From the NCBI GenBank assembly GCA_021783515.1, contig JAJXTV010000011.1, forward strand, positions 1 to 64,000: a DNA stretch of 64,000 nt, in the 5' to 3' direction. The position numbers and the translations under genes were made by a program. Shown here in pieces: positions 1 to 64,000 of the stretch. How positions within the stretch are numbered: position 1 is the first letter of the stretch; every line of letters starts with the position of its first letter. The DNA comes from Nitrospirota bacterium. Lineage in GTDB: Bacteria > Nitrospirota > Thermodesulfovibrionia > Thermodesulfovibrionales > UBA6898. The notes beneath the pieces are model-generated. The model searched no databases. It was not told the DNA's origin and saw nothing but the letters and a program-made list of their open reading frames with translations.

Positions 1-1982
1 TTCTGATCGCGGATGTGGAGAAAAGAAATTTTATGGGCGCAAACGCCGCGGCCCGCTCGATGTTCGGATACTCCGGGGAAGAGTTCCTTGCGATGTCCAT
101 TTCCGACATCCATCCTCAGGAAACGCTGACCGAGGTCTTCCGCTTGTTCGGGGAGATGGCGGAGGGCAGGCGGCAGGTTTCCGAAAATGTGCTCTGCAGG
201 GGGAAGGGGGGCAGGCTGTTTTACGCAGACATCGGCGTGCGGCATGTCGTCTTCGGCGGCCGGCCCTGCCTCATCGGGTTTTTCAGGGACATCACCGAGC
301 GGAAAAAGACCGAGGACAGACTCCGTCTTGCGGCCAAGTTCTTCGCCAGCTCGAACGAGGCGATCGTGATCACCGACCCGTCCGCCTCGATCCTCGACGT
401 CAACGACGCATACAGCACCATCACCGGCTACCGGAAGGAGGAGGTGGTCGGAAGGAACCCGCGGATCATGAAGTCCGGCCGCCATGACGCGGCCTTCTAC
501 CGGGAGTTCTGGAGGGGCCTGATAGAGGAGGGCCAGTGGCAGGGGGAGATATGGGACAGGAGGAAGTCCGGCGAGATCTTCCCTAAATGGCTCTCAGTGA
601 GCGCGGTCAGGGACGAAAAGGGCGGGACCACCCATTATGTAGGCTTCTTCAGCGACATCACGGTATTCAAACAGACCGAGGAGCGGCTCAAGTATATCGC
701 CCATTACGATACCCTGACCGGCCTTCCGAACCGCTTTCTTTTCCAGGACCGGCTCGGCCAGGAGATCGCGCGGGCCCAGCGCACCGGCCTGATGGTCGCC
801 CTCTTTTTTCTCGACCTCGACCGGTTCAAGGCGATCAACGATACGCTCGGTCATCACGCCGGGGACATCCTTCTGATCGAAATAGCGGGAAGACTGCGCG
901 GATGCATCCGTGAAATCGACACCGTCGCCAGGCTCGGCGGGGACGAGTTTACGGTGATACTGCCGGACATGTCGGGCGCACACGGCACGATCGCGGTCGC
1001 AAAGAAGATGATCGAGGCGGTTTCGCTTCCCGTCACGATAGAAGGCCATGAGGTTTTCGTCACTGTCAGCATCGGCATTACCTTTTATCCCACGGACGGC
1101 ACCGCCCTGGACGAGCTGACGAAGAACGCCGACACCGCGATGTATCACGCCAAGGAGATGGGGAAAAACAACTTTCAGTTCTTTACCCCTGAGATGAACG
1201 CAAATATCTTCGAGCAGCTGTCGCTCGAGTCGGGGCTGAGGCATGCGCTGGAGCGGGAAGAGTTCGTGCTCCACTATCAGCCCCGTGTGGAGCTGAAGAG
1301 CGGCCGGATCGCCGGCATGGAGGCGCTGGTGAGGTGGAGCCATCCCGAGCTGGGCATGCTGCTGCCGCCCCGGTTCATCCCGATCGCCGAAGAAACCGGA
1401 CTGATCATTCCGCTGGGGGAATGGATATTGAAGGAGGCCCTGCGGGAGGCGGAGGGATGGATGAAGAGGGGGGCCGGCCCATTCAGGATTGCGGTCAATT
1501 TCTCGTCCCGGCAGTTCAGCGAAGACCTGCCGAAGATGGTCGGGAGGGCGATCGAATATGCCGGGATCAGTCCCGAATCTGTGGAGGTTGAGCTGACCGA
1601 GAGCATCATCATGGGAAACATCGAGTCGGCCGCCGGTATCCTCAGGGAGCTGAAGGAGATGAAGGTCAGGATCGCGATCGACGATTTCGGCACAGGGTAC
1701 TCGTCGCTCAACTATCTGAAGAAACTGCCGGTCGACATACTGAAGATAGACCAGTCCTTCATAAAAGACATCTCCCTGGACCCGCGGGAGGACGCGATCG
1801 TGGCGATGATCATCGATCTGGCGCATGCCCTTGGGGTGAGGGTGATCGCCGAAGGCGTCGAGACCGCTGCGCAGCTGTCGTTTCTGAAGGAGCGCGGCTG
1901 CGACGAGATACAGGGGTATTACTACAGCACCCCTCTGCATGCCGAGGACTTCTTCGGCCTCCTGAAGGAAGGGCGGCTCTGA
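1..1982 (+). CDS. PAS-PAS-GGDEF-EAL c-di-GMP signalling protein (5' truncated)
   Basis: Cytoplasmic c-di-GMP turnover protein. The frame is open to the window edge, and the residues before the first usable start (GTG at 15) still read as PAS sequence, so the true start lies outside. Counting from that GTG: remainder of a first PAS/PAC domain (1-95), a second PAS/PAC (100-215), a GGDEF domain with intact GGDEF at 308-312, and an EAL domain with EAL at 436-438 followed by conserved DDFGTGYSS and KIDQSFI motifs. Both cyclase and phosphodiesterase signatures look intact, so either or both activities are possible. The input sensed by the PAS domains cannot be read from sequence. Confidence 0.93.
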   Translation, partial: LIADVEKRNFMGANAAARSMFGYSGEEFLAMSISDIHPQETLTEVFRLFGEMAEGRRQVSENVLCRGKGGRLFYADIGVRHVVFGGRPCLIGFFRDITERKKTEDRLRLAAKFFASSNEAIVITDPSASILDVNDAYSTITGYRKEEVVGRNPRIMKSGRHDAAFYREFWRGLIEEGQWQGEIWDRRKSGEIFPKWLSVSAVRDEKGGTTHYVGFFSDITVFKQTEERLKYIAHYDTLTGLPNRFLFQDRLGQEIARAQRTGLMVALFFLDLDRFKAINDTLGHHAGDILLIEIAGRLRGCIREIDTVARLGGDEFTVILPDMSGAHGTIAVAKKMIEAVSLPVTIEGHEVFVTVSIGITFYPTDGTALDELTKNADTAMYHAKEMGKNNFQFFTPEMNANIFEQLSLESGLRHALEREEFVLHYQPRVELKSGRIAGMEALVRWSHPELGMLLPPRFIPIAEETGLIIPLGEWILKEALREAEGWMKRGAGPFRIAVNFSSRQFSEDLPKMVGRAIEYAGISPESVEVELTESIIMGNIESAAGILRELKEMKVRIAIDDFGTGYSSLNYLKKLPVDILKIDQSFIKDISLDPREDAIVAMIIDLAHALGVRVIAEGVETAAQLSFLKERGCDEIQGYYYSTPLHAEDFFGLLKEGRL

Positions 1983-2167
1983 GCTGAGGAGTTCGGCGTG
2001 AGAAGACACCGGCAGCCGGCCGGGGGACCAGAAGAAGCGGAAGGGGAGGGGCGGCCGCCTTATCGGCAGTTCAGCTCCTTGCGGGAGGGTCCACAGACTG
2101 CCGGCTCGGGCTGGCGTCTGCCTTCTTTCTTTTTGCTATTTCGCGGCGGATATAATAAGATTCCGGG

Positions 2168-2674
2168 ATGGCGCTTCTCGAAGACGATAATGAAAGGGCG
2201 GAATCCTACCGCATCCTCGCCGGCTTCTTTGCCGAACCGCCGGACGCCGACAGGCTCCGGACGATAAAGGAGGACTTTGCGCTGGAGGCGAAGGAGCCGG
2301 AGGAGGAGGTGCGTGGGGATTTCGACGCCCTTTTCGCGTTTCCCGGAGGAAAGGTGCCTCCGCGTGAGACTCTGTATGCCGAAGGCGGCGACGACGCCGA
2401 ATCTGCGGAGGCATTTTATTACCGCTCGGGGCTCACGTTCGATGAGGAGTACGAGCTGATGCCGGACCATATCACGCTCGAGTTCCTCTTCATGAGCTAT
2501 CTCATCGACAGCAACAACCATGAGCTGCAGGAAAAATTCCTTGAAGAACATCTTGCGAATTGGGTACCCTATTACTGTGAAGAAGTCATCAGGCAGGCCC
2601 GTACCGTCTTTTATCGTGAGATCGCCGGAATCACCAGGGATTTTATCGGCAGCGAATACGATGGGCTCTCGTAA
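2168..2674 (+). CDS. TorD/DmsD-family redox-enzyme maturation chaperone
   Basis: 168-residue all-helical cytoplasmic chaperone of the TorD type. Such proteins bind the signal peptide or apo-form of a molybdopterin oxidoreductase until cofactor insertion. Recognisable features are the N-terminal RAESYRILAGFFAEPP segment, an acidic middle, and the family hallmark PDHITLEFLFMSYL followed by a helix ending HLANWVPYY. No molybdoenzyme gene lies in the window, so the client is unknown. A TATAAT box at 2152-2157 sits 10 nt before the ATG and no clear Shine-Dalgarno is seen. It is 15 bp upstream of atpZ-like and probably cotranscribed with it. Confidence 0.82.
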   Translation: MALLEDDNERAESYRILAGFFAEPPDADRLRTIKEDFALEAKEPEEEVRGDFDALFAFPGGKVPPRETLYAEGGDDAESAEAFYYRSGLTFDEEYELMPDHITLEFLFMSYLIDSNNHELQEKFLEEHLANWVPYYCEEVIRQARTVFYREIAGITRDFIGSEYDGLS

Positions 2675-2689
2675 GGGAACGAGAGCGGC

Positions 2690-2920
2690 ATGAAACTATA
2701 CTCACGGGAATTTCTCAAGGCCTGGACGGTCGGACTCAACCTCGTCATTTCGACCTTTGTCGGCCTCGCCATCGGATACCTCCTCGACAAGCTCTTCAAG
2801 GTGACCTTCCCGTGGCTTACCATCGTCTTCCTGATCCTCGGCATCGTCTCGGGGTTCAGGGACCTGGTGAGGATGGCAAAGCGACAGAACGAAGATGGAC
2901 CTGATAAAACAGATCTATAA
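2690..2920 (+). CDS. AtpZ/AtpI-family small membrane protein
   Basis: 76 residues with two predicted membrane helices (about 15-35 and 42-60), a short glycine-containing hairpin between them and a charged C-terminus. This is the pattern of AtpZ, the small F1Fo-ATP synthase accessory protein linked to c-ring assembly or Mg2+ uptake. The motif GLAIGYLLDKLF followed by PWLTIVFLILGIVSGF fits the family well. It overlaps the next gene by 26 bp in another frame, indicating translational coupling. Confidence 0.75.
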   Translation: MKLYSREFLKAWTVGLNLVISTFVGLAIGYLLDKLFKVTFPWLTIVFLILGIVSGFRDLVRMAKRQNEDGPDKTDL

Positions 2921-3260
2921 GAAGGGGCTGCTTATTCTCCTTCCGCTGGCCTTTCTCTCGGCCTTCATGGAATGGAAGAAACTCCCGGCGGGCATTCTTG
3001 CCGGGGGGGCGCTCGGGCTTGCCAACCTCAAAGGGCTCGCCTGGGGCGTCAGAGGGCTGTTCGGGACCGGGCGCGCCGGCGGCGTAATGGTCTTCTTCAG
3101 CATCTTCCGCCTCATGATGCTCTTTGCGATACTCGCGCTCCTCGTTTACCTGAGGCTCGTAAACGTCTTCGGGGTCCTGATCGGCTTCACCGTCATATTC
3201 CTGCTCGTCATGATCGAGGGCCTCAGATATGCAAAGCACGCCGACCGTGATGCCTCCTAG
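2895..3260 (+). CDS. AtpI-like (ATP synthase subunit I) membrane protein
   Basis: 121 residues with four hydrophobic segments (about 10-25, 30-50, 62-82, 88-110). Length, topology and position directly after an AtpZ-like gene match ATP synthase subunit I, which helps assemble the c-ring. The usual downstream atpB/atpE genes are absent: the next gene is convergent. The pair is therefore an orphan cluster, or belongs to an ATP synthase encoded elsewhere. Family assignment rests on topology and context more than on a diagnostic motif. Confidence 0.6.
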   Translation: MDLIKQIYKKGLLILLPLAFLSAFMEWKKLPAGILAGGALGLANLKGLAWGVRGLFGTGRAGGVMVFFSIFRLMMLFAILALLVYLRLVNVFGVLIGFTVIFLLVMIEGLRYAKHADRDAS

Positions 3261-3295
3261 GAAGACGGGGCGCCCGACAACGGCCCCATGAGCGG

Positions 3296-3595
3296 CTACA
3301 TCAGCTTCTTGATAAGCGAAGCGGACAGCTCGAATTTCGGAAACTCTTCCTTCTTTACCTCTTTGTAAAAATCACAGACGTTGCAGTTATGGAATTTCTG
3401 GGCGAAGGTCCCCTGAATCGAGCCTCCGCACATGCTGCCGGCGACGACCCAGCAGGACCGTCCGGCGTTAAGGCCGCCATGCACCTCGTCGAGCCTATTT
3501 TCGAGCGTGACGGGGCAGGTCCCGAGTTCCTGCTCTTTGGTGCCGCCCGGAGTCCGTCCGCATTTCTTGAACTCCCAACAATTGACCTTCTTCAT
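3296..3595 (-). CDS. Small Cys-rich CWE...CGG domain protein
   Basis: 99 residues dominated by a cysteine module: CWEFKKCG near the N-terminus, a lone CP, then SCWVVAGSMCGG and CNVCDFY. Seven cysteines in this order could bind an Fe-S cluster, a metal or a redox disulfide. The same module is fused to a GGDEF domain at 35153-36157, where the CW, CWLVAGTMCGG and CTECEVY elements align by eye. No function is established; a sensory or redox role is inference. An AT-rich region precedes the start. Confidence 0.72.
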   Translation of the reverse strand: MKKVNCWEFKKCGRTPGGTKEQELGTCPVTLENRLDEVHGGLNAGRSCWVVAGSMCGGSIQGTFAQKFHNCNVCDFYKEVKKEEFPKFELSASLIKKLM

Positions 3596-3666
3596 TCCTG
3601 TCGTTCCTCCCTGAGATTGAGCAAAAAATACAAGCCTTTTATTATAAAATTACCGGTCCGCCCAAT

Positions 3667-4245
3667 TCAATCGGCCCCGCCGCGCTTTTCTCGCGGCCGG
3701 AGGAGTCTGCGCAGCTTTCTGAAATCGGCGAGCATCTCATCTTTGCCGGCGGGGAAACGGAGGGCATAGGCGGGATGATAGGTGAGGAAATATGTCCTTC
3801 CGTCCTTTTGAAGCCGCGTGCCGCGCTCCTTCGTCATTGCCACTTTCCTGTCGAGGAGGGCGAGGCAGGCGGTGCTGCCGAGCAGCACGATGACACGCGG
3901 GTCGATGATCTCGATCTGTTTCATGAGATGGCGTCTGCTGTGGATGATATTTTCGCGGGAAGGCGTCCCCCTCAGCGGCAGGTACTTCACCGGGCTCGTG
4001 ATATATACCTCTTCCTCTTTCAGCCCCGTCTCCGCGATCATCGTCCGGAGGAGCCTGCCCGATCTTCCGATGAAGGGCCGCCCGGTCTTCGCCTCTTCCC
4101 TTCCGGGCGCTTCCCCAATGAACATTACGTCCGCGTCTGCGCTTCCTTCCCCGGCGACGGGCAGGCCCGTTCCCCATCCCTTGCAGAGGCGGCAGCCGCT
4201 GATCTCTTCGGCTATCTTCAGCAGGACTCTGTCTTTGTCGGTCAT
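3667..4245 (-). CDS. Type-4-like uracil-DNA glycosylase
   Basis: 192-residue DNA repair enzyme that removes uracil from DNA. Visible motifs: the Cys pair CRLC near the N-terminus, the motif-A loop GEAPGREEAKTGRPFIGRSG, and the motif-B loop HPAYAL. The frame runs upstream to 4686, but that part is a repeat plus a glycosyltransferase remnant; the start at 4245 is where homology begins. Family-4 enzymes ligate a 4Fe-4S cluster with four Cys. The second pair is missing here (VKY instead of VKC; HS where AC is usual), so the cluster may be altered or absent. A TATAAT box lies 6 nt before the ATG. Confidence 0.85.
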   Translation of the reverse strand: MTDKDRVLLKIAEEISGCRLCKGWGTGLPVAGEGSADADVMFIGEAPGREEAKTGRPFIGRSGRLLRTMIAETGLKEEEVYITSPVKYLPLRGTPSRENIIHSRRHLMKQIEIIDPRVIVLLGSTACLALLDRKVAMTKERGTRLQKDGRTYFLTYHPAYALRFPAGKDEMLADFRKLRRLLRPREKRGGAD

Positions 4246-4251
4246 ACCGGT

Positions 4252-4257
4252 ATTATA
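4252..4257 (-). promoter_or_regulatory. TATAAT -10 box directly before the UDG start
   Basis: On the minus strand TATAAT is followed by six bases and then the ATG at 4245, leaving no room for a leader or Shine-Dalgarno. Transcription would start at or within a base or two of the start codon. No good -35 box is visible. Confidence 0.5.
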
Positions 4258-4273
4258 AAACACTGCTGCAGCA

Positions 4274-4422
4274 TAAACTCTCCAGCTGCATAAAGAGCGC
4301 CATCTCGGCCGGGTGAGTGGCCCGAAAAGCCTTTCACCGCGATGCCTCAGCGCATCGGAAGCCACACCCGAAGGCCTTGATCGGGGATTTACTTTTCGGA
4401 AAGTCCTGTAGCCCCGACGCCA
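4274..4422 (-). repeat. MITE-like dispersed repeat, copy 1
   Basis: About 149 bp matching, in inverse orientation, the repeat at 26801-27017. Shared blocks include TAAACTCTCCAG, CCCGAAAAGCCTTTC, CCTCAGCGCATCGGAAGCCA and CCGAAGGCCTTGA. Identity is high by eye across the whole segment, with small indels. This copy separates the uracil-DNA glycosylase from a glycosyltransferase remnant and lacks the 5' third found in the other copies. Confidence 0.8.
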
Positions 4423-4785
4423 AAGGGGCTTGCCCTGAGTCACCGAAAGGATATCTTTGGCGATTACGTCGATATCGGCGCGATAGCGCTTCGTGTAATA
4501 AGGGAAGGCCCAGAGGGCAAAGACGTACTTCAGGGCGATAGCGACGATAACCCACGCCACGACCAGGCGGCGTGTCTTTTCGTTACCATACGCGCGGGCT
4601 GCAAGAACAAGTGCGACTATCCCGCAAAGAGGCATGAGATATCGCATGGCGCAATGGGGAGCAAGCCAGTAAGGGAGAAAGTTCACTCCGGCGATCCATA
4701 AGGCGGTCGAAACCTGAGGGTCATAAGGAGTCGCCGGAAACGGGGACTTCCGCAGCCGGGCGTAACAAAGGGTTTTTCTCCCCTT
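4423..4785 (-). pseudogene. Remnant of a membrane glycosyltransferase C-terminal region
   Basis: The minus-strand frame reads without stops from about 4785 to the repeat and encodes two or three hydrophobic segments with a polyprenyl-phosphate glycosyltransferase look (FPATPYDPQVSTALWIAG, then MRYLMPLCGIVALVLAARA, then a third helix). There is no plausible start and no N-terminal catalytic part. The 3' end runs into the repeat. It appears to be a decayed gene fragment caught between the repeat and the Cpn10-like promoter. The exact glycosyltransferase family is uncertain. Confidence 0.55.
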
Positions 4786-4807
4786 TCCGGCCGGCCCGCA
4801 AATATTC

Positions 4808-4813
4808 TACAAT
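4808..4813 (+). promoter_or_regulatory. TACAAT -10 box six bases before a GTG start
   Basis: TACAAT is followed by six bases and then GTG at 4820. A possible -35 (TTTCCG) lies 18 bases upstream. No Shine-Dalgarno can fit, so a leaderless transcript is likely. Confidence 0.45.
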
Positions 4814-4819
4814 AGACCC

Positions 4820-5182
4820 GTGAAGGCGAAGAAGAATCTCATCGTGGTGGGAGACAGGGTGCTGCTCGACCCCGACGATCGGGACGACAGGACGACATCC
4901 GGTCTCTACCTTCCTCCGACGGTCAAGGAGAAGGAGAAGGTGCTCGGGGGTTATGTCGTCAAGACCGGGCCGGGATATGCGGTGCATGACCCTGTTTCGG
5001 ATGAATCGTGGAATTCGGGCAAGAAGGAGTTGAAGTTTATCCCGCTTCAGGCTGCAGAGGGAGATTACGCCATCTTCCTCAGGGAATCCGCGATCGAGAT
5101 TGAGTTCGAGGGGAAGAAGTATCTCATCGTCCCCCATTCCGCCATACTCGCCCTCGTCCGGACCGAGATAGAGGAGGCGTGA
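4820..5182 (+). CDS. GroES (Cpn10)-like fold protein
   Basis: 120 residues. The N-terminal half reads as a Cpn10 barrel: VVGDRVLLDPDDRDDRTTSG-LYLPPTVKEKE, then GGYVVKTGPGYAV and an IEIEFEGKKYLIVPHSAILA strand pair. It is longer than GroES (about 97) because of an insertion around DPVSDESWNSGKKELKFIPL, and no groEL is nearby, so it is probably a co-chaperonin-like protein rather than the housekeeping GroES. Start is a GTG. Its stop overlaps the GTG of the next gene by 4 bp. Confidence 0.75.
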   Translation: MKAKKNLIVVGDRVLLDPDDRDDRTTSGLYLPPTVKEKEKVLGGYVVKTGPGYAVHDPVSDESWNSGKKELKFIPLQAAEGDYAIFLRESAIEIEFEGKKYLIVPHSAILALVRTEIEEA

Positions 5183-5610
5183 GCGTGAGGGAAAAGAAGG
5201 ACATCGTCAAACAGGCCGATGCGCTGATGAAGGACGATGCCCTCGCCGATGCGCTTGTCGAAGAGCTTGAGAACGAGAGGGGCGGACTGGGGTTCCTGCT
5301 GGGGACGCTGAGGGAAAAACGGCCGCGCACCTTCAGTCCCTACATACTGAAGGGCAGGTCGGTTTACAACCCCTCTGCGCTCGACCGAAAGACGGCGGAG
5401 CTCGCCGCGGTGGCCGCCGCCTCGGCCCTCCGGTGCGGGCATTGCCTCGACGCCCATATCGAGAGGGCGGAGCAGGAAGGCGCTTCGGCGGAGGAGATCA
5501 TGGACGTCCTCCTTATATCTGCAGCGGTCTGCGAGTCTTCCACCCTGTCGGTCAGTCTCCGCAGGTTCAGGCAGAGAGAAGACAGAAAGAAGCGGAGAAA
5601 GGGCGACTAG
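5179..5610 (+). CDS. Carboxymuconolactone decarboxylase/AhpD-like protein
   Basis: 143 residues with the CMD/AhpD core: LDRKTAELAAVAAASALRCGHCLDAHIERA, where CGHC is the redox-active CxxC and the following His completes the AhpD-type site. Members act as alkylhydroperoxidase-like antioxidants or gamma-carboxymuconolactone decarboxylases. The CxxC-x3-H pattern favours a thiol peroxidase-like role. GTG start, translationally coupled to the Cpn10-like gene. Its end overlaps by 4 bp the convergent Nfu gene. Confidence 0.82.
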   Translation: MSVREKKDIVKQADALMKDDALADALVEELENERGGLGFLLGTLREKRPRTFSPYILKGRSVYNPSALDRKTAELAAVAAASALRCGHCLDAHIERAEQEGASAEEIMDVLLISAAVCESSTLSVSLRRFRQREDRKKRRKGD

Positions 5611-5834
5611 ACCGCCTCTACCGCCTTCACCTCGGGGATGCTCCTTTTCAGCTCGGCCTCTATCCCTCCCTTAAGCGTCATCGTCGACATGGGGCAATGT
5701 CCGCACGCTCCGACGAGTTTGACCTTTACCACATTGTCGCCTGTCACCTCCACGATCTGCACGTCCCCGCCGTCGCGCTGAAGTGCCGGCCTCACCCTGT
5801 CTATCACTTCCTGGACCTTTGTTCTGTCGATCAT
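5607..5834 (-). CDS. NifU C-terminal-domain Fe-S scaffold (Nfu)
   Basis: 75-residue single-domain Nfu protein that carries nascent Fe-S clusters to apoproteins in the cytoplasm. Motifs: VIDRVRPALQRDGGDVQIVEV and the cluster-binding CGHCP followed by STMTLKGGIE. The start is set by AGGAGG seven bases before the ATG at 5834. Standalone Nfu proteins of this length are common in anaerobes. Confidence 0.92.
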   Translation of the reverse strand: MIDRTKVQEVIDRVRPALQRDGGDVQIVEVTGDNVVKVKLVGACGHCPMSTMTLKGGIEAELKRSIPEVKAVEAV

Positions 5835-5898
5835 TCTGAAACCTCCTTTTTTGTGATGCAATCTGATCATATTAACGGCCGCAAAGTAGTCCTTGCAT

Positions 5899-5945
5899 AA
5901 CTCCTCCTCACCGCCCCTTACCCTAAGAGGGGGAAAGGGGGAATT
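5899..5945 (+). repeat. C/G-rich palindromic repeat, copy a
   Basis: Starts CTCCTCCTCACCGCCCC and ends AGAGGGGGAAAGGGGGAATT, forming an inverted repeat around CCTAAG. The same architecture occurs at 7797-7881 and, inside a coding sequence, at 43259-43313. Confidence 0.65.
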
Positions 5946-6027
5946 AGCCTCGTACATATTATTTTACCCGAATCTCAAGAGCCAGGACATGACGCCCGTC
6001 ATATTCGGATGTCTCTGAAAAAGGGCA

Positions 6028-6033
6028 TATAAT
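6028..6033 (+). promoter_or_regulatory. TATAAT -10 box for the YceI gene
   Basis: TATAAT lies nine bases before the ATG at 6043. A candidate -35 (TTCGGA) sits 18 bases upstream. There is no Shine-Dalgarno. Confidence 0.5.
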
Positions 6034-6042
6034 AGAACAATC

Positions 6043-6579
6043 ATGGTGCGCTTCGATCAGTCGACGGCAAGGTGTCGGATCTTCACGTATAAAGAGGGGC
6101 TTCTTTCCCCTTTTGCCCATGATCTGCTCATCGACGTCGGATCGTTCGCTATCGAGCTTGCCGGGGAGAGCATGATCAACGCGAGGTTCGACACGGGTTC
6201 GCTGCGCGTCTGCTGCGCGATCGTAGGCGGGCAGGAGCGGTCGGACCTGCTGAGCGATTCGGACAGGAAGGATATCGAAAAGACCATCCGTGAAGGCGTC
6301 CTTCAGACCGGGACGTACCGGGAGATAGCGTTCCGTTCCCGGTCGGTGGCAAAGGAAGATTCGACCTACCTCGTCCGAGGTGACCTGAGTCTCCATGGCG
6401 CGGAGAAGGAGATAACCTTTTCGGTGCGGCTCGAAGGGAGCGACCGCGTTGCCGAGGCCCGGCTCCATCTGCCGGATTACGGCATCAAGCCGTTCAGCGC
6501 CCTCTTCGGGGCTGTCAGGATCAAGCCTGACATCCTCATACGCGTGACGCTGCCGGGGGAGCGTGGGCCGGCCGGTTGA
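6043..6579 (+). CDS. YceI-family protein
   Basis: 178 residues of the YceI lipocalin-like fold, a family binding isoprenoid-type lipids or involved in stress. Typical elements: FDQSTARCRIFTYKEGLLSPFAHD, a region giving intermediate steps (SDRKDIEKTIREGVLQTGTYREIAFRS), and DLSLHGAEKEITFSV. Unlike most YceI proteins it has no signal peptide, so it is probably cytoplasmic; this matches a cytosolic subgroup with the SPFAHD/LLIDV signature. The ligand is unknown. Confidence 0.8.
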   Translation: MVRFDQSTARCRIFTYKEGLLSPFAHDLLIDVGSFAIELAGESMINARFDTGSLRVCCAIVGGQERSDLLSDSDRKDIEKTIREGVLQTGTYREIAFRSRSVAKEDSTYLVRGDLSLHGAEKEITFSVRLEGSDRVAEARLHLPDYGIKPFSALFGAVRIKPDILIRVTLPGERGPAG

Positions 6580-6641
6580 CAGGCCCGCCATTCTGCACTA
6601 GCATGAAAGTAAAAAACAGTAAGACCTTGCGAGGTGCCGTA

Positions 6642-7760
6642 ATGTTTGCGATCTCACCCGAAGAATTGAAGAAACGGATAGACCTGAAAAAGATCGATTT
6701 CATATTCGACCTGAGAAACCCCGACGAGTTTGAGGCCTGGAGGATAGAGGGAAAGACGGCGATCCCGGCCCTCAATATCCCCCAGCCCGATTTCGTCGGC
6801 GAAGAGGAGCGGTATCTGGAGCGTTTTCCGAAGGATGTTCAGATCGTGGCGATCTGCGCCCACGGCGACTCCTCGCGGTACAGCGCCGAGCTTCTGCGGG
6901 GCCGGGGATTCGACGCCGTCAGCCTCGACGGCGGCATGGACGCGTGGAGCGAGCTCTATGAGACGCACAGGATCTCCGAGAGACCCGACGTCTACCAGAT
7001 TTTCAGGGTGGCCCGGGGCTGTATCAGCCACCTCCTCGTTTCGGGCAGCGAGGCTGTGGTGATCGATGCGGTACGCCATGTCGACAGGTTGGTCGGCCTC
7101 GCCTATTCGCTGAACGCCAGGATCGTTCACGTCCTCGACACTCATCTTCAGGCCGACCATATCTCGGGCGGAGTTGAGATAGCCCGCCGGACCGGCGCAG
7201 AGTATCACATCTCCCCTGACGATGCGAGCCCTGCCACATTCAGCTATCAGCCGCTCCGCGACGCAGAGGTGATCTCGTTCGGCAGGAGCAGCATCGAGGT
7301 GCACCTGTCGCCCGGACATACCCCGGGGAGCGCTTCGTTTCTTCTGGACAAGCGCTTTTTGTTTACCGGCGACACGATCATGAAGACGAGCATCGGCAGG
7401 CCCGACCTGGGCGGCAGGGCCGAGGAGTGGTCGCGCCTGCTGTATGACACCCTCTTTCATCGGTACGAGGGCCTTCCGGACGATCTGATCATTCTTCCCA
7501 CCCACGCGGCCTCCCTCCGCGAGCAGGACGAAGAGGGGATCGTCAGGACCACTCTCGGTGAAGCGCGAAGGTCGAGCGATCTTTATCAGAGGAAGGAGTT
7601 CCCGCAGTTTCTTCAGTTCGTGAAGGCGAGCCTGCCGGAGAGCCCCGAGCGGTACCAGGAGATACGGAAGGTGAACCTCGGGATGATCGACCCGGACGAG
7701 GCGAAGCGGAAGGAACTGGAGATCGGGAAAAACCTCTGCGGCATGGCGAAGGCCGCCTGA
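6642..7760 (+). CDS. Rhodanese-metallo-beta-lactamase fusion (persulfide dioxygenase-like)
   Basis: 372 residues. An N-terminal rhodanese domain (about 1-105) carries the active-site loop CAHGDSSR. A glyoxalase-II/ETHE1-like beta-lactamase domain follows, with THLQADHISGG for metal binding and SPGHTPGS and FTGDTIM further on. ETHE1-like enzymes oxidise glutathione or low-molecular-weight persulfides to sulfite, and fused rhodaneses pass on sulfane sulfur. The metal motif reads HLQADH, as in ETHE1. The ATG at 6642 is chosen because the rhodanese domain begins there; an upstream ATG at 6603 is possible. Confidence 0.85.
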   Translation: MFAISPEELKKRIDLKKIDFIFDLRNPDEFEAWRIEGKTAIPALNIPQPDFVGEEERYLERFPKDVQIVAICAHGDSSRYSAELLRGRGFDAVSLDGGMDAWSELYETHRISERPDVYQIFRVARGCISHLLVSGSEAVVIDAVRHVDRLVGLAYSLNARIVHVLDTHLQADHISGGVEIARRTGAEYHISPDDASPATFSYQPLRDAEVISFGRSSIEVHLSPGHTPGSASFLLDKRFLFTGDTIMKTSIGRPDLGGRAEEWSRLLYDTLFHRYEGLPDDLIILPTHAASLREQDEEGIVRTTLGEARRSSDLYQRKEFPQFLQFVKASLPESPERYQEIRKVNLGMIDPDEAKRKELEIGKNLCGMAKAA

Positions 7761-7796
7761 GCGGCACTTGTTTACAACGGTCGCCAAATGATGCGT

Positions 7797-7881
7797 AAAT
7801 AACCCCTCCTCGCCTCCCCCTGCCTCAATGGGAGGAACTGTTCCCCCTCTTGGTAAAGAGGGGGCGAGGGGGAGTTACCCC
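7797..7881 (+). repeat. C/G-rich palindromic repeat, copy b
   Basis: Long imperfect inverted repeat: the left arm AACCCCTCCTCGCCTCCCCC pairs with the right arm ending GGGGGCGAGGGGGAGTTA. The centre holds CCCCCTCTTGGTAAAGAGGGGG. It fills most of the gap between the rhodanese-MBL gene and the next gene. Confidence 0.72.
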
Positions 7882-7962
7882 GTACCATGTGCTGTTCCTT
7901 TTTTGCTTTCATGATCGGTTGCCTCCGCAGACAGGGCGGTTTGTCGAGTTGTAAAATAAGGT

Positions 7963-8178
7963 ATGGCACCGAGATTATATCTGAGAGTCGGCGACACTGT
8001 CGAACACCTCCGCTATACCTTCTGGGGCAAGGGTGAGGTGGTGGAAGAGAAGCACTCCTGTCTTTCGGGAGGCTTCTGCCTGGTCAGGGTCCTCTTCGAC
8101 GATGGGGTGGAACGCTCCTTCATCAACGACCTCGACCACCAGCACTGCTGCTACTATTTCGGGGTGAGGCTCCTCTAG
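7963..8178 (+). CDS. Small hypothetical protein (SH3-like beta-rich)
   Basis: 71 residues, beta-rich: GDTVEHLRYTFWGKGEVVEE, then VRVLFDDGVERSFINDL and a C-terminal HQHCCYYFGVRLL. The pattern of a short barrel ending in a basic or aromatic strand resembles DUF3553-like modules that read nucleic-acid partners, but this is weak. TAAAAT lies five bases before the ATG. It overlaps the convergent hydrolase gene by 4 bp. Confidence 0.6.
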   Translation: MAPRLYLRVGDTVEHLRYTFWGKGEVVEEKHSCLSGGFCLVRVLFDDGVERSFINDLDHQHCCYYFGVRLL

Positions 8179-9053
8179 TCGGTCCGCAGAAATCGTCCTG
8201 CCTCTTCCGCAATGAAGTTCCTCACCTCGCGGTCGAAGAGGAGCGAGGCGTGGTTGAGCTGGTAGTCCCGGTGTTCGTCTCCATAGGGGAGGACCGAACT
8301 TGCCGCGGTCACCAGCCCGTCTCCTTCTCCGGCTCTCATCTCCTCCGGAAAGATCCGTTCGGGGATCACCTTCATGAGCAGCTCCGGGATGGCGACGGCC
8401 GCCGACTTCAGGAGGTCCGGGTCGGTCCCGCCGATCGAAATATAGCGGGCGGCCTTTTTTGTGTCGTTTAACCCTTCGTAAAACGCGGACCCGGGGAGCA
8501 GTTCGCGGAGACCTTCGCTTCCGAGGAAGCCGAGTATCCGCCTGAGAGCGGTGTCGGCATCTTTCTTCCCGATATTATCGAGCGCCTGTCTGAGCGCCGA
8601 CGCCAGGGGTGAGATGAATGCCGCCCATTTCGCCATGGAACTGCCCTGATGCGGGGTCGCAATCGTCACGACGAGCTTGGGCAGCTCGCATTCTTCGAGA
8701 TATTTCCGGGCGACGAGGCCGCCTCTGCTGTGGCAGACGAGCAGTATGCCGTTGCGGCCGAAGCGGGAGTATTCGCTCATGATCCCACGGAGTTCGGCCA
8801 CCGCTATGGCTATCGGCCCCGCCGGCCTCGACTGGCTCCAGGTGAGGACGCTGAAGCCGAGCCGGGCCAGGTCTGTGTAAGAGGTGACGGGCTCCGCCCC
8901 TTTCGGCAGCAGTATGGAGAGAGGGTACTTCCCCCCCAGGACCCTGGCTCGCGAGGGCTCCGCCCAGAAGTCGGCGTTTACGCCGATCCCGTGGATGAAT
9001 ACCGTGAGGGGCAGGCGGCCGCCTCCCGCTATGAACCTGATATCAGCTTTCAT
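8175..9053 (-). CDS. Alpha/beta hydrolase, lipase-like
   Basis: 292 residues with a classic alpha/beta-hydrolase core: VFIHGIGVNADFW oxyanion region, nucleophile elbow CHSRGG (Ser in GxSxG-like CHSRGG), IATPHQGS after it, and a C-terminal acidic and His region (GEGDGLVTAAS, LNHASLL). These match cytosolic triacylglycerol lipase/PGAP1-like hydrolases. No signal peptide if the ATG at 9053 is used. The frame runs on to 9194 without homology. TATAAT lies 13 bases upstream of this ATG with TTACCG 16 bases before it. Confidence 0.78.
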   Translation of the reverse strand: MKADIRFIAGGGRLPLTVFIHGIGVNADFWAEPSRARVLGGKYPLSILLPKGAEPVTSYTDLARLGFSVLTWSQSRPAGPIAIAVAELRGIMSEYSRFGRNGILLVCHSRGGLVARKYLEECELPKLVVTIATPHQGSSMAKWAAFISPLASALRQALDNIGKKDADTALRRILGFLGSEGLRELLPGSAFYEGLNDTKKAARYISIGGTDPDLLKSAAVAIPELLMKVIPERIFPEEMRAGEGDGLVTAASSVLPYGDEHRDYQLNHASLLFDREVRNFIAEEAGRFLRTD

Positions 9054-9201
9054 GGTGGCCAGCAGAATTATAGTAGAACACTTTTTGTCGGTAATACAAA
9101 GAGGGGGAGCGGGCATGATCCGCATTAAGCGACGCCGGTTAGTGGGTTGACGGACTGGCTGGCCCGCCGCGTTTATTGTTGGCTCAAATGTCAATAGTCA
9201 A

Positions 9202-9252
9202 GTCTGACCCCATCGACCGAGTCTGACCCCATCGACCGACCCCATCGACCCC
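9202..9252. repeat. Short tandem repeat GTCTGACCCCATCGACCGA
   Basis: Two full copies of a 19-base unit (GTCTGACCCCATCGACCGA) followed by a partial third (CCCCATCGACC). It sits in the divergent gap between the lipase-like gene and the flavoprotein reductase. Confidence 0.75.
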
Positions 9253-9347
9253 GGGAAGGCGGCGGGATTGTGCCGGCTTCCGTATGCTGATACACTTTGT
9301 ACATGGGCGATGAGGACCGCCCTCATCATCTTCGGGGAGGTCGGAAC

Positions 9348-10742
9348 GTGAAAGAATACGAGGTTGTGGTGATAGGCTCGGGCGCGGGACTGATCGTGCT
9401 CCAAAACGCGCTCGCGCACGGCTTCTCCACCGCGCTGGTGGACAAGGGCCCCGCCGGAGGGACCTGTCTCAACCTCGGGTGCATCCCGTCGAAGATGCTC
9501 ATCTATCCGGCCGACAGGGTCACGGAGGTGAGGGATGCTTCGAGGCTCGGAATCGCCGCCGACGTGAGGGAGGTCGACTTTGCCGGGATCATGAAGAGAA
9601 TGGAAGAGGTCGTTGCGAGGGGGGAGGCGCATGTGCGCGAGGGCATCAGCCATTCCGGGGACCTCGATTTCTATGAGGGGGAGGGACACTTCGTCGATGC
9701 CGGAACGATCGAGATACAGGGAGAACGTATCCGCGGGAAGAAGGTGATCATCGCCTCGGGCGCGAGACCGTCTGTCCCCGACATCAAGGGGATCGATAAG
9801 ACCGATATCCTGACGAACGAGAGCGTCCTACGCCTTCGGAAGAGGCCCGGGAGCATGATCATATTGGGCGGCGGTTATATCGCCGCCGAGTACGCGCATT
9901 TCTTCGCGGCGATGGGAACGGACGTGACGGTCGTCCAGCGGAATGAACGTCTTGTGCCTGACGAAGAACCCGAGATATCTGAGGCGCTCAGAAAGGAGCT
10001 GTCGGAGCGGATGAAGGTGCTTACCGGTACCGAGGCGGTCGCAATAGAAAAATCGGTCAGGGGCCGTCTCGTTACGGTCCGGGACCGGAAAAGCGGCAGG
10101 GAAGCGGCGTTGTCTGCGGACGCCGTGTTCGCGGCGACCGGACGGACTTCCAACGCCGACCTCCTCAAGGTGGGGAATGCGGGGATCGAAACCGATGGGC
10201 GAAACTACATCAAGGTAAATGAACGCTTCGAGACGACGCAGAAAAATATATGGGCCTTCGGCGACGCGATCGGGAAAAAGATGTTCCGGCATGCGGCCAA
10301 CCGGGAGGCGACGATCGTGTTTCACAACGCCTTGCATAACGCGAAAGAGACACTCGATTATCAGACGGTGCCCCATGCCGTCTTTTCCCGGCCGGAGATC
10401 GCGTCGGTCGGTCTTACCGAAAACGAGGCGAGACGGCGGTACCCCGTCCGTGAACTCCTTGTCGGAAGGGCGAACTACTCGGATGTGGCGCGCGGGGAGG
10501 CGATGAGGGATGAGGCGGGATTCTGTAAGGCGATCGTCAGGAAAGATTCAGGAAAGGTCCTGGGCTTCCATATCATCGGACCCCATGCATCGATCCTGAT
10601 CCAGGAAGTCGTCGTCGCCATGGCGAACGATCTCAGCATATGGCAGCTGAACAAGGGTATACATATCCACCCCTCTCTGACCGAGGTGATCATCTCCACC
10701 TTCGGCAACCTCGACGCCCCCGAGCCTGCCTGGTCCCGCTGA
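9348..10742 (+). CDS. Dihydrolipoamide dehydrogenase-like flavoprotein disulfide reductase
   Basis: 464 residues. Class-I pyridine nucleotide-disulfide reductase: FAD-binding VVIGSGAGL, redox pair C40/C45 in GGTCLNLGCIPSK, NAD-binding IILGGGYIAAEYA, second FAD motif IWAFGDAIGK, and a C-terminal dimerisation domain with HIHPSLTEV holding the catalytic His-Glu. The family includes lipoamide dehydrogenase, mercuric reductase and mycothione reductase; no MerA heavy-metal domain is present. No 2-oxoacid dehydrogenase genes are adjacent, so the substrate is open. Start is GTG 9348, preceded by GGGGAGG; an upstream ATG at 9303 is less likely. Confidence 0.9.
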   Translation: MKEYEVVVIGSGAGLIVLQNALAHGFSTALVDKGPAGGTCLNLGCIPSKMLIYPADRVTEVRDASRLGIAADVREVDFAGIMKRMEEVVARGEAHVREGISHSGDLDFYEGEGHFVDAGTIEIQGERIRGKKVIIASGARPSVPDIKGIDKTDILTNESVLRLRKRPGSMIILGGGYIAAEYAHFFAAMGTDVTVVQRNERLVPDEEPEISEALRKELSERMKVLTGTEAVAIEKSVRGRLVTVRDRKSGREAALSADAVFAATGRTSNADLLKVGNAGIETDGRNYIKVNERFETTQKNIWAFGDAIGKKMFRHAANREATIVFHNALHNAKETLDYQTVPHAVFSRPEIASVGLTENEARRRYPVRELLVGRANYSDVARGEAMRDEAGFCKAIVRKDSGKVLGFHIIGPHASILIQEVVVAMANDLSIWQLNKGIHIHPSLTEVIISTFGNLDAPEPAWSR

Positions 10743-10755
10743 TCCGTACGCTTCT

Positions 10756-10826
10756 ATCGGTGCATGCCGGCGGGCAGAGCGTCTCTCACATCCTTTCTGA
10801 TGCGATAGGATTTGACAGGGCAGGTT
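10756..10826 (+). repeat. MITE-like dispersed repeat, copy 2 (5' part only)
   Basis: About 70 bp matching the first third of the copy at 26801: GCATGCCGGCGGG, CTCACATCC, TGCGATAGGATTTGACAG. It is truncated after GACAGGGCAGG, where the 3' end of the minus-strand gene begins. Confidence 0.75.
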
Positions 10827-11368
10827 TAGTCTCCCCAGTGATTCCCCCTGCCGTGGCCCTTTCCTCGGCCGGGAGGGTCCTCTCTCCGCTCGTTTTCCCT
10901 GCCGCCGTGACCGCGCCCATTGCCGTATCCGCCGGCCCGCCCGTCCCAGTATTTCTCCTGCTCCCATCTTCTCCAGCTCTTCTTGAACTGGCCGTATGGA
11001 ATGCGTTCGTGGCCGGGACGCGCGTGACGGCGGTAATCATGGGGGAGGTCAACGACCACCCGCGGAATTTCCGCCTGCCCGATATGCACCCACGGGCCGT
11101 TATAGCCGCGCGCCCTGAACCACCGGTCTTCATAGGGGCGGTACCAATACCCATGGTAAAAAAAGATGTCGACGTCGACATCCGGCGCATAATAGGCGTA
11201 TGTCCCGGGGATCACCACCATCGGCGGAGGGGCGGGGAACGAAAACAGCGGGAGATTGATCCCTACGTTCACATGCACCCCCGCAATGCTCTTTGGCAGG
11301 AGAAAAAGGCCGTAGGCCAGGACCAGCACCCCGAGAAAGAACAGGACATAGGAAATCTTTTTGCTCAT
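10826..11368 (-). CDS. Signal-anchored hypothetical protein with Tyr/Trp- and Gly/Arg-rich regions
   Basis: 180 residues. An N-terminal hydrophobic segment (VLFFLGVLVLAYGLFLLP) acts as signal anchor or signal peptide. A middle part rich in Tyr/Trp follows (YAYYAPDVDVDIFFYHGYWYRPYEDRWFRARGYNGPW), then a low-complexity Gly-Arg-His tail. The YHGYWYRPYEDRWF pattern is common in secreted or envelope proteins of unknown function in Desulfobacterota and Nitrospirota. AGGAGG lies nine bases before the chosen ATG at 11368. Confidence 0.7.
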   Translation of the reverse strand: MSKKISYVLFFLGVLVLAYGLFLLPKSIAGVHVNVGINLPLFSFPAPPPMVVIPGTYAYYAPDVDVDIFFYHGYWYRPYEDRWFRARGYNGPWVHIGQAEIPRVVVDLPHDYRRHARPGHERIPYGQFKKSWRRWEQEKYWDGRAGGYGNGRGHGGRENERREDPPGRGKGHGRGNHWGD

Positions 11369-11616
11369 CGTTTTTGTCCTCCTTGAAAGACAGATCATCT
11401 TCTGAGGCTGTTGCACAAGCCGTGCACAGGAATGCTCCTGCAGCCCACCTATGATTACATAAACGCCCCGCAAATCCTAATTAATTTTTTTTCATGCGGC
11501 GGGGTTGAAAGACAATCTTCGACAGCTGCTTCCGCCGGCGAAATCGGGCATTATTGCCATAGCGGCCTGATGCTGGTAGACTGGAAAATAAAACAGAAAA
11601 GAGGTTGCTGAGCGTC

Positions 11617-14310
11617 ATGATCGGATCGACAAAAATTACGGGAATCACGAGACCTTTTCTCATTCTCTCGTTCGTGGTCTCATTGCTGTTTTCATTGTAT
11701 GGCGGCGCTGTTGCCGCATCTTCCCAGGGGGTGCTGCGCGCTACGCTGAAGAACGGCCTGAGGGTGGTGATCGTCAGGAACGACCTCGCGCCGGTCGTCA
11801 CCACCGAGATAAATTATCTCGTCGGCTCGAACGAGTCTCCGGAGGGGTTTCCGGGCACCGCCCATGCGCAGGAGCATATGATGTTCCGGGGCAGCTCCGG
11901 CCTGTCGGCCGACCAGCTTTCCGATCTGGTCTCGGCGATGGGGGGCCGCTTCAACGCCGACACGCAGCAGACCGTCACCCAGTATTTCTTCACCGTCCCT
12001 GCGGACGACCTCGATATCGCCCTTCGCATCGAGGCGATCCGCATGTCCGGGGTGCTCGATTCGCAGAAGTTGTGGGAAGAGGAACGCGGGGCGATCGAGC
12101 AGGAAGTCGCCCAGGACCTGTCGAACCCCCTGTATGTCTTTTACTCGACTCTTCTGTCGAAGGTCTTTGCCGGCACGCCGTACGGGCACGACGCCCTGGG
12201 CACCCGCCCGTCGTTCAACAAGACGACGGCGGCGATGCTGCAGTCTTTTCACAAGGAATGGTACGGGCCGAATAACGCGGTCCTTGTCATTGCCGGCAGC
12301 GTCGACCCCGAAAAGGCGCTTGCTCAGGTGAAGAAGATTTTCGGAGGCATCCCTGCGCGGCCGGCGCCTCCGCGGCCGGCGGTCGATCTTCAGCCGGTGA
12401 AGCCGGACACGATCACGCTCGAAACTGACCTCTCGTACGGCATGACGGTGGTGGCCTACCGGATGCCCGGCTACGACAGTCCCGATTTTGCCGCCGCGCA
12501 GATCATGGCGGACGTGCTCGACAGCCAGAGGGCCGACCTCTACGCCCTGGTCCCGGCGGGAAAGGCCTTGTCCGCTGATTTCAATATGACGATGCTGCCG
12601 GCCTCCGGACTCGGATATGCGACCGCCGCCTTCCCCAAGGGCGAGGACGGCTCAAAGCTCGTGCCGGTAATCAGGGGGATCATCGGGGACTATCTCAAAA
12701 ACGGCTTCCCGGCCGAACTGGTCGAGGCGGCAAAAAGGCGGGAGATCGCGGATGCCGAATTCCAGATGAACTCGATATCGGAGCTTGCCGGCCTCTGGTC
12801 CCAGGCGGTTGCGGTGGAGGGGCGCCATTCGCCGGAAGATGACATCGAGGCCGTCAGAAAGGTCACTGTGGAGGACGTCAACAGGGTGGCGAAGCAGTAC
12901 CTCGTCAATGACACGACGATCGTGGGGATACTGACGCCGAAGGCCTCCGGCCGGGCGGTTTCCTCCCCGGGCTTCGGGAGGAAGGAATCTCTGGCGTCCA
13001 AAAAGGTGACAGGAGCCCCGCTGCCGAAATGGGCGGCCAGGGTGGCGGCGCTGCCGCCCGTTCCCGAGTTCGGGAAGAAACCTTCGGTGGCGATCCTGCC
13101 GAACGGCCTCAGGCTCATCGTTCAGACCGAAAAGATCAGTAAGACCGTGAGCGTCTACGGCCGCATCAGGCACAATGCCGATCTTCAGACTCCGGCCGGA
13201 AAGGAAGGAGCGGACCTCGTGCTCGACAGTCTCTTCTCGTACGGCACGACGACCCTCGACCGGCTGGCGTTTCAGAAGGCGCTCGACGATATCGCGGCGG
13301 ACGAATCCGCCGGGACGAGCTTCTCGGTGCGCGCTCTCTCCGACAGGTTCGGCCGGGGCGTGGAGCTGATGGCCGATAACCTTCTTCATCCGGCCCTCCC
13401 GGAGGAGGCGTTCAGAGTGGTTCAGAAGGAGGTGGCCGGGGGGCTTGCCGGCAGACTCCAGAGCCCCTCATATCTGGCCGGAATCGCCCTCCGCTCGGCG
13501 CTCTATCCAAAGGGAGACCCGACCCTCAGACAGGCGACGCCTGAAACAGTCTCGAAGCTCTCTCTCGAAGACGTCAGATCGTACTACGGGAAGGTGTTCC
13601 GGCCGGACATGACGACGATAGTCGTCATCGGCGATGTCTCGGCTGAGGAGGCGAAGACGGTAATAGGAAAATATTTCGGAGACTGGAAGGCGACGGGTCC
13701 CAAACCGCTGACGGACCTTCCCGAGGTCCCGGAGAATAAGCCCTCCACGGTCTCGGTCCCGGATGCCAGCAGGGTGCAGTCGGAAGTCACGCTTGCCGAG
13801 ACGCTCGGCCTGAAAAGGAAAGATCCGGACTACTATACCCTGCAGGTCGGGGTGCATGTCCTTGCCGGCGGGTTCTACTCGACCCGTCTGTACCGGGACC
13901 TGAGGGAGAAGACCGGGCTCGTCTATGCGGTCGAAGCGGCGCTCGAAGCCGGCAAGACGAGGTCTCTCTTCGTCGTTGAGTACGCCTCCGATCCCGGAAA
14001 CGTTTCAAAGGCCCGCGCCATAGTCCGGCGCGACCTGAAAGAGATGCAGCGTAAAGAAGTCGGCGCGGCGGAGTTGCGGCGTGCCAAGTCCCTCCTGATA
14101 CGGCAGGTCCCGCTTTCGGAGTCGAGCACCGATGGGGTCGCGGGGCAGCTGCTCGATCTCGCCTTGAAGGACCTTCCTCTGGATGAGCCGGTGAGGGCGG
14201 CGGCGAACTATCGGAAGACCAGCGCGCAGCGACTGAAGGCCGCCTTTTCGAAGTGGATAAGGCCGGACGATTTTGCAGAGGTGAACCTGGGGCCGGCTGT
14301 GCAGGAGTAG
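11617..14310 (+). CDS. M16-family zinc metalloprotease (two-domain, periplasmic)
   Basis: About 897 residues with a signal peptide ending near GGAVAASSQG. The first M16 domain has the inverted zinc motif H83-x2-E86-H87 (HAQEH) and downstream LWEEERGAIEQEVAQD supplying the third ligand. A second M16 core begins near residue 480 and lacks the zinc motif, as is usual for the inactive half. Pitrilysin-like enzymes degrade peptides in the periplasm. AAAAGAGG lies upstream of the ATG at 11617; a TTG at 11605 is an alternative. Confidence 0.92.
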   Translation: MIGSTKITGITRPFLILSFVVSLLFSLYGGAVAASSQGVLRATLKNGLRVVIVRNDLAPVVTTEINYLVGSNESPEGFPGTAHAQEHMMFRGSSGLSADQLSDLVSAMGGRFNADTQQTVTQYFFTVPADDLDIALRIEAIRMSGVLDSQKLWEEERGAIEQEVAQDLSNPLYVFYSTLLSKVFAGTPYGHDALGTRPSFNKTTAAMLQSFHKEWYGPNNAVLVIAGSVDPEKALAQVKKIFGGIPARPAPPRPAVDLQPVKPDTITLETDLSYGMTVVAYRMPGYDSPDFAAAQIMADVLDSQRADLYALVPAGKALSADFNMTMLPASGLGYATAAFPKGEDGSKLVPVIRGIIGDYLKNGFPAELVEAAKRREIADAEFQMNSISELAGLWSQAVAVEGRHSPEDDIEAVRKVTVEDVNRVAKQYLVNDTTIVGILTPKASGRAVSSPGFGRKESLASKKVTGAPLPKWAARVAALPPVPEFGKKPSVAILPNGLRLIVQTEKISKTVSVYGRIRHNADLQTPAGKEGADLVLDSLFSYGTTTLDRLAFQKALDDIAADESAGTSFSVRALSDRFGRGVELMADNLLHPALPEEAFRVVQKEVAGGLAGRLQSPSYLAGIALRSALYPKGDPTLRQATPETVSKLSLEDVRSYYGKVFRPDMTTIVVIGDVSAEEAKTVIGKYFGDWKATGPKPLTDLPEVPENKPSTVSVPDASRVQSEVTLAETLGLKRKDPDYYTLQVGVHVLAGGFYSTRLYRDLREKTGLVYAVEAALEAGKTRSLFVVEYASDPGNVSKARAIVRRDLKEMQRKEVGAAELRRAKSLLIRQVPLSESSTDGVAGQLLDLALKDLPLDEPVRAAANYRKTSAQRLKAAFSKWIRPDDFAEVNLGPAVQE

Positions 14311-14338
14311 CCGGATTTCTCCCGGGGCGGTTGCCGCC

Positions 14339-15100
14339 TCAGCGCAAAAGATAGATGAGGGCGATGACGAGTCCGGCCGCCACGACGACGCGGCGAAGGG
14401 CTAATGGACTGATCCGGCCGGCCAGACGGCCTCCCAGGACCCCTCCGACCACGGCGCCTGCGGCCATCACGACCGCGGCCGGCCAGACGACCTTGCCGGA
14501 AAAAAGGAAGAAGACGGCGGCGGCGATATTGATACCGAAGGAGAGGGCCTGTTTGAGCGCATTAAGGCGTGTGAGCGAGTCGTCGAGCGCCAGGCCGAGC
14601 ACCGCCAAAACGATTACGCTCACGCCGGCGCCGAAGTATCCGCCGTAGACCGCCGCGGGGATGACAGGGAGCAATGACCAGGCCTCGTGAAGGCGCCCGG
14701 TTCCGTGATGTGCGGTCCGCCTCTGGAGCCGGACGCGGAGGGCGTCCTGCGAGGAGAGAAGGCCGACCGCCAGCAGAATCAGATACGGGACGAGCCTTCG
14801 AAAGGCGTGCTCCCCGGTGAGAAGAAGCAGGAGGCCGCCCCCGACACCGCCGAGCGCCGCGGCAGGCAGGAGCATGAACAGTCTCCGCCCCTGCCCCCGG
14901 AGGTCCCCTCTTTGTGCGAAGGTGGCGCCGAGATAGCCGGGGCAGAGCGCAACCGTATTGGTGATATTTGCGGCGACTGCCGGGACCCCTATCGCAGTGA
15001 GCATGGGGAAGGTGATCAGCGTCCCGCCGCCTGCAAGCGCATTTACCGCGCCCCCGGCAACCGCAGCAATACCCGCGAGGAGGAGCTCAAGCGCGCTCAT
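14339..15100 (-). CDS. TauE/SafE-family sulfite/organosulfonate exporter
   Basis: 253-residue inner-membrane protein with about eight hydrophobic segments. The first TSUP half-repeat begins [25 protein letters not shown], the second includes [18 protein letters not shown]. Members export sulfite, sulfoacetate or related anions. It overlaps by 14 bp the upstream GntR regulator, so the two form an operon and the regulator probably controls export in response to a small acid. Confidence 0.88.
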
Positions 15101-15800
15101 CGTCCCCGGGATCGGCCCCCTGGCCGGGGGGCGTCGCTTCGTGCAGGTTGAGCAGTTCCGAAGCCGCTTCGACCGCGCCGGAGGCGTCTCTTGCTGCTAT
15201 CGCTTCGAGCAGGCCGGCATGAAGATCGTCCGTCCGGGACGGCTCGCTGCCTTCCCTGAGCCATAATGTTGCCAATGCCCGGCGCAGCGCCTTCGCGAAG
15301 ATCCGGTAAAGGTCGGCCAGAACCTCGTTGTGGGTCGCCCAGGCTATTGCGCAATGAAACGCGATGTCCGCATCGAGGGCCGCGGAGGAGTCGCTTCTGG
15401 CGATAGCCTGACGGCGTATCTCCAGGAAAGCGCGGATATTTTCGATGTCGCGCTCATCCCGGCGCTCCGCCGCGAGCCTCACGATCTCGATTTCGAGCGC
15501 CCGTCTCACCTCTCCTACCTCGGTTGCCTTTGCCCGCTGCAGGCGGCGGGCAAGCGGCTCCCCGTCGGCCGGGAGGGAGCGGACATACGTTCCATCTCCC
15601 TGGCGCACCTCGATGATTCCATTATGGGCCAGCACGCGGACCGCCTCGCGAAGAGTCGAACGGCCTACCCCCAGGTCCAGGGTGAGGTCCGGCTCCGGCG
15701 GCAGTTTTGTCCCAATGCCGAACCTGCCTGAGGAAACGGCCTGACTTAACGCTTCGATGACGCGTTCGACGAGTTGCTGAGGTCTTGCTATCTTAGGCAT
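15087..15800 (-). CDS. GntR-family (FadR/FCD) transcriptional regulator
   Basis: 237 residues: N-terminal winged helix (about 8-75; [42 protein letters not shown]) and a C-terminal all-helical FCD effector domain with metal-binding Asp/His ([14 protein letters not shown]). FCD regulators bind small carboxylic or sulfonic acids. It is the first gene of an operon with the TauE exporter. TATGAT stands nine bases before the start, so the leader is very short. Confidence 0.9.
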
Positions 15801-16053
15801 AGTGTAGTCATCATATCATCAGATGTTTGCTAATAATAGCCATCTTTCAGGTAGATTGTCAATGCGGAGGGGTTAGACTCAATGGCGTGCCCCTCGACGA
15901 GCCTGCCTGCCGGCAGACAGCTTCAGGTGACATTCCATTGGCCGCGCTGAGGCGATCATTGGCTCGACGGTGTGAAGGACAACGATGTGATGGAGTTCCT
16001 GCCAGTTCCGATCTTCTTGCGCGGCCGGCTTTTTTGTGCTAAAAATAGATACT

Positions 16054-16746
16054 ATGAAAATCACATGGCTCGGACATTCGGCCTTTCTTTTCGAGGCCGA
16101 CGGCAGGAAGGTTTGCATCGATCCCTTTATGAGCGGCAATCCCGCTTTCCCCGAAGAATTCAGGGGGCTCCTGTCGGAAGGCGGCATCGACTACCTGCTT
16201 CTGACACATCTTCATTCCGACCACGCGGGCGACGTCGTTTCGCTTTCGAAGAGGGCCGGGAAGGTTGTCGCCATCTTCGAGATATGCAAGTGGCTGGAAT
16301 TGAAGGGTATTACCAATTACGATCCGATGAACATCGGAGGAACGATCAGACTGGAAGGCGCGGTCGTCCATATGGTGCATGCCCACCACAGCAGCGGGTT
16401 CATCGAAGCAGGAGGGATCGTCTACGGCGGAAACCCCTGCGGATACGTGATCGAATTCGGGGGGCACCGTATCTATCACGCCGGCGATACAGGCCTGTTC
16501 CTCGATATGCAGCTGATCCAGAGGCTTTATCGCCCTGATGTCTGCCTGCTCCCGATAGGCGACCGCTTCACGATGGGTCCCAATACCGCCGCGATAGCCT
16601 GCAACGAATTTTTCGACGCGGGGACGATTATACCGATGCATTACGACACCTTCCCGGCCCTTACCGGCAAGGCCGACGAGTTCGTAAGACTCGTGAAACG
16701 CGGGACGGTGAAGGTGCTGGCCCCCGGCGGCCCGCTGGAGCTCTAG
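16054..16746 (+). CDS. Metal-dependent hydrolase, UPF0173/beta-lactamase fold
   Basis: 230 residues. A compact metallo-beta-lactamase fold of the UlaG-like UPF0173 type: MKITWLGHSAFLFEADGRKVCIDPF, metal motif THLHSDHAGD, then AHHSSGF, YHAGDTGLF and a final IPMHYDTFP. Members hydrolyse phosphodiester or lactone bonds; the substrate is unknown. The start is placed at ATG 16054, where the family begins, seven bases after an AAAAAT box. Confidence 0.88.
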   Translation: MKITWLGHSAFLFEADGRKVCIDPFMSGNPAFPEEFRGLLSEGGIDYLLLTHLHSDHAGDVVSLSKRAGKVVAIFEICKWLELKGITNYDPMNIGGTIRLEGAVVHMVHAHHSSGFIEAGGIVYGGNPCGYVIEFGGHRIYHAGDTGLFLDMQLIQRLYRPDVCLLPIGDRFTMGPNTAAIACNEFFDAGTIIPMHYDTFPALTGKADEFVRLVKRGTVKVLAPGGPLEL

Positions 16747-16850
16747 AGAAGTCCCCTCTCCCGCCGTTTTTTCTCCTGCTGCCCGAAGAGGGCGGCGTAC
16801 GCCCGCTCCCGGCCGCCCCACTGTCTTACGACATCGTAAATCCTACATCT

Positions 16851-16866
16851 TTGTATTGCACTACAA
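16851..16866. promoter_or_regulatory. Palindrome TTGTA-N6-TACAA, candidate enhancer site
   Basis: TTGTATTGCACTACAA is a perfect 5-base inverted repeat about 55 bp upstream of a sigma-54-type promoter, with a partly similar sequence (CTTGCATTCACTTTTGTAA) just downstream. Position and symmetry suit a binding site for a sigma-54 activator or for the Fis-type protein encoded next. Inference only. Confidence 0.35.
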
Positions 16867-16919
16867 AAATGTCTTGCATTCACTTTTGTAATATCCAACA
16901 AAAACGAAGAGATGCGCGC

Positions 16920-16935
16920 TGGCATATTTTTCGCT
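16920..16935 (+). promoter_or_regulatory. Sigma-54-type -24/-12 promoter
   Basis: TGGCATATTTTTCGCT fits the -24/-12 pattern: GG and GC separated by exactly ten bases, with TGGCA complete and the -12 TTGC degenerate as TCGC. It lies 24 bp before the Fis-type gene and upstream of amt, where nitrogen-controlled sigma-54 promoters are expected. Confidence 0.55.
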
Positions 16936-16958
16936 ATGATGTGGCTGCGAGGTGAAAG

Positions 16959-17171
16959 ATGGAAACACTGAAAGACAAGATCACGGCGCTCGAGAAGGAA
17001 GAGATAATCAAGGCGCTCAGGGAGTCCGGCTGGGTCATGGCAAGGGCAGCCCGGAAACTGGGCATCACCGAACGTATGATCACGTATAAGATCTCTAAGT
17101 ACGGCATCAGGATGAAGGAGATCCGCTGGATCGACAACGCGGGCAGCCAATTTGGCAGCCGCCAAAGCTGA
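16959..17171 (+). CDS. Free-standing NifA/Fis-type DNA-binding domain protein
   Basis: 70 residues consisting almost only of a Fis-type helix-turn-helix: LEKEEIIKALRESGWVMARAARKLGITERMITYKISKYGI. This is the C-terminal DNA-binding region of NifA-like enhancer-binding proteins, here without the receiver/GAF and AAA+ sigma-54-interaction domains. It cannot activate sigma-54 by itself and may compete for NifA/NtrC sites or act as a small nucoid-type regulator. GAGGTG before the ATG supports translation. It is followed 80 bp later by amt, probably in one transcript. Confidence 0.82.
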   Translation: METLKDKITALEKEEIIKALRESGWVMARAARKLGITERMITYKISKYGIRMKEIRWIDNAGSQFGSRQS

Positions 17172-17251
17172 GAGGAACATCCGATAGTCCGAAGAAGAAC
17201 GAAACCATGAAGAACATAGTACGAATATCAAATCCAGAGAGGAGAAGTAAG

Positions 17252-18667
17252 ATGAGGAAGTTCCTGAGTGTCGCGATTATGGTATGGTTGTTGTTGCCCG
17301 CAGGCCTTGTGTTTGGGGCAGAGAAGGCCCAGCCGGCCCCGGATGCCGGGGTCACAGTCGTGCAGCCGGCCGCCGCTCCCGCCGCTGCGGCCGCCACACC
17401 GAAGATAGATACCGGAGATACAGCCTGGATGATCGTGGCGACCGCCATGGTCATGCTGATGACGCTTCCGGGCCTCGCGCTATTTTACGGAGGCCTCGCC
17501 AAGGGGAAGGACATGCTCAACACGATGGCGATGTCCTTTGTCACCTTCTGCATCGTGAGCGTCCTATGGGTCATCTACGGCTACACCTTTTCGTTCAGCG
17601 GGAATATCGCCGGATTGATCGGAGACGGAGCGAAGCTCTTTCTTCACGGGGTCGGGCCGAACAGTATCAGCGACCTGGCCGGTACGATACCGGAGTATAT
17701 ATTCATTACCTACCAGCTGACCTTCGCGGCGATCACCGTGGCGCTCGCCAGCGGCGCGTATATCGAGCGGATGAAGTTTTCGGCCTGGATCATCTTTACG
17801 GTCCTCTGGCTGACCTTCGCCTACCTGCCGGTCGCCCACTGGGTATGGGGCGGGGGCTTTCTCGCCAAGCTCGGCGCCCTGGATTTTGCAGGAGGCACGG
17901 TCGTGCATGTCAATGCAGGCATCGCGGCACTGGTCGGGGCCCTGATTCTCGGCAAGAGGCGCCAGGCGGCGCTCCTGCCGAACAACCTTACGCTCGTCGT
18001 GACCGGGGCGGGCCTTCTCTGGTTCGGGTGGTTCGGTTTCAATGCAGGCTCTGCCCTTGCCGCCAACGGGCTGGCAGGCGCTGCGTTTATCAATACCAAT
18101 ACCGCCACGGGGATTGCCGCGGTGACCTGGATGACGGTCGAATGGATGCATTCGAAGAAACCTACCGTCCTTGGCCTCGCCTCTGGCGCGGTCGCGGGGC
18201 TGGTCGCCATAACGCCTGCGGCCGGATTCGTCAACGTCTCGGGCGCACTCTTTATCGGCGCCGCCGCCGGTATCGTCGCCTTCTTTTCGGTAGCGGCGAT
18301 GAAGCCGAAATTAGGCTATGACGATACACTGGATGCCTTCGGCATACACGGAGTGGCCGGTACGCTTGGGGCAATCCTGACCGGCGTCTTTGCGGACCCG
18401 TCGATCAACCCCGCCGGCACCGGGCTGCTCTACGGCAACCCGAAGCAGCTTCTTATCCAGTTCGCCGCTGTCGGCGTAACGCTTGTATATACCGGGAGCG
18501 TGACCTTTATCATCTTCATGATCGTCAAGGCAGTCGTCGGGGTCAGGGTGGACGATGAGGCAGAGGTGACAGGCCTCGACGAAAGCATACACGGCGAAAG
18601 GGCCTATAACATGCAGTTGTTCTCGGGCAGCGCGGTCATTCACAGCCACGGCGAAGAAGGGATGTAA
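17252..18667 (+). CDS. amtB: Amt-family ammonium transporter
   Basis: 471 residues: signal peptide (to about GLVFGAE), an Ala/Pro-rich linker, then eleven membrane helices of the AmtB fold. Landmarks: GLALFYGGLAKGKDMLNTM, AHWVWGGGFLAKLGALDFAGGTVVHVNAG (signature), and FGIHGVAGTLGAILTGVFA holding the second pore His. Exports no P-II gene beside it, though amt is often paired with glnK. GAGGAG lies before the ATG at 17252; the longer frame from 17207 lacks a signal peptide at its start. Probably nitrogen-regulated through the upstream sigma-54-type promoter. Confidence 0.95.
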   Translation: MRKFLSVAIMVWLLLPAGLVFGAEKAQPAPDAGVTVVQPAAAPAAAAATPKIDTGDTAWMIVATAMVMLMTLPGLALFYGGLAKGKDMLNTMAMSFVTFCIVSVLWVIYGYTFSFSGNIAGLIGDGAKLFLHGVGPNSISDLAGTIPEYIFITYQLTFAAITVALASGAYIERMKFSAWIIFTVLWLTFAYLPVAHWVWGGGFLAKLGALDFAGGTVVHVNAGIAALVGALILGKRRQAALLPNNLTLVVTGAGLLWFGWFGFNAGSALAANGLAGAAFINTNTATGIAAVTWMTVEWMHSKKPTVLGLASGAVAGLVAITPAAGFVNVSGALFIGAAAGIVAFFSVAAMKPKLGYDDTLDAFGIHGVAGTLGAILTGVFADPSINPAGTGLLYGNPKQLLIQFAAVGVTLVYTGSVTFIIFMIVKAVVGVRVDDEAEVTGLDESIHGERAYNMQLFSGSAVIHSHGEEGM

Positions 18668-18702
18668 GCCCCGGTTCCCCGCAGGGAAATATATCGAAGC
18701 AA

Positions 18703-18738
18703 AAGAGGGGCTGCGAAAGCCGCAGCCCCTCTTATTTT
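18703..18738 (+). terminator. Rho-independent terminator after amt
   Basis: AAGAGGGGCTGCG and CGCAGCCCCTCTT form a 13-bp perfect stem with a 5-base loop, followed by ATTTTG. It closes the amt transcript. Confidence 0.88.
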
Positions 18739-18776
18739 GTCCAATACAGAGACGGCCTACACCCGCCCTTTTTCTG

Positions 18777-18805
18777 TTGACGCGAAAGAAAAATAGGTTT
18801 AAAGT
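18777..18805 (+). promoter_or_regulatory. Sigma-70-type promoter for the DUF302-like gene
   Basis: TTGACG and TAAAGT are spaced by 17 bases, about 45 bp before the ATG at 18851, which has AGGAGG. An alternative -10 (TATAGT) lies at 18811. Confidence 0.45.
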
Positions 18806-18850
18806 TACCTATAGTCTAAATCAAGCAACCCTGCAACAAAGGAGGCAGCG

Positions 18851-19816
18851 ATGAAAAAGCTTTTTCTTGGCGTCCTGATTCTGGGTATTTCACTGGCCAT
18901 CTCACCGGCCGCGCAGGCGGCGGAATACGGCGTGTATGTGAAGGTGGCCGAAAAGGTGACCGGCAGCTTTGCCGACGCAGTGAAGAATGCGGAAACCGCG
19001 CTTGCAAAAGACGGCTGGCAGGTCCTTGCGTCTTACGACGCGGCGGTGCCTGAAGGCTGCGGCTTCAAGGCCCATACGATTGTGGTCGACTCCGCCGCTT
19101 ACGCGCAGAAGATCATGGCGCACGGTCCCCGCTCCGCTTTCGCTCTTCCGCTGCGGGTTGCCGTCTTTACGGACGAAAAAGGGATCAACACCTCCTTTCT
19201 GAACCCTGCCTCTCTCAACAGGACCGTGCTCGGCGACACAACGGAGAAGGACCTCTCGGTCAAGACGATGCAGGAATTATCCGGCATCCTGGCTGCGGCG
19301 GCGAAGGGCACGGTGGTCAACCAGCAGATAGGAGAGCTGAGGAGCAAGGGGCATGTCGGCGGTATGGGGGGCGGCGCTTTCACTGAAAAGATTACCGAGA
19401 TATACAAGAAGGAAGATGCCGGTTCGAACTTCCGCGATATCGCCGCAAAGGTGAAAGAGGGGATCCTCGCGAACACGAAAGGCTGGAGGCTCGTGTATTC
19501 GCTCGACCTCGGCAAGGACGTCGTGATCTACGGCGTCGATAACCGGAAAACCGAGGCGCGCGCCTTCGGGATCGCGGGCGAGAAAAGGGAGTCGAAGAGC
19601 AACCCGTGCCCCGGGATCGATCACGCCCCCGCTTTTCCTGTCGAGGTGGTGGTGATGAAGGACCGCGGGGTCGTGAAGGTAGTGACGCTTGACGAGATGT
19701 ACCGCATGAAGGTGTATTTCGAGGACGCCGGCAACTGGGCGTTTATGAAGAACATGCGGATGCCCGGTGAGATCGAGCGAGAGATCGTCGAGATGAGCAG
19801 GGCCAAACTGAAGTAG
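18851..19816 (+). CDS. Secreted DUF302-like protein
   Basis: 321 residues with a Sec signal peptide (cleaved near AAQAAEYG). The first 150 residues read like a DUF302 fold: SFADAVKNAETALAKDGWQVLASYDAAVPEGCGFKAHTIVVDS and FALPLRVAVFTDEKG. The second half repeats a similar plan (FRDIAAKVKEGILANTKGWRLVYSLDLGKDVVIYGVDN), suggesting an internal duplication. The function of DUF302 proteins is unknown. Two Cys (CGF and NPCPGID) could pair or bind a ligand in the periplasm. AGGAGG precedes the ATG. Confidence 0.75.
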   Translation: MKKLFLGVLILGISLAISPAAQAAEYGVYVKVAEKVTGSFADAVKNAETALAKDGWQVLASYDAAVPEGCGFKAHTIVVDSAAYAQKIMAHGPRSAFALPLRVAVFTDEKGINTSFLNPASLNRTVLGDTTEKDLSVKTMQELSGILAAAAKGTVVNQQIGELRSKGHVGGMGGGAFTEKITEIYKKEDAGSNFRDIAAKVKEGILANTKGWRLVYSLDLGKDVVIYGVDNRKTEARAFGIAGEKRESKSNPCPGIDHAPAFPVEVVVMKDRGVVKVVTLDEMYRMKVYFEDAGNWAFMKNMRMPGEIEREIVEMSRAKLK

Positions 19817-19853
19817 GCCCACAGGGCTCCGTACCGCGTAATCAGGAGAGAAA

Positions 19854-19888
19854 GGGCCGCGGACAATGCATCGCTGCGGCCCTCATAT
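19854..19888 (+). terminator. Probable terminator hairpin after the DUF302-like gene
   Basis: GGGCCGC and GCGGCCC form a 7-bp stem around a 15-base loop, followed by TCATATT. The T-tract is poor, so efficiency is uncertain. Confidence 0.45.
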
Positions 19889-20080
19889 TCCGGCGCCGCG
19901 CCGCCAGTCTTGATTTCTTGCCCTCAGTGCGAATACCCCTTTTTTCCGCCGGGAAAAATGCCGGATGGATCAGGCAAAATAACCTATAAGAAAGACTGCC
20001 GCCGAGCATTTTCCCATAAATACAATGCCTTACATATGGCACAACACACCCGGACGTGATGGCCGAAGGCCAGGCATGCC

Positions 20081-21196
20081 TCAGGGCCTTCGGGGTCTCA
20101 CCAATTCCGCGCCCGGCCATGAAGAGCGCCTCGCCCTCTCGTACTGGCGGGGATAATGTGCGTCCGCCCCGAGCGCCTCGGCCGCATGCCAGACCCACCG
20201 GGGATTGTCGAGGAACGCCCGCGCCATGCAGACGAGGTCGGCACTCTCCGATGCGACGATCTCCTCGGCCTGATCAGGCGTAACGATCATGCCTACGGCA
20301 CGGACGGCGATGCCCGTTGCCTTCTTTACCTTCGCGGCCAACGGCACATTATATCCCGGTGAAGAAGGGACCCGGATCGACGGCAGTATCCCGCCGGAAG
20401 AAACACAAACGTATTTCAGCCCGATCTCCTTAAGCCTGCCTGCAAATACCACTGCGTCTTCCGGAGTAAACCCCTTATCGCCCCAGTCGGTCCCCGTTAT
20501 GCGGGCCCCCACCACCACCTCACGGGGAACCGCCGCGCGGACTGCCTTCGCCACCTGAAGGGGGAATCGCATTCTGTTTTCGAGGCTGCCGCCGAAGGGG
20601 CCCTGGCGGAAGTTGGAGAGGGGGGAAAGGAATTCATGGAGGAGATATCCGTGCGCGGCATGCACCTCCACGACGTCGAAGCCTGCCCTCGCGGCCCTTC
20701 TTGCCGCTTCCACGAAGGCCTCGACAATCCGCTCCATGCCCTTTTCGTCCAGCTCCTCCGGCGTATGCCACCCCGGCCCGAAAGGGACCGGCGAAGGCGC
20801 GACCGTCTCCCAGGGATCTTCGCCCTTGCCCAGCGGCGCCCCACCTCTTATCCAGGGAATGCTGGCGGATGCCTTGCGCCCTGCATGGGCGAGCTGGATG
20901 CCGAAGCGGGTGGAACCCGAGACGCGGCGCACCGCGCTCATGGTCCTGGCGAGCGCCGTTTCGCAGTCGTCCGAATAGAGACCGAGGCAACCGTGGGTAA
21001 TCCTGCCTCTTCGCTCGACCCCGGTTGCCTCGACCATTACGAGCCCTGCCCCGCAATAGCCGTATTGCATAAGATGCTGCAGATGCCAGTCTCCGGCAGC
21101 TCCGTCGTTCGCGCTGTACTGGCACATAGGTGAAACCACGATCCTGTTCGGCAGTTCAACCGGTCCCAAAGAGAAAGGCGTAAATAGCAGGCTCAT
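20081..21196 (-). CDS. Old Yellow Enzyme-family NADH:flavin oxidoreductase (YqjM-like)
   Basis: 371-residue FMN enzyme with a TIM barrel: LPNRIVVSPMCQYSANDGAAGDWHLQHLMQYG at the N-terminus, HAGRKAS, then a VEVHAAHGYLLHEFLSPLSNFR active-site segment (the HAAHGY motif), and C-terminal VCMARAFLDNPRW. The MCQYSA motif places it with YqjM-type ene-reductases that reduce activated C=C bonds. GGAGGTGCG before the ATG is a strong ribosome site. A long stem (CCGAAGGCC/GGCCTTCGG) overlaps the 3' end. Confidence 0.93.
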   Translation of the reverse strand: MSLLFTPFSLGPVELPNRIVVSPMCQYSANDGAAGDWHLQHLMQYGYCGAGLVMVEATGVERRGRITHGCLGLYSDDCETALARTMSAVRRVSGSTRFGIQLAHAGRKASASIPWIRGGAPLGKGEDPWETVAPSPVPFGPGWHTPEELDEKGMERIVEAFVEAARRAARAGFDVVEVHAAHGYLLHEFLSPLSNFRQGPFGGSLENRMRFPLQVAKAVRAAVPREVVVGARITGTDWGDKGFTPEDAVVFAGRLKEIGLKYVCVSSGGILPSIRVPSSPGYNVPLAAKVKKATGIAVRAVGMIVTPDQAEEIVASESADLVCMARAFLDNPRWVWHAAEALGADAHYPRQYERARRSSWPGAELVRPRRP

Positions 21197-21278
21197 CGCA
21201 CCTCCGTTAAAGCGACTATTATGTCATTCTTTCATTATATCAGCTTATCGGAAGCGGGACGAAGCGGATCGGCAGGTG

Positions 21279-21920
21279 CTAAAATGCGAAATTGCCTATC
21301 AGGACGGCATAGAGACCGAAGGCGACGAGGACGCCGCCGGTGAGCAGGCGCAAGAGTGTCTCCCTGCCGGCGGCAGCCCTGATCTTCCGCTGCAGAGCAT
21401 GGGAGGAATACGCGACCGCGAGCATGGGGATCGCAAAGCCTGCGGAGTAGACACCGAGGAGGACGACGCCTTTTACGAGTTCGCCCGTAGTGCCGACCAT
21501 CGCGAGGATCCCCGAAAGAATCGGCCCCACACACGGCACCCATACCAGTCCGAGGGCCATGCCGAGGACAAAGCCGCCGATTTTACCCTCCGAGCGCACC
21601 TGTATATTCGACAGCCGGTAAAGCCTCTTGAAGATATTCATGTCGAGCAGAAGCATGAGGCCCATGATCAGGATGACCAGGCCCCCGAACTGTTCGATAT
21701 GCCGTGTGCGGCCGGCCAGGAGCGATCCAAAGAGCGAAGAAACGGCGCCCATCGCCATGAACGTGACCGAAAGCCCCATCACCACAAGCAACGGCCTCAG
21801 GCGGGTCCGGGACTCGGCCCCCGCGACGATGACCGGGATGACCGGCAGCACGCAGGGAGAAAGTACGCTCGCCAGTCCCGCGCCGGCCGCAAGAGCTATG
21901 TTTGCGGCGGCAAGGTCCAT
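21279..21920 (-). CDS. ccdA: CcdA-type cytochrome c biogenesis/thiol transport protein
   Basis: 213 residues, six membrane helices. The conserved Cys sit in ASVLSPCVLPVIPV (helix 1) and LVWVPCVGPILSG (helix 4), the CcdA/DsbD membrane-core signature that carries electrons from cytoplasmic thioredoxin to the periplasm. Its ATG overlaps the stop of the upstream thioredoxin-like lipoprotein as TGATG, so the two are cotranslated. Confidence 0.93.
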   Translation of the reverse strand: MDLAAANIALAAGAGLASVLSPCVLPVIPVIVAGAESRTRLRPLLVVMGLSVTFMAMGAVSSLFGSLLAGRTRHIEQFGGLVILIMGLMLLLDMNIFKRLYRLSNIQVRSEGKIGGFVLGMALGLVWVPCVGPILSGILAMVGTTGELVKGVVLLGVYSAGFAIPMLAVAYSSHALQRKIRAAAGRETLLRLLTGGVLVAFGLYAVLIGNFAF

Positions 21921-22324
21921 CAGGGGGTTTCTTTCAGCGCCTGCGCGAGCGTGTCATACGACTGTATTCCCGGGGGGAAATGCCTGCTGACGTTCCCCTT
22001 GCTGTCCAGGAGCACCAGCGACGGAAGACTCCGTATGCCGTAGTCGTAGAAGGCCTTCTCGTCCGCCGGATTTATCGCGCTTGCATAGGCGATAGTGAAG
22101 TCGCCCGCTTTGTCCTGATACAGCTGCTTGAGGATCTCATTTTGCTGGCCGCAGGGGACGCCCTGCGGGTTGAGGAAAAAGACGACCGTCTTCTTGCCCG
22201 AGTCGATAGCGCGGCCGATATCGGCCGTGCTCCGGGGCGCGGGGGTATTTTGGGTGGCGCTCTGGCATCCGGCTGCAATGGACAGAAGAACGAGTGACGA
22301 TATGATAACCGCAAGCTTTCTCAT
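21920..22324 (-). CDS. Thioredoxin-fold lipoprotein with a single active-site Cys
   Basis: 134 residues. Lipobox LLSIAAGC with Cys19 as lipidation site. A thioredoxin fold follows (VVFFLNPQGVPCGQQNEILKQL and IRSLPSLVLLD with cis-Pro). The usual CxxC is replaced by GVPCGQQ, leaving one catalytic-type Cys, so a classical dithiol exchange is impossible within the protein. It is cotranslated with CcdA, its likely electron source. Confidence 0.85.
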   Translation of the reverse strand: MRKLAVIISSLVLLSIAAGCQSATQNTPAPRSTADIGRAIDSGKKTVVFFLNPQGVPCGQQNEILKQLYQDKAGDFTIAYASAINPADEKAFYDYGIRSLPSLVLLDSKGNVSRHFPPGIQSYDTLAQALKETP

Positions 22325-22642
22325 GAAGGTCTCCTTGTCAATGAGTTGCGCTACTTTGCATATAATAGCAGATCGGATTTCCTGAGGTCAAAAAGGGGGC
22401 ACCCTCGACGTTGCCTGGCCCTGCCGCGAAGCCTCCATTCGCCGGGCAAAGAGAATAGGCGGCGCATCCTATATGGCCGGACTCAACTGCTGCTGAGTAT
22501 TTCTGCGGGCGGACAATACCTTTCCCGGTCCGCCCGAGGGGCGGCGTTTCCTCCTCAAGCAAGTTATTCTCTTGGCGCGTGCCCCGCCGTCCTGATGCGC
22601 CATGACTCGCCTTTACACACACCCTTCCTGTTACAATAAAGC
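22325..22642. other. Intergenic region without a recognisable gene
   Basis: 318 bp between divergent genes. No frame shows homology or a ribosome site. TACAAT at about 22632 is six bases before the ATG of the next gene. Confidence 0.5.
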
Positions 22643-22900
22643 ATGCGGGAAGACATCTACGGGGATGAAGAAAAGAAGATCCGGCGGTTGCGGTTCCTCG
22701 TGGACCTTGCCGGCGCGGTGCTGATGCAGTCGGACCTTACGCTGCAGGAGTCTCTCGGTCTGGTTGAAGACACGAAGAAGGCCGCGCTTCAGCTTTTTCC
22801 GGATAAGGGGTCGGTCTACGACCTGATCTACGGCCCGAGGTTCAGCAGGATCATACACGAGAGATTTACGATTCCCGGAAGTCTTTCCGGAAGAAACTGA
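22643..22900 (+). CDS. Small conserved hypothetical protein
   Basis: 85 residues, mostly helical, charged: KIRRLRFLVDLAGAVLMQSDLTLQESLGLVEDTKKAALQLFPDKGSVYDLIYGPRFSRIIHERF. I recognise the FPDK...DLIY.PRF pattern as a small family shared by Nitrospirota and Desulfobacterota genomes, without known function. TACAAT lies five bases before the ATG and no Shine-Dalgarno is present, so it may be leaderless. Confidence 0.68.
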   Translation: MREDIYGDEEKKIRRLRFLVDLAGAVLMQSDLTLQESLGLVEDTKKAALQLFPDKGSVYDLIYGPRFSRIIHERFTIPGSLSGRN

Positions 22901-22973
22901 CCGCCCGCTGCCCGCTCATCCGCAAGACATGCGATAAGGCGTGAGGGAAGGTGCAGCGCCCGAAGAGGGCCTT

Positions 22974-25895
<2,922 letters not shown>

Positions 25896-25925
25896 TTCCT
25901 GTTTTCCGCCGGTTATTTGCCGTAA

Positions 25926-26459
25926 TCAGATGAAGAGATTGACATGCGCCTCCATGGTGTCTTTTGCGTACTCTGCGACGCCCTTGACCTCGACGTTCGG
26001 CACGATCAGATCGTCAACGCTTATTCCCATTGCATCGAAGCAGATCTGGCACATCTTGAACGCGACCCCAAGCTCATCAGCGCTTCTGATCAGTTCCTCC
26101 AGGCCCATGATGCTCTTTTTCTTCAGCATTTTGTCGAAGAGGAAGGGCCCCAGTCCCATCAGATTGAGCCGGGACAGGGGCAGATGGTGAACGCCGCCCC
26201 GGTTAAGCAGCTCTATCATGGGCTGCAGGATATTATCGGTTTCAAGCACCCTGTAGGCGCCTTCCCTGACCGGATCAGTCTTGCGACCAAGCAGAGAGAA
26301 GAGGCTTCGCCGCCTCTTGAGGCAGTTGTAGCCCCAGATCATGAACCACATCTTCACATCGATGCCGAGCGACGCATAGCCGTTGGCAAAGATAAAAGCG
26401 CAGAGCGCCTTGTCGAGGTCTCCGCTCTGAAGCAGGATCGTAACGCTTTTCTTGTCCAT
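25926..26459 (-). CDS. DsrE2-like (peroxiredoxin-family/DsrE fold) protein
   Basis: 177 residues of the DsrE/F-like fold: SVTILLQSGDLDKALCAFIFANGYASLGIDVKMWFMIWG at the N-terminus and GVAFKMCQICFDAMGI near the C-terminus, the Cys-containing loop of the DsrE2 type. DsrE2 proteins are thought to hold sulfane sulfur or act at the membrane with TusA. The TusA gene lies 35 bp upstream in the same direction. Confidence 0.88.
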   Translation of the reverse strand: MDKKSVTILLQSGDLDKALCAFIFANGYASLGIDVKMWFMIWGYNCLKRRRSLFSLLGRKTDPVREGAYRVLETDNILQPMIELLNRGGVHHLPLSRLNLMGLGPFLFDKMLKKKSIMGLEELIRSADELGVAFKMCQICFDAMGISVDDLIVPNVEVKGVAEYAKDTMEAHVNLFI

Positions 26460-26494
26460 CGATGACCTTAAGGCGACTTCATGGCTGTCTCCCC

Positions 26495-26725
26495 TCAGAC
26501 CCGGATGATCATACTGACGGTCTTTCCCTCGCGTTTTGTCTCAAGAATCTCGTGGCGCCCCTCCCTGCAGAACTCCACGATAGATTCCTCGAAGATCGGA
26601 TCGTTTCCGGTTATCCGGACGGCCTGACCCTGCCTCATGGTTCGCACCGTCTTGGCAAGTGCGATTAGAGGCATGGGGCAGGCTTTGCCGACAACATTGA
26701 CTTCGTTATCCACAAACACGTTCAC
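26495..26725 (-). CDS. TusA-family sulfurtransferase
   Basis: 76 residues. The core motif is NVVGKACPMPLIALAKTV, with catalytic Cys in CPMP that takes up persulfide sulfur, followed by the usual beta-strand TGNDPIFEESIVEFC and a second Cys. TusA proteins deliver sulfur for molybdenum cofactor, tRNA thiolation or dissimilatory sulfur oxidation. The adjacent DsrE2-like gene is the standard partner in sulfur oxidisers and sulfate reducers. Confidence 0.93.
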   Translation of the reverse strand: MNVFVDNEVNVVGKACPMPLIALAKTVRTMRQGQAVRITGNDPIFEESIVEFCREGRHEILETKREGKTVSMIIRV

Positions 26726-26800
26726 CCCTTGAATGGCTATTCTGAAGTGTGCCTAATTCTCATTGTATCAGATATCCAGATAATATCGTTATTTTTACCC

Positions 26801-27017
26801 TATCGCCGCATGCCGGCGGGGAGAGCGCCCCTCACATCCCTTCTGCTGCGATAGGATTTGACAGAGCATGGCGTCGGGGATACAGGACTTAGCGAAAAGT
26901 GAAATCCCGGTCAAGGCCTTCGGGCGTGGCTTCCGATGCGCTGAGGAACCGCGGCGAAAGGCTTTTCGGGACACCCACCCCGCCGATGTGGCGCTCTTTA
27001 TGAAACTGGAGAGTTTA
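26801..27017 (+). repeat. MITE-like dispersed repeat, copy 3 (longest)
   Basis: Full repeat of about 217 bp: begins TATCGCCGCATGCCGGCGGGGA, contains TGCGATAGGATTTGACAGAGC and the block AAGGCCTTCGGGCGTGGCTT, and ends near CTGGAGAGTTTA. The 5' third matches the copies at 10756 and 49781, the rest matches 4274-4422 in inverse orientation. Confidence 0.8.
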
Positions 27018-27059
27018 CCGGCGTGCTGAAATTTTCCCGCCGGCATGTAACAATAGACT

Positions 27060-30000
27060 ATGGCGGCGAGGGGGAAAAGGATTTGCAGGATCATCGGCAT
27101 CGTTTCTGCTGCGGTTGTCTTCTCTGCCGCACTCCTGGTCTATCTCTTCTATCGTGATCTCGGGGAGGCGCTTGCCGGCCGTCTGAGCGACATGGCCTCT
27201 GCTGCCATCGGCCAGCGGGTCGATATAGGCGACATTTCGATCAGTCTTTCCCGGGGGATCGATATTGACGGCCTGCAGGTGCAAAACCCGGAGGGGTTCG
27301 CGAAGGGCAGGCTTCTTGTGGTTAAGAAGATATCCCTCGCCCCCGATTATCGCTCCTTTCTGAAGGGGGATATCCGTTTCAGAAAGATATCCGTCTCATC
27401 CCCGGCCCTGACGATCTCGAAAGACGGCCGGGGCAGGTCCAATATCTCGGACGGGCTGATGCGGTTCCTTTCGAAAAAGGGCACTACCCGGTACAGAATC
27501 GATGCGATAACGCTTGTCTCCGGCAGCGTGGACTTTAACGGTGATCCGCGGGTCCGGAACGAGGAAATCAATCTGGCCCTGACCGACCTTTCTTCGTATC
27601 CCCAGACAGAGACTGTCATCGAGGGCACGACCCTTTGGGCGGGTGTCAACAGAATTCGCCTGAAGGGTTGGGTGGCTCCGGCTGCCGATCCCAAGAGATT
27701 CGGGATCTCCCTCTCCGCGGCCGGCCTGACGCCGGCTCCCTTTCGGGAGTTCCTCGCGCGGCATCATATCGAAGCGGAAAAGGTGAGGGGAGATGCGCGT
27801 CTCAACGTTTCAGGAGATACGAAAAAGGGTGCTGCCGTCTCATTTGAGCTGCAGCTAAAGAGTCCCGGGACCCCTTTTTACCGGCGCAAAACGCTTGATA
27901 TCGGGCTGGCTGGAGACCTCGAGTATCAGATTTCTGACGATTCGGCCGACCTGAAGAGCCTTGCCCTGAGAGTAGGAGGGACGAGGGTGCTGAGCATGAA
28001 AGGGAGGCTCAGGGAGGTCATGGCGGGCCCGCTTTACGACCTGACGGCGAAGGTCGCAAACCTTGATCTGTCGTCCTTCGACATGATGAAAGGGATTGCG
28101 GTAACAGGGCTGGTCTCCTCGGATACGGTGGAGGTAAAGGGGCAGGGCATCCGCGCGCTTCCCTCGGTCACAGGGATCATGGAGATCAGAAACGGCTCGG
28201 TCGGCGCGAAGGGACTCGATGTCAGAGGTATCGGCGGCAGGATCAGGTTCTCCTCCGGAAGGGAGATGTCGGCGGATATGGACGGCTCCGCCCTGCTGGC
28301 GAGGGCCGCCGGCTATCTTTTGCCGAAGGCGGCCGCCGTACGGCTCTCCCTGAGGGCGCGCGGCCAGCTGCGAAATCCCGCGGTCTCGGCTTCGCTCACC
28401 GCGGAGCCCTCGGTTATCGAGACAGGGAGAGCAGATGAGATCTCCCTGGGGCTCCTTCACGTCACGGCGGATGGTTCGCTCCGCGGCGGGAATTTTTCCG
28501 TCAGGAGTTCTTTCGGGCTCACATCGATCGGTTATCGTGGTCACCGATTCAGGGGCCTCGGGGGAGACGCGGCTATCGGATACCGCGGGCGCACTCTTAA
28601 TCTTGATCACATGAAGATCAGGGCGGACGAATTTTCCCTCTCGGCGGAATCGCTTCTGGTGCGGCTGCCGGGCCCGGAAGAAGGCGTTTCGGTCCGGGGT
28701 GCGGGCATAAACGCGGCATACCCGTCCGAAAAAGCGGAGGTGAAAGGGCTGACGATCTCAGGGCGGCTTCGTACGGCAGGGAGCATCTCCGGCAGTTTTG
28801 ATATCTCGGCTGAGGCGGCGGCCTTCCGCGGCGCCGTCGCCGGCAATATCTCGGGAACGGCCGCGTTTTCGGGCACGTCATTCTCCCTTGCCGTCAGTCA
28901 TGCGGGCATCGGCGTCGGGGAAATAGCATTAACCGTGCAGGGCAGGACCGGGGGGGGGCCGTTTCCGCTGCGGCTCGAGGCGACTGCGGAGCATGTCGAT
29001 GCAGGGAAAATCCTGCCGCTCGTCATGAAGGAGAACCCGCGCTATCGCGTAATGGGAAACATCGAAAAAGCGGCATTTTCGGGGACGGCAGAATCGCCGG
29101 AATCTCTTTACGGCAGGCTCACCTCGGATATCCGGAAGCTGTCCGTGCTCGATGAAAAGGCAAAGCGGGACATCCTCAAAGACGCGTCGTTGCGGTCGGA
29201 AGTCGATCTCAGGGGAAAGGACTGCACGTTTACTACAGATGCCTCAGTCGGGAAGATTGAGGCGACAGTTTCGGGTGCGGCGGAACAGTTCCTCTCTGCG
29301 GACCGTTCGGTGCGCCTGCAGGTCCACCTGCCTGAGACCCCTGCGGCAGAGATACGGAATTCCTTCTGGGACGTTTTCCCTGATTCGCTCCTCTACGCCG
29401 GCCTGGAAGGCTCCCTTTCGTCCGACCTGGCGGTCAGATATGGCAAGGACGGTGCGGTTGCGGAGGGGAGCGTCTCTCTGAAGGGATTTACGCTGACCGG
29501 AGAAAACGGCGAATATTCGGTCGGGCCGGTGAGCGGCACAATCCCCCTAACATACGGGCAGGCGGGCGGAGAGGCGACGTCATCGGAGATGCCGGCCTTC
29601 GACCGTCCCGACTTCGAAGCGCTGAGTCGTCAATATGCCGGAGAATTCCGGGGCGAGGGCTACCGGAGAATCACGATCGGCTCTCTCCGGTACGGCTTCA
29701 GACTCCTAGACGACATGACCGTCTGGATAAAGCCGGGGCGCGGAGTCTTGGAGATAGGCCGGTTTAGTGCTAACATATTCGGCGGGAGGATGAGCGGCTC
29801 GGCGGAATTGGATCTGACGGAAGGGTTCCGTTACCGGGCGGGCGTCGTCCTGGAAGGCATGAGTCTGACGCGGCTTTGCGATGAGATCGAGCCGATCAAA
29901 GGGTACATCAGCGGTATGGTCGACGGCGTGGCCATGGTGAAGGGCTCGGGAGGCGGCATTCAGGGCCTGATCGGCAAGGCCGATTTCTGGACGTATGGCA

Positions 30001-30284
30001 CAAAACAGGAGAAGACTAAGATCAGCAGGGAATTTCTTCGAAAAGTGGGCGGCCCGTCGATGAAGTCGTATATCGGAGACAGGGGCTTCGATAAAGGCGA
30101 GATGGGCCTTTATCTCCAGAAAGGCTTCGTCATATTCAGGGAACTCGAGATCTCCAACAGGAACTTCTTCGGGATGCAGGACCTCTCGGTGAAGGTGGCT
30201 CCGCTGAGCAACAAAATTTCTCTCGAGGATCTCATGTGGTCTATGGTGCAGGCGGCAGAAAGGGCGGGGAAGAAGGGGGAGTGA
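27060..30284 (+). CDS. AsmA-like/TamB-type giant envelope protein
   Basis: 1074 residues with one N-terminal membrane anchor (IIGIVSAAVVFSAALLVYLFYRD) and then a very long beta-rich periplasmic body of repeated AsmA-type units. Typical fragments are VDIGDISISLSRGIDIDGLQVQNPEGF and SSFDMMKGIAVTGLVSS. AsmA-family proteins form grooved bridges that carry phospholipids between the inner and outer membrane. The next gene encodes a DUF1318 (YdbL-like) protein, as in the ydbH-ynbE-ydbL operon, so a YdbH-like role is inferred. AACAAT lies five bases before the ATG with no Shine-Dalgarno. Confidence 0.82.
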   Translation: MAARGKRICRIIGIVSAAVVFSAALLVYLFYRDLGEALAGRLSDMASAAIGQRVDIGDISISLSRGIDIDGLQVQNPEGFAKGRLLVVKKISLAPDYRSFLKGDIRFRKISVSSPALTISKDGRGRSNISDGLMRFLSKKGTTRYRIDAITLVSGSVDFNGDPRVRNEEINLALTDLSSYPQTETVIEGTTLWAGVNRIRLKGWVAPAADPKRFGISLSAAGLTPAPFREFLARHHIEAEKVRGDARLNVSGDTKKGAAVSFELQLKSPGTPFYRRKTLDIGLAGDLEYQISDDSADLKSLALRVGGTRVLSMKGRLREVMAGPLYDLTAKVANLDLSSFDMMKGIAVTGLVSSDTVEVKGQGIRALPSVTGIMEIRNGSVGAKGLDVRGIGGRIRFSSGREMSADMDGSALLARAAGYLLPKAAAVRLSLRARGQLRNPAVSASLTAEPSVIETGRADEISLGLLHVTADGSLRGGNFSVRSSFGLTSIGYRGHRFRGLGGDAAIGYRGRTLNLDHMKIRADEFSLSAESLLVRLPGPEEGVSVRGAGINAAYPSEKAEVKGLTISGRLRTAGSISGSFDISAEAAAFRGAVAGNISGTAAFSGTSFSLAVSHAGIGVGEIALTVQGRTGGGPFPLRLEATAEHVDAGKILPLVMKENPRYRVMGNIEKAAFSGTAESPESLYGRLTSDIRKLSVLDEKAKRDILKDASLRSEVDLRGKDCTFTTDASVGKIEATVSGAAEQFLSADRSVRLQVHLPETPAAEIRNSFWDVFPDSLLYAGLEGSLSSDLAVRYGKDGAVAEGSVSLKGFTLTGENGEYSVGPVSGTIPLTYGQAGGEATSSEMPAFDRPDFEALSRQYAGEFRGEGYRRITIGSLRYGFRLLDDMTVWIKPGRGVLEIGRFSANIFGGRMSGSAELDLTEGFRYRAGVVLEGMSLTRLCDEIEPIKGYISGMVDGVAMVKGSGGGIQGLIGKADFWTYGTKQEKTKISREFLRKVGGPSMKSYIGDRGFDKGEMGLYLQKGFVIFRELEISNRNFFGMQDLSVKVAPLSNKISLEDLMWSMVQAAERAGKKGE

Positions 30285-30317
30285 GGCCTTGAGGGGCATA
30301 GTTTCTCTGGCAGACAC

Positions 30318-30380
30318 TAACGTTGCAACCCGGCGGTGATATTGTATGCAACTGCGAGGTTAACTTTATAAGGAGCCGGC
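30318..30380 (+). repeat. Inverted-repeat element A (GTTGCA...TGCAAC) plus 15-mer
   Basis: CTAACGTTGCAACCCGGCGG then GATATTGTATGCAACTGCGAGG, flanked downstream by TTATAAGGAGCCGGC. GTTGCA and TGCAAC pair. The 45-bp core recurs at 55240-55286 and 62583-62622, each upstream of a gene in the same relative direction. A nine-codon reading frame begins at 30383, just after the 15-mer. Confidence 0.72.
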
Positions 30381-30434
30381 TTATGTCTATTCACGCAGAT
30401 TATGAGGGATAATTACAAGGAGGAGGATAAAGCG

Positions 30435-31067
30435 ATGAAGAAGAGAATCAGAATAGCGGCAGCGGTATTTCTGGCGATGGCCGCCGCGTGCGCGGTCATT
30501 ACGGTTAATATCTATTTCCCGGAAAAGGACGTGAAAGAGGCGTACAAGGAGCTCGAAAAAGATCTGATGACGCCGGGCGGTAAGCCGGCGGAGAAACCCG
30601 CGACAAGCCCTGAGAAGAAGTCGGGGCCGGAAAGCTCGATACGGTTCGAGTTCGTCTCTTCCGCCTACGCGCAGGAGACTGCGACGGCCGAAAAGATCGC
30701 GGAACTGGTAAAGAAGATGCCGGATGTCGTCAACGCCTACCGCGAGATGGGTGCGAGGATCGGCGACACCGACCGGCTGAGGGATTCCGGCGCGGTGGGG
30801 GAGGCCAATGACGGCCTTCTGGTCTCGCGCGGGGGAACGCTCACAGCGGGAGACAAAGCGATTATGGATGCCGAGAACACAAACAGAAAGACGGTGATTA
30901 ACGGAATGACGAAGGCGATCGTCAGGATCAACCGGCTTCCCGAAAGTGCCGACAACCTTAAGCAGGTGGCGCCGCAGGCTGCGGCCCAGTTCGCGGCGAT
31001 CAGGCGGGACGCGGCAAAAAATGGATGGTGGATACAGGACCCCAACGGCAACTGGCGAAAAAGGTAA
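30435..31067 (+). CDS. DUF1318 (YdbL-like) protein with N-terminal YnbE-like segment
   Basis: 210 residues with an N-terminal hydrophobic segment (AAAVFLAMAAACAVITVNIYFPEKD), possibly a signal peptide or a weak lipobox (Cys in AAAC). The C-terminal half is the DUF1318 domain: a helical region, then QFAAIRRDAAKNGWWIQDPNGNWRKR. Partners of YdbH in Escherichia coli are the small lipoprotein YnbE and the DUF1318 protein YdbL. The N-terminal ITVNIYFPEK strand resembles YnbE, so this gene may combine both partners. That fusion is inference. GGAGGATAAAGCG precedes the ATG at 30435. Confidence 0.82.
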   Translation: MKKRIRIAAAVFLAMAAACAVITVNIYFPEKDVKEAYKELEKDLMTPGGKPAEKPATSPEKKSGPESSIRFEFVSSAYAQETATAEKIAELVKKMPDVVNAYREMGARIGDTDRLRDSGAVGEANDGLLVSRGGTLTAGDKAIMDAENTNRKTVINGMTKAIVRINRLPESADNLKQVAPQAAAQFAAIRRDAAKNGWWIQDPNGNWRKR

Positions 31068-31079
31068 GGGAGAAAAGTA

Positions 31080-31631
31080 ATGCTGACGAAGAACATTGAA
31101 GAGGCCTTAAACGGACAACTGAGTCGGGAACTGTACTCGGCCTATCTGTACCTTTCCATGTCGGCCCACTCGACGAACATCGGACTGAAGGGCTTTGCGA
31201 ACTGGTTCATGGTCCAGTATCACGAGGAGATGTTCCACGCGATGAAATTCTATGAATACATCAACCTGCAGGGCGGCAAGGTCGCGCTCACGGCACTGGC
31301 TCAGCCGCCGGCGGAGTTCGAGTCGCCCCTGGAGATGTTTACGAAGACGCTCGAACACGAGCGGTTCATCACGAAATCGATCAACGGGCTGATGGAACTC
31401 GCGATAGCCGAAAAGGACCATGCCACCCAGATCTTTCTGCAGTGGTACGTGACCGAGCAGGTGGAAGAAGAGAGCAACGACAACGAGATTATCGCCCGGC
31501 TCCGCATCGCCGGGAGCGACCCTCAGGCGCTTATGATGCTCGACCGGGAGTTGGCGGCCAGGATGACGACCATTCCTACCGAGTTCAGCAAGGGGGTGCA
31601 GGCGGCTGCTGCCAAAGGCCCCGCCGCATGA
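31080..31631 (+). CDS. ftnA: Non-heme ferritin
   Basis: 183 residues forming a four-helix ferritin. Ferroxidase ligands are in RELYSAYLYLSM (Glu17), HEEMFHAMKFYEY (Glu50, His53) and the helix-3 region LEHERFITKSI (Glu94-region) and EEESND. It stores iron in a 24-meric shell and protects against Fenton chemistry. It is 12 bp after the DUF1318 gene with a GGGAG ribosome site and is probably cotranscribed. Confidence 0.93.
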   Translation: MLTKNIEEALNGQLSRELYSAYLYLSMSAHSTNIGLKGFANWFMVQYHEEMFHAMKFYEYINLQGGKVALTALAQPPAEFESPLEMFTKTLEHERFITKSINGLMELAIAEKDHATQIFLQWYVTEQVEEESNDNEIIARLRIAGSDPQALMMLDRELAARMTTIPTEFSKGVQAAAAKGPAA

Positions 31632-31702
31632 CGATTATGAGCTTCCGGGCGGCCGGCGCCGTTTCGACGAGGGGGCGCGACCTTCCGCTCGCCCCTCTTC
31701 GT

Positions 31703-32074
31703 TCAGACGTACTGGATGGAGACCTCGTAGATAATTGCGGAGTGACCGGAAGAGGGGCTTTCTCCTTCACAGGAGAGATCTCCCTTTGCCACTTTCTTTC
31801 GGTTCCCGATCATGCCGGTGATGACCGGAGTCAGATCGAAGCCGCCGTCGAGACAGTCTTTGCTCAGGCAGTCGACACGGAAAAAAGCATAACTGGACGG
31901 GAAAAAATTCACCGTCCGCGCAAGCGCCTGCTTGATCCCTTTCTGATTGTACGTCATGTTGACGACGATCTGCGCGACCTGGGGGAATTGCGCGGCGACA
32001 AGACCCGCGTCGATCCTCTGCTGATTTCTTTCTGTTCTCGTGGCGTTCTTTCTGCTGTTCCTGGTATTCTGCAT
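31703..32074 (-). CDS. Conserved hypothetical protein
   Basis: 123 residues. A basic Asn/Arg-rich N-terminus precedes a region with an acidic Cys pair: AFFRVDCLSKDCLDGGFDLTPVI and KGDLSCEGE, ending HSAIIYEVSIQYV. I do not recognise a function. The Cys cluster suggests metal or disulfide binding. The start is fixed by GGAGG a few bases before the ATG at 32074. It converges with ferritin. Confidence 0.68.
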   Translation of the reverse strand: MQNTRNSRKNATRTERNQQRIDAGLVAAQFPQVAQIVVNMTYNQKGIKQALARTVNFFPSSYAFFRVDCLSKDCLDGGFDLTPVITGMIGNRKKVAKGDLSCEGESPSSGHSAIIYEVSIQYV

Positions 32075-32085
32075 ATTCCTCCAAA

Positions 32086-32117
32086 ATGAAAAGGCCTCCC
32101 CCGCGGAGGAGGCCTTC
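32086..32117 (-). terminator. Rho-independent terminator after cspA
   Basis: On the minus strand AAGGCCTCC and GGAGGCCTT pair, followed by TTCATTTT. It lies between the cold-shock gene and the next minus-strand gene. Confidence 0.75.
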
Positions 32118-32125
32118 CCGTCTAA

Positions 32126-32326
32126 TTAGAGTTTTACCACATTGACCGCTTTGGGGCCTTTGGGGCCTTTTTCAACGTCAAAGCTGACCTTGTCACCTTC
32201 TGCAAGGCTCTTGAAGCCGTTGCCCTGGATGGACGTGTGGTGGACAAACACGTCGCTTCCGTCTTCGCTGGTGATAAAGCCGAAGCCTTTGCTGTCGTTA
32301 AACCACTTTACTGTTCCTTGTGCCAT
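32126..32326 (-). CDS. Cold-shock protein, CspA family
   Basis: 66-residue single-stranded nucleic-acid-binding OB-fold. RNP motifs KGFGFIT and VFVHHTSI are intact, and the C-terminus has the usual GPKAVNV strand. It acts as an RNA chaperone. AGGAGGTAAAAG lies before the ATG. A terminator-like hairpin in the leader (32374-32408) suggests a long or attenuated 5' UTR. Confidence 0.96.
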
Positions 32327-32373
32327 TTCTTTTACCTCCTTCTCTGTAAACTCAAATCTCAGAAGGTCTCAAG

Positions 32374-32408
32374 AAAAAAAGGCCACAAAGTCAAAAGTCT
32401 TTGTGGCC
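32374..32408 (-). terminator. Terminator hairpin upstream of cspA
   Basis: On the minus strand GGCCACAAAG and CTTTGTGGCC form a 10-bp stem with an 8-base loop, followed by seven T. It ends the 32507 transcript, or serves as an attenuator in the cspA leader, 48 bp before the start codon. Confidence 0.82.
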
Positions 32409-32506
32409 TCTGGAATCGCAAAAACTTCTAAAATTCTGAAGTGAGTATAACACACCCTGAAGCATTATTCAAGAAAAAAAACGCGTTTCTGTCTGCACGG
32501 GCGATG

Positions 32507-32833
32507 TTACGACTGCCCTCTCGTGCGCGCTGCGCTCTTCCCTATCTTCTTTGAGACAAACGCGGCGAGCAGTCCGGCCGTGATAAAGCCCTGCACGGAC
32601 GAAGTAAGGACGACCATCGTGGAGAGTCCTTCATCGTCTTTCAGAAGGCCGAACGGGTCGTAGCGGGCTTCGAGGTAAAGGAAAACGTTGACGCCGATCC
32701 AGGGGAGAAACTCCAATAGCGCACCTTTTATATAGGCATTTTCGACGAAGAGCAGTTTTCCCTTGAATACCTTCAGCAGCAGGACCGGCAGGACACCAAG
32801 AACGAGCCCCACCAGAAAACCCCAAAGATTCAT
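32507..32833 (-). CDS. Small membrane protein of unknown function
   Basis: 108 residues with three or four hydrophobic stretches: WGFLVGLVLGVLPVLLLKVF, YIKGALLEFLPWIGVNVFLYL and SVQGFITAGLLAAFV. Charged loops contain DDEG and KKIGKSAARTRG. Not recognised. CATAAT stands five bases before the ATG and no Shine-Dalgarno is visible. Confidence 0.6.
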   Translation of the reverse strand: MNLWGFLVGLVLGVLPVLLLKVFKGKLLFVENAYIKGALLEFLPWIGVNVFLYLEARYDPFGLLKDDEGLSTMVVLTSSVQGFITAGLLAAFVSKKIGKSAARTRGQS

Positions 32834-33047
32834 CCTCAATTATGCGGCATCCGGGCGGGAGGATGCAGCGAGAGATTGTATCGTGTGAAAAGAGGCCGCA
32901 ATTCTTTTTCTTGACAGACTCTTATGAAAGCTGATAGGCTTAATAAACACAACTGCAGTACCTGGATGAAAACCACGTCATCGTAAGCCCTCGAGCACAC
33001 CTGGCTTTTTTCCCCGAACGCAGAATACAATGTTTCAAAAGGAGTCT

Positions 33048-34403
<1,356 letters not shown>

Positions 34404-34470
34404 CATCTCGAAAATCAGGGGCGGCCCGTCCGCCCCTGCAAGTGCGCTTTCTACAAGGAAAAACAAACTC

Positions 34471-34499
34471 TTTACTTTATTAAATGGACCGGGTATACT
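34471..34499 (+). promoter_or_regulatory. Sigma-70-type promoter TTTACT-N17-TATACT
   Basis: The boxes are spaced by 17 bases and the -10 is 11 bases before the ATG at 34511. The leader would be only a few bases, with no Shine-Dalgarno. Confidence 0.6.
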
Positions 34500-34510
34500 A
34501 AAAGCAATCC

Positions 34511-34843
34511 ATGAAGCGAAGCACCCTCATAGGTATCTTTATCCTTCTCCTCTCCCTGAGTTTTCTCTTTGCGGCGTCGGGGGTGAGGGCAGAAACAAAG
34601 GAAACCCAAAAGGGCCTTGCCGCGGTCCTCAACCTCAAAGCAGCCAGCCCGATCAGCCAAAAGACCGATTCCGAGTCTGAAATGGTCCGCCAGGCCAGGG
34701 CGCTGAAACAGGTCTGCGTTTCTCTCAGTCAGGGACTCGACGCCTTCCTCGATATGAAATCGCCTTACCAGGACGAAATCAAAACGAGGAACAGACGCGA
34801 AGATATCCGCGCGGTGATCGGGTTCCATTTCATGATGCAGTAG
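34511..34843 (+). CDS. Secreted hypothetical protein
   Basis: 110 residues with a clear signal peptide (FILLLSLSFLFAASGVRAE). The mature part is helical with a single Cys (LKQVCVSLSQGLDAFLDM). Not recognised. It has its own promoter and does not belong to the helicase operon. Confidence 0.62.
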   Translation: MKRSTLIGIFILLLSLSFLFAASGVRAETKETQKGLAAVLNLKAASPISQKTDSESEMVRQARALKQVCVSLSQGLDAFLDMKSPYQDEIKTRNRREDIRAVIGFHFMMQ

Positions 34844-34918
34844 CAGGTCCGGACTCTTGCTTGCCCGAAAACCCGCAACGTCTTGGCGATCTCCGCGGGG
34901 TTTCTAGATATCCGGGTC

Positions 34919-35038
34919 TTATATCCTGCTCCTGTCGTTTTTGAAAGAAGAATCCTTATGTTTTTGCGGAGGGGAAAAGAAAACGGTTAACGCCCATATC
35001 ACGATTCCCAACCCGACCATTGTCAGAATGACATCCAT
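34919..35038 (-). CDS. Single-membrane-helix microprotein
   Basis: 39 residues: MDVILTMVGLGIVIWALTVFF followed by a basic-polar tail. The start is supported by GGGAGG nine bases before the ATG, so a longer upstream frame is not needed. Small membrane proteins of this kind often regulate membrane enzymes. Function unknown. Confidence 0.5.
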   Translation of the reverse strand: MDVILTMVGLGIVIWALTVFFSPPQKHKDSSFKNDRSRI

Positions 35039-35152
35039 CCCGTTCCTCCCTGTCACACGCCATGGCAGTACGACAAAAGCAGCGAAGGCAATAACCATCG
35101 CCCCACCGTCTCTATTCCCCATGTGATCCGCAAGGGGCTGACTCCATTGCAG

Positions 35153-36157
35153 CTACCGCGGCTTGTTCTCATACATGCGGAAGTCGGCCTCCTTTATCAC
35201 TTCCATCAAATCTTTTCCCTGCTCGAATACCGCGCATCCCACGCTGACGGACAACCGGTAGTCATGGTCGGCATGTTCCCGGTTCCAGCTTGACAGATGC
35301 TCATTGACGCGGGTGGTCAGGGCATCGCATGTCCCGGAATCCGTCTCCAGGGTGAGCACGAGAAATTCATCCCCCCCGAAACGCACCAGGAGGTCCGAGG
35401 ACCTGACGGATTTGCTCAATGTCGCCGCGCATTCGCGCAGTATCCAGTCTCCGATCAAATGACCGTAGACATCGTTTATTTGCTTGAAGTTGTCGATGTC
35501 CATAATGACGATCGAAAACTTGTCTCCATAACGCTTGGTCCGCTCAATTTCGTTGGCGATTATTTCATTGAAGAAATTTCTGTTATACACGCCTGTCAGG
35601 GAGTCCCGTACCGCCATTGTCTTAAGCCTGTCCTGAGTCAGCCGCAGACTGTGTACCAGTGTGACAACATGTTCGTAAACCTCCGTCACCGGGTCTTTGA
35701 AAACAGCTTCCTGATAGACCTCGCACTCGGTGCAGCTCTTATATTTGATCGCAAATTCGCCCTGTGCTTTCCCCCCGCACATGGTCCCCGCCACCAGCCA
35801 GCAGCGCACATCGCGGTTGCCGTGCGCGGGACAGCCCTTGTTCGAGCAGTTCTTCTTTTCCCAGCATTTCACCTCGCTTTCTTTTAATATCCAGCGAAGC
35901 CACTCTTCCCATGAGGCGTCGGCCTCTTTCAGTGATAACTCAATAAACAATCTGAGGTCGCGGGTCAGGTTTTTCAGCGCCATAACCAGGGGATGATTGT
36001 TGTCCATAAGATGCCATACCTCCCTGCTTTGATCTGCAAACACCATATTCAGAAAAGGACCGGCATCACAAAAAAGTGGTGTCCGCCCTTCTCTTGCCCA
36101 GATGTCCGGATACTTTGCTTCATACATCCTGAGACGAAAGCGTCTCTGCATCCTCAC
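35153..36157 (-). CDS. GGDEF diguanylate cyclase with N-terminal Cys-rich domain
   Basis: 334 residues. An N-terminal helical region (1-95), then a Cys-rich module (CWEKKNCSNKGCP, RCWLVAGTMCGG, CTECEVYQ) like the small protein at 3296-3595, followed by a GGDEF domain (DSLTGVYNRNFFNE and intact RFGGDEFLVL). No I-site RxxD is seen just upstream of the GGDEF motif. The Cys module may sense redox state or metals and set c-di-GMP synthesis. The start is uncertain because several in-frame ATGs lie in the first 20 residues. Confidence 0.88.
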   Translation of the reverse strand: MRMQRRFRLRMYEAKYPDIWAREGRTPLFCDAGPFLNMVFADQSREVWHLMDNNHPLVMALKNLTRDLRLFIELSLKEADASWEEWLRWILKESEVKCWEKKNCSNKGCPAHGNRDVRCWLVAGTMCGGKAQGEFAIKYKSCTECEVYQEAVFKDPVTEVYEHVVTLVHSLRLTQDRLKTMAVRDSLTGVYNRNFFNEIIANEIERTKRYGDKFSIVIMDIDNFKQINDVYGHLIGDWILRECAATLSKSVRSSDLLVRFGGDEFLVLTLETDSGTCDALTTRVNEHLSSWNREHADHDYRLSVSVGCAVFEQGKDLMEVIKEADFRMYENKPR

Positions 36158-36175
36158 CCTTCAGTCGGGTCCGAG

Positions 36176-36211
36176 AAGAGCACGGCCACCACTTGGTGGG
36201 CTGCTCTTGTT
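36176..36211. other. Long hairpin with flanking T-tract
   Basis: AAGAGCA...TGCTCTT with an inner CCACCA/TGGTGG stem is followed on the plus strand by GTTTT. No plus-strand gene lies just upstream, so it may be the leader structure of the minus-strand GGDEF gene or a residual terminator. The flanking 36158-36442 region has no gene. Confidence 0.45.
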
Positions 36212-36442
36212 TTCACCTTACTCCCGCCCCCGGAGAGCTGTCAACTTCAAAGTTGAATTCACATCCGAGGCAATAACCGTCGGTTTAGGTGGCGGTCATT
36301 CCCCTGTCAGGCCATTTCCAGAATGAAATCCGGCATGTCCCTCCTCACGAGCCGTCGCATTCCCCGCTGAAAAAAAAGGTTGATGGATTTCCGCGCGGCA
36401 TAGTGTATAATCTGCTCAAATATTCCACAACGAGGGGGACCC

Positions 36443-36850
36443 ATGAAGAGACGTCTCGCAGTCGCCGTACTCATTTTGTCCGTTGTCGCATTGATCTTCG
36501 GCCAGGCCGCGGTCGCCGCAGATTCCGTCAAGGACGCAAAGGCTGCCTACTCGCAGTTTGTGAAGGCTGCGAAGGCAAAGAAGATGGAAGAGGTGAAGAA
36601 ACTCCTGGCAAAGGACGCATTGAGCGATCTCGAAAAGGACAATATGCTGGATCTCTTCACGGAGATGCAGGCTGAAATCAAACCCGAGACGATCAAGGCG
36701 GCGAAGGCCGACGTGACAGGATCGATGGTGGTTCTGAAGATCGAGCAGGTGGAAAAGACGAAGGAGGGGACCTCAACGACAAAGATGACGGTGTATATGG
36801 TCAAGGAAGGCGGAAAGTGGAAAGTCGGGAAGCCCGAGGGCGCCAAGTAG
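36443..36850 (+). CDS. Secreted NTF2-like/DUF4878-type small protein
   Basis: 135 residues: signal peptide (VLILSVVALIFGQAAVAAD), a helical mature region (KDAKAAYSQFVKAAKAKKMEEVKKLLAKDALSDLEK) and strands ending MTVYMVKEGGKWKVGKPEG. The helix plus beta-sheet ending in GGKWKV resembles NTF2-like DUF4878 lipoproteins. GAGGGGG precedes the ATG and TATAAT lies 32 bases upstream of it. Function unknown. Confidence 0.68.
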   Translation: MKRRLAVAVLILSVVALIFGQAAVAADSVKDAKAAYSQFVKAAKAKKMEEVKKLLAKDALSDLEKDNMLDLFTEMQAEIKPETIKAAKADVTGSMVVLKIEQVEKTKEGTSTTKMTVYMVKEGGKWKVGKPEGAK

Positions 36851-36861
36851 CGCGGGTCTTT

Positions 36862-37788
36862 ATGACGTCCCGGAGTCATCCGTCCAGGCGGAGCCTTATT
36901 GCGATGGGGAGGCGGTGGTCACTTCCCTTGATCGGGTTGATCGTCCTTCTCTTTGCCGCGCCGATTGCCGCGGCGGGCACGGTGGCGGGCCAGTTCAAGC
37001 TGGGAAGCGGCGTCGTGATCGCCCCAAAGGCTGCGGTTGCCTACCCGGTGCGCGAGCAATACGACGCCAGGACCGAATCGATCGAAGTCATGCTGTCGAC
37101 GGCGCCGATTGACGCCGTTGCGGTCGCCAATGCGCTGAATCCGCACGCAGAAGCGATCAACCAGGACGTTCTGGAACATGACAACTACATCCTGCTGTGG
37201 GTCGAGCCGGACGGGCGGGTCAGCATGAACGCCACATTTCGGGCGACCATGACGCAGTACATCGACCGCACAGGCGATGACGGCGGTCTGAAGGCGGCGC
37301 TGACCGCGCATACCCCCGATCACGTCGCGGGCCGCATCTTCACGCCGACTCCGGTGAAGGTCATGTCCGGCGAGAGTTACACCTGCGATATCACCTTCGA
37401 CGCCGATGTTACGCGGCCGAAGGCCGGCGCTCCCCTGCCGGCGGGTGGAGGCGAGCCGGGTAAGGCCTTTTCAGCGATGATGGCCTCTGCGCAGAATAAG
37501 AACTGGGATGCTCTCCGCAACAGCGTCTCGGAGCGCCTCCGGAATATGTTCGACGCCGACTACCGGACGCCGGAAGAGAACCTGGAGTATGCCGTCGACT
37601 TCCTGCAGACTGCGCTGCCCAAACAGGGGAGGAAGATCACTGGCGGCACTCTGCGCGGCGACGCCGCGACGCTGGAGATCGAGGGCGAAATGTTCCCCGG
37701 GCAGACGGCGGTCTACTTCGCGAAGATGGTCAAGATAAGGGGCGCATGGCTCTTCGACGGCGCCAGCCTGACGGGCTTGGTGAAGTAG
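36862..37788 (+). CDS. Secreted hypothetical protein with NTF2-like C-terminal domain
   Basis: About 308 residues. A basic N-terminus and hydrophobic stretch (LPLIGLIVLLFAAPIAAAG) give a signal peptide; an ATG at 36904 is an alternative start. Mature part: an all-beta first half (VAYPVREQYDARTESIEVMLSTAPIDAVAVANAL...) with PDGRVSMNATF, then GAPLPAGGGEPGKAF linking to an NTF2-like C-terminus (AMMASAQNKNWDALRNSVSERLRNMFDADYR). The C-terminal part resembles the preceding gene, suggesting a related domain. Not recognised. Confidence 0.62.
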   Translation: MTSRSHPSRRSLIAMGRRWSLPLIGLIVLLFAAPIAAAGTVAGQFKLGSGVVIAPKAAVAYPVREQYDARTESIEVMLSTAPIDAVAVANALNPHAEAINQDVLEHDNYILLWVEPDGRVSMNATFRATMTQYIDRTGDDGGLKAALTAHTPDHVAGRIFTPTPVKVMSGESYTCDITFDADVTRPKAGAPLPAGGGEPGKAFSAMMASAQNKNWDALRNSVSERLRNMFDADYRTPEENLEYAVDFLQTALPKQGRKITGGTLRGDAATLEIEGEMFPGQTAVYFAKMVKIRGAWLFDGASLTGLVK

Positions 37789-37807
37789 ACGCCCCCCTAT
37801 CCGTTGC

Positions 37808-39493
<1,686 letters not shown>

Positions 39494-39518
39494 TATCGTT
39501 ACGTCCTTTCGTTATATC

Positions 39519-40685
39519 TCAAAGGTACACTATTTCATCCGGATAGTTGGTGATCTTTTCGCATTCCGTCTCCGTAACGGCATAGGTGTTTTCAATGCCG
39601 ACTACGCCCTTGCCGGGGAAGGCGAACTTCGGCTCGACCGCGATGACGTGTCCTGCGGCAAGCGGCATCCTGAACCGCTGGGCGAGGACCGGGAGCTCAT
39701 CGAGCTCGAGCCCGACGCCGTGACCCACGAACTTCGCCTGCTCCCCCGGATATCCCATGAACTGCTCGCCGAGCCCGTACCCCTCGGCGATCCGGACGGC
39801 GCCGGCGTATAGGTCTTCGCATATGCTCCCGGGGCGGAGGCGCTCGACGATCCAGGCCAATATTTCGGCCGACACGCAGAAGGCCCTCTGAAGCCCGGCA
39901 TCGAGCTCCCCCACGACGAAGATGCGGGTCATGTCGACGATATACCCGCCGAAGATCGCGCCGTAGTCGATCATGACGGGAGACCCCCCGGCTATCACGT
40001 CTTCGGAAGGACCGTAGGGGGCCGCCGTCGAGAGCCCTTTTCCCGTCACTGGCCCGTCGAAGCATCCGGGGACGGTGGCGTTGTCGCCTCCCACCGCGAT
40101 GCCGACGATCTCCTGATGAAAGGCGCGAATGCGGAGGTGTCCTTCGCTTCCAGCTGTGCGCAGCCGGTATTCGAATTCCGCCGCCACGTCCAGCTCGCGC
40201 ATGCCGGGCCTGAGGAAGGACGGGACCTGGGCGAAGGCGCCGCATATTCCCTTCCCGCTGTCGCGCAGCCGGCCGAGTTCCCATGGTGATTTGACCGAAC
40301 GGATCTCGCGGTTGATCGCCGAGACGTCGATGAATTCCCTGTCGTGCAGCAGGTCGGAATAGTAGCGGAACTGCTGGACCGGAAGCACGTCGAACGTAAG
40401 GCCGATCTTCCTGATATCCCCGGCGAAAAGCGAAGGCAGTCCGCGGCTTGAGGGGAAAGGCCTTACGTCTCTTATGTTGCTTTCGCCCGCCGCCCTTGCG
40501 TAGCTCTTTTTGACAAGGAGCATCGGCTCCCCGTCTGCAGGCACCCAGAGCGCCGAATTCTGCCTGGAGCCGGTAAAATAATAGACGTCGATCGGATAGA
40601 CAAGAAGCGCGCCGTCGACCGGCTCCTGCCTTAGTCGCTCCTGGAGGCGGCGTATTCGTGCGTCGGTTTCTGTCCTTGGTACCAT
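39519..40685 (-). CDS. M24-family Xaa-Pro aminopeptidase/creatinase-like peptidase
   Basis: 388 residues. A creatinase N-terminal domain (ARIRRLQERLRQEPVDGALLVYPIDVYYFTGSRQN) and a pita-bread catalytic domain with metal ligands in MIDYGAIFGGYIVDMTRIF (two Asp), KFVGHGVGLELDELP (His) and VEPKFAFPG (Glu). It cleaves N-terminal Xaa-Pro dipeptides in the cytoplasm. GAGAGG six bases before the ATG at 40685 sets the start. Confidence 0.93.
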   Translation of the reverse strand: MVPRTETDARIRRLQERLRQEPVDGALLVYPIDVYYFTGSRQNSALWVPADGEPMLLVKKSYARAAGESNIRDVRPFPSSRGLPSLFAGDIRKIGLTFDVLPVQQFRYYSDLLHDREFIDVSAINREIRSVKSPWELGRLRDSGKGICGAFAQVPSFLRPGMRELDVAAEFEYRLRTAGSEGHLRIRAFHQEIVGIAVGGDNATVPGCFDGPVTGKGLSTAAPYGPSEDVIAGGSPVMIDYGAIFGGYIVDMTRIFVVGELDAGLQRAFCVSAEILAWIVERLRPGSICEDLYAGAVRIAEGYGLGEQFMGYPGEQAKFVGHGVGLELDELPVLAQRFRMPLAAGHVIAVEPKFAFPGKGVVGIENTYAVTETECEKITNYPDEIVYL

Positions 40686-40800
40686 TGTCATCCTCTCGCT
40701 ATCGCAATGATAAGACGATTTCGCTGAACATGGTCCGGCACACGGCATATGCTCAGAAAGATATTATACGGAATTCACCCCCTGAATATCAGGGCGGGGG

Positions 40801-42144
40801 CTACTTCGGGAGGATGAAATAGAAGTTGTTGCCGTAGTCGACCGCCTCGTATCCCACGACCCCGCCGTGCAGTTCGATCACGTTCTTTACGAAGGCGAGG
40901 CCGTGTCCGGTGCCCGGTATGTCGGCGGCGTTCGATGCCCGGAAGGCCTCCGCAAAAAGGTTCCCCCGCTCTTTTGGGGCGATATGAGATCCCGAGCTGA
41001 AGACGTTGTATTTGACGCCGTCCTTCCCCTCGCCGAAGAAATCCCCGAGGATGTCGTGGCCGTAGGCGATAAATTTCTTTCTCTGTCCGAGTATCTCGAC
41101 CTCGCCGGTATATTTGAGGGCGTTCGAAAAGAGGTTCGCATAGACCTGGGCGATCAGGCCGATGTCCACGACGTTGATGATCTCCTCCTCGGGGATGCCG
41201 CTCAGACGGTCGTCCATCGAGATGCCCGCCTTTTTGAACTGTTCGACATAGCGCTCCAGCTGGGGCAGCACCACGTCTCTTTTCATGTTGCACTTTTTGG
41301 TCCGGAGCGTCAGGTGGCCCTGGTCGAAATGGCTCTTCCTGAAGAGCGTCTCGATGAAGAGGCTCATGTTTTTGTAGTGCTTTTCGAGGTTTTCCAACTC
41401 GCCGGTCAGCCCCTCGTTGACGTCTGCCAGGTCCTTCAGCAGCGTCTCCATCACCTGTTTGTCGCACCGGCCCTCGGAGAAGCATTTCGAGAGGAAGTCC
41501 TCTATCTCGATATTCTTGGTCACCTTTCCCCTGAGGCGTTTGAGAAAGAGCTTATATACCATGTTCGGCACGATGATATTGTGCTCGATATCGGTGACGA
41601 GGGAACGGATGAACCTGAGGTGTTCGATATTTTTTTCTACGAGAAACTTGTTATGCAGCCTGAAGCCGATGCGGTTGGCGTATTTCTCGAAGAAGAACAT
41701 GAGATGGGTATCCATGCTCTCGACCGGGTATACTTCAAGGAGTCCCAGGACGTCGCCTTCTACATGAAACGGCAGCTGGCCGATCAGGAACTTCTTCCCC
41801 CGAATCGGCAGCATGAGGCTCTTCCGGTCGGTAAAATAGGGGCCTTCCGAGAGCTGGACGTAATCCGGGGCGCAGGACTGAGCCGGGTTTCCGCCCCCTT
41901 CAGTCGCGGCGGCGAGCGAAGGGCCGTCGCATTTCGGGTCGGTGACATACAGACGCGCATCGAGGCCGAAAAAACTCTTCGGGACGGCGACGCAGAGGGC
42001 GTAGAAATCCTGGATGCCCCCGAATTCCTGCGCAAGGTCGAAGAAGGTCTTGAGCGCGTCGTTTTCGAGCTGGGAGAAGTTGTAACGGCGGTAATCGCCC
42101 TTCTTCTCTTCGATGCGCTCAATGATTTTTTGGGATACTGCCAT
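40801..42144 (-). CDS. Sensor histidine kinase with N-terminal GAF-like domain
   Basis: 447 residues, no membrane segment. An N-terminal region (about 30-180) reads like a GAF-type sensor. A helical dimerisation region contains VTDIEHNIIVPNMVYKLFLKRL with the probable phospho-His. A HATPase_c domain follows: AQVYANLFSNALKYTGEVE (N-box) and GTGHGLAFVKNVIELHGG (G-box). The HisKA is divergent from the classical HDFNN type. No response regulator adjoins it. An inverted repeat (TGGTA/TACCA) lies in the leader at 42174-42191. Confidence 0.85.
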   Translation of the reverse strand: MAVSQKIIERIEEKKGDYRRYNFSQLENDALKTFFDLAQEFGGIQDFYALCVAVPKSFFGLDARLYVTDPKCDGPSLAAATEGGGNPAQSCAPDYVQLSEGPYFTDRKSLMLPIRGKKFLIGQLPFHVEGDVLGLLEVYPVESMDTHLMFFFEKYANRIGFRLHNKFLVEKNIEHLRFIRSLVTDIEHNIIVPNMVYKLFLKRLRGKVTKNIEIEDFLSKCFSEGRCDKQVMETLLKDLADVNEGLTGELENLEKHYKNMSLFIETLFRKSHFDQGHLTLRTKKCNMKRDVVLPQLERYVEQFKKAGISMDDRLSGIPEEEIINVVDIGLIAQVYANLFSNALKYTGEVEILGQRKKFIAYGHDILGDFFGEGKDGVKYNVFSSGSHIAPKERGNLFAEAFRASNAADIPGTGHGLAFVKNVIELHGGVVGYEAVDYGNNFYFILPK

Positions 42145-42351
42145 CCGGATACATGCCCCTTTCGCCCCGTGTAATGGTATATTCTACCATACCGGGCCTG
42201 CAGCCATGGCTCAGGTGATGACGCGGGCAGGGAGCGAATATTCTGAAAGCGACCCGCCTTGAGCGCGGCGTTATTTTCGTGCTCAATAAAGAGAGGTTCG
42301 AGTTCTCCTTCGGGAGGCTGAGGGGAATAACCGGATAGGGAGGAACAGGAT

Positions 42352-42795
42352 ATGGCGAGGATCGGAATACTGACCTGCTCGAATGCCACCCAGGACCTGG
42401 GGTGCTCGTCCGTGAGTTGTCTTGCCGATTTCCGGAAGCGGCGCGGCGCCTTTGCGGACTATCCTCAGGAGGAAAAGCTTACGCTGACCGGCATCATCAA
42501 CTGCCCGGGCTGCCCCACGCTTGCCGGACCCAGCAAACTGCTCGGACGAATACGGGCGCTGACGGAGTTCCGCGTCGATGCGATACACTTTTCCTATTGC
42601 ATGAAGGCGCTCTGTCCGTTCAGGGAGCAGTATCGCAAGGCGCTCGCGGAGACGTTTCCGGAGATCAGGGTCGTCATCGGCACTCACGAAGAGCATGTGA
42701 CGCCCGAGGAGTTCCGACGCCGCGTCGGCAAACTCTTCTGCCGGCCGAAAAAGACGATGGTCGATATCATCCTCGATAAAGACGAACAGGAGTAA
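42352..42795 (+). CDS. CGGC-domain metal-binding protein
   Basis: 147 residues rich in paired Cys: ILTCSNATQDLGCSSVSC, INCPGCPT and SYCMKALCPF. This is the CGGC domain, here with CPGC in place of CGGC, expected to bind a metal or Fe-S centre. Function unknown; often found in anaerobes near electron-transfer genes. AGGAACAGGAT lies upstream of the ATG. Confidence 0.82.
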   Translation: MARIGILTCSNATQDLGCSSVSCLADFRKRRGAFADYPQEEKLTLTGIINCPGCPTLAGPSKLLGRIRALTEFRVDAIHFSYCMKALCPFREQYRKALAETFPEIRVVIGTHEEHVTPEEFRRRVGKLFCRPKKTMVDIILDKDEQE

Positions 42796-42893
42796 GAGGC
42801 GGCGCCGTGGGCATGCCGATCAGGAAGCACAGGAGCTGGGAATTCTATCGTAAATTGCGCGCATTGTGATGCATGATTCAGGTAGGATATTCC

Positions 42894-45800
42894 ATGTCAG
42901 AAGAACGGTCGCAAGCCGTAAAAATCACCCGTCCCAATCCTTCCGGGGTCCTTTCGCGAAAAAGACTTTTCCAATTAATCGACAGAGGCAGGAAGAAATC
43001 TGTTGTCTGGATTTCAGGACCGGCGGGTTCCGGCAAGACAACTCTCGTTGCCGGTTATCTTAAACAAAGAAAACTGCCTTGTTTGTGGTACCAGGTAGAC
43101 GAAGGAGACAGCGATATCGCATCGTTCTTTTACTACATGGGTCTCGCTGCCAAGAAGGCAGCGCCAAGGGTGAGAAGACCTCTTCCGCTGCTCACTCCGG
43201 AATACCTCCAGGGCGTCCCGACCTTTACGAGACGGTATTTCGAGGAGCTCTTCAGGCGATTAACGCCCCCTCGCTCCCCCTCTTTGGCAAAGAGGGGGAT
43301 GGGGGGTGTTTTCCTTGTCCTCGATAATTTTCAGGATGCATCGTCGCCGGCCTTCCGGGAGGTAATCAGCTGCGGCATGGAGGCAATACCCGAGGGTATC
43401 AACGTTATCGTGCTGAGCCGCTCTGAGCCGCCCGTTCAGCTTGCGCGCCTGCGGGCGAATAACAAGATGACCTTTATCGGATGGAGTGACCTCAGTTTCA
43501 CTCTCGATGAGTGCCGGGCCTTCCTGAAAGCGAAGGGCGGCAACGCCCTGTCTGACGAAACAGCCAGACAGCTTCACAAGAAGACGGACGGATGGGCTGC
43601 CGGGCTTGTGCTTATGACCGAAATGGCGAAGACAAAGGCGATACATCCTTCTTTGATCAGCGAGCTTTCCCGCGAAGCGATCTTCAATTATTTCGCCAGT
43701 GAGATATTCGAAAAGACCGACGGCGAGACCCGCGACTTCCTGCTTAAAACTTCCTTCTTCCCTTCGATGACCGCTGTGGCCGCCGAACAACTTACAGGGA
43801 ATAAAGGTGCGCATGCCATATTGTCTAAGCTGAGCCGTCATCACTATTTTACAGACCGGCGCTCTCGTCCTGATCCCGTATATCAGTATCATCCGCTGTT
43901 TAGAGAGTTTCTCCAATCCCAAGCAAATAGTGCTTTCAACCCCGCTGAAATGAATGGAATAATGCGCAGCACAGCCGCTCTCCTTGAAGATGAAGGACGA
44001 ATCGAGGATGCCGCCGCGCTTTTTATGGATGCCGGCGCATGGGAAAGGCTTGTCGGAATAATCCTCGGTTATGCTCAATCCCTTGTCGTCCAGGGAAGAC
44101 ACAAGACGCTTGAAGAATGGATACTGGGACTCCCCGGCGAGATCAGGGACAAGACCCCATGGCTTCTATACTGGCTCGGCGTATGCCGCCTTGCGTTCAA
44201 TCCGTCCGAAAGCCGTGGGCTTTCAGAACGGGCCTTCTACATGTTTGATGCTCAGGAGGATGACACCGGAGCGCTTCTTTCGTGGACTGCTGTGATACAC
44301 GCGGCCTTTCATGAATGGGATGAATTCGACAGGCTCGACCCCCTCATAGAATGGCTTTATGAGCGCATTCAGCGTAAAGCCGAATTCCCTTCTCCTGAGA
44401 TCGAGGCCCTTGTGGCCACCGGCATGACAACGGCGCTGCTATGGAGGCACAAGTCCGCCTCCGACTTGAGGAGATGGACCGAGAAGGCATTAATGCTCAC
44501 ACAGAAGACAGGCGATGTGAATCTTCGCCTGCAGGCCGGTATTAATGCAGTGCAATTTTATGTCCTAACAGGCGACTTTGCGAATGCCGGCATCATGGGC
44601 GAAGATTTAGGCAAAACAGCGCAGACTCCGGATGTCGCCCCTTTAATGAAGATCCTGTGCGAGGCGATAAAGTCATTTGCGGAGGTCGTAACGATGACGT
44701 CTGATGACCCCATGAGATCGGTTTTGACCGGCCTGGAGGAGGCAAACAAAAGCGATATTCATATGTGGGATCACATGCTTTTTGCCCAGGGGGTATACTG
44801 CTCGCTTAACGAAGGGGATATATCGGCCGGCGGTGGTTTTCTCAAAAATATGAAGGCGTCGCTTGAAGGCCCGAAATGCTTCGGATCATTTCTCTATCAT
44901 TTGCTGTCAGGTTGGTATTGTCTTCTGAGGAATGAAACAATTGAGGCCCTTGCCCACGCGGAAAATGCCCTGAAATATATTTTGGAATCCGGGGCACTCA
45001 CCGTGGCGGCGCTCTTCTGCGTTCATTTCGAAATAGCCCAGGTTATGCACGAACTGCGAGATTACGAGAGGGCGTCCGCACACATGAGACATGCCGGTGA
45101 TTTCGTCCGAAAATCAGAAAGCGCTATTTTGGAGTACATGCATCTCACGGCCGAGGCCCAGTTCGCATTCGACAGAGGCGAGCAAAAACAAGGCTTGAAC
45201 TTTCTTGGAAGGGCGATGACGTTGGGGCGAAAGCAGGGCTATATAAGCATGTTCTGGTGGTGGAGGCCTGACACGATGTCCCGTCTCTGTACAATTGCAC
45301 TGGAACACGACATCGAGATGGAGTATGTGCGTAAGCTGATCATCAAGCGCGGGTTGACTCCCGAAAGGCCAATTGAGGAATGGCCCTATCCGATAAAAAT
45401 ATATACCCTCGGAAATTTCAGACTTCTCAAAGATGACGTGCCGATGGAATTCACCGGCAAGGGCCGGCAGAAGCCTTTGTCCATGCTGAAGACGCTTATT
45501 GCAATTGGGGGAATAGATGTTTCCGAACGACGGTTGGCCGATATTCTCTGGCCCGACGCCGATGGAGATTCGGCCCACAGTAATTTCGATATGACCCTTC
45601 ATCGATTGCGCAATATCCTCGGCAGGGACAATACCATTTTGCTTGCAGGAAGGCTTTTGAGCCTCGATCCGCGCTATTGCTGGGTAGACCTGCAGGCATT
45701 TGAAGATATTGCGAAGAGAGCGGAGGCGGCATGGAGCAAGCCAGGCGGAAGATCGAAAGACAAGAACGAGGGGGCCGTGAAGCTGAGCGAGAAGGCCCTG

Positions 45801-46151
45801 GCAATGTATCGCGGCCCGTTTCTTCCAAATGACGCTGAACTTGACTGTACAACGGCGGTGCGGGAGAGGGTGAGGAAGACGGCCCTTCAACTGGCGGGAT
45901 CATTGGGAAGCCACTGGGAGGATGCGCGGAAGTGGCGGAAAGCTATAGAATGCTATAGGAAAGGGATCGAGATCGACAATCTCTTCGAAGACTTTTACCG
46001 ACGCCTCATGGTTTGCCACACTCATCTGGGCCAAAGGGCCGAGGCCGTTAGGACTTACGACAGGTGCCGTTCACTTTTGTCTTCGACGCTAGGGATCGAG
46101 CCCTCTGAAAAGACCCGGGCCCTTTATGCCAAAGTATGCAGGACCGGCTGA
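42894..46151 (+). CDS. STAND/MalT-like NTPase transcriptional activator with C-terminal BTAD domain
   Basis: 1085 residues. An N-terminal NTPase starts at KITRPNPSGVLSRKRLFQLID, with Walker A GPAGSGKT at 42-49, a Walker B VFLVLDNF at about 142-149 and a WAAGLVLM sensor segment. A long helical TPR-like array (about 350-800) follows, ending in a SARP-type winged helix and a BTAD (IYTLGNFRLLKDDVPM, then HSNFDMTLHRLRNILG). STAND activators bind a signal in the TPR region and oligomerise on DNA. A C/G-rich palindrome (43259-43313) is read in frame directly before Walker B. No DNA-binding LuxR domain is seen. An earlier in-frame ATG exists at 42873. Confidence 0.88.
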   Translation: MSEERSQAVKITRPNPSGVLSRKRLFQLIDRGRKKSVVWISGPAGSGKTTLVAGYLKQRKLPCLWYQVDEGDSDIASFFYYMGLAAKKAAPRVRRPLPLLTPEYLQGVPTFTRRYFEELFRRLTPPRSPSLAKRGMGGVFLVLDNFQDASSPAFREVISCGMEAIPEGINVIVLSRSEPPVQLARLRANNKMTFIGWSDLSFTLDECRAFLKAKGGNALSDETARQLHKKTDGWAAGLVLMTEMAKTKAIHPSLISELSREAIFNYFASEIFEKTDGETRDFLLKTSFFPSMTAVAAEQLTGNKGAHAILSKLSRHHYFTDRRSRPDPVYQYHPLFREFLQSQANSAFNPAEMNGIMRSTAALLEDEGRIEDAAALFMDAGAWERLVGIILGYAQSLVVQGRHKTLEEWILGLPGEIRDKTPWLLYWLGVCRLAFNPSESRGLSERAFYMFDAQEDDTGALLSWTAVIHAAFHEWDEFDRLDPLIEWLYERIQRKAEFPSPEIEALVATGMTTALLWRHKSASDLRRWTEKALMLTQKTGDVNLRLQAGINAVQFYVLTGDFANAGIMGEDLGKTAQTPDVAPLMKILCEAIKSFAEVVTMTSDDPMRSVLTGLEEANKSDIHMWDHMLFAQGVYCSLNEGDISAGGGFLKNMKASLEGPKCFGSFLYHLLSGWYCLLRNETIEALAHAENALKYILESGALTVAALFCVHFEIAQVMHELRDYERASAHMRHAGDFVRKSESAILEYMHLTAEAQFAFDRGEQKQGLNFLGRAMTLGRKQGYISMFWWWRPDTMSRLCTIALEHDIEMEYVRKLIIKRGLTPERPIEEWPYPIKIYTLGNFRLLKDDVPMEFTGKGRQKPLSMLKTLIAIGGIDVSERRLADILWPDADGDSAHSNFDMTLHRLRNILGRDNTILLAGRLLSLDPRYCWVDLQAFEDIAKRAEAAWSKPGGRSKDKNEGAVKLSEKALAMYRGPFLPNDAELDCTTAVRERVRKTALQLAGSLGSHWEDARKWRKAIECYRKGIEIDNLFEDFYRRLMVCHTHLGQRAEAVRTYDRCRSLLSSTLGIEPSEKTRALYAKVCRTG
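43259..43313 (+). repeat. C/G-rich palindromic repeat, copy c, in frame within a gene
   Basis: ATTAACGCCCCCTCGCTCCC then CTCTTTGGCAAAGAGGGGG then ATGGGGGGTGTTTTC. It is the coding-strand version of the repeats at 5899 and 7797 and adds LTPPRSPSLAKRGMGG to the protein without breaking the frame. Confidence 0.75.
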
Positions 46152-46267
46152 GGAAGTTTTCCTCGTGACCTTCCGGCCAATCGTTGCTGTCCAAAAAACC
46201 TCTTTGTGACTTAACCATATCTCCCCATATCTGAAATATTTTCATATTATCCGAAAAACGGCATTTT

Positions 46268-46398
46268 AAACCACGAAGGGCACGAAGTTTCACGAATTAT
46301 CATGCGTTATGGAAAATTCACATTTCACCAAATTGGTTGTTTCAATTTCCTTTAAATCTATTTGATCTTCTTCGCGTTTCTTCGTGTGCTTCGTGTTT
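46268..46398. repeat. CACGAAG fold-back element
   Basis: Left arm AAACCACGAAGGGCACGAAG and right arm CTTCGTGTGCTTCGTGTTT are inverted repeats about 75 bp apart in an AT-rich gap (46152-46513). The rest of the gap carries no gene. The arms resemble terminal inverted repeats of a small mobile element. Confidence 0.6.
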
Positions 46399-46513
46399 AA
46401 CTGCTTTCTCCAGGATTATCCGGAATCGGTTAGTCATTTGTTAGTAGCCGGCTGATATATTTGCATACAGCGGCAATATGTTATAAGGCAAAAAAACAGT
46501 AGGAGGAGGAACG

Positions 46514-47761
46514 ATGAAATTCAATTATTTTTTGATGAGAGTTTTCGGCGCTGAAAGGAAAACCATGGGAAAGAAAAGTATGTGTCGTAAAAAGTCAGGT
46601 TTGTTTCTGTTTATCGCGCTTCTATTCCTGTTTTTGTCATTTACCTCAAGTTACGCTGATTGGAGTTCTGTCGCTTCTCCTGCCGTGAGCGCAGGCTGGG
46701 AGCTCAACGGCGCCTCATTCCCCTCTGCAACCGAGGGATGGGCTGTAGGTGGTGATACTACAAACTCCAAGGGTGTATTACTGCATTACAGCTCAGGGGT
46801 ATGGACAAGCGTCGCTCCTCCCGTCGTGAGCGCAAACTGGACGCTCTTAGGCGCCTCATTTCCCTCTGCAACCGAGGGATGGGCTGTAGGTGGTGATACT
46901 ACAAACTCCAAGGGTGTATTACTGCATTACAGCTCAGGGGTATGGACAAGCGTTGCTCCTCCCGCCGTGAGCGCATACTGGTGGCTCAACGGCGCCTCAT
47001 TCCCCTCTGCAACCGAGGGATGGGCTGTCGGTTATGATGGTACAAACCACAAGGGTGTTTTGCTGCATTACAGTGCAGGGGTATGGACAAGCGTCGCTCC
47101 TCCCGCCGTGAGCGCAAAATGGTACCTCAACGGCGCCTCATTCCCCTCTGCAACCGAGGGATGGGCTGTAGGTGGTGATACTACAAACACCAAGGGTGTA
47201 TTACTGCATTACAGCTCAGGGGTATGGATAAGCGTCGCTCCTCCCGCCGTGAGCGCAAACTGGTGGCTCAACGGCGCCTCATTTCCCTCTGCAACCGAGG
47301 GATGGGCTGTCGGTTATGATAGTGTAAACACCAAGGGTGTTTTGCTGCATTACAGTGCAGGGGTATGGACAAGCGTCGCTCCTCCCGCCGTGAGCGCAAA
47401 CTGGTACCTCAACGGCGCCTCATTTCCCTCTGCAACCGAGGGATGGGCTGTCGGTTATGATATTACAAACACCAAGGGTGTATTACTGCATTACAGCTCA
47501 GGGGTATGGACAAGCGTTGCTCCTCCTGCCGTGAGCGCAAACTGGACGCTCTTAGGCGCCTCATTTCCCTCTGCAACCGAGGGATGGGCTGTCGGTTATG
47601 ATATTACAAACACCAAGGGTGTTTTGCTGCACTATGCAACCCCATCTTCAGCTCCAACATCCGTCCCCACCATGAACGAATGGGGGATGCTCGTTTTTGT
47701 GCTGTTTGCCGGAGTTGGAACGATCTACTATCTGAGAAGGCGGTCTGATCTCAGGGGCTGA
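46514..47761 (+). CDS. Secreted seven-repeat protein with IPTL-CTERM sorting signal
   Basis: 415 residues. N-terminal signal peptide (GLFLFIALLFLFLSFTSSYAD), then seven tandem 47-residue repeats (consensus: VAPPAVSANW-LNGASFPSATEGWAVG-D-TN-KGVLLHYSSGVWTS). The GWAVG and GVLLHYSSGVW strands resemble BNR/YCF48 propeller blades, so a seven-bladed beta-propeller is predicted. The C-terminus (SVPTMNEWGMLVFVLFAGVGTIYYLRRRSD) is an IPTL-CTERM motif: PTMNEWGM, a membrane helix, then a basic RRR tail, used for exosortase-type outer-surface sorting. GGAGGAGG precedes the ATG. The BTAD regulator is the nearest upstream gene. Confidence 0.9.
   Translation: MKFNYFLMRVFGAERKTMGKKSMCRKKSGLFLFIALLFLFLSFTSSYADWSSVASPAVSAGWELNGASFPSATEGWAVGGDTTNSKGVLLHYSSGVWTSVAPPVVSANWTLLGASFPSATEGWAVGGDTTNSKGVLLHYSSGVWTSVAPPAVSAYWWLNGASFPSATEGWAVGYDGTNHKGVLLHYSAGVWTSVAPPAVSAKWYLNGASFPSATEGWAVGGDTTNTKGVLLHYSSGVWISVAPPAVSANWWLNGASFPSATEGWAVGYDSVNTKGVLLHYSAGVWTSVAPPAVSANWYLNGASFPSATEGWAVGYDITNTKGVLLHYSSGVWTSVAPPAVSANWTLLGASFPSATEGWAVGYDITNTKGVLLHYATPSSAPTSVPTMNEWGMLVFVLFAGVGTIYYLRRRSDLRG
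46670..47636 (+). repeat. Seven tandem 141-nt coding repeats
   Basis: Units begin at 46670, 46811, 46952, 47093, 47234, 47375 and 47516; the last is cut at its end. Neighbouring units are nearly identical at the DNA level and variants are shared in mosaic form (GGTGATACTACAAAC versus GGTTATGATATTACAAAC), which indicates recent duplication or conversion between units. Confidence 0.92.
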
Positions 47762-47767
47762 GGCAGC

Positions 47768-47884
47768 ATGGATTCCTGTGACAGCTATATAGTGCGGATC
47801 TACCGCCGGGATGCGGAAAACCCGGCGGTGATCACCGGCCTGGTAGAGGTGGTGGAAACCGGCGAGGTAAAGAGATTTGCCTGA
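47768..47884 (+). CDS. Truncated small conserved protein
   Basis: 38 residues: MDSCDSYIVRIYRRDAENPAVITGLVEVVETGEVKRFA. It matches the N-terminal two strands of a small family (SYIVRIYRRD...GLVEVVE) that normally goes on for another 25-30 residues with a conserved FTNxDELW helix. The stop at 47882 therefore suggests truncation, though a short isoform cannot be excluded. It follows the propeller gene by 6 bp. Confidence 0.5.
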   Translation: MDSCDSYIVRIYRRDAENPAVITGLVEVVETGEVKRFA

Positions 47885-47911
47885 GGGGAGGGCATAGGGT
47901 CAGCCTTTGAC

Positions 47912-48294
47912 ATGGGACAATTCCTGCGCAATTCGAGCGGCGAGGCCCCCGCGTCCGGGGAATGCTCCTTTACCGCGCCGATGAAAGAGGGATCGTCTTC
48001 CACACGGGGAAGATGAGAGACCTCCACAGACAACTGACCGCGAATCCTCAGGTGGAGCTCTCGTTCAATAACGGCAGCGAAGAAGATCTCACCCAGATAA
48101 GAATCAGCGGCACCGTCGAGTTAGGGGAAGACCTTGAGCTGAAGAAGGATATCGTGAGGGACCGCGACTTTCTGAAACCCTTTGTGGAGCGGGCGGGATA
48201 TGAACCTCTCGCGGTATACCGATTAAGAAACGGCACGGCCTCCATCTGGAGAATGCGGGCCAATCTTGAGCCGAAGGAGCTCGTGCAGGTATAG
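47912..48294 (+). pseudogene. Pyridoxamine 5'-phosphate oxidase-like gene with N-terminal deletion/frameshift
   Basis: The intact frame begins at 47962 and reads PRVRGMLLYRADERGIVFHTGKMRDLHRQL when extended upstream; the FMN-binding split-barrel core of the family. The natural N-terminus (MGQFLRNSSGEA, from ATG 47912) is in another frame, and about eight residues before PRVRG seem missing. A small deletion has shifted the frame. Without it the gene would be a typical 140-residue flavin-binding protein. Translation from the internal ATG may still give a short product. Confidence 0.6.
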
Positions 48295-48311
48295 GGGGCG
48301 CCCTGACTTTT

Positions 48312-48845
48312 TCAGGGCTTCTCTCCCTTCATCAACTGAACTACAATCTTCTCGAAGTTCTGTCGGCTGATTTCACCCAGGATCTTCTTCCTGATGACCC
48401 CGTTTCCATCCAGAATAAAGGTCATGGGGATAGCGGTTACTCCGTATCGTTTCGTCACTTCCTTGCCGGGGTCGGGGAGCAGCGGGTAAGAGATATCGTG
48501 TTCCTTCGAAAACTTTTCCGCTTCGGCCTTGTCCTGCCCAATGTTTATGGCAAGGATCAGCAGGCCTTTGCCTTTGTAATTCTTATAGACGTGTTCGAGC
48601 TCCGGCATCTCCGCGGCGCATGACTTGCACCACGTCGCCCAAAAACGTATGGCGACGACCTTGCCTTTGACGTCCTCAGGTACCCGAACCGTCCGCCCGC
48701 TCATATCCTTAAGCGCAAAGGTCGGGGCGGCCTGGCCCGTTCTGAGCATGACGCCCTTGTCGGAACAGCCCATGAGCAGGGAAGCGAGGAGAAGGCACGT
48801 GCAGGCAATCGATATCCGGCAAAGAGCATTTTTGAGAGTAAGCAC
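48312..48845 (-). CDS. TlpA/ResA-like thioredoxin lipoprotein
   Basis: 177 residues. Lipobox LLASLLMGC. A redoxin domain with active site FWATWCKSCAAEMPEL (WCxxC) and cis-Pro loop GVTAIPMTFILD. It acts on disulfides in the periplasm, for example in cytochrome c maturation. No partner gene adjoins it; CcdA lies 27 kb away and could supply electrons. A short GC hairpin overlaps its stop. Confidence 0.9.
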   Translation of the reverse strand: MLTLKNALCRISIACTCLLLASLLMGCSDKGVMLRTGQAAPTFALKDMSGRTVRVPEDVKGKVVAIRFWATWCKSCAAEMPELEHVYKNYKGKGLLILAINIGQDKAEAEKFSKEHDISYPLLPDPGKEVTKRYGVTAIPMTFILDGNGVIRKKILGEISRQNFEKIVVQLMKGEKP

Positions 48846-49047
48846 GCTCCTAGTATGTCAAATGCGGAGGCCCGGAATCAAACGTGTGGTGTATGGCAGC
48901 GCCTGATTCCACGACTGAAGCAGGCCACCTTATTCCGTATTCCGGGACAGGGAGTACGGAGAAAAGCGCACCAGGAATGAATCAGAACATTTCGCAAAGA
49001 ACAACGGCATCCCGGCTTCCGAGAAGACTTTCTTAATGGCGTGGCAG

Positions 49048-49093
49048 GCAGCCTCCGTTCCCCGGCCCGCGCGGGCCGGGGAACGGAGGCTGC
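49048..49093. repeat. Perfect 46-bp palindrome
   Basis: The left arm GCAGCCTCCGTTCCCCGGCC and its following three bases are mirrored exactly by the right arm, giving 23-bp arms with no loop around the centre at 49070/49071. It lies 14 bp beyond the stop of the FKBP gene. No T-tract follows on either side, so it is not a standard terminator. Confidence 0.88.
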
Positions 49094-49106
49094 GCGATGC
49101 TGCAAC

Positions 49107-49634
49107 CTATTTTACTTCTACCACCTCGACGTCGAATTTCAGGGTCTTGCCGGCCAGCGGATGGTTGAAATCCATGACGACCGAGTCCTTCTTGACCTCC
49201 TTGACCTTGACCGGGATCTTCTGGCCGTCTTTCGACTGCGCAAGCAGGGTCATTCCCGCTTTCGGCGTCATGTCCTTGGGCAGCTGGCTCTTCGGCACTT
49301 CCTGGTAAGCCTTAGGATTGACCGGACCATAGCCCTCTTCCGGCTTGAGCGTGAAGGACTTCTTCTGGCCGACCTTCATGCCCATGACCGCCTTTTCGAA
49401 CCCGGGGATCATCTGGTGGGAGCCTTCCTTGAACTCAAGCGGCTCGCGCCCCTTGGAGCTGTCTACCACCTTGCCGTCCACCGTGAGACTGTAGTTGACC
49501 TTGACGGTCTTGCCGTCCGCCACCTTCGCCGCGCCGTTTTTCGACTTTTCTGCCGCCCAGGCCGGCGCCGAAACGGTCACCGCCGCAAAGACCGCGAAAA
49601 TAAGAACCAGGAACATCACCTTTGCCTTCTTCAT
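49107..49634 (-). CDS. Periplasmic SlyD/FKBP-type peptidyl-prolyl isomerase
   Basis: 175 residues with a signal peptide (FAVTVSAPAWAAEK region, cleaved after AWA). FKBP domain: VKVNYSLTVDGKVVDSS, PLEFKEGSHQMIPGFEKAVMGMKVGQKKSFTLKPEEGYG, with an insert-in-flap region as in SlyD, and DFNHPLAGKTLKFDVEVVEV at the end. It folds proline-containing proteins in the periplasm. No His-rich metal tail is present. Confidence 0.93.
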   Translation of the reverse strand: MKKAKVMFLVLIFAVFAAVTVSAPAWAAEKSKNGAAKVADGKTVKVNYSLTVDGKVVDSSKGREPLEFKEGSHQMIPGFEKAVMGMKVGQKKSFTLKPEEGYGPVNPKAYQEVPKSQLPKDMTPKAGMTLLAQSKDGQKIPVKVKEVKKDSVVMDFNHPLAGKTLKFDVEVVEVK

Positions 49635-49678
49635 GCGATACCTCTCATTAGAGAATAATTAGCGCGGGGAGCGGAAGC

Positions 49679-49710
49679 AAAAAAAAACCGCAAAGCAGAA
49701 TACTTTGCGG
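49679..49710 (-). terminator. Terminator downstream of the ABC export operon
   Basis: On the minus strand CCGCAAAG and CTTTGCGG pair around a 7-base loop and are followed by nine T. It lies 278 bp after the last permease stop, before the FKBP gene. Confidence 0.8.
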
Positions 49711-49780
49711 CTGCAGGCCAAAATACTCCTTTACGCTTGTCTCATTGTAAATGATTGAGGGCTTCGGACGCAACTGTGTC

Positions 49781-49956
49781 CGCCGGGGAGAGCGCCCTCA
49801 AATCCTTTTCCATGCGATAAGGATTTGACAGAGCATGGCGTCAAGGAGACGGGGCTCTCCCGGATGATATGTCCTGGTTCTGTACCGGCAGCGTGGCTTT
49901 CGATACCGCAAGGAATCGCGACAAAAGGCTTTTCGGGCCGCTCTCCCCGCCTGCGG
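49781..49956 (+). repeat. MITE-like dispersed repeat, copy 4 with terminal inverted repeats
   Basis: About 176 bp in the 353-bp gap between the FKBP gene and the ABC operon. Its ends carry the inverted repeats CGGGGAGAGCG (49784-49794) and CGCTCTCCCCG (49939-49949). The interior shares GCGATAAGGATTTGACAG and CAGCGTGGCTTTCG with the other copies. Confidence 0.78.
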
Positions 49957-49987
49957 AGTAATAACGGTTTATGCAGCAATAGGGTCA

Positions 49988-51097
49988 TCAATACAGCCTG
50001 CGGCGGAACATCCATCCGGCGAGGGCCATATTGAAGAGTCCGATTACGGCCAGCGGCCAGAACTGCCCGAGCAAGGCCGAAGCCGGCGTGCCTTCCAGAA
50101 AGACCCCCCGGATGATGACCATGAAGTAGCGCATCGGATTAAGGTAGGTGATCTGCTGAATCAGATGCGGCATGTTCGCGATCGGCGTCGTGAAGCCCGA
50201 AAGGATGACCGCCGGGACGACGAAGAGGAAGGCGCCGAGAAGGCCCTGCTGCTGCGTCACCGAGAGGGATGAGATCATCAGCCCGACCGCGACGGTCGAA
50301 AAGAGGTAGAGCACGATGCCGGCATAGAGAGTGGCGGGGCTTCCGTTAAGAGGCACCCTGAACCAAAAGACCGCGATCAGGATGATCACTGTCGCCTCGC
50401 CGATCCCGATGATGAACCCCGGCAGCGCCTTTCCGATCAATATCTCGGCCGGCCTGAAGGGCGTGACGAGAAGCTGGTCGAACGTCCCCTGCTCCCTTTC
50501 GCGCGCGACCGAGAGCGCGGTCACAAGGATCGTCACTACCAGCAGGAGAAGGCCGACGATCCCGGGGACGATGAACCACCTGCTCTCGAGGTTCGGATTG
50601 AACCATGCTCGGGTCTCGAGCCGGGCGGGCGGCCCGGCCCTTCCGCTGTCCGATACATACGTGTCGTTGAAGGCGGTGATTACGGTCCTTACATAATTGA
50701 GCGCCAGAAGGGCGGTGTTAGAATTTCTGCCGTCCACGATCACCTGCACGACCGCCGGTCTTTCCGCGGTGAGGTCGCGGCTGAACTGCGGGCCTATATG
50801 GATCACGAGAAGCGCACCTTTTCTGTCGATAAGGGGCGCGATTTCGCCGTTGCTGCCGATGCGCCTGACCTCCTGGAAATGCGGAGAACCTTTGAAGCCG
50901 GCCTCCAGCTGCCGGGAGACTCCCGATGAGTCCTCGTTGTAGATGGCATAGGGAACGTTTTTCAGGTCGAAGGTGGCGGCGTATCCGAAGACGAGCACCT
51001 GGATTATCGGCGGGACGAAGACAACGACCCTGCTCTTTTTGTCCCTGAGTATCGCCAGGAACTCCTTGATCATCAGAGAGAATATCCTTCTTGCCAT
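49988..51097 (-). CDS. ABC-2 type permease (YbhR-like)
   Basis: 369 residues. N-terminal membrane helix (VFVPPIIQVLVFGYAA), a large periplasmic loop (60-180), then five membrane helices in the C-terminal half including FTTPIANMPHLIQQITYLNPMRYFM. It is the second permease of an export ABC system. An ORF extends upstream to 51793 in frame but without membrane homology; the ATG at 51097 matches the family start and sits 6 bp after the preceding gene. Confidence 0.9.
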   Translation of the reverse strand: MARRIFSLMIKEFLAILRDKKSRVVVFVPPIIQVLVFGYAATFDLKNVPYAIYNEDSSGVSRQLEAGFKGSPHFQEVRRIGSNGEIAPLIDRKGALLVIHIGPQFSRDLTAERPAVVQVIVDGRNSNTALLALNYVRTVITAFNDTYVSDSGRAGPPARLETRAWFNPNLESRWFIVPGIVGLLLLVVTILVTALSVAREREQGTFDQLLVTPFRPAEILIGKALPGFIIGIGEATVIILIAVFWFRVPLNGSPATLYAGIVLYLFSTVAVGLMISSLSVTQQQGLLGAFLFVVPAVILSGFTTPIANMPHLIQQITYLNPMRYFMVIIRGVFLEGTPASALLGQFWPLAVIGLFNMALAGWMFRRRLY

Positions 51098-51102
51098 GGT
51101 CC

Positions 51103-52254
51103 CTAGTCGAGCCTCTTTCTCGATTTCTTCCTGGCGACGCCGAGGAAGAAGGCGGCCATCAGCAGAAGGGCTGCGGCGTTGGGGACGATCACCGGCCATA
51201 CGTTGCCGGCGAGAAACAGCGTCTGCAGGATTTCGATGAAATACCGGGCGGCCACCGCATGCGTAATCACCTGTACCGGAGCCGGCATGCTGCTGATGTC
51301 GAAGAGGAAGCCCGAGAGGATGAAGGCCGGGAGGAAGGTGGCGATGATTGCCGCTTGTCCGGCGACGAACTGGTTCCGGGCGATGACGGATATCAGCAGG
51401 CCCATGCCGAGCGCCGCCAGGAGGAAGAGGGAGGATGTAAGAAAAAGGACCCCTATCGATCCCTTCAGCGGCACGCCGAAGAGACCGACCGCCATCGCCA
51501 CCGAGAGGGTCATCCCTCCCATGCCGAGGATGTAGTAGGGGACGAGTTTGCCGACGATCACCTCGCGGATCGTCACCGGCGTCACCATCAGAGCCTCCAT
51601 CGTGCCCCTCTCCCATTCCCTCGCCATGATCATTGCCGTAAGGAGCGCGCCGATCAGGGTCATGATGATCGCGATCAGCCCGGGGACGATGAAGTTTCTG
51701 CTTTTGAGTTCGCTGTTGAACCATACCCGCTCGTCGACCTGGACCGGGATATCGAGCTGCCGCCCTGCGGCGAGCGCCTCTCCCCGCAGCCATGTCGCCC
51801 AGACGCCCTCGACATACCCCTGGACGAGACGGGCGTTGTTTGCGTCCATCCCGTTGACGATGACCTGGACCGGCGCGCCGTCGGCGCTTCTCATCCGCCT
51901 CGAAAAATCCTGTCTCATATGCACGATCGCGTCTATCCTCCGGCTGTCGAGAGCCTCGACTGCCTCCCGCATCCCCGGCATGACGACCGGAGAAAAATAG
52001 CGGGACTGCCTGAAGGCCCCGACAAACGATGAGGTGTCGGCGTTGGGCTGCTCCGCCACCAGGGCCACCGGGACATTCTCCGCGTCGAGCGATACGCCGT
52101 AGCCGAAGAGAAGCAGAAGGAGGAGGGGCATGAGGAAGGCGATCGCGATGCTGCTGGGGTCCCTCAGCACCTGGAGGAACTCCTTACGGATGAGACCCTT
52201 CAGCCGCATGCCTCCGCCCGTCTTCGCCGTCTTTCCGGCGAGATTGCCGCTCAT
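51103..52254 (-). CDS. ABC-2 type permease (YbhS-like)
   Basis: 383 residues: N-terminal cytoplasmic RLKGLIRKEFLQVLRDPSSIAIAFLMPLLLLLLFGYG (the typical ABC-2 entry helix), a periplasmic loop to residue 195, and five C-terminal helices. The overlap of its start with the end of the ATPase (4 bp) shows translational coupling. It works as heterodimer with the downstream permease. Confidence 0.92.
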   Translation of the reverse strand: MSGNLAGKTAKTGGGMRLKGLIRKEFLQVLRDPSSIAIAFLMPLLLLLLFGYGVSLDAENVPVALVAEQPNADTSSFVGAFRQSRYFSPVVMPGMREAVEALDSRRIDAIVHMRQDFSRRMRSADGAPVQVIVNGMDANNARLVQGYVEGVWATWLRGEALAAGRQLDIPVQVDERVWFNSELKSRNFIVPGLIAIIMTLIGALLTAMIMAREWERGTMEALMVTPVTIREVIVGKLVPYYILGMGGMTLSVAMAVGLFGVPLKGSIGVLFLTSSLFLLAALGMGLLISVIARNQFVAGQAAIIATFLPAFILSGFLFDISSMPAPVQVITHAVAARYFIEILQTLFLAGNVWPVIVPNAAALLLMAAFFLGVARKKSRKRLD

Positions 52255-54038
52255 GCCGCCTTCTCCCCGCTTCTTCCCGTGATGAGGGAGATGAAGGCGT
52301 CTTCCAGCGTCGGCTCCGGCAGCTCCGGCGTCCGCGCAAGCGACTTGATCTCGGAGGGGCTGCCGATCGAAAGGATCTCGCCCGCCGCCATGATCGCGAT
52401 GCGGTCGCAATACTCGGCCTCTTCCATGAAATGGGTAGTTACCAGCACCGTGACTCCCTCCTCCGCCTGGGAGCCGATGCGCCGCCAGAACTCCCGCCGC
52501 GCAAGAGGATCGACCCCCGAGGTCGGCTCGTCCAGGAAGATGATGTCCGGCTCATGCATCAGGCTGCATGCCATCGCAAGCCGTTGTTTGAACCCGAGCG
52601 GCAGGTCGGCGCTCGTGGCGGAGGCAAGGGGCTGGAGTTCGAACTCTTCCAGCGCCCAGCCGATCCTCTCTTTCCTCCCGGCCCCCGAAAGTCCATAGGC
52701 GCTGCTGAAAAATTCGATGTTCTGCCTGACGCTGAGATTTCCGTAGAGCGAAAATTTCTGGGACATGTATCCGATCCTCGCCCGCGCAGAGGCCGCGGCC
52801 CGCCGAAGGTCTACTCCTGCAACGCTGAGGCTGCCCCCGCTCGGCGGCAGAAGTCCGCAGAGCATCCGGAAGGTGGTGGATTTCCCCGCGCCGTTGGCGC
52901 CCAGGAGGCCGAAGACCTCACCTTTTCGCACGCCGAAGGTCACCCCCTTCACCGCGTAAAAATCGCCGAAGCGGCGCTGAAGGTCCTGCACCTCGATGAC
53001 CATTTCTCCGCTCATGGCTTCCGGCCCGGCTGCGGTCTTTTTTGCGTCGGGCGGCGAGCCCGGCGTCTCCGGTCGTTTCTGTCTCAGCAGCGAGATGAAA
53101 CTGTCTTCAAACCGTGGGGCGACAGGCGTGATCGAGGCCCCCTCCATTCCGGACAGAAGCCGTGTGGCCTTCTCCTCCTCCGCGTCTTCCATGACGAGTC
53201 TGACCGCTTCTCCCTGGACGACCGCATCGATGACGCCCGGCCTGCCGACAAGCCTTTCCTGAAGGATTCTGTTTTTCATCGAGGATACGCGGACGCGCCA
53301 TGTGCGGCCTTCCAACGGCCCGCTGAACGACTTCGGAGTGCCGGCGCCGAGCACCTTCCCATCGTGGAGGACGACCACCTCGTCGCATCGTTCCGCCTCG
53401 TCGAGATAGGCGGTGCTCAGAAGCACGCTCATCCCTTCCTCCCGCACAAGCCGATAGACGATCGACCAGAGCTCCCGCCTCGATACCGGATCGACGCCGA
53501 CCGTCGGCTCGTCGAGAATGAGGAAGCGGGGCGGACTGACGAGCGTACAGGCCAGCCCGAGCTTCTGTTTCATCCCGCCCGAGAGGCGTCCGGCCAGACG
53601 GGCAGTGAAGGGGCCGAGCCCTGTCATCGACATCAGTTCCCGGTAACGGTCGGGACGGTCGTGAGGGGGCACACCCCTGAGGTCGGCATAGAGGTCGAGG
53701 TTCTCGGCGACCGAGAGGTCTTCGTAGAGGCCGAACCGCTGCGGCATATACCCTATTGTGGATTGGACTTCGATCGAGTTCCGTGTTGCGTCGATGCCGA
53801 GGACCGAGATCTTTCCGTTGTCGGGAGCGAGCAGTCCGGCCGCCGTCCTCATAAGCGTCGTCTTCCCCGCGCCGTCCGGCCCTATCAGCCCCGTGACGAG
53901 GCCCTTGCGCACCTGCATGCTTACCTCCCGGAGCGCATGGACCACACGCTTGCCGGCGACGAACTTCTTGGTGACGGCGTCTGCCTCCAGGGCGATCTCC
54001 CCTGCTGCCGGCATCGACTGGATTTTCGCCGGGCTCAA
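52251..54038 (-). CDS. Dual-ATPase ABC protein (YbhF-like)
   Basis: 595 residues with two ABC ATPase domains in one chain: GPDGAGKTTLMR with LSGGMKQKLGLACTL, and GANGAGKSTTFR with LPLGFKQRLAMACSL. The second signature (LPLG) is degenerate, as is usual in YbhF-type proteins. It energises the two ABC-2 permeases encoded next. Overlaps the periplasmic adaptor gene by 4 bp. Confidence 0.94.
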   Translation of the reverse strand: MSPAKIQSMPAAGEIALEADAVTKKFVAGKRVVHALREVSMQVRKGLVTGLIGPDGAGKTTLMRTAAGLLAPDNGKISVLGIDATRNSIEVQSTIGYMPQRFGLYEDLSVAENLDLYADLRGVPPHDRPDRYRELMSMTGLGPFTARLAGRLSGGMKQKLGLACTLVSPPRFLILDEPTVGVDPVSRRELWSIVYRLVREEGMSVLLSTAYLDEAERCDEVVVLHDGKVLGAGTPKSFSGPLEGRTWRVRVSSMKNRILQERLVGRPGVIDAVVQGEAVRLVMEDAEEEKATRLLSGMEGASITPVAPRFEDSFISLLRQKRPETPGSPPDAKKTAAGPEAMSGEMVIEVQDLQRRFGDFYAVKGVTFGVRKGEVFGLLGANGAGKSTTFRMLCGLLPPSGGSLSVAGVDLRRAAASARARIGYMSQKFSLYGNLSVRQNIEFFSSAYGLSGAGRKERIGWALEEFELQPLASATSADLPLGFKQRLAMACSLMHEPDIIFLDEPTSGVDPLARREFWRRIGSQAEEGVTVLVTTHFMEEAEYCDRIAIMAAGEILSIGSPSEIKSLARTPELPEPTLEDAFISLITGRSGEKAA

Positions 54039-55084
54039 GGCCTCTTCTGCCGGTCGGACTGGGCAGGCCCCTGTATTGCCTGATCGAGCGGGACTGTCAC
54101 GGTAGCCGGCATGCCGAGCCGGAGCTGGTCCTCAGGGTTATCGACGAAGACCCGCGCCTGATAGACGAGGCTCGTCCGGACCTCCCGTGTCTCGACCGAC
54201 TTCGGCGTGAACTGGGCGGTCGGCGAGATGAACCCTATCCAGGCGGCATATTTTTTCCCGGGGAAGCTGTCGGTCGTCACCTCCGCCTTCATCCCCGGCC
54301 TGATCCTTCCCATGTCCGTTTCGGAGACGTATGCCCGGACCCATATCGGGTCGGTCAGCGCGAGGGTGAAAGCCGGCTTTTGAGCGGATGCCATATCGCC
54401 CGGCTCAAGTATCCTGCTCTGGATCACGCCGTTGGAAGGGGCGTAGAGCTCTGCGCAGGAAAGGTTCTGCGTCGCCACTGCCAATGCCTCTCTGAGGGCC
54501 TTCAGTGTCGCCTTCGCCGCCTCGATGTCTTCCTTTCGGGGGCCTGCGATCGCGAGGTCCAGCGCCTCCTTCGCGGCCTGAAGGCGGGCACGGGAGGCGT
54601 CCGCCGCGGCCTTCGCGTCGTCTGCCTCCTGCCTGGAGATAAGCTCTTTTTCGACAAGACGGCTCAGCCGCTGGCTCGTGCGCCCGGCATTGTCCGCCTC
54701 CGCTTCTGCCGCCGCCGCCTCTGCCCTGGCCCTCCTGATGTCCTCCGGCCTTGTGCCTGCCACGAGCGCGGCCACGACGTCCTCCTGAGCCTTCACCTGC
54801 GAGGCTGCCTGCTCCGCCGCATGCCGGAGCCTCTCTTTATCGAGGGTCGCAAGGAGCTGACCGGCCTTTACCCTGTCGCCCTCCTCCACACGAACACTGT
54901 CGATCCGCTCGTTGGCATTGAAGGCGAGATCGACCTGACGGATATCGATATTGCCGTGAAGGACGAGGACGTTATCCGGGGTCTTCTCCCTGAGCGACCT
55001 CCTCACGAAAAAGACGACGGCCGCCAGTGCCAGGACGATGACGATTGCGATACGGATGCGCTTCTTTATTGCTGCCGACGGCAT
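54035..55084 (-). CDS. HlyD/YbhG-type periplasmic adaptor
   Basis: 349 residues. One N-terminal membrane anchor (AIVIVLALAAVVFFV), a barrel-sandwich half (NIDIRQVDLAFNANERIDSVRVEEGDRVKAGQLLATLD), a long Ala/Arg-rich coiled coil (about 90-190), then the second hybrid half (GVIQSRILEPGDMA) and a beta-barrel. It joins the ABC pump to an outer-membrane channel in a YbhGFSR-like efflux complex. The start is the ATG at 55084, though the frame is open to 55144. An inverted-repeat element lies upstream in the same orientation. Confidence 0.93.
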   Translation of the reverse strand: MPSAAIKKRIRIAIVIVLALAAVVFFVRRSLREKTPDNVLVLHGNIDIRQVDLAFNANERIDSVRVEEGDRVKAGQLLATLDKERLRHAAEQAASQVKAQEDVVAALVAGTRPEDIRRARAEAAAAEAEADNAGRTSQRLSRLVEKELISRQEADDAKAAADASRARLQAAKEALDLAIAGPRKEDIEAAKATLKALREALAVATQNLSCAELYAPSNGVIQSRILEPGDMASAQKPAFTLALTDPIWVRAYVSETDMGRIRPGMKAEVTTDSFPGKKYAAWIGFISPTAQFTPKSVETREVRTSLVYQARVFVDNPEDQLRLGMPATVTVPLDQAIQGPAQSDRQKRP

Positions 55085-55239
55085 GGCTGTGAGTGGTTCC
55101 CTTTCATATTCTATTTGTAGTGAGGCGCCCCCGCGGGATTCCAAAACCGCCTCTGATTACTAGAATAGTGAGACGTCTTCCCGTTGTCAATCAAAGTCAC
55201 GACTGTCCGCCGCAATGAGAAGACGGCTGAATGCCTAAT

Positions 55240-55312
55240 ACGCCTTGCAGTTGCATAAGATATCCCCGCTGGTTTGCAACGTTAGGGTGCACTCAGCGCC
55301 GGCTCCTTATAA
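55240..55312 (-). repeat. Inverted-repeat element B plus upstream 15-mer
   Basis: Minus strand: TTATAAGGAGCCGGC (55312-55298), then CTAACGTTGCAA...GCGGGGATATCTTATGCAACTGCAAGG (55286-55240). It is the same core as at 30318 but here the 15-mer is on the other side. On the plus strand it also reads as GCCTAAT...GTTAGGG ends. It lies upstream of the efflux adaptor gene. Confidence 0.72.
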
Positions 55313-55341
55313 CGGCAATCGAAGTGAAACGGAAGCATCCT

Positions 55342-56421
55342 TCAGTTGCGGCCGGGAATCTCCCGGATCTCTATCACAACCTTTACCTTCTCCCGCCCCG
55401 AAACGTCGGGAAGCCCTTTCTCCCGGACCCCGCCGATCTTTCCCAGGCCCTCCCGCATCTCCGGAAGCTTATCGGCGGCCAATTCGCAGGTGAGGGTAGT
55501 CTTTCCGGTCAGCGAAAGCTCGCTGACGATGCGGCTGCCGGTGCGAGACAACAACTGTGAGATCTCTTCTCTTGCGCGGGCCGCATCCGCGACGCTCAGG
55601 GTGAACGTCGGCCTGAAGGCAGAAGAACGTGCGACGGATTCTCTGCTCTCCTGACGGCTGTAGCGGAGCGGTGAAGGCGCTGCGGGCGCTGCAGACCCGA
55701 CCGCACTCGGGACGGACGCCTTGTCGCGGGCCGCAGGGGTGCTCCCGGGCGCATCGGGGACATGGCCTTCCCGGGTCCCGGCGCCCTGCTCCTTCAGCTC
55801 CGCCTGCAGCATCGGCTGCGGCGCGCTCTCCGAGCCTCCGTAGTCCTTTCTCTGCGCCTCTTTTGAGGGCAGTTCAACAGCGTTGTCTGTTGCCCCGGTC
55901 ATAGTCGGGGCCGCCGGTTTCGTTGCCGGCGCTTCTTTCTTTCTCGCCTCTTGCGGCCTTGCCGCAGGGCTCCGGAGGATTTGCTCCGTGTTGCCGCGAT
56001 TTTGTTCGGCCCTCTTGTCTTGTCTGAATGGCTGCATCTGTATCCCCGGATGTTCGGCGGGGATGACAGTCGTCACGGACTGGTCCGCCCTGTAGATATA
56101 GAGCGCCGCTATTGCGATCAGGGCCGTGGCGACCGCCCCGAGAGGCAGCTTCACCGGGAACGGACGGAAGATCGCCCTCCATCTCACTTCGCGTCGTCCC
56201 GCCTCATCCTTCACCCGTGCCATTACCTTCGCGGTGAACCATTCCGGGGGTTCTACATCGTCGAGATTCCTGAGATGGGCCACTGTCTTCATCAGGTTTT
56301 CGTATGCCTCACGGCATTGCGCGCAGGAAGCGAGATGTTCGGCAACCCGCCCCGCCTCATCCTGAGGCAGTAGCCCCTCGTCATATTCCGATAGTTTCTC
56401 CCTGATCTTTTCGCAGTCCAT
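55342..56421 (-). CDS. Anti-sigma factor with zinc-finger N-terminus
   Basis: 359 residues. The N-terminus is a zf-HC2/ZAS domain: CEKIREKLSEYDEGLLP, then EHLASCAQCREAYE (His-x3-Cys-x2-Cys). A single membrane helix (LPLGAVATALIAIAALYIY) follows, then a Pro/Ala-rich linker and a C-terminal beta domain near FTLSVADAARAREEISQLLSR. It sequesters the upstream ECF sigma factor and releases it on an envelope signal. It starts one base after the sigma gene's stop. Confidence 0.92.
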   Translation of the reverse strand: MDCEKIREKLSEYDEGLLPQDEAGRVAEHLASCAQCREAYENLMKTVAHLRNLDDVEPPEWFTAKVMARVKDEAGRREVRWRAIFRPFPVKLPLGAVATALIAIAALYIYRADQSVTTVIPAEHPGIQMQPFRQDKRAEQNRGNTEQILRSPAARPQEARKKEAPATKPAAPTMTGATDNAVELPSKEAQRKDYGGSESAPQPMLQAELKEQGAGTREGHVPDAPGSTPAARDKASVPSAVGSAAPAAPSPLRYSRQESRESVARSSAFRPTFTLSVADAARAREEISQLLSRTGSRIVSELSLTGKTTLTCELAADKLPEMREGLGKIGGVREKGLPDVSGREKVKVVIEIREIPGRN

Positions 56422-56422
56422 T

Positions 56423-57028
56423 TTATAGTTTCCCGAGCGCCTTCTTCAGGCAGTCCCTGACCGCCTCGCGCGCCCTGAAGAGCCGCGATTTTACGGTGCC
56501 GGCTCCGAGCTTCAGCGCTTCGCCTATCTCGTCGTAGGAAAAGCCCTGGATGTCCCTCAGGACGAGGACCGCCCTGAAGTCTCCTTCGAGGTTCCCGATG
56601 CATTTCTGGATCTTCTCCTGCAGGTCCTTCTTTTCGAGGTTCTCAAGGGCAGAAGGGCTGTCCGACGCCGGCTCGAACCGCACGAATCCGTCGTCAGTCG
56701 AGATCGGATCGTCGAGAGACAGGGGTTCGAGCCTGAGCCGTGAGTGAATCTGCTTCAGGCGGTTTCTCGACAGATTGATCACGATCGAGCACAGCCAGGT
56801 CGAAAAACCGGATCTCCCTTCGAAATTCCCGATATGCCTGAAGGCCGAGACAAAGGCGTCCTGGACCACCTCGCAGGCATCATCATAATTGCCCAGCATC
56901 CTGTATGCGACATTCAGCATCTTCTTCTGGTGTCTCCTGACCAGTTCTTCGAAGGCGTCGGTGTCGCCCTTCCTGCAGAGCGATACATATTTGCCGTCGT
57001 AGTTGCGCATGTCTTGGTCATCGGGCAT
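56423..57028 (-). CDS. ECF sigma factor, RpoE-like
   Basis: 201 residues. Sigma-70 region 2 (FEELVRRHQKKMLNVAYRMLGNYDDACEVVQDAFVSAFRHIG with DAFVSA-like core) and region 4 (EKIQKCIGNLEGDFRAVLVLRDIQGFSYDEIGEALKLGAGTVKSRLFRAREAVRDCL). A pair with the ZAS anti-sigma. Candidate autoregulatory promoter: GGAAC and, 16 bases later, CTGTC on the minus strand at 57062-57037, which resembles ECF boxes. Confidence 0.93.
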   Translation of the reverse strand: MPDDQDMRNYDGKYVSLCRKGDTDAFEELVRRHQKKMLNVAYRMLGNYDDACEVVQDAFVSAFRHIGNFEGRSGFSTWLCSIVINLSRNRLKQIHSRLRLEPLSLDDPISTDDGFVRFEPASDSPSALENLEKKDLQEKIQKCIGNLEGDFRAVLVLRDIQGFSYDEIGEALKLGAGTVKSRLFRAREAVRDCLKKALGKL

Positions 57029-57226
57029 ATACTTGGACAGTCCCTGCTCGGTCTTTGTTCCCTGGAAAAGCGAAGTTCACCCTGCCGGAGAGAGATTCTC
57101 CCTGCCGAAAATGGACGGGGGCCTGCCGGAGAGGCATAAGAAGGTGCTTCACCGAAGGCGACGGTCCCGGACGGTTTGTCTCCGGGGACCGCACCCCCTG
57201 AGCAAAATGGATGAAAGAAGCCTTTT

Positions 57227-57652
57227 CTATTTGCCGAGCGCCTGTTCGAGGTCCATCGCATGCTCCTGTTCCATCGCAAGGATGTTTCTCAACTGCTGGG
57301 CAAGGTGGTAAAGGTCCAGATCTTCCGCCTGTCTTATCCGCGTAATGTAACGTGCGATTGCGTCGTTTTCGCCTTCGAGGTCCTGCTTGAGCATCTTGAC
57401 GCTGTCCCGTGAGGTCTTTGCCGGCGGCATAACGGCGGTAGGGACCCCGCCGAGATAATCGATCTGCGCCGCCAGGATCGTTGCGTGGGCGAGCTCTTCC
57501 TGGGCATGGATGATCAACTCCTTCTGGATGCTCTGGTACATGGCGCCTTTCAGCGTGCCCTGGTGCTGGGTATACTGGACCATCGCCGTATATTCGAGGC
57601 CGAGGTCCCTGTTCAGTAAGTCGATCAGCTGCTTTTTCGTAATCTTTGCCAC
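57227..57652 (-). CDS. Ferritin-like/bacterioferritin-type protein
   Basis: 141 residues, four helices. Di-iron ligands in EYTAMVQYTQHQ (Glu), KELIIHAQEELAHATIL (Glu, His) and ENDAIARYITRIRQAEDL and AMEQEHAMDLEQAL. This is the Dps/bacterioferritin-type subgroup rather than the ftnA-like one at 31080. It stores iron or protects DNA from peroxide. AAGAGGAGGATG-type ribosome site precedes the ATG. Confidence 0.88.
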   Translation of the reverse strand: MAKITKKQLIDLLNRDLGLEYTAMVQYTQHQGTLKGAMYQSIQKELIIHAQEELAHATILAAQIDYLGGVPTAVMPPAKTSRDSVKMLKQDLEGENDAIARYITRIRQAEDLDLYHLAQQLRNILAMEQEHAMDLEQALGK

Positions 57653-57820
57653 TTCATCCTCCTCTTCTGCGGGAATTCGCTGTTCTGCCTCTTCATATCA
57701 TAAGAGAAAAAAATTCAAAGAGCAACGCTGTCCGGAACCTCTTCACACTCCCATCTTCAGCGAAGGGCTGCAGTGTGTGGCTGCTCCTGTTCCGCCCATC
57801 GCAACATTACCCGGATCGGT

Positions 57821-57860
57821 AAAGGTGGGGCATTCTTTTATCCTGCTACGCCCCACTTTT
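57821..57860. terminator. Bidirectional hairpin in a 392-bp gap
   Basis: AAAGGTGGGGC and GCCCCACTTTT form a near-perfect 11-bp stem with A/T tails on both sides. It lies in the gap 57653-58044, which otherwise shows no gene apart from the sigma-54-type promoter. Confidence 0.55.
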
Positions 57861-57970
57861 GTGGCGTGCCACACTCATGTTCTGCGGCCGCAGCCGGAGC
57901 GAGATGGCTGGAAGCCCTAAAGTAGCTGTTATTATTGCAAATTGCCAGGATGAGGCATTATCCAGGATTC

Positions 57971-57986
57971 TGGTACCGTATTTGCG
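57971..57986 (+). promoter_or_regulatory. Sigma-54-type -24/-12 promoter
   Basis: TGGTACCGTATTTGCG: GG and GC are separated by exactly ten bases, with a full TTGC in the -12 box and TGGTAC in the -24 box. It lies 59 bp before a small ORF that has a good ribosome site. Confidence 0.65.
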
Positions 57987-58044
57987 TAAATAAGGGCGTG
58001 GGAGAATTGTGTCCAGCCGGAAAATTTAAAAGGGAGGTCATCTT

Positions 58045-58320
58045 ATGAAGACATGCGAAAACGGGGCAGTAGGGGAAAGGGGCATTGCGATATCGTTAAG
58101 AAGAGGGTCTTCTGTCGGGGGTCCTATCGTGCGGGCGAAGGGGCCCCTGTATCATCATGCGGCGCCCGAAAGGCGGACAAGTCTGCAGAAGGTATGCTCA
58201 TTCACCCTCGAGGCCGATTGCGAAGCCGTTTCAGGGAGAAAGGGGCAGGACAAGATATGTCCTTATACCCTTGAGAAGGTAGACGGGCTGACGCTTTTGC
58301 ATTGCCGGGCTCTCGCATGA
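58045..58320 (+). CDS. Small Cys-containing hypothetical protein behind a sigma-54-type promoter
   Basis: 91 residues. The N-terminal half is basic and Gly/Ser-rich; the second half has Cys pairs spread as VCSFTLEADCE, ICPYTLEKVDG and LHCRALA. No homology recognised. AAAGGGAGG precedes the ATG, which together with the sigma-54-type promoter makes it more credible than a random frame. It could be a stress- or nitrogen-controlled metal-binding protein, but nothing in the sequence proves this. Confidence 0.48.
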   Translation: MKTCENGAVGERGIAISLRRGSSVGGPIVRAKGPLYHHAAPERRTSLQKVCSFTLEADCEAVSGRKGQDKICPYTLEKVDGLTLLHCRALA

Positions 58321-58522
58321 CCGCTTTATCTTAGATTTACTCCCAAGAAAACAGGGGGCGCCTGCCGATGGGGCGGAGCTTGTCATTTCTGCGTCCGCCG
58401 TCCCGTTTGCCGGCGTTCACCTGCAGCTCCCCTGTCCTTCCGCCCGTTATTATTGACTGCATTGGGCGCCCGGGATAAAATAACGGGCAAGAGATAAGCA
58501 GATAATCCGGGAGGGGATCGCA

Positions 58523-58798
58523 GTGAAAGAGAGAAGGGCGCATATCAGGTATGATTTCAGGAATGAAATCATGTATCTGCTGGATTCTCGCAGTGCGGAC
58601 GGAGACCTGAAGGCGATCACGATCGATATAAGCGATTCGGGCCTCGGGTTCTACTCGTTTCGCCGTCTCCGGGCAGGCCAGGAGATCACGATCACCCACG
58701 GCCTTGAGCATACCTATCGGAAATGCACGGTTGCCTGGTGCAAGGAACTCGGTGACGACGTATTCAGGGCGGGTCTTTTTTTTACCCCCGCGGAGTAG
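58523..58798 (+). CDS. PilZ-domain c-di-GMP-binding protein
   Basis: 91-residue single PilZ domain: KERRAHIRYDF (RxxxR-type c-di-GMP loop), then DISDSGLGFYSFRRL (the (D/N)xSxxG motif) and a RAGLFF strand at the end. Effector of c-di-GMP made by GGDEF proteins such as those at 1-1982 and 35153-36157. Start is a GTG. Confidence 0.9.
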   Translation: MKERRAHIRYDFRNEIMYLLDSRSADGDLKAITIDISDSGLGFYSFRRLRAGQEITITHGLEHTYRKCTVAWCKELGDDVFRAGLFFTPAE

Positions 58799-58850
58799 AT
58801 ATCCGGCTGTTCGTTTCAGAAAAACGCCTCGGGCGGTGGCGCCGGCCTTA

Positions 58851-59185
58851 CTACTGCTCTTTCCCGAGCTCTTTGCGTAGGTCTTCAAGCCTGCGCCGGT
58901 AGGCGGCTTCGTCTCCGTAATCGGAAAAGCGGTGGTAGCGGGAATGTCTCCGGGCCTTTCCGGATGCATGTTTGATCGGGCGCCAGTATTGCTCGGTCCG
59001 GGCGGCGATTTCGGCCGCATAGGATGCAAGGCCGTTAAAGTAGCTGCGCAGTAATCGCACTTGAGACGCTCGATGACGTTCAGGTATTTCAGATAATGCC
59101 GGTCGAGGATGATATGGGCCCCCCGGCTCACTTTGTGTATCCCGTAAACCGGAAAACAGACCGTCTGATAGATCCTGCCGCGGCC
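58851..59185 (-). pseudogene. Frameshifted conserved hypothetical gene
   Basis: The minus strand encodes VYGIHKVSRGAHIILDRHYL, then KYLNVIERLKCDYC, then breaks at about 59058 and continues in another frame as YFNGLASYAAEIAARTEQYW, followed by an RRHSRYHRFSDYGDEAAYRRRLEDLR tail. Joined, the two pieces form one conserved family (IHILLDRHYL...RLNCxYC...ARTEQYWCPIKHA) that I recognise from Nitrospirota and Desulfobacterota. A 2-nt insertion or 1-nt loss after CDYC explains the break. The N-terminal third is also missing. The long minus-strand frame covering 58337-59131 is a by-product. Confidence 0.65.
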
Positions 59186-59204
59186 CCGTCAGGGTAGGGG
59201 TATC

Positions 59205-59234
59205 AAAAAAAAAGCCCTCCGCAGAGCGGAGGGC
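59205..59234 (-). terminator. Terminator of the DsrE gene
   Basis: On the minus strand GCCCTCCGC and GCGGAGGGC pair around TCT, followed by nine T. It lies 26 bp after the DsrE stop. Confidence 0.88.
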
Positions 59235-59260
59235 AGAGGTAAATGGGGAGAAAAAAAATG

Positions 59261-59650
59261 TTAAAGATTGACGGACAACGGAATGCGTCCGTCCAGCAAG
59301 AGCTCTCCGAGGTAGGAGCTCGACTTCAGCTCAGCTCCCTCGATGAGGTCGTCCTTCGTCATGCCGTAGGAGGGCAGGAAGGCATGGCAGACAAAAAATT
59401 TGACGCCGAAGTCCTCGGTGAGGGTCTTCAGCATCTCCCCGACGACGACCTTCTGGCCTTCGAGTTCGGCAGTAATCGTATCTGCGATGCCTTTTTTGGC
59501 CAGCTGAACGCCTTCGCCCATGAGGAAAAAGTCGATCTCGGCCTCGTCGTCGAAGGCCTTCATGTTCGTCGCGATCTTCATCTGGACGACCACCTCAAAC
59601 GGTCTTTCGGTTGCATGCGACAGGATAAAGATATATCTCTTTTTTTCCAT
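59261..59650 (-). CDS. DsrE-family protein
   Basis: 129 residues: RYIFILSHATERPFEVVVQMKIATNMKAFDDEAEIDFFLMGEGVQLAKKG and KFFVCHAFLPSYGMTKDDLIEGAEL. The Cys in FFVCHAFLP is the likely sulfur-accepting residue of the DsrE fold. It is the third DsrE/TusA-type protein in the window. GGAGGAGC before the ATG at 59650 sets the start. Confidence 0.85.
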   Translation of the reverse strand: MEKKRYIFILSHATERPFEVVVQMKIATNMKAFDDEAEIDFFLMGEGVQLAKKGIADTITAELEGQKVVVGEMLKTLTEDFGVKFFVCHAFLPSYGMTKDDLIEGAELKSSSYLGELLLDGRIPLSVNL

Positions 59651-59844
59651 TCTCAGCTCCTCCGGTGTTAGTTGCACGATTTCGCATTTAGTATACATTG
59701 AAACGTATCCGGTGTCAATAAAACCCACTGCGATTCCGGATCGCAGCAAACAGGTCGACTCGCATCAGCTTCCCTGTTAATGTTGTCACCTCCTTTCTTT
59801 CAGTATAAGCTGTAAGTAAAGCCCTGAAAGGGTAGTCCGGCGTC

Positions 59845-60537
59845 ATGAAGGAGAGACAGATCGAACGGAAAATACAGCTCCCGGCTGAAGGGCCGCCCGG
59901 GCTCGAGATCGTACTGAAGTGCGACTCGGCCGGCAGCGTCGAGGCGGTCGGGGCCGCACTCACCCGGATTGCCGTGCCGGGAGGCAATGTGTCGATCGTC
60001 AGAAGCGGAATAGGGGCGGTCAGCAAATCCGATATCTTTCTTGCCGGAACCGCCGGACGCCTGGTCGTCGGATTTCAGGTCGGGGTCACGCCGGGGCTGG
60101 ATAAGCTCCTGAGAGACAACGGGGTGCAGGTGCGGCTGTATGAGCTGATCTACCGGCTTTCCGAAGACCTGCGGACGATTGCGGAGAGTATCGCCTCTTC
60201 TCCTGCGGAGGAGGAGGTGATCGGATCAGGAGCGGTGATAGCCCTCTTCAAGGGCGCCCGCAAAGGGATCATCATAGGCTGCGAGGTGAAAGAGGGACAT
60301 TTCGCCGTCGGGCAACGGTTTCGTCTCATATCGGCGATGGGGCCGTCCTATTCTGGCGCCATAGAGTCGATGCATATAGAAGAAAAGGCTGTCCAGAAGG
60401 CCGTCCGCGGCCAGAAGGTAGGCATCAGCATACGCAATTTCGGCAAGGCGAGGGTAGGGGACATCGTCGAGAGCTTCAAGGCCGTCCGCAATAAAGGCCG
60501 CTGGCAGCCGAAGGCCGGGGTGATCAGGGTGCCGTAA
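59845..60537 (+). CDS. GTPase-less IF-2-like protein (IF-2 C-terminal domains only)
   Basis: 230 residues equivalent to the C-terminal half of translation initiation factor IF-2: domain III (LEIVLKCDSAGSVEAVGAALTRI), then VGFQVGVTPGLDKLLRDNGVQVRLYELIYRLSEDLRTIAESI and a C-terminal beta-barrel (SGAVIALFKGARKGIIIGCEVKEGHF) ending near GKARVGDIVESF. No G domain (no GxxxxGKT or NKxD) lies upstream. It may bind fMet-tRNA or ribosomes without GTP use, or be an IF-2-derived decoy. It is not a fragment: it has its own start and reading frame. Confidence 0.82.
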   Translation: MKERQIERKIQLPAEGPPGLEIVLKCDSAGSVEAVGAALTRIAVPGGNVSIVRSGIGAVSKSDIFLAGTAGRLVVGFQVGVTPGLDKLLRDNGVQVRLYELIYRLSEDLRTIAESIASSPAEEEVIGSGAVIALFKGARKGIIIGCEVKEGHFAVGQRFRLISAMGPSYSGAIESMHIEEKAVQKAVRGQKVGISIRNFGKARVGDIVESFKAVRNKGRWQPKAGVIRVP

Positions 60538-60678
60538 ACGCCTGTTGCCTCGGGATGGACGGGGAGCTCATCGTGCAAAAGGAGCGACCTGCAGTCGAAC
60601 CTTGTGTCGTCGGCATGTGTTGCTCCCCGTGGAGTGGCGGCCTTGACCTTCAGCAGCGAAGCGGTGTACAAAAAAGGT

Positions 60679-61191
60679 ATGCAGAGGGTCGTTGTCATCG
60701 GATGCATGGGCGCGGGGAAATCGGTCTTTTCGGCCCGGCTGGGCAGGCTCACCGGGCTGAAGCTCCATCACCTCGACCGGCTGTTTTGGCGCAAGGGCTG
60801 CGAACCCGGTCGGAGGGAATGGTACGAGCTCCAGGAGAAGATCGTTGCGGAAGAGTCGTGGATCATCGAAGGCAACTACGGCTCCACGATCGGCCTGCGG
60901 CTCAGGAGGGCCGACACTGTCATATTCCTCGATTACTCATCTCTGAGCTGCTTCCTCGGCGTGCTGAAAAGGATCGTCTTTTCGCGTCTCGGTCTCGAAC
61001 GAAGGCCGGACATCGTCGAGGGCTGCAACGAACGGACAGACCTGAAGTTTCTGAGGTATGCATGGGATTTCAACGGCAAGCACAGAAAGGGAATACTCTC
61101 CGGCCTTAAGAAATATCCCGGCGTCGACACGATCATTCTCGGAGACAGAAAAGAGTCGGAGAAGTTTCTTGGCAGTCTGCAGGCCCACTGA
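60679..61191 (+). CDS. P-loop nucleotide kinase-like protein (AAA_18/FlaR-topology modulator type)
   Basis: 170 residues: Walker A GCMGAGKSVFS, then a LID-like charged region and VIFLDYSS as Walker B, followed by RRPDIVEGCNERTDLKFLRYAWDF and GILSGL. This topology-modulation (FlaR)/adenylate-kinase-like family phosphorylates small molecules; its substrate is unknown. An earlier ATG at 60604 would add a run with no homology. Confidence 0.82.
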   Translation: MQRVVVIGCMGAGKSVFSARLGRLTGLKLHHLDRLFWRKGCEPGRREWYELQEKIVAEESWIIEGNYGSTIGLRLRRADTVIFLDYSSLSCFLGVLKRIVFSRLGLERRPDIVEGCNERTDLKFLRYAWDFNGKHRKGILSGLKKYPGVDTIILGDRKESEKFLGSLQAH

Positions 61192-61260
61192 AAAGACGGG
61201 CCCCGGCAAGAAGGCTTCCGCTTGTGTCTGCCGAAGGGCAAACCCGTGCGCCTGCGGAAA

Positions 61261-61290
61261 TTGACTGCGGCCGGCCCGGGAGATTATCAT
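61261..61290 (+). promoter_or_regulatory. Promoter TTGACT-N18-TATCAT for tyrS
   Basis: A near-consensus -35 with 18-base spacing to TATCAT. The ATG follows after eight bases, so the transcript is leaderless or nearly so. No Shine-Dalgarno is present. Confidence 0.68.
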
Positions 61291-61298
61291 AATCAGCC

Positions 61299-62552
61299 AT
61301 GCTCGCACCCGAAAAACAGATCGAGATCATCAAGAGGGGCGTCGTCGAGATCATCAGCGAAAGGGAGCTCCTCGCCAAGCTCGGACGGTCGTATAAAGAG
61401 AACAGGCCTCTCAGGATAAAGGCCGGGTTCGACCCGACCGCGCCGGACATCCATCTCGGCCATACCGTGCTGCTCGAAAAGATGCGTCAGTTTCAGGACC
61501 TCGGCCATGACGTCACGTTTCTGATCGGGGATTTCACCGGCATGATCGGCGATCCGACCGGAAAGAGTGAGACGCGGAAAACCCTTACGAAAGACGAGGT
61601 ACTGAAGAACGCGGAGACCTACAAGACCCAGGTCTATAAGGTGCTCGACCCCGATAAGACGAGGATCCGTTTCAACAGCGAGTGGCTCGAAAAGATGAGC
61701 GCGATGGAAACGGCCCAGTTGGGGGCCTACGAAACGGTCGCGCGGATGCTCGAACGGGAGGACTTTAAAAAGAGGTTCAAGAACCAGCAGCCGATCGGGA
61801 TACTCGAATTCTACTACCCGCTCTTTCAAGCCTACGATTCGGTCGCCCTTCAGGCGGACGTAGAGCTCGGCGGGACCGACCAGAAGTTTAATCTCCTCAT
61901 GGGCAGATCGATCCAGAAGGCCAACGGGATGGAAGAGCAGGTCGTGCTCATGATGCCGCTCCTTGAAGGCCTCGACGGGGTGAACAAGATGTCGAAGAGC
62001 CTCGGCAACTATATCGGGATCAACGAGCCGGCCGTCGAGTTCGTAGGCGGCGAGCTGACCGGGATGTTCAAAAAGGTGATGAGCGTTCCGCCTCAGATGG
62101 TCGCCAGATATTATGAGCTGCTGAGCAGGGTATCGCTCGAAGAGCTCGAGGAGATCAAGAAGGCCCTCAGGGAGGGCAAGGACGACCGTCCGATCAAGAA
62201 GGCGCTTGCGACGGAGCTGGTGACGAGGTATCACGGAGCCGACGAGGCGGAGCGGGCGCTGAAGGAATACGAGAAGCTCCAGACGAAAGAGGTGCCCGAC
62301 GAGATCCCCGAAGTTGTCCTTTCGCTTTCGGGTGCGTCTGACGACGCAAGGAAAAAACCCGCCTGGCTTCCCCAGATCATGAAAGAGACGGGGCTTGCCA
62401 AGTCCACAGGCGAGGCGATCAGGCTCATCAAACAGGGAGGAGTGAAGGTCAACGACGCCCCGGTCGTCGATCCCGAGGCGAGCCTTTCTCAGGGCGAGCA
62501 TATCCTCAGGGTCGGCAAGAGAAGGTTTTACAAGGTCGTGATAACGCCGTAG
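61299..62552 (+). CDS. tyrS: Tyrosyl-tRNA synthetase
   Basis: 417 residues of the class-I TyrRS. HIGH-like [27 protein letters not shown] intact ([12 protein letters not shown]), and a C-terminal S4 RNA-binding domain ([22 protein letters not shown]). It charges tRNA-Tyr in the cytoplasm. The length and the missing 60-residue insertion match the TyrZ-like bacterial form. Its own promoter lies directly upstream. Confidence 0.97.
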
Positions 62553-62582
62553 GCGTTTCCGCACAACACATGTCGACCCTCA

Positions 62583-62622
62583 CGTTGCAACCCGGCGGTG
62601 ATATTTATGCAAATGCAAGGTT
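62583..62622 (+). repeat. Inverted-repeat element C
   Basis: CACGTTGCAACCCGGCGG, GATATTTATGCAAATGCAAGG, then TTAATC. The core matches elements A (30318) and B (55240) with TGCAAA in place of TGCAAC. It lies 20 bp before the ATG of the following gene. Confidence 0.68.
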
Positions 62623-62641
62623 AATCAAACGAGGCGGGATC

Positions 62642-63103
62642 ATGACTAAGTCATTTTGTTCTTCTTTGGTGATTGCGTTGGCGCTTTTTTTCAGCTTTTC
62701 AGCGGCAGGGGCAGCCGAGTGGCAGCTGGTGGGAAAGAACAACCGGGGGGCCGTATATTACGATAGGTACGGGGCCAAACAGATTCCGGGAAATGTCATG
62801 AGAGTCCCGGTGAAGATTGTCTATTCGCCCGACGGGGCAAAGGAAATAAGGGAAGCGTTTCCGTTCATCGCCCAATCCGAAACGGTCGCTTATACGCTTT
62901 ATACCTATGAGGTGAGGTGCCTCACAAATTCATTCATGATCACACGGGCCGCGACGTATGATCCCTCGGGGAAGGTGATTAAGGGCACCGAGCTGGATTA
63001 TGTCAGCACTGCAGAGGCATCGTGGGACCACGCGACGCCCAACTCGTTGGTCTCTGTCCTGTCCGAAAGGGTCTGCAGATATCTTCTGCCCGCCCGCCCG
63101 TAG
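62642..63103 (+). CDS. Secreted protein of the surface-adhesin protein-E type
   Basis: 153 residues with a signal peptide (VIALALFFSFSAAGAAE). The mature part reads EWQLVGKNNRGAVYYDRYGAKQIPGNVMRVPVKIVYSPDG, then EVRCLTNSFMI and SERVCRYLLPARP, resembling the protein-E surface family with a Cys pair that may form a disulfide. Its function here is unknown. The start follows the element at 62583. Confidence 0.72.
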   Translation: MTKSFCSSLVIALALFFSFSAAGAAEWQLVGKNNRGAVYYDRYGAKQIPGNVMRVPVKIVYSPDGAKEIREAFPFIAQSETVAYTLYTYEVRCLTNSFMITRAATYDPSGKVIKGTELDYVSTAEASWDHATPNSLVSVLSERVCRYLLPARP

Positions 63104-63355
63104 CTAGCTCTCGCCGCCGGCCCCTGGCCTTTATGCCGGACCGACCCTGCCGAGTGTTTCCCGGCCGTGCTCACGCGAAGAAGTCCTGGCTCGGCACGGT
63201 GCATGAGGACATGATACGCGAGACTTCAGGGAAGCACAACAGCGTGCCGGGGGGGAGGGTTATAGCGCAGTTTCCGTCACTTCTCATGGCGAGGAAGATT
63301 GAGAAACGTCTGTGATTTGGATAGCCTCTCCTTCCACTCTCTGGTATAATGCAGC

Positions 63356-64000
63356 ATGGCGGGGCCTTATGAGATCATTTTCAAGCTGCTGCTCGGCACA
63401 CTCCTCGGCGGCATCATCGGCTTCGAGCGGCAGACGCACGGCCGGGCGGCCGGCTTCAGGACACAGCTCCTCGTCTGTGTTTCCTGCGTTCTGATCATGA
63501 TCATCTCCGAAAACTACTATGCGAGGGGCGTGATGAATCCGGAGCTAACGCGCATCGACCCCACGCGGATCGCGGCCGGAGCGATGACCGGCGTCGGGTT
63601 CCTCGGGGCCGGCGTCATTCTCAAAACGGGGCTTTCGATCCAGGGGCTCACCACCGCCGCCTGCATCTGGATCGTCTCGGCCATCGGGCTTGCGATCGGC
63701 GCGGGGCAGTATCTGGCCGGGATCTCCGGCTTTGCGATCACCTTCTTTTCCCTCTGGGGGCTCCGCGTGCTGGAGGTCAGGATGCCGCGGCTGACGTACC
63801 GGTACGTTACGGTGACCACGGACGATTCGGGTGACGAGAAGATGGTGACGCTGCCGTTTGAGCAAAAGGGGTTCGAGATCGTCAAGATGGATTATGCGAT
63901 GGCGCCGAGGGAAAAGGAAAAGACCTTTATCTTTACGGCGGCGACAAGAGAGGCCGGCTCGCTAAAAGGCGTGGTCGACGACATCTCCGGTCTGGCTGCG
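63356..64000 (+). CDS. MgtC/SapB-family membrane protein (3' truncated)
   Basis: The reading frame continues past the window. The first 215 residues show MgtC hallmarks: LLGTLLGGIIGFERQTHGRAAGFRTQLLVC, GAMTGVGFLGAGVILKTG and LTTAACIWIVSAIGLAIGAGQYLAG with four or five helices, then a soluble domain. MgtC inhibits the F1Fo-ATP synthase in Salmonella and aids Mg2+ homeostasis. TATAAT stands five bases before the ATG, so it may be leaderless. Confidence 0.92.
   Translation, partial: MAGPYEIIFKLLLGTLLGGIIGFERQTHGRAAGFRTQLLVCVSCVLIMIISENYYARGVMNPELTRIDPTRIAAGAMTGVGFLGAGVILKTGLSIQGLTTAACIWIVSAIGLAIGAGQYLAGISGFAITFFSLWGLRVLEVRMPRLTYRYVTVTTDDSGDEKMVTLPFEQKGFEIVKMDYAMAPREKEKTFIFTAATREAGSLKGVVDDISGLAA

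Follow-up and report, generated by a model that had tools for sequence, protein, structure and literature searches.

The window, a stretch of 64,000 nucleotides from a Nitrospirota bacterium, carries a very short gene for a stand-alone helix-turn-helix (HTH) protein, hereafter the mini-HTH or mini, set between a sigma-54-type promoter and an ammonium transporter gene:

16844-16855, + strand: candidate activator unit 1, TACATCTTTGTA (ACA-N4-TGT)
16862-16873, + strand: candidate activator unit 2, TACAAAAATGTC (ACA-N4-TGT)
16920-16935, + strand: sigma-54 -24/-12 type box, TGGCATATTTTTCGCT, scoring 19 of 22, 23 bp before the mini-HTH ATG
16959-17171, + strand: stand-alone NifA-type HTH protein of 70 aa, with an ATG start and matches to the HTH_8 and TIGR01817 profiles
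17207-18667, + strand: amt, ammonium transporter (PF00909, E 8.2e-123)

By its predicted domain content, the mini-HTH is a DNA-binding-only protein made of one Fis-type (HTH_8) domain. Residues 10-48 match Pfam HTH_8 (PF02954; E 2.3e-12, 46.9 bits against a cut-off of 22), and the nifA model TIGR01817 reaches 44.5 bits over only its final 47 positions (488-534 of 534), far from its whole-protein threshold of 528.85 bits; GAF and AAA+ domains are both absent. Near the gene there is no AAA+ domain, the genome-wide PF00158 search matching contig C10 only at 99423-99923. These searches, of the protein and of the whole genome, bear out the first-pass annotation of this DNA, which had described a 70-residue protein that is almost only a Fis-type domain and lacks AAA+.

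The same annotation had placed an ammonium transporter next to the mini-HTH, and the PF00909 match agrees. The amt open frame begins 35 bp after the mini, the likelier start being an in-frame ATG at 17252 with a better ribosome site. We collected 69 stand-alone loci from 61 genomes (stand-alone copies among the 61-genome matches plus 20 hand-chosen regions of the phylum), two of which belong to the window's own genome. At 54 of these, amt lies within 2 kb 3' on the same strand (2 kb were readable at 64), and glnK is found within 5 kb at 52. What had been taken for an unusual arrangement of promoter, mini-regulator and amt is instead common in this phylum. Of the 15 loci lacking amt in the 2-kb span, five offer a shorter readable stretch than that, and at several others a porin and an amino-acid permease take its place. 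The first annotated gene after the mini is porin-like at 38 loci, amt at 23, glnK at two and another mini at one, with none at five; the commonest order is mini, porin-like gene, amt and glnK, the window having amt directly after the mini. Here the next gene after amt (18851-19816) encodes a protein that looks secreted and matches DUF302 weakly (24.8 bits against a cut-off of 23).

Could so small a protein be a frameshifted or decaying remnant of a longer activator? Its small size is the one point in favour, and we give this practically no credence. Between the window mini and three same-genus copies (57 codons), pS is 0.77-0.80 and pN 0.07-0.09, so the protein is maintained, with silent sites close to saturation; the L126/L127 pair was left out of this comparison, since a start difference puts it out of register. 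Judged from comparative sequence data, the mini-HTH is a conserved family whose own promoter, operon position and protein are kept over many genera, and also in families outside the class. Conservation across relatives and strong purifying selection rule out a pseudogene, and with it the frameshift that the first-pass annotation had named as a possible refutation.

The family is widespread. In the window's own genome and 60 relatives, 58 of 61 match the mini profile at E 1e-6 when NifA domains are counted in, and reading of the match list gives stand-alone minis (open frames no longer than 152 aa, with two pieces of longer activators dropped, in G033 and on contig 75 of G025) in 42 of 61. Across the phylum, at least 118 of 217 genomes have a match at E 1e-14, a count that takes in full-length proteins; among the matches listed, some stand-alone minis come from families beyond the class (f20, f25 and f34). 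The plasmid collection searched for the mini-HTH gave no match. Nor is the mini strictly a gene of nitrogenase carriers: nifH is found in 33 of 61 genomes, and a mini occurs without it in several near-complete ones (G030, G031, G034, G036, G043, G044, G048, G052 and G059).

The host genome (3.16 Mb, 48 contigs, 98.68% complete) has 22 HTH_8 matches: 19 fall in complete sigma-54 activators, two in stand-alone proteins and one in a frame close to a contig end. These counts bear on the idea of a split activator, whereby the mini, an HTH without AAA+, would serve in trans as the DNA-binding part of a sigma-54 activator lacking an HTH. We regard this as highly improbable, considering that each of the 19 uncut sigma-54 activators has an HTH of its own (contig ends truncate two more) and that the host NifA is whole, with GAF, AAA+ and HTH; no complete HTH-less activator was found in the host genome. 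The second stand-alone copy, mini2 (C4:73968-74150; 61 aa, 70% identical to the window mini), lies in a nif/mod cluster some 12.4 kb away from nifH, with molybdate-transport-like genes on one side and a porin (BBP2) on the other. On this one contig (L049, L050) lie nifH, nitrogenase-like genes with two GlnB-type genes between them, radical SAM and molybdate-type transport genes, mini2 and amt-glnK, several of these names being assigned by inspection only. Downstream of mini2 and its porin (L049 2932-6731) come an amino-acid permease, a PP2C-phosphatase/Ser-Thr-kinase fusion and then the amt-glnK operon.

The AlphaFold2 model of the mini-HTH is all-helical and strand-free (mean pLDDT 79.7), and its fold neighbours in Foldseek, none of them at E <0.001, are PDB 2M8G first, followed by NtrC4 and Fis domains. 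The DNA-binding domain of a sigma-54 activator in 2M8G, which we take to be Aquifex Nlh2, is also the solved structure whose sequence the family profile matches best (E 7.8e-17); unlike the mini-HTH, it is presumably a construct cut from a full activator and not a natural free protein. Fis is free-standing like the mini-HTH, whose model matches Fis chains with a TM of about 0.65 (again with no Foldseek E <0.001). However, identity to Fis is only around 20%, and Fis has N-terminal beta-hairpin arms, which are missing from the all-helical mini model, and it is a global nucleoid protein rather than one tied to a single sigma-54 regulon. The portion of PMC7166090 consulted notes the common ancestry of Fis and NtrC, and describes phage NinH as another stand-alone Fis-type protein. 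Stand-alone proteins of this type are thus already known; in the literature searched, with subscription journals mostly outside it, we did not find in print a NifA-type one heading amt operons, which is apparently undescribed.

The closest relative is the C-terminal domain of NifA (TIGR01817), and NifA is the nearest full-length relative of the mini in the genome. The comparison with NifA that had been suggested at first pass placed 79 minis in one group with 11 NifA HTHs (support 0.868), from which 11 other activators encoded by the host genome stand apart; within the group the NifA HTHs cluster together (0.873), in a short tree of only 47 aligned positions that is silent on which of the two arose first. 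Minis and NifA share the L-G-I/L-T-x-R-x and Y-K/R parts of the HTH and a link to the same nitrogen regulon, whereas the mini lacks GAF and AAA+ and is a separate gene heading amt operons. They differ too in the recognition helix, which starts with ERM in 57 of 69 minis and with variants in 12, its third place always M, I or V; the corresponding residue, read from the alignment, is Q in 11 of 11 sampled NifA. With M or I (one V) in place of Q, the DNA specificity of the mini may differ. At two loci, L125 (G059) and L141 (G031), a mini lies directly 3' of nifA on the same strand, possibly a trace of origin.

How is the mini-HTH expressed? The sigma-54-type promoter reported at first pass holds up: TGGCATATTTTTCGCT has the -24 GG and -12 GC elements at their fixed spacing. 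After seven duplicates were dropped from 65 entries, 54 of 58 distinct mini loci have a box scoring at least 17/22 at 5-45 bp before the start, against a mean of 1.6 and a maximum of 5 in dinucleotide shuffles. L117 scores 13 because its chosen start lies upstream of its box, which is present on reading, while L144 has no credible sigma-54 box upstream. A -12 GC is seen in 47 of 57 mini promoters versus 16 of 28 promoters without a mini; we do not use this weaker -12, since GC itself counts in the score by which the sites were picked, and the genomes are relatives of one another.

Upstream of the box, the first-pass annotation had seen a palindrome, TTGTA-N6-TACAA. It is indeed present at 16851-16866, but as a unit it does not stand: it spans the junction of two tandem ACA-N4-TGT units, and it is this unit that is conserved across relatives and replaces the palindrome as candidate operator. 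In the window, the pair has a spacer of 8 between TGT and ACA and lies 47 bp from the sigma-54 box. ACA-N4-TGT occurs upstream of the box in 55 of 57 regions, with 3.2 expected from simple shuffles; the exact tandem pair is found in 43, a single unit in 12 and neither in two, and shuffles give no pairs. All 43 pairs end 45 (n=2), 46 (n=17) or 47 (n=24) bp before the box, and in 39 the spacer is 8 or 9. The window also has an inverted repeat, TTTTGT-N8-ACAAAA (16884-16903), which lies after the tandem sites and before the box and is not preserved as a palindrome in same-genus copies.

So constant a distance from sites to box suggests a fixed protein-DNA geometry, and raises the thought that the mini-HTH, whose fold is close to NtrC4 and Fis domains, might be a positive or architectural partner, raising or sharpening amt expression by Fis-like bending, loop stabilising or NifA loading. 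Considering that some promoters with these sites belong to genomes without a mini, it would then be an optional helper. We think this unlikely: in 14 of 57 promoters an IHF-like motif (shuffles 0.3) already lies between the sites and the box, 17-18 bp before the latter, and the mini upstream regions show no conserved site for the mini other than the activator pair. The exact IHF-like motif is absent from the window promoter.

Within the host genome, the tandem pattern occurs at four places and the reversed control at none. Two of the four are the promoters of mini1-amt and mini2; another precedes a small YnfA-like gene that leads into amt and glnK, and the last stands upstream of a third amt, where an extra single unit lies nearer the box. 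By their predicted functions, the genes behind these sites all belong to the ammonium/nif regulon. The exact palindrome TACAWWWWTGTA is likewise found at four places, all within these tandem-site promoters (reversed control: one per strand). Host nifH has a box and a looser pair with spacer 10, which the exact pattern did not pick up; candidate sites like those before the mini are present at other amt promoters of the same genome and, in looser form, at nifH, promoters of the kind for which the first-pass annotation had suggested a test of binding. The tandem pattern is present in at least 53 of 61 genomes, some matches not being regulon sites. At the third amt (L150, G000:C47, about 8221-8320), the tandem sites lie 127 bp from the box with spacer 7, a layout (117-138 bp, spacer 7) that recurs before second amt genes of relatives.

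The portion of PMC10590331 consulted gives TGT-N10-ACA as the nifH site of NifA, and this is present at the centre of the host nifH pair. Mini and amt promoters differ in having an invariant ACA-N4-TGT unit and spacers of 7-9, whereas four of the five nifH pairs examined have 10; the window pair, with its spacer of 8, lacks the TGT-N10-ACA form. Perhaps, then, the mini-HTH is a sorter or insulator that prefers amt-type over nifH-type sites, shifting NifA or excluding other activators from amt, and so separating ammonium uptake from nitrogen fixation. The M or I in place of Q and the occurrence of minis in nifH-less genomes would fit, yet genomes without a mini share the amt-type spacers, so that spacer class is independent of the mini, and we consider this role improbable.

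Which activator reads the tandem sites? The operator persists in relatives without a mini, at 45-58 bp from the box and in most cases ahead of glnK-amt or porin-amt-glnK (G028, G035, G040, G046, G051, G054, G055, G056 and G060). The sites are therefore not maintained by the mini; a full activator would read them, and activator and mini would meet at the same sites. By this comparison, the mini-HTH is a layer added onto full-activator control, and the activator is most likely NifA. Indeed, NifA scores above its curated threshold in 43 of 61 genomes, with a best match of at least 446 bits in 52 by our reading, and the matches listed include no tandem site in G010, G027 or G041, the three genomes that lack both NifA and mini. 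Counting against a strict link are, among the matches listed, two NifA genomes without an exact site (G007 and G047) and one with poor matches only (G012). Six genomes have a mini without a NifA-scale match; five are 66-89% complete, and the sixth, G011, at 98% complete, is an exception.

The best reading of these comparisons is that the mini-HTH is a NifA-derived, sigma-54-driven, DNA-binding-only protein and a predicted occupant of activator sites, probably made by the very switch that it resembles, and perhaps made to damp it. Sigma-54 promoters need an ATPase bound at the enhancer. Under nitrogen limitation, the full activator, most likely NifA, would bind the tandem pair and drive the operon, so that mini-HTH and transporter would be made together; the mini, able to bind DNA and with no ATPase to remodel sigma-54, would occupy the same or overlapping sites and hold back additional activation, thereby capping amt and perhaps other promoters that carry such sites. 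The domain, the missing AAA+, the box, the tandem sites, the operon, the conservation and the sharing of sites by one nitrogen regulon are observed; from these we infer NifA as the activator, mini binding to the tandem sites and a negative outcome. Negative feedback by competition at the activator sites of the amt operon, as proposed at first pass, is plausible, and we give it slightly less than even weight. In the portion of PMC10590331 consulted, the isolated NifA domain of another species is a monomer that binds its site in vitro with a Kd of 20 uM, and such domains are suggested to pair only on DNA. By analogy, these data support DNA binding by an isolated domain and warn of a possibly low affinity, in which case competition would take a large amount of mini-HTH protein; first place in a sigma-54 operon would give high amounts. 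The brake would also be dispensable, considering that 16 relatives, by our reading, have NifA and no mini.

More tentatively, we can imagine an ancient, phylum-wide decoy, the DNA-binding end of NifA set free and installed as first gene in NifA-activated operons, a possibility that we hold with some reserve. Were it true, each round of activation would also yield an ATPase-less occupant of the enhancer, giving gain control of ammonium uptake at the sigma-54 enhancer, separate from GlnK. A conserved DNA-binding-only relative of an activator, itself expressed from a promoter of this type, would limit sigma-54 promoters in a simple way, and the mini-HTH would add, beside Fis, another activator-type DNA-binding domain as a free protein. 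Paired mini genes lie close together at three loci, L142 (G052:C30), L161 (G062:C16) and L168 (G234:C7); in G062 and G234, each of the two heads its own amt.

Follow-up and report, generated by a model that had tools for sequence, protein, structure and literature searches.

A gene for a STAND-type regulator in the Nitrospirota DNA analysed here (the window, 64,000 nucleotides) contains a copy of a short palindromic element that is read in frame immediately ahead of Walker B. The majority of homologues are empty at this site, and in several other lineages the same loop is occupied by repeats of unrelated families. In the reading that we consider highly probable, the regulator gene of an ancestor of a Nitrospirota subclade received an insertion of a short, non-autonomous palindrome, which was kept in a permissive loop.

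The palindromic element and its host gene

The full copy of the ~51-bp element lies on the plus strand at 43260–43312 and is read in frame as LTPPRSPSLAKRGMGGV. Two intergenic copies of the same element were found on the same strand, one at 5897–5946 and one, a long form with an additional hairpin, at 7799–7878. The three copies score 60.3 bits (E = 4.5e-16), 61.9 bits (E = 1.4e-16) and 41.7 bits (E = 2.8e-10), respectively, with a covariance model (R1) built from seven copies, the three window copies being part of that training set. An earlier sequence-only reading of this DNA had placed a palindrome in the coding sequence at 43259–43313 and in two gaps; the covariance model recovers one element at all three places, and the extent of the coding copy is corrected to 43260–43312. 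These 53 nt form a near-perfect C/G-rich palindrome that folds to −36.8 kcal/mol. Its core, CCCCCTCTTTGGCAAAGAGGGGG at 43276–43298, has a central spacer of 9 bases and yielded 0 chance matches in 100 shuffles. In copies from relatives, the canonical form of ~51 bp is TAACTCCCCC(TC/AA)rCCCCCTCTTANNYTAAGAGGGGGynaGGGGGAGTTA, with TAAC/GTTA ends and the terminal inverted repeats TAACTCCCCC/GGGGGAGTTA.

The host gene (42873–46151, plus strand) encodes a 1,092-aa STAND-type regulator composed of a MalT-like NTPase, TPR repeats and a C-terminal BTAD domain, and its frame is open throughout the palindrome. Walker A (GPAGSGKTT, residues 49–57) is encoded at 43017–43043 and was recognized as a sequence motif; the Walker B strand (VFLVLDN, residues 146–152), supported by motif and model, is encoded at 43308–43328, directly 3′ of the insertion. 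Together with these motifs, the Pfam matches (BTAD, 3.6e-22; AAA_16; TPR_MalT) and the best solved fold match found with Foldseek, the MalT complex 8bob (E = 5.6e-15, TM 0.72), assign the protein to the MalT-type P-loop NTPases with TPR and a C-terminal BTAD. Outside the insert, identity to the homologue L008 is 75% at codon position 2 and 41% at position 3, and by this comparison the gene is under purifying constraint there. The source genome also encodes two paralogues, L037 and L038. The match of the latter (G000:C9:33900-38900) to the regulator is confined to the NTPase part, within a 314-aa open frame, and L038 is possibly a truncated gene or a gene relic.

Size and position of the insertion

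In a tblastn comparison with ~110 homologues, most read RLKPP or similar (RLKPP-F-V-I/L-V-L/F-DN) and pass directly into Walker B with no insert; both own-genome paralogues are likewise empty at the site. Relative to these empty homologues, the net insertion comprises 12 codons, RSPSLAKRGMGG (residues 134–145; 43272–43307, plus strand). The in-frame gain before Walker B thus agrees with the sequence-only reading, and its size does not: the ~16 residues proposed there had counted in LTPP, which is encoded by the element and occupies the place of LKPP in the empty homologues. The element is read as 17 codons and the net gain is 12 (36 nt). Because this gain is shorter than the ~51-nt element, its left end (LTPP) replacing LKPP, the insertion did not simply add the element to an otherwise unchanged site. 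L008, L009 and L010, which also carry inserts, likewise retain the reading frame.

We modeled the NTPase (residues 13–295) with AlphaFold2 from an alignment of 44 homologues. The model has a mean pLDDT of 84.7; in it, the insert is a loop of low confidence (pLDDT ~55) that links a helix to the Walker B strand. When insertions of at least 6 residues were compared across homologues (an insertion-based scan that replaced a bare hairpin scan, which was too noisy), palindromic-repeat insertions were found at this site and, in L177 and L188, at residue ~758 in insert-free numbering. Non-palindromic length variants of at least 6 residues also cluster at 128–137, and nowhere in the regulator family does length vary more than at the insertion site. 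Since length variants cluster there and the loop has a pLDDT of ~55, the site is predicted to be a variable loop and not a sensitive position, contrary to what had been expected for a site next to Walker B in an NTPase.

Recurrent occupation of the same loop

In the homologues L008, L009 and L051, this element is likewise present, with position and frame as in the window gene. In L009 (G018:C81), a second copy is nested in the first, both in frame, and the loop exceeds that of empty homologues by ~33 residues. The loop sequence of L175, from a Thermodesulfovibrio-named MAG of the same family as the source genome, is identical to that of L008; this relationship puts the window in the class Thermodesulfovibrionia of Nitrospirota. 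Other carriers hold different sequences: L010 has a ~90-bp repeat that matches 42 times in the genome G008 but just once more in the genome of L010 itself; L178 (Nitrospiria) and L181 (Chromatiales) have other short palindromes; and L187 and L017 have a GGGTTCGAGGGG-type repeat, further copies of which occur in the L187 genome.

In a 76-row NTPase tree computed after removal of the insert columns, parsimony requires 8 changes to account for the presence of an insert. The sisters of L178 and L181 (L179 and L012, respectively) are empty, with SH-aLRT supports of 98 and 96. A single origin for L007, L008, L009 and L051 is rejected (p-AU 0.019), and one for L007, L008 and L009 alone is not (p-AU 0.227). 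By our count, the loop has been filled by unrelated repeat families through roughly six gains. Homologues with the same loop do exist, which, for distant species, the sequence-only reading had named as evidence against an insertion, yet their loop is not ancestral and reflects shared ancestry within a subclade together with repeated separate insertions. With 8 events distributed over 15 equally tolerant sites, the probability of six or more at one site is ~4e-5, the event counts being our reading of the trees.

The element in other genes and genomes

The genome of the window (3.16 Mb, 48 contigs) contains the element at ~14 places at E ≤ 0.01. Inspection of their surroundings identified the window copy as the only one held by a Pfam-supported gene; one other copy is located close to where an outer-membrane efflux gene starts. 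A copy near L059 was considered as intragenic and rejected, as it sits upstream of the gene. The element is present in 29 of 41 genomes tested, the source genome included. Among 82 high-scoring sites in relatives, a sample biased to the best-scoring copies and with at least one site (MlaA) for which the true start may be downstream, 25 have a frame open for at least 40 codons on both sides, and Pfam matches were obtained for 20 of the corresponding ORFs, which together contain 21 sites. About 20 of the 82 top-scoring copies are in frame in conserved genes of this family, which includes Thermodesulfovibrio sp. SW.3.86 (Nitrospirota). The hosts encode a nitrogenase component-1-type oxidoreductase (nifE/N-like), a TsaD/TsaB-like protein (tsaB), MmeI, a formyl transferase, an O-antigen ligase, a histidine kinase, DnaX, a MiaB-like radical SAM protein, a 2-oxoacid dehydrogenase E2, MnmA, a YjeF/carbohydrate kinase, RlmN, two DapF and others. 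The suggested spread of the element into coding genes is thus apparent in many conserved genes of relatives, and in the source genome it amounts to one of ~14 copies.

A parallel to the STAND loop was found in the dapF loci of relatives (L312–L341), where one loop holds in-frame palindromes in five genomes (G007, G008, G010, G037 and G058) and in-frame tandem repeats, apparently of ~7-bp units in several cases, in seven others, the two kinds of repeat occurring in different genera. Close relatives of several palindrome carriers are empty at this loop, the empty site reading as LDG codons, which are not C-rich, and grouping of the palindrome carriers as one clade is rejected (lnL difference 122, p-AU 1.1e-5).

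In the miaB-like loci (L274/L362, L389 and L390), the linker that joins the UPF0004 domain to the radical SAM domain contains palindromic repeats of two different kinds in G008 and other repeat-like insertions in G039 and G038. The motif search covered some of the miaB-like loci, and the linker is a hint of a third such gene only.

Origin and persistence of the insert

We propose that the element, dispersed through the bacterial family by transposition-like spread, inserted into the regulator gene in the ancestor of a Nitrospirota subclade. The centre of the element in the window copy (TTTGGCAAA) and its phase leave the frame open, and with the frame open the insert would be translated as a net addition of 12 residues. 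Accommodated in the flexible loop that precedes Walker B and follows a helix, the added length would spare the NTPase fold, so the insert could persist with a near-neutral effect. Selection would purge insertions elsewhere and retain those in permissive loops and linkers, which may be why unrelated repeat families share one loop.

The recurrence could instead reflect the mechanism of insertion, with certain loops serving as repeated landing sites of unrelated palindromic or tandem repeats and the loop DNA itself being the preferred target. The element might favour C-rich sequence, such as the L-K-P-P codons CTGAARCCNCCN, which resemble its own end TTAACKCCCCCT. In agreement with this, the element end in L007 reads LTPP exactly at the LKPP position, with a net gain of 36 nt, less than the ~51-nt element, and a comparable overlap is seen in L178 (AATCC for AARCC). 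However, loops of the same kinds are also filled by unrelated repeats that lack this end (L187 and the dapF tandem repeats), the empty dapF site is not C-rich, and ordinary length variation falls at the same sites, so that we regard targeting as unlikely. If loops were targeted, the insertion of repeats would supply them with new sequence in a directed manner, and would do so in several phyla.

Far less room is left for one ancient insertion common to all carriers, followed by repeated precise losses in the homologues that now look empty. A single origin, which is not rejected for the nearest subclade (L007, L008 and L009), would fit such a history, as would the paralogue L037, whose DPPGV-IV could be a deletion remnant; but the addition of L051 to that group is rejected, L010, L178, L181 and L187 hold different repeats, the strongly supported sisters of L178 and L181 are empty, and the empty homologues are of one length, most with a KPP-type motif. 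For the family as a whole, a single ancient insertion is largely refuted, and we consider it very improbable. We think it equally doubtful that the hairpin was selected as a regulatory feature, either as an mRNA hairpin or as a new functional loop, beyond mere tolerance. Although the hairpin is very stable (−36.8 kcal/mol) and one site has been occupied repeatedly, the palindrome has decayed in L051 and L181 with the frame kept, tandem repeats do equally well in dapF, and no peptide is conserved. The best reading remains that of a palindromic element that codes for protein, as in Rickettsia, and is retained in permissive loops.

Relationship to known palindromic elements

Protein-coding palindromes are best known from the obligate intracellular bacteria Rickettsia and Wolbachia. 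The Rickettsia palindromic elements (RPE; Ogata 2000, 2002, cited in PMC6649704 and PMC2229807) and the Wolbachia palindromes are likewise short palindromes with terminal inverted repeats that occupy both intergenic and in-frame intragenic sites and add a short peptide to conserved proteins. The element described here is also a dispersed palindrome inserted in frame in conserved genes, which upholds the likeness to Rickettsia drawn in the sequence-only reading. It differs in being found in another phylum, Nitrospirota, in its length (~51 bp versus 105–146 bp for RPE, compared by published length; PMC2229807), and in that several unrelated repeat families fill one loop in different lineages. 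An RPE in the guanylate kinase of Rickettsia has been reported to be translated, the enzyme remaining active with a changed affinity for its substrate (PMC2229807).

Small palindromes within ORFs of several bacteria are also known as intragenic GTAG/CGTC REPs, including one case, recB of two Xanthomonas species, in which the REP lies at about the same site (Di Nocera 2013, PMC3733652), a parallel to the recurrence observed here. The present element, in contrast, ends in TAAC/GTTA and has neither GTAG nor CGTC. Y1_Tnp genes are present in 33 of the 41 genomes; in 31 Y1_Tnp loci no clear flanking copies of the element were found, apart from one weak edge match (E = 0.014), so that these loci do not support mobilization by a RAYT. 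The element resembles bacterial MITEs with open frames, such as RU-1 and Correia (PMC2229807), which are non-autonomous, have terminal inverted repeats and form in-frame host fusions; it shares the terminal inverted repeats, in a near-perfect 51-bp palindrome, and is shorter. In a literature search of limited coverage, we found neither this element nor such a degree of recurrence.

Coding palindromes are common in uncultured Nitrospirota, including in the housekeeping genes dapF, dnaX and mnmA. Selfish-looking DNA would become protein where the fold tolerates insertion, and the convergent filling of loops by unrelated repeats amounts to a natural insertion-scanning experiment that marks loops tolerating extra sequence. 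It also allows a test of whether tolerance or targeting is the way in which selfish DNA generates novelty in proteins.

Two further features were noted downstream of the regulator gene. An ORF at 46514–47761 consists of tandem ~37-aa repeats (NGASFPSATEGWAVG...) with an MNEWGMLVF-type C-terminal anchor. A perfect 46-bp palindrome with 23-nt arms at 49048–49093, without a match among the other loci retrieved, lies just downstream of a minus-strand ORF (49107–49634) that resembles an FKBP-type peptidyl-prolyl isomerase, and is probably a terminator.
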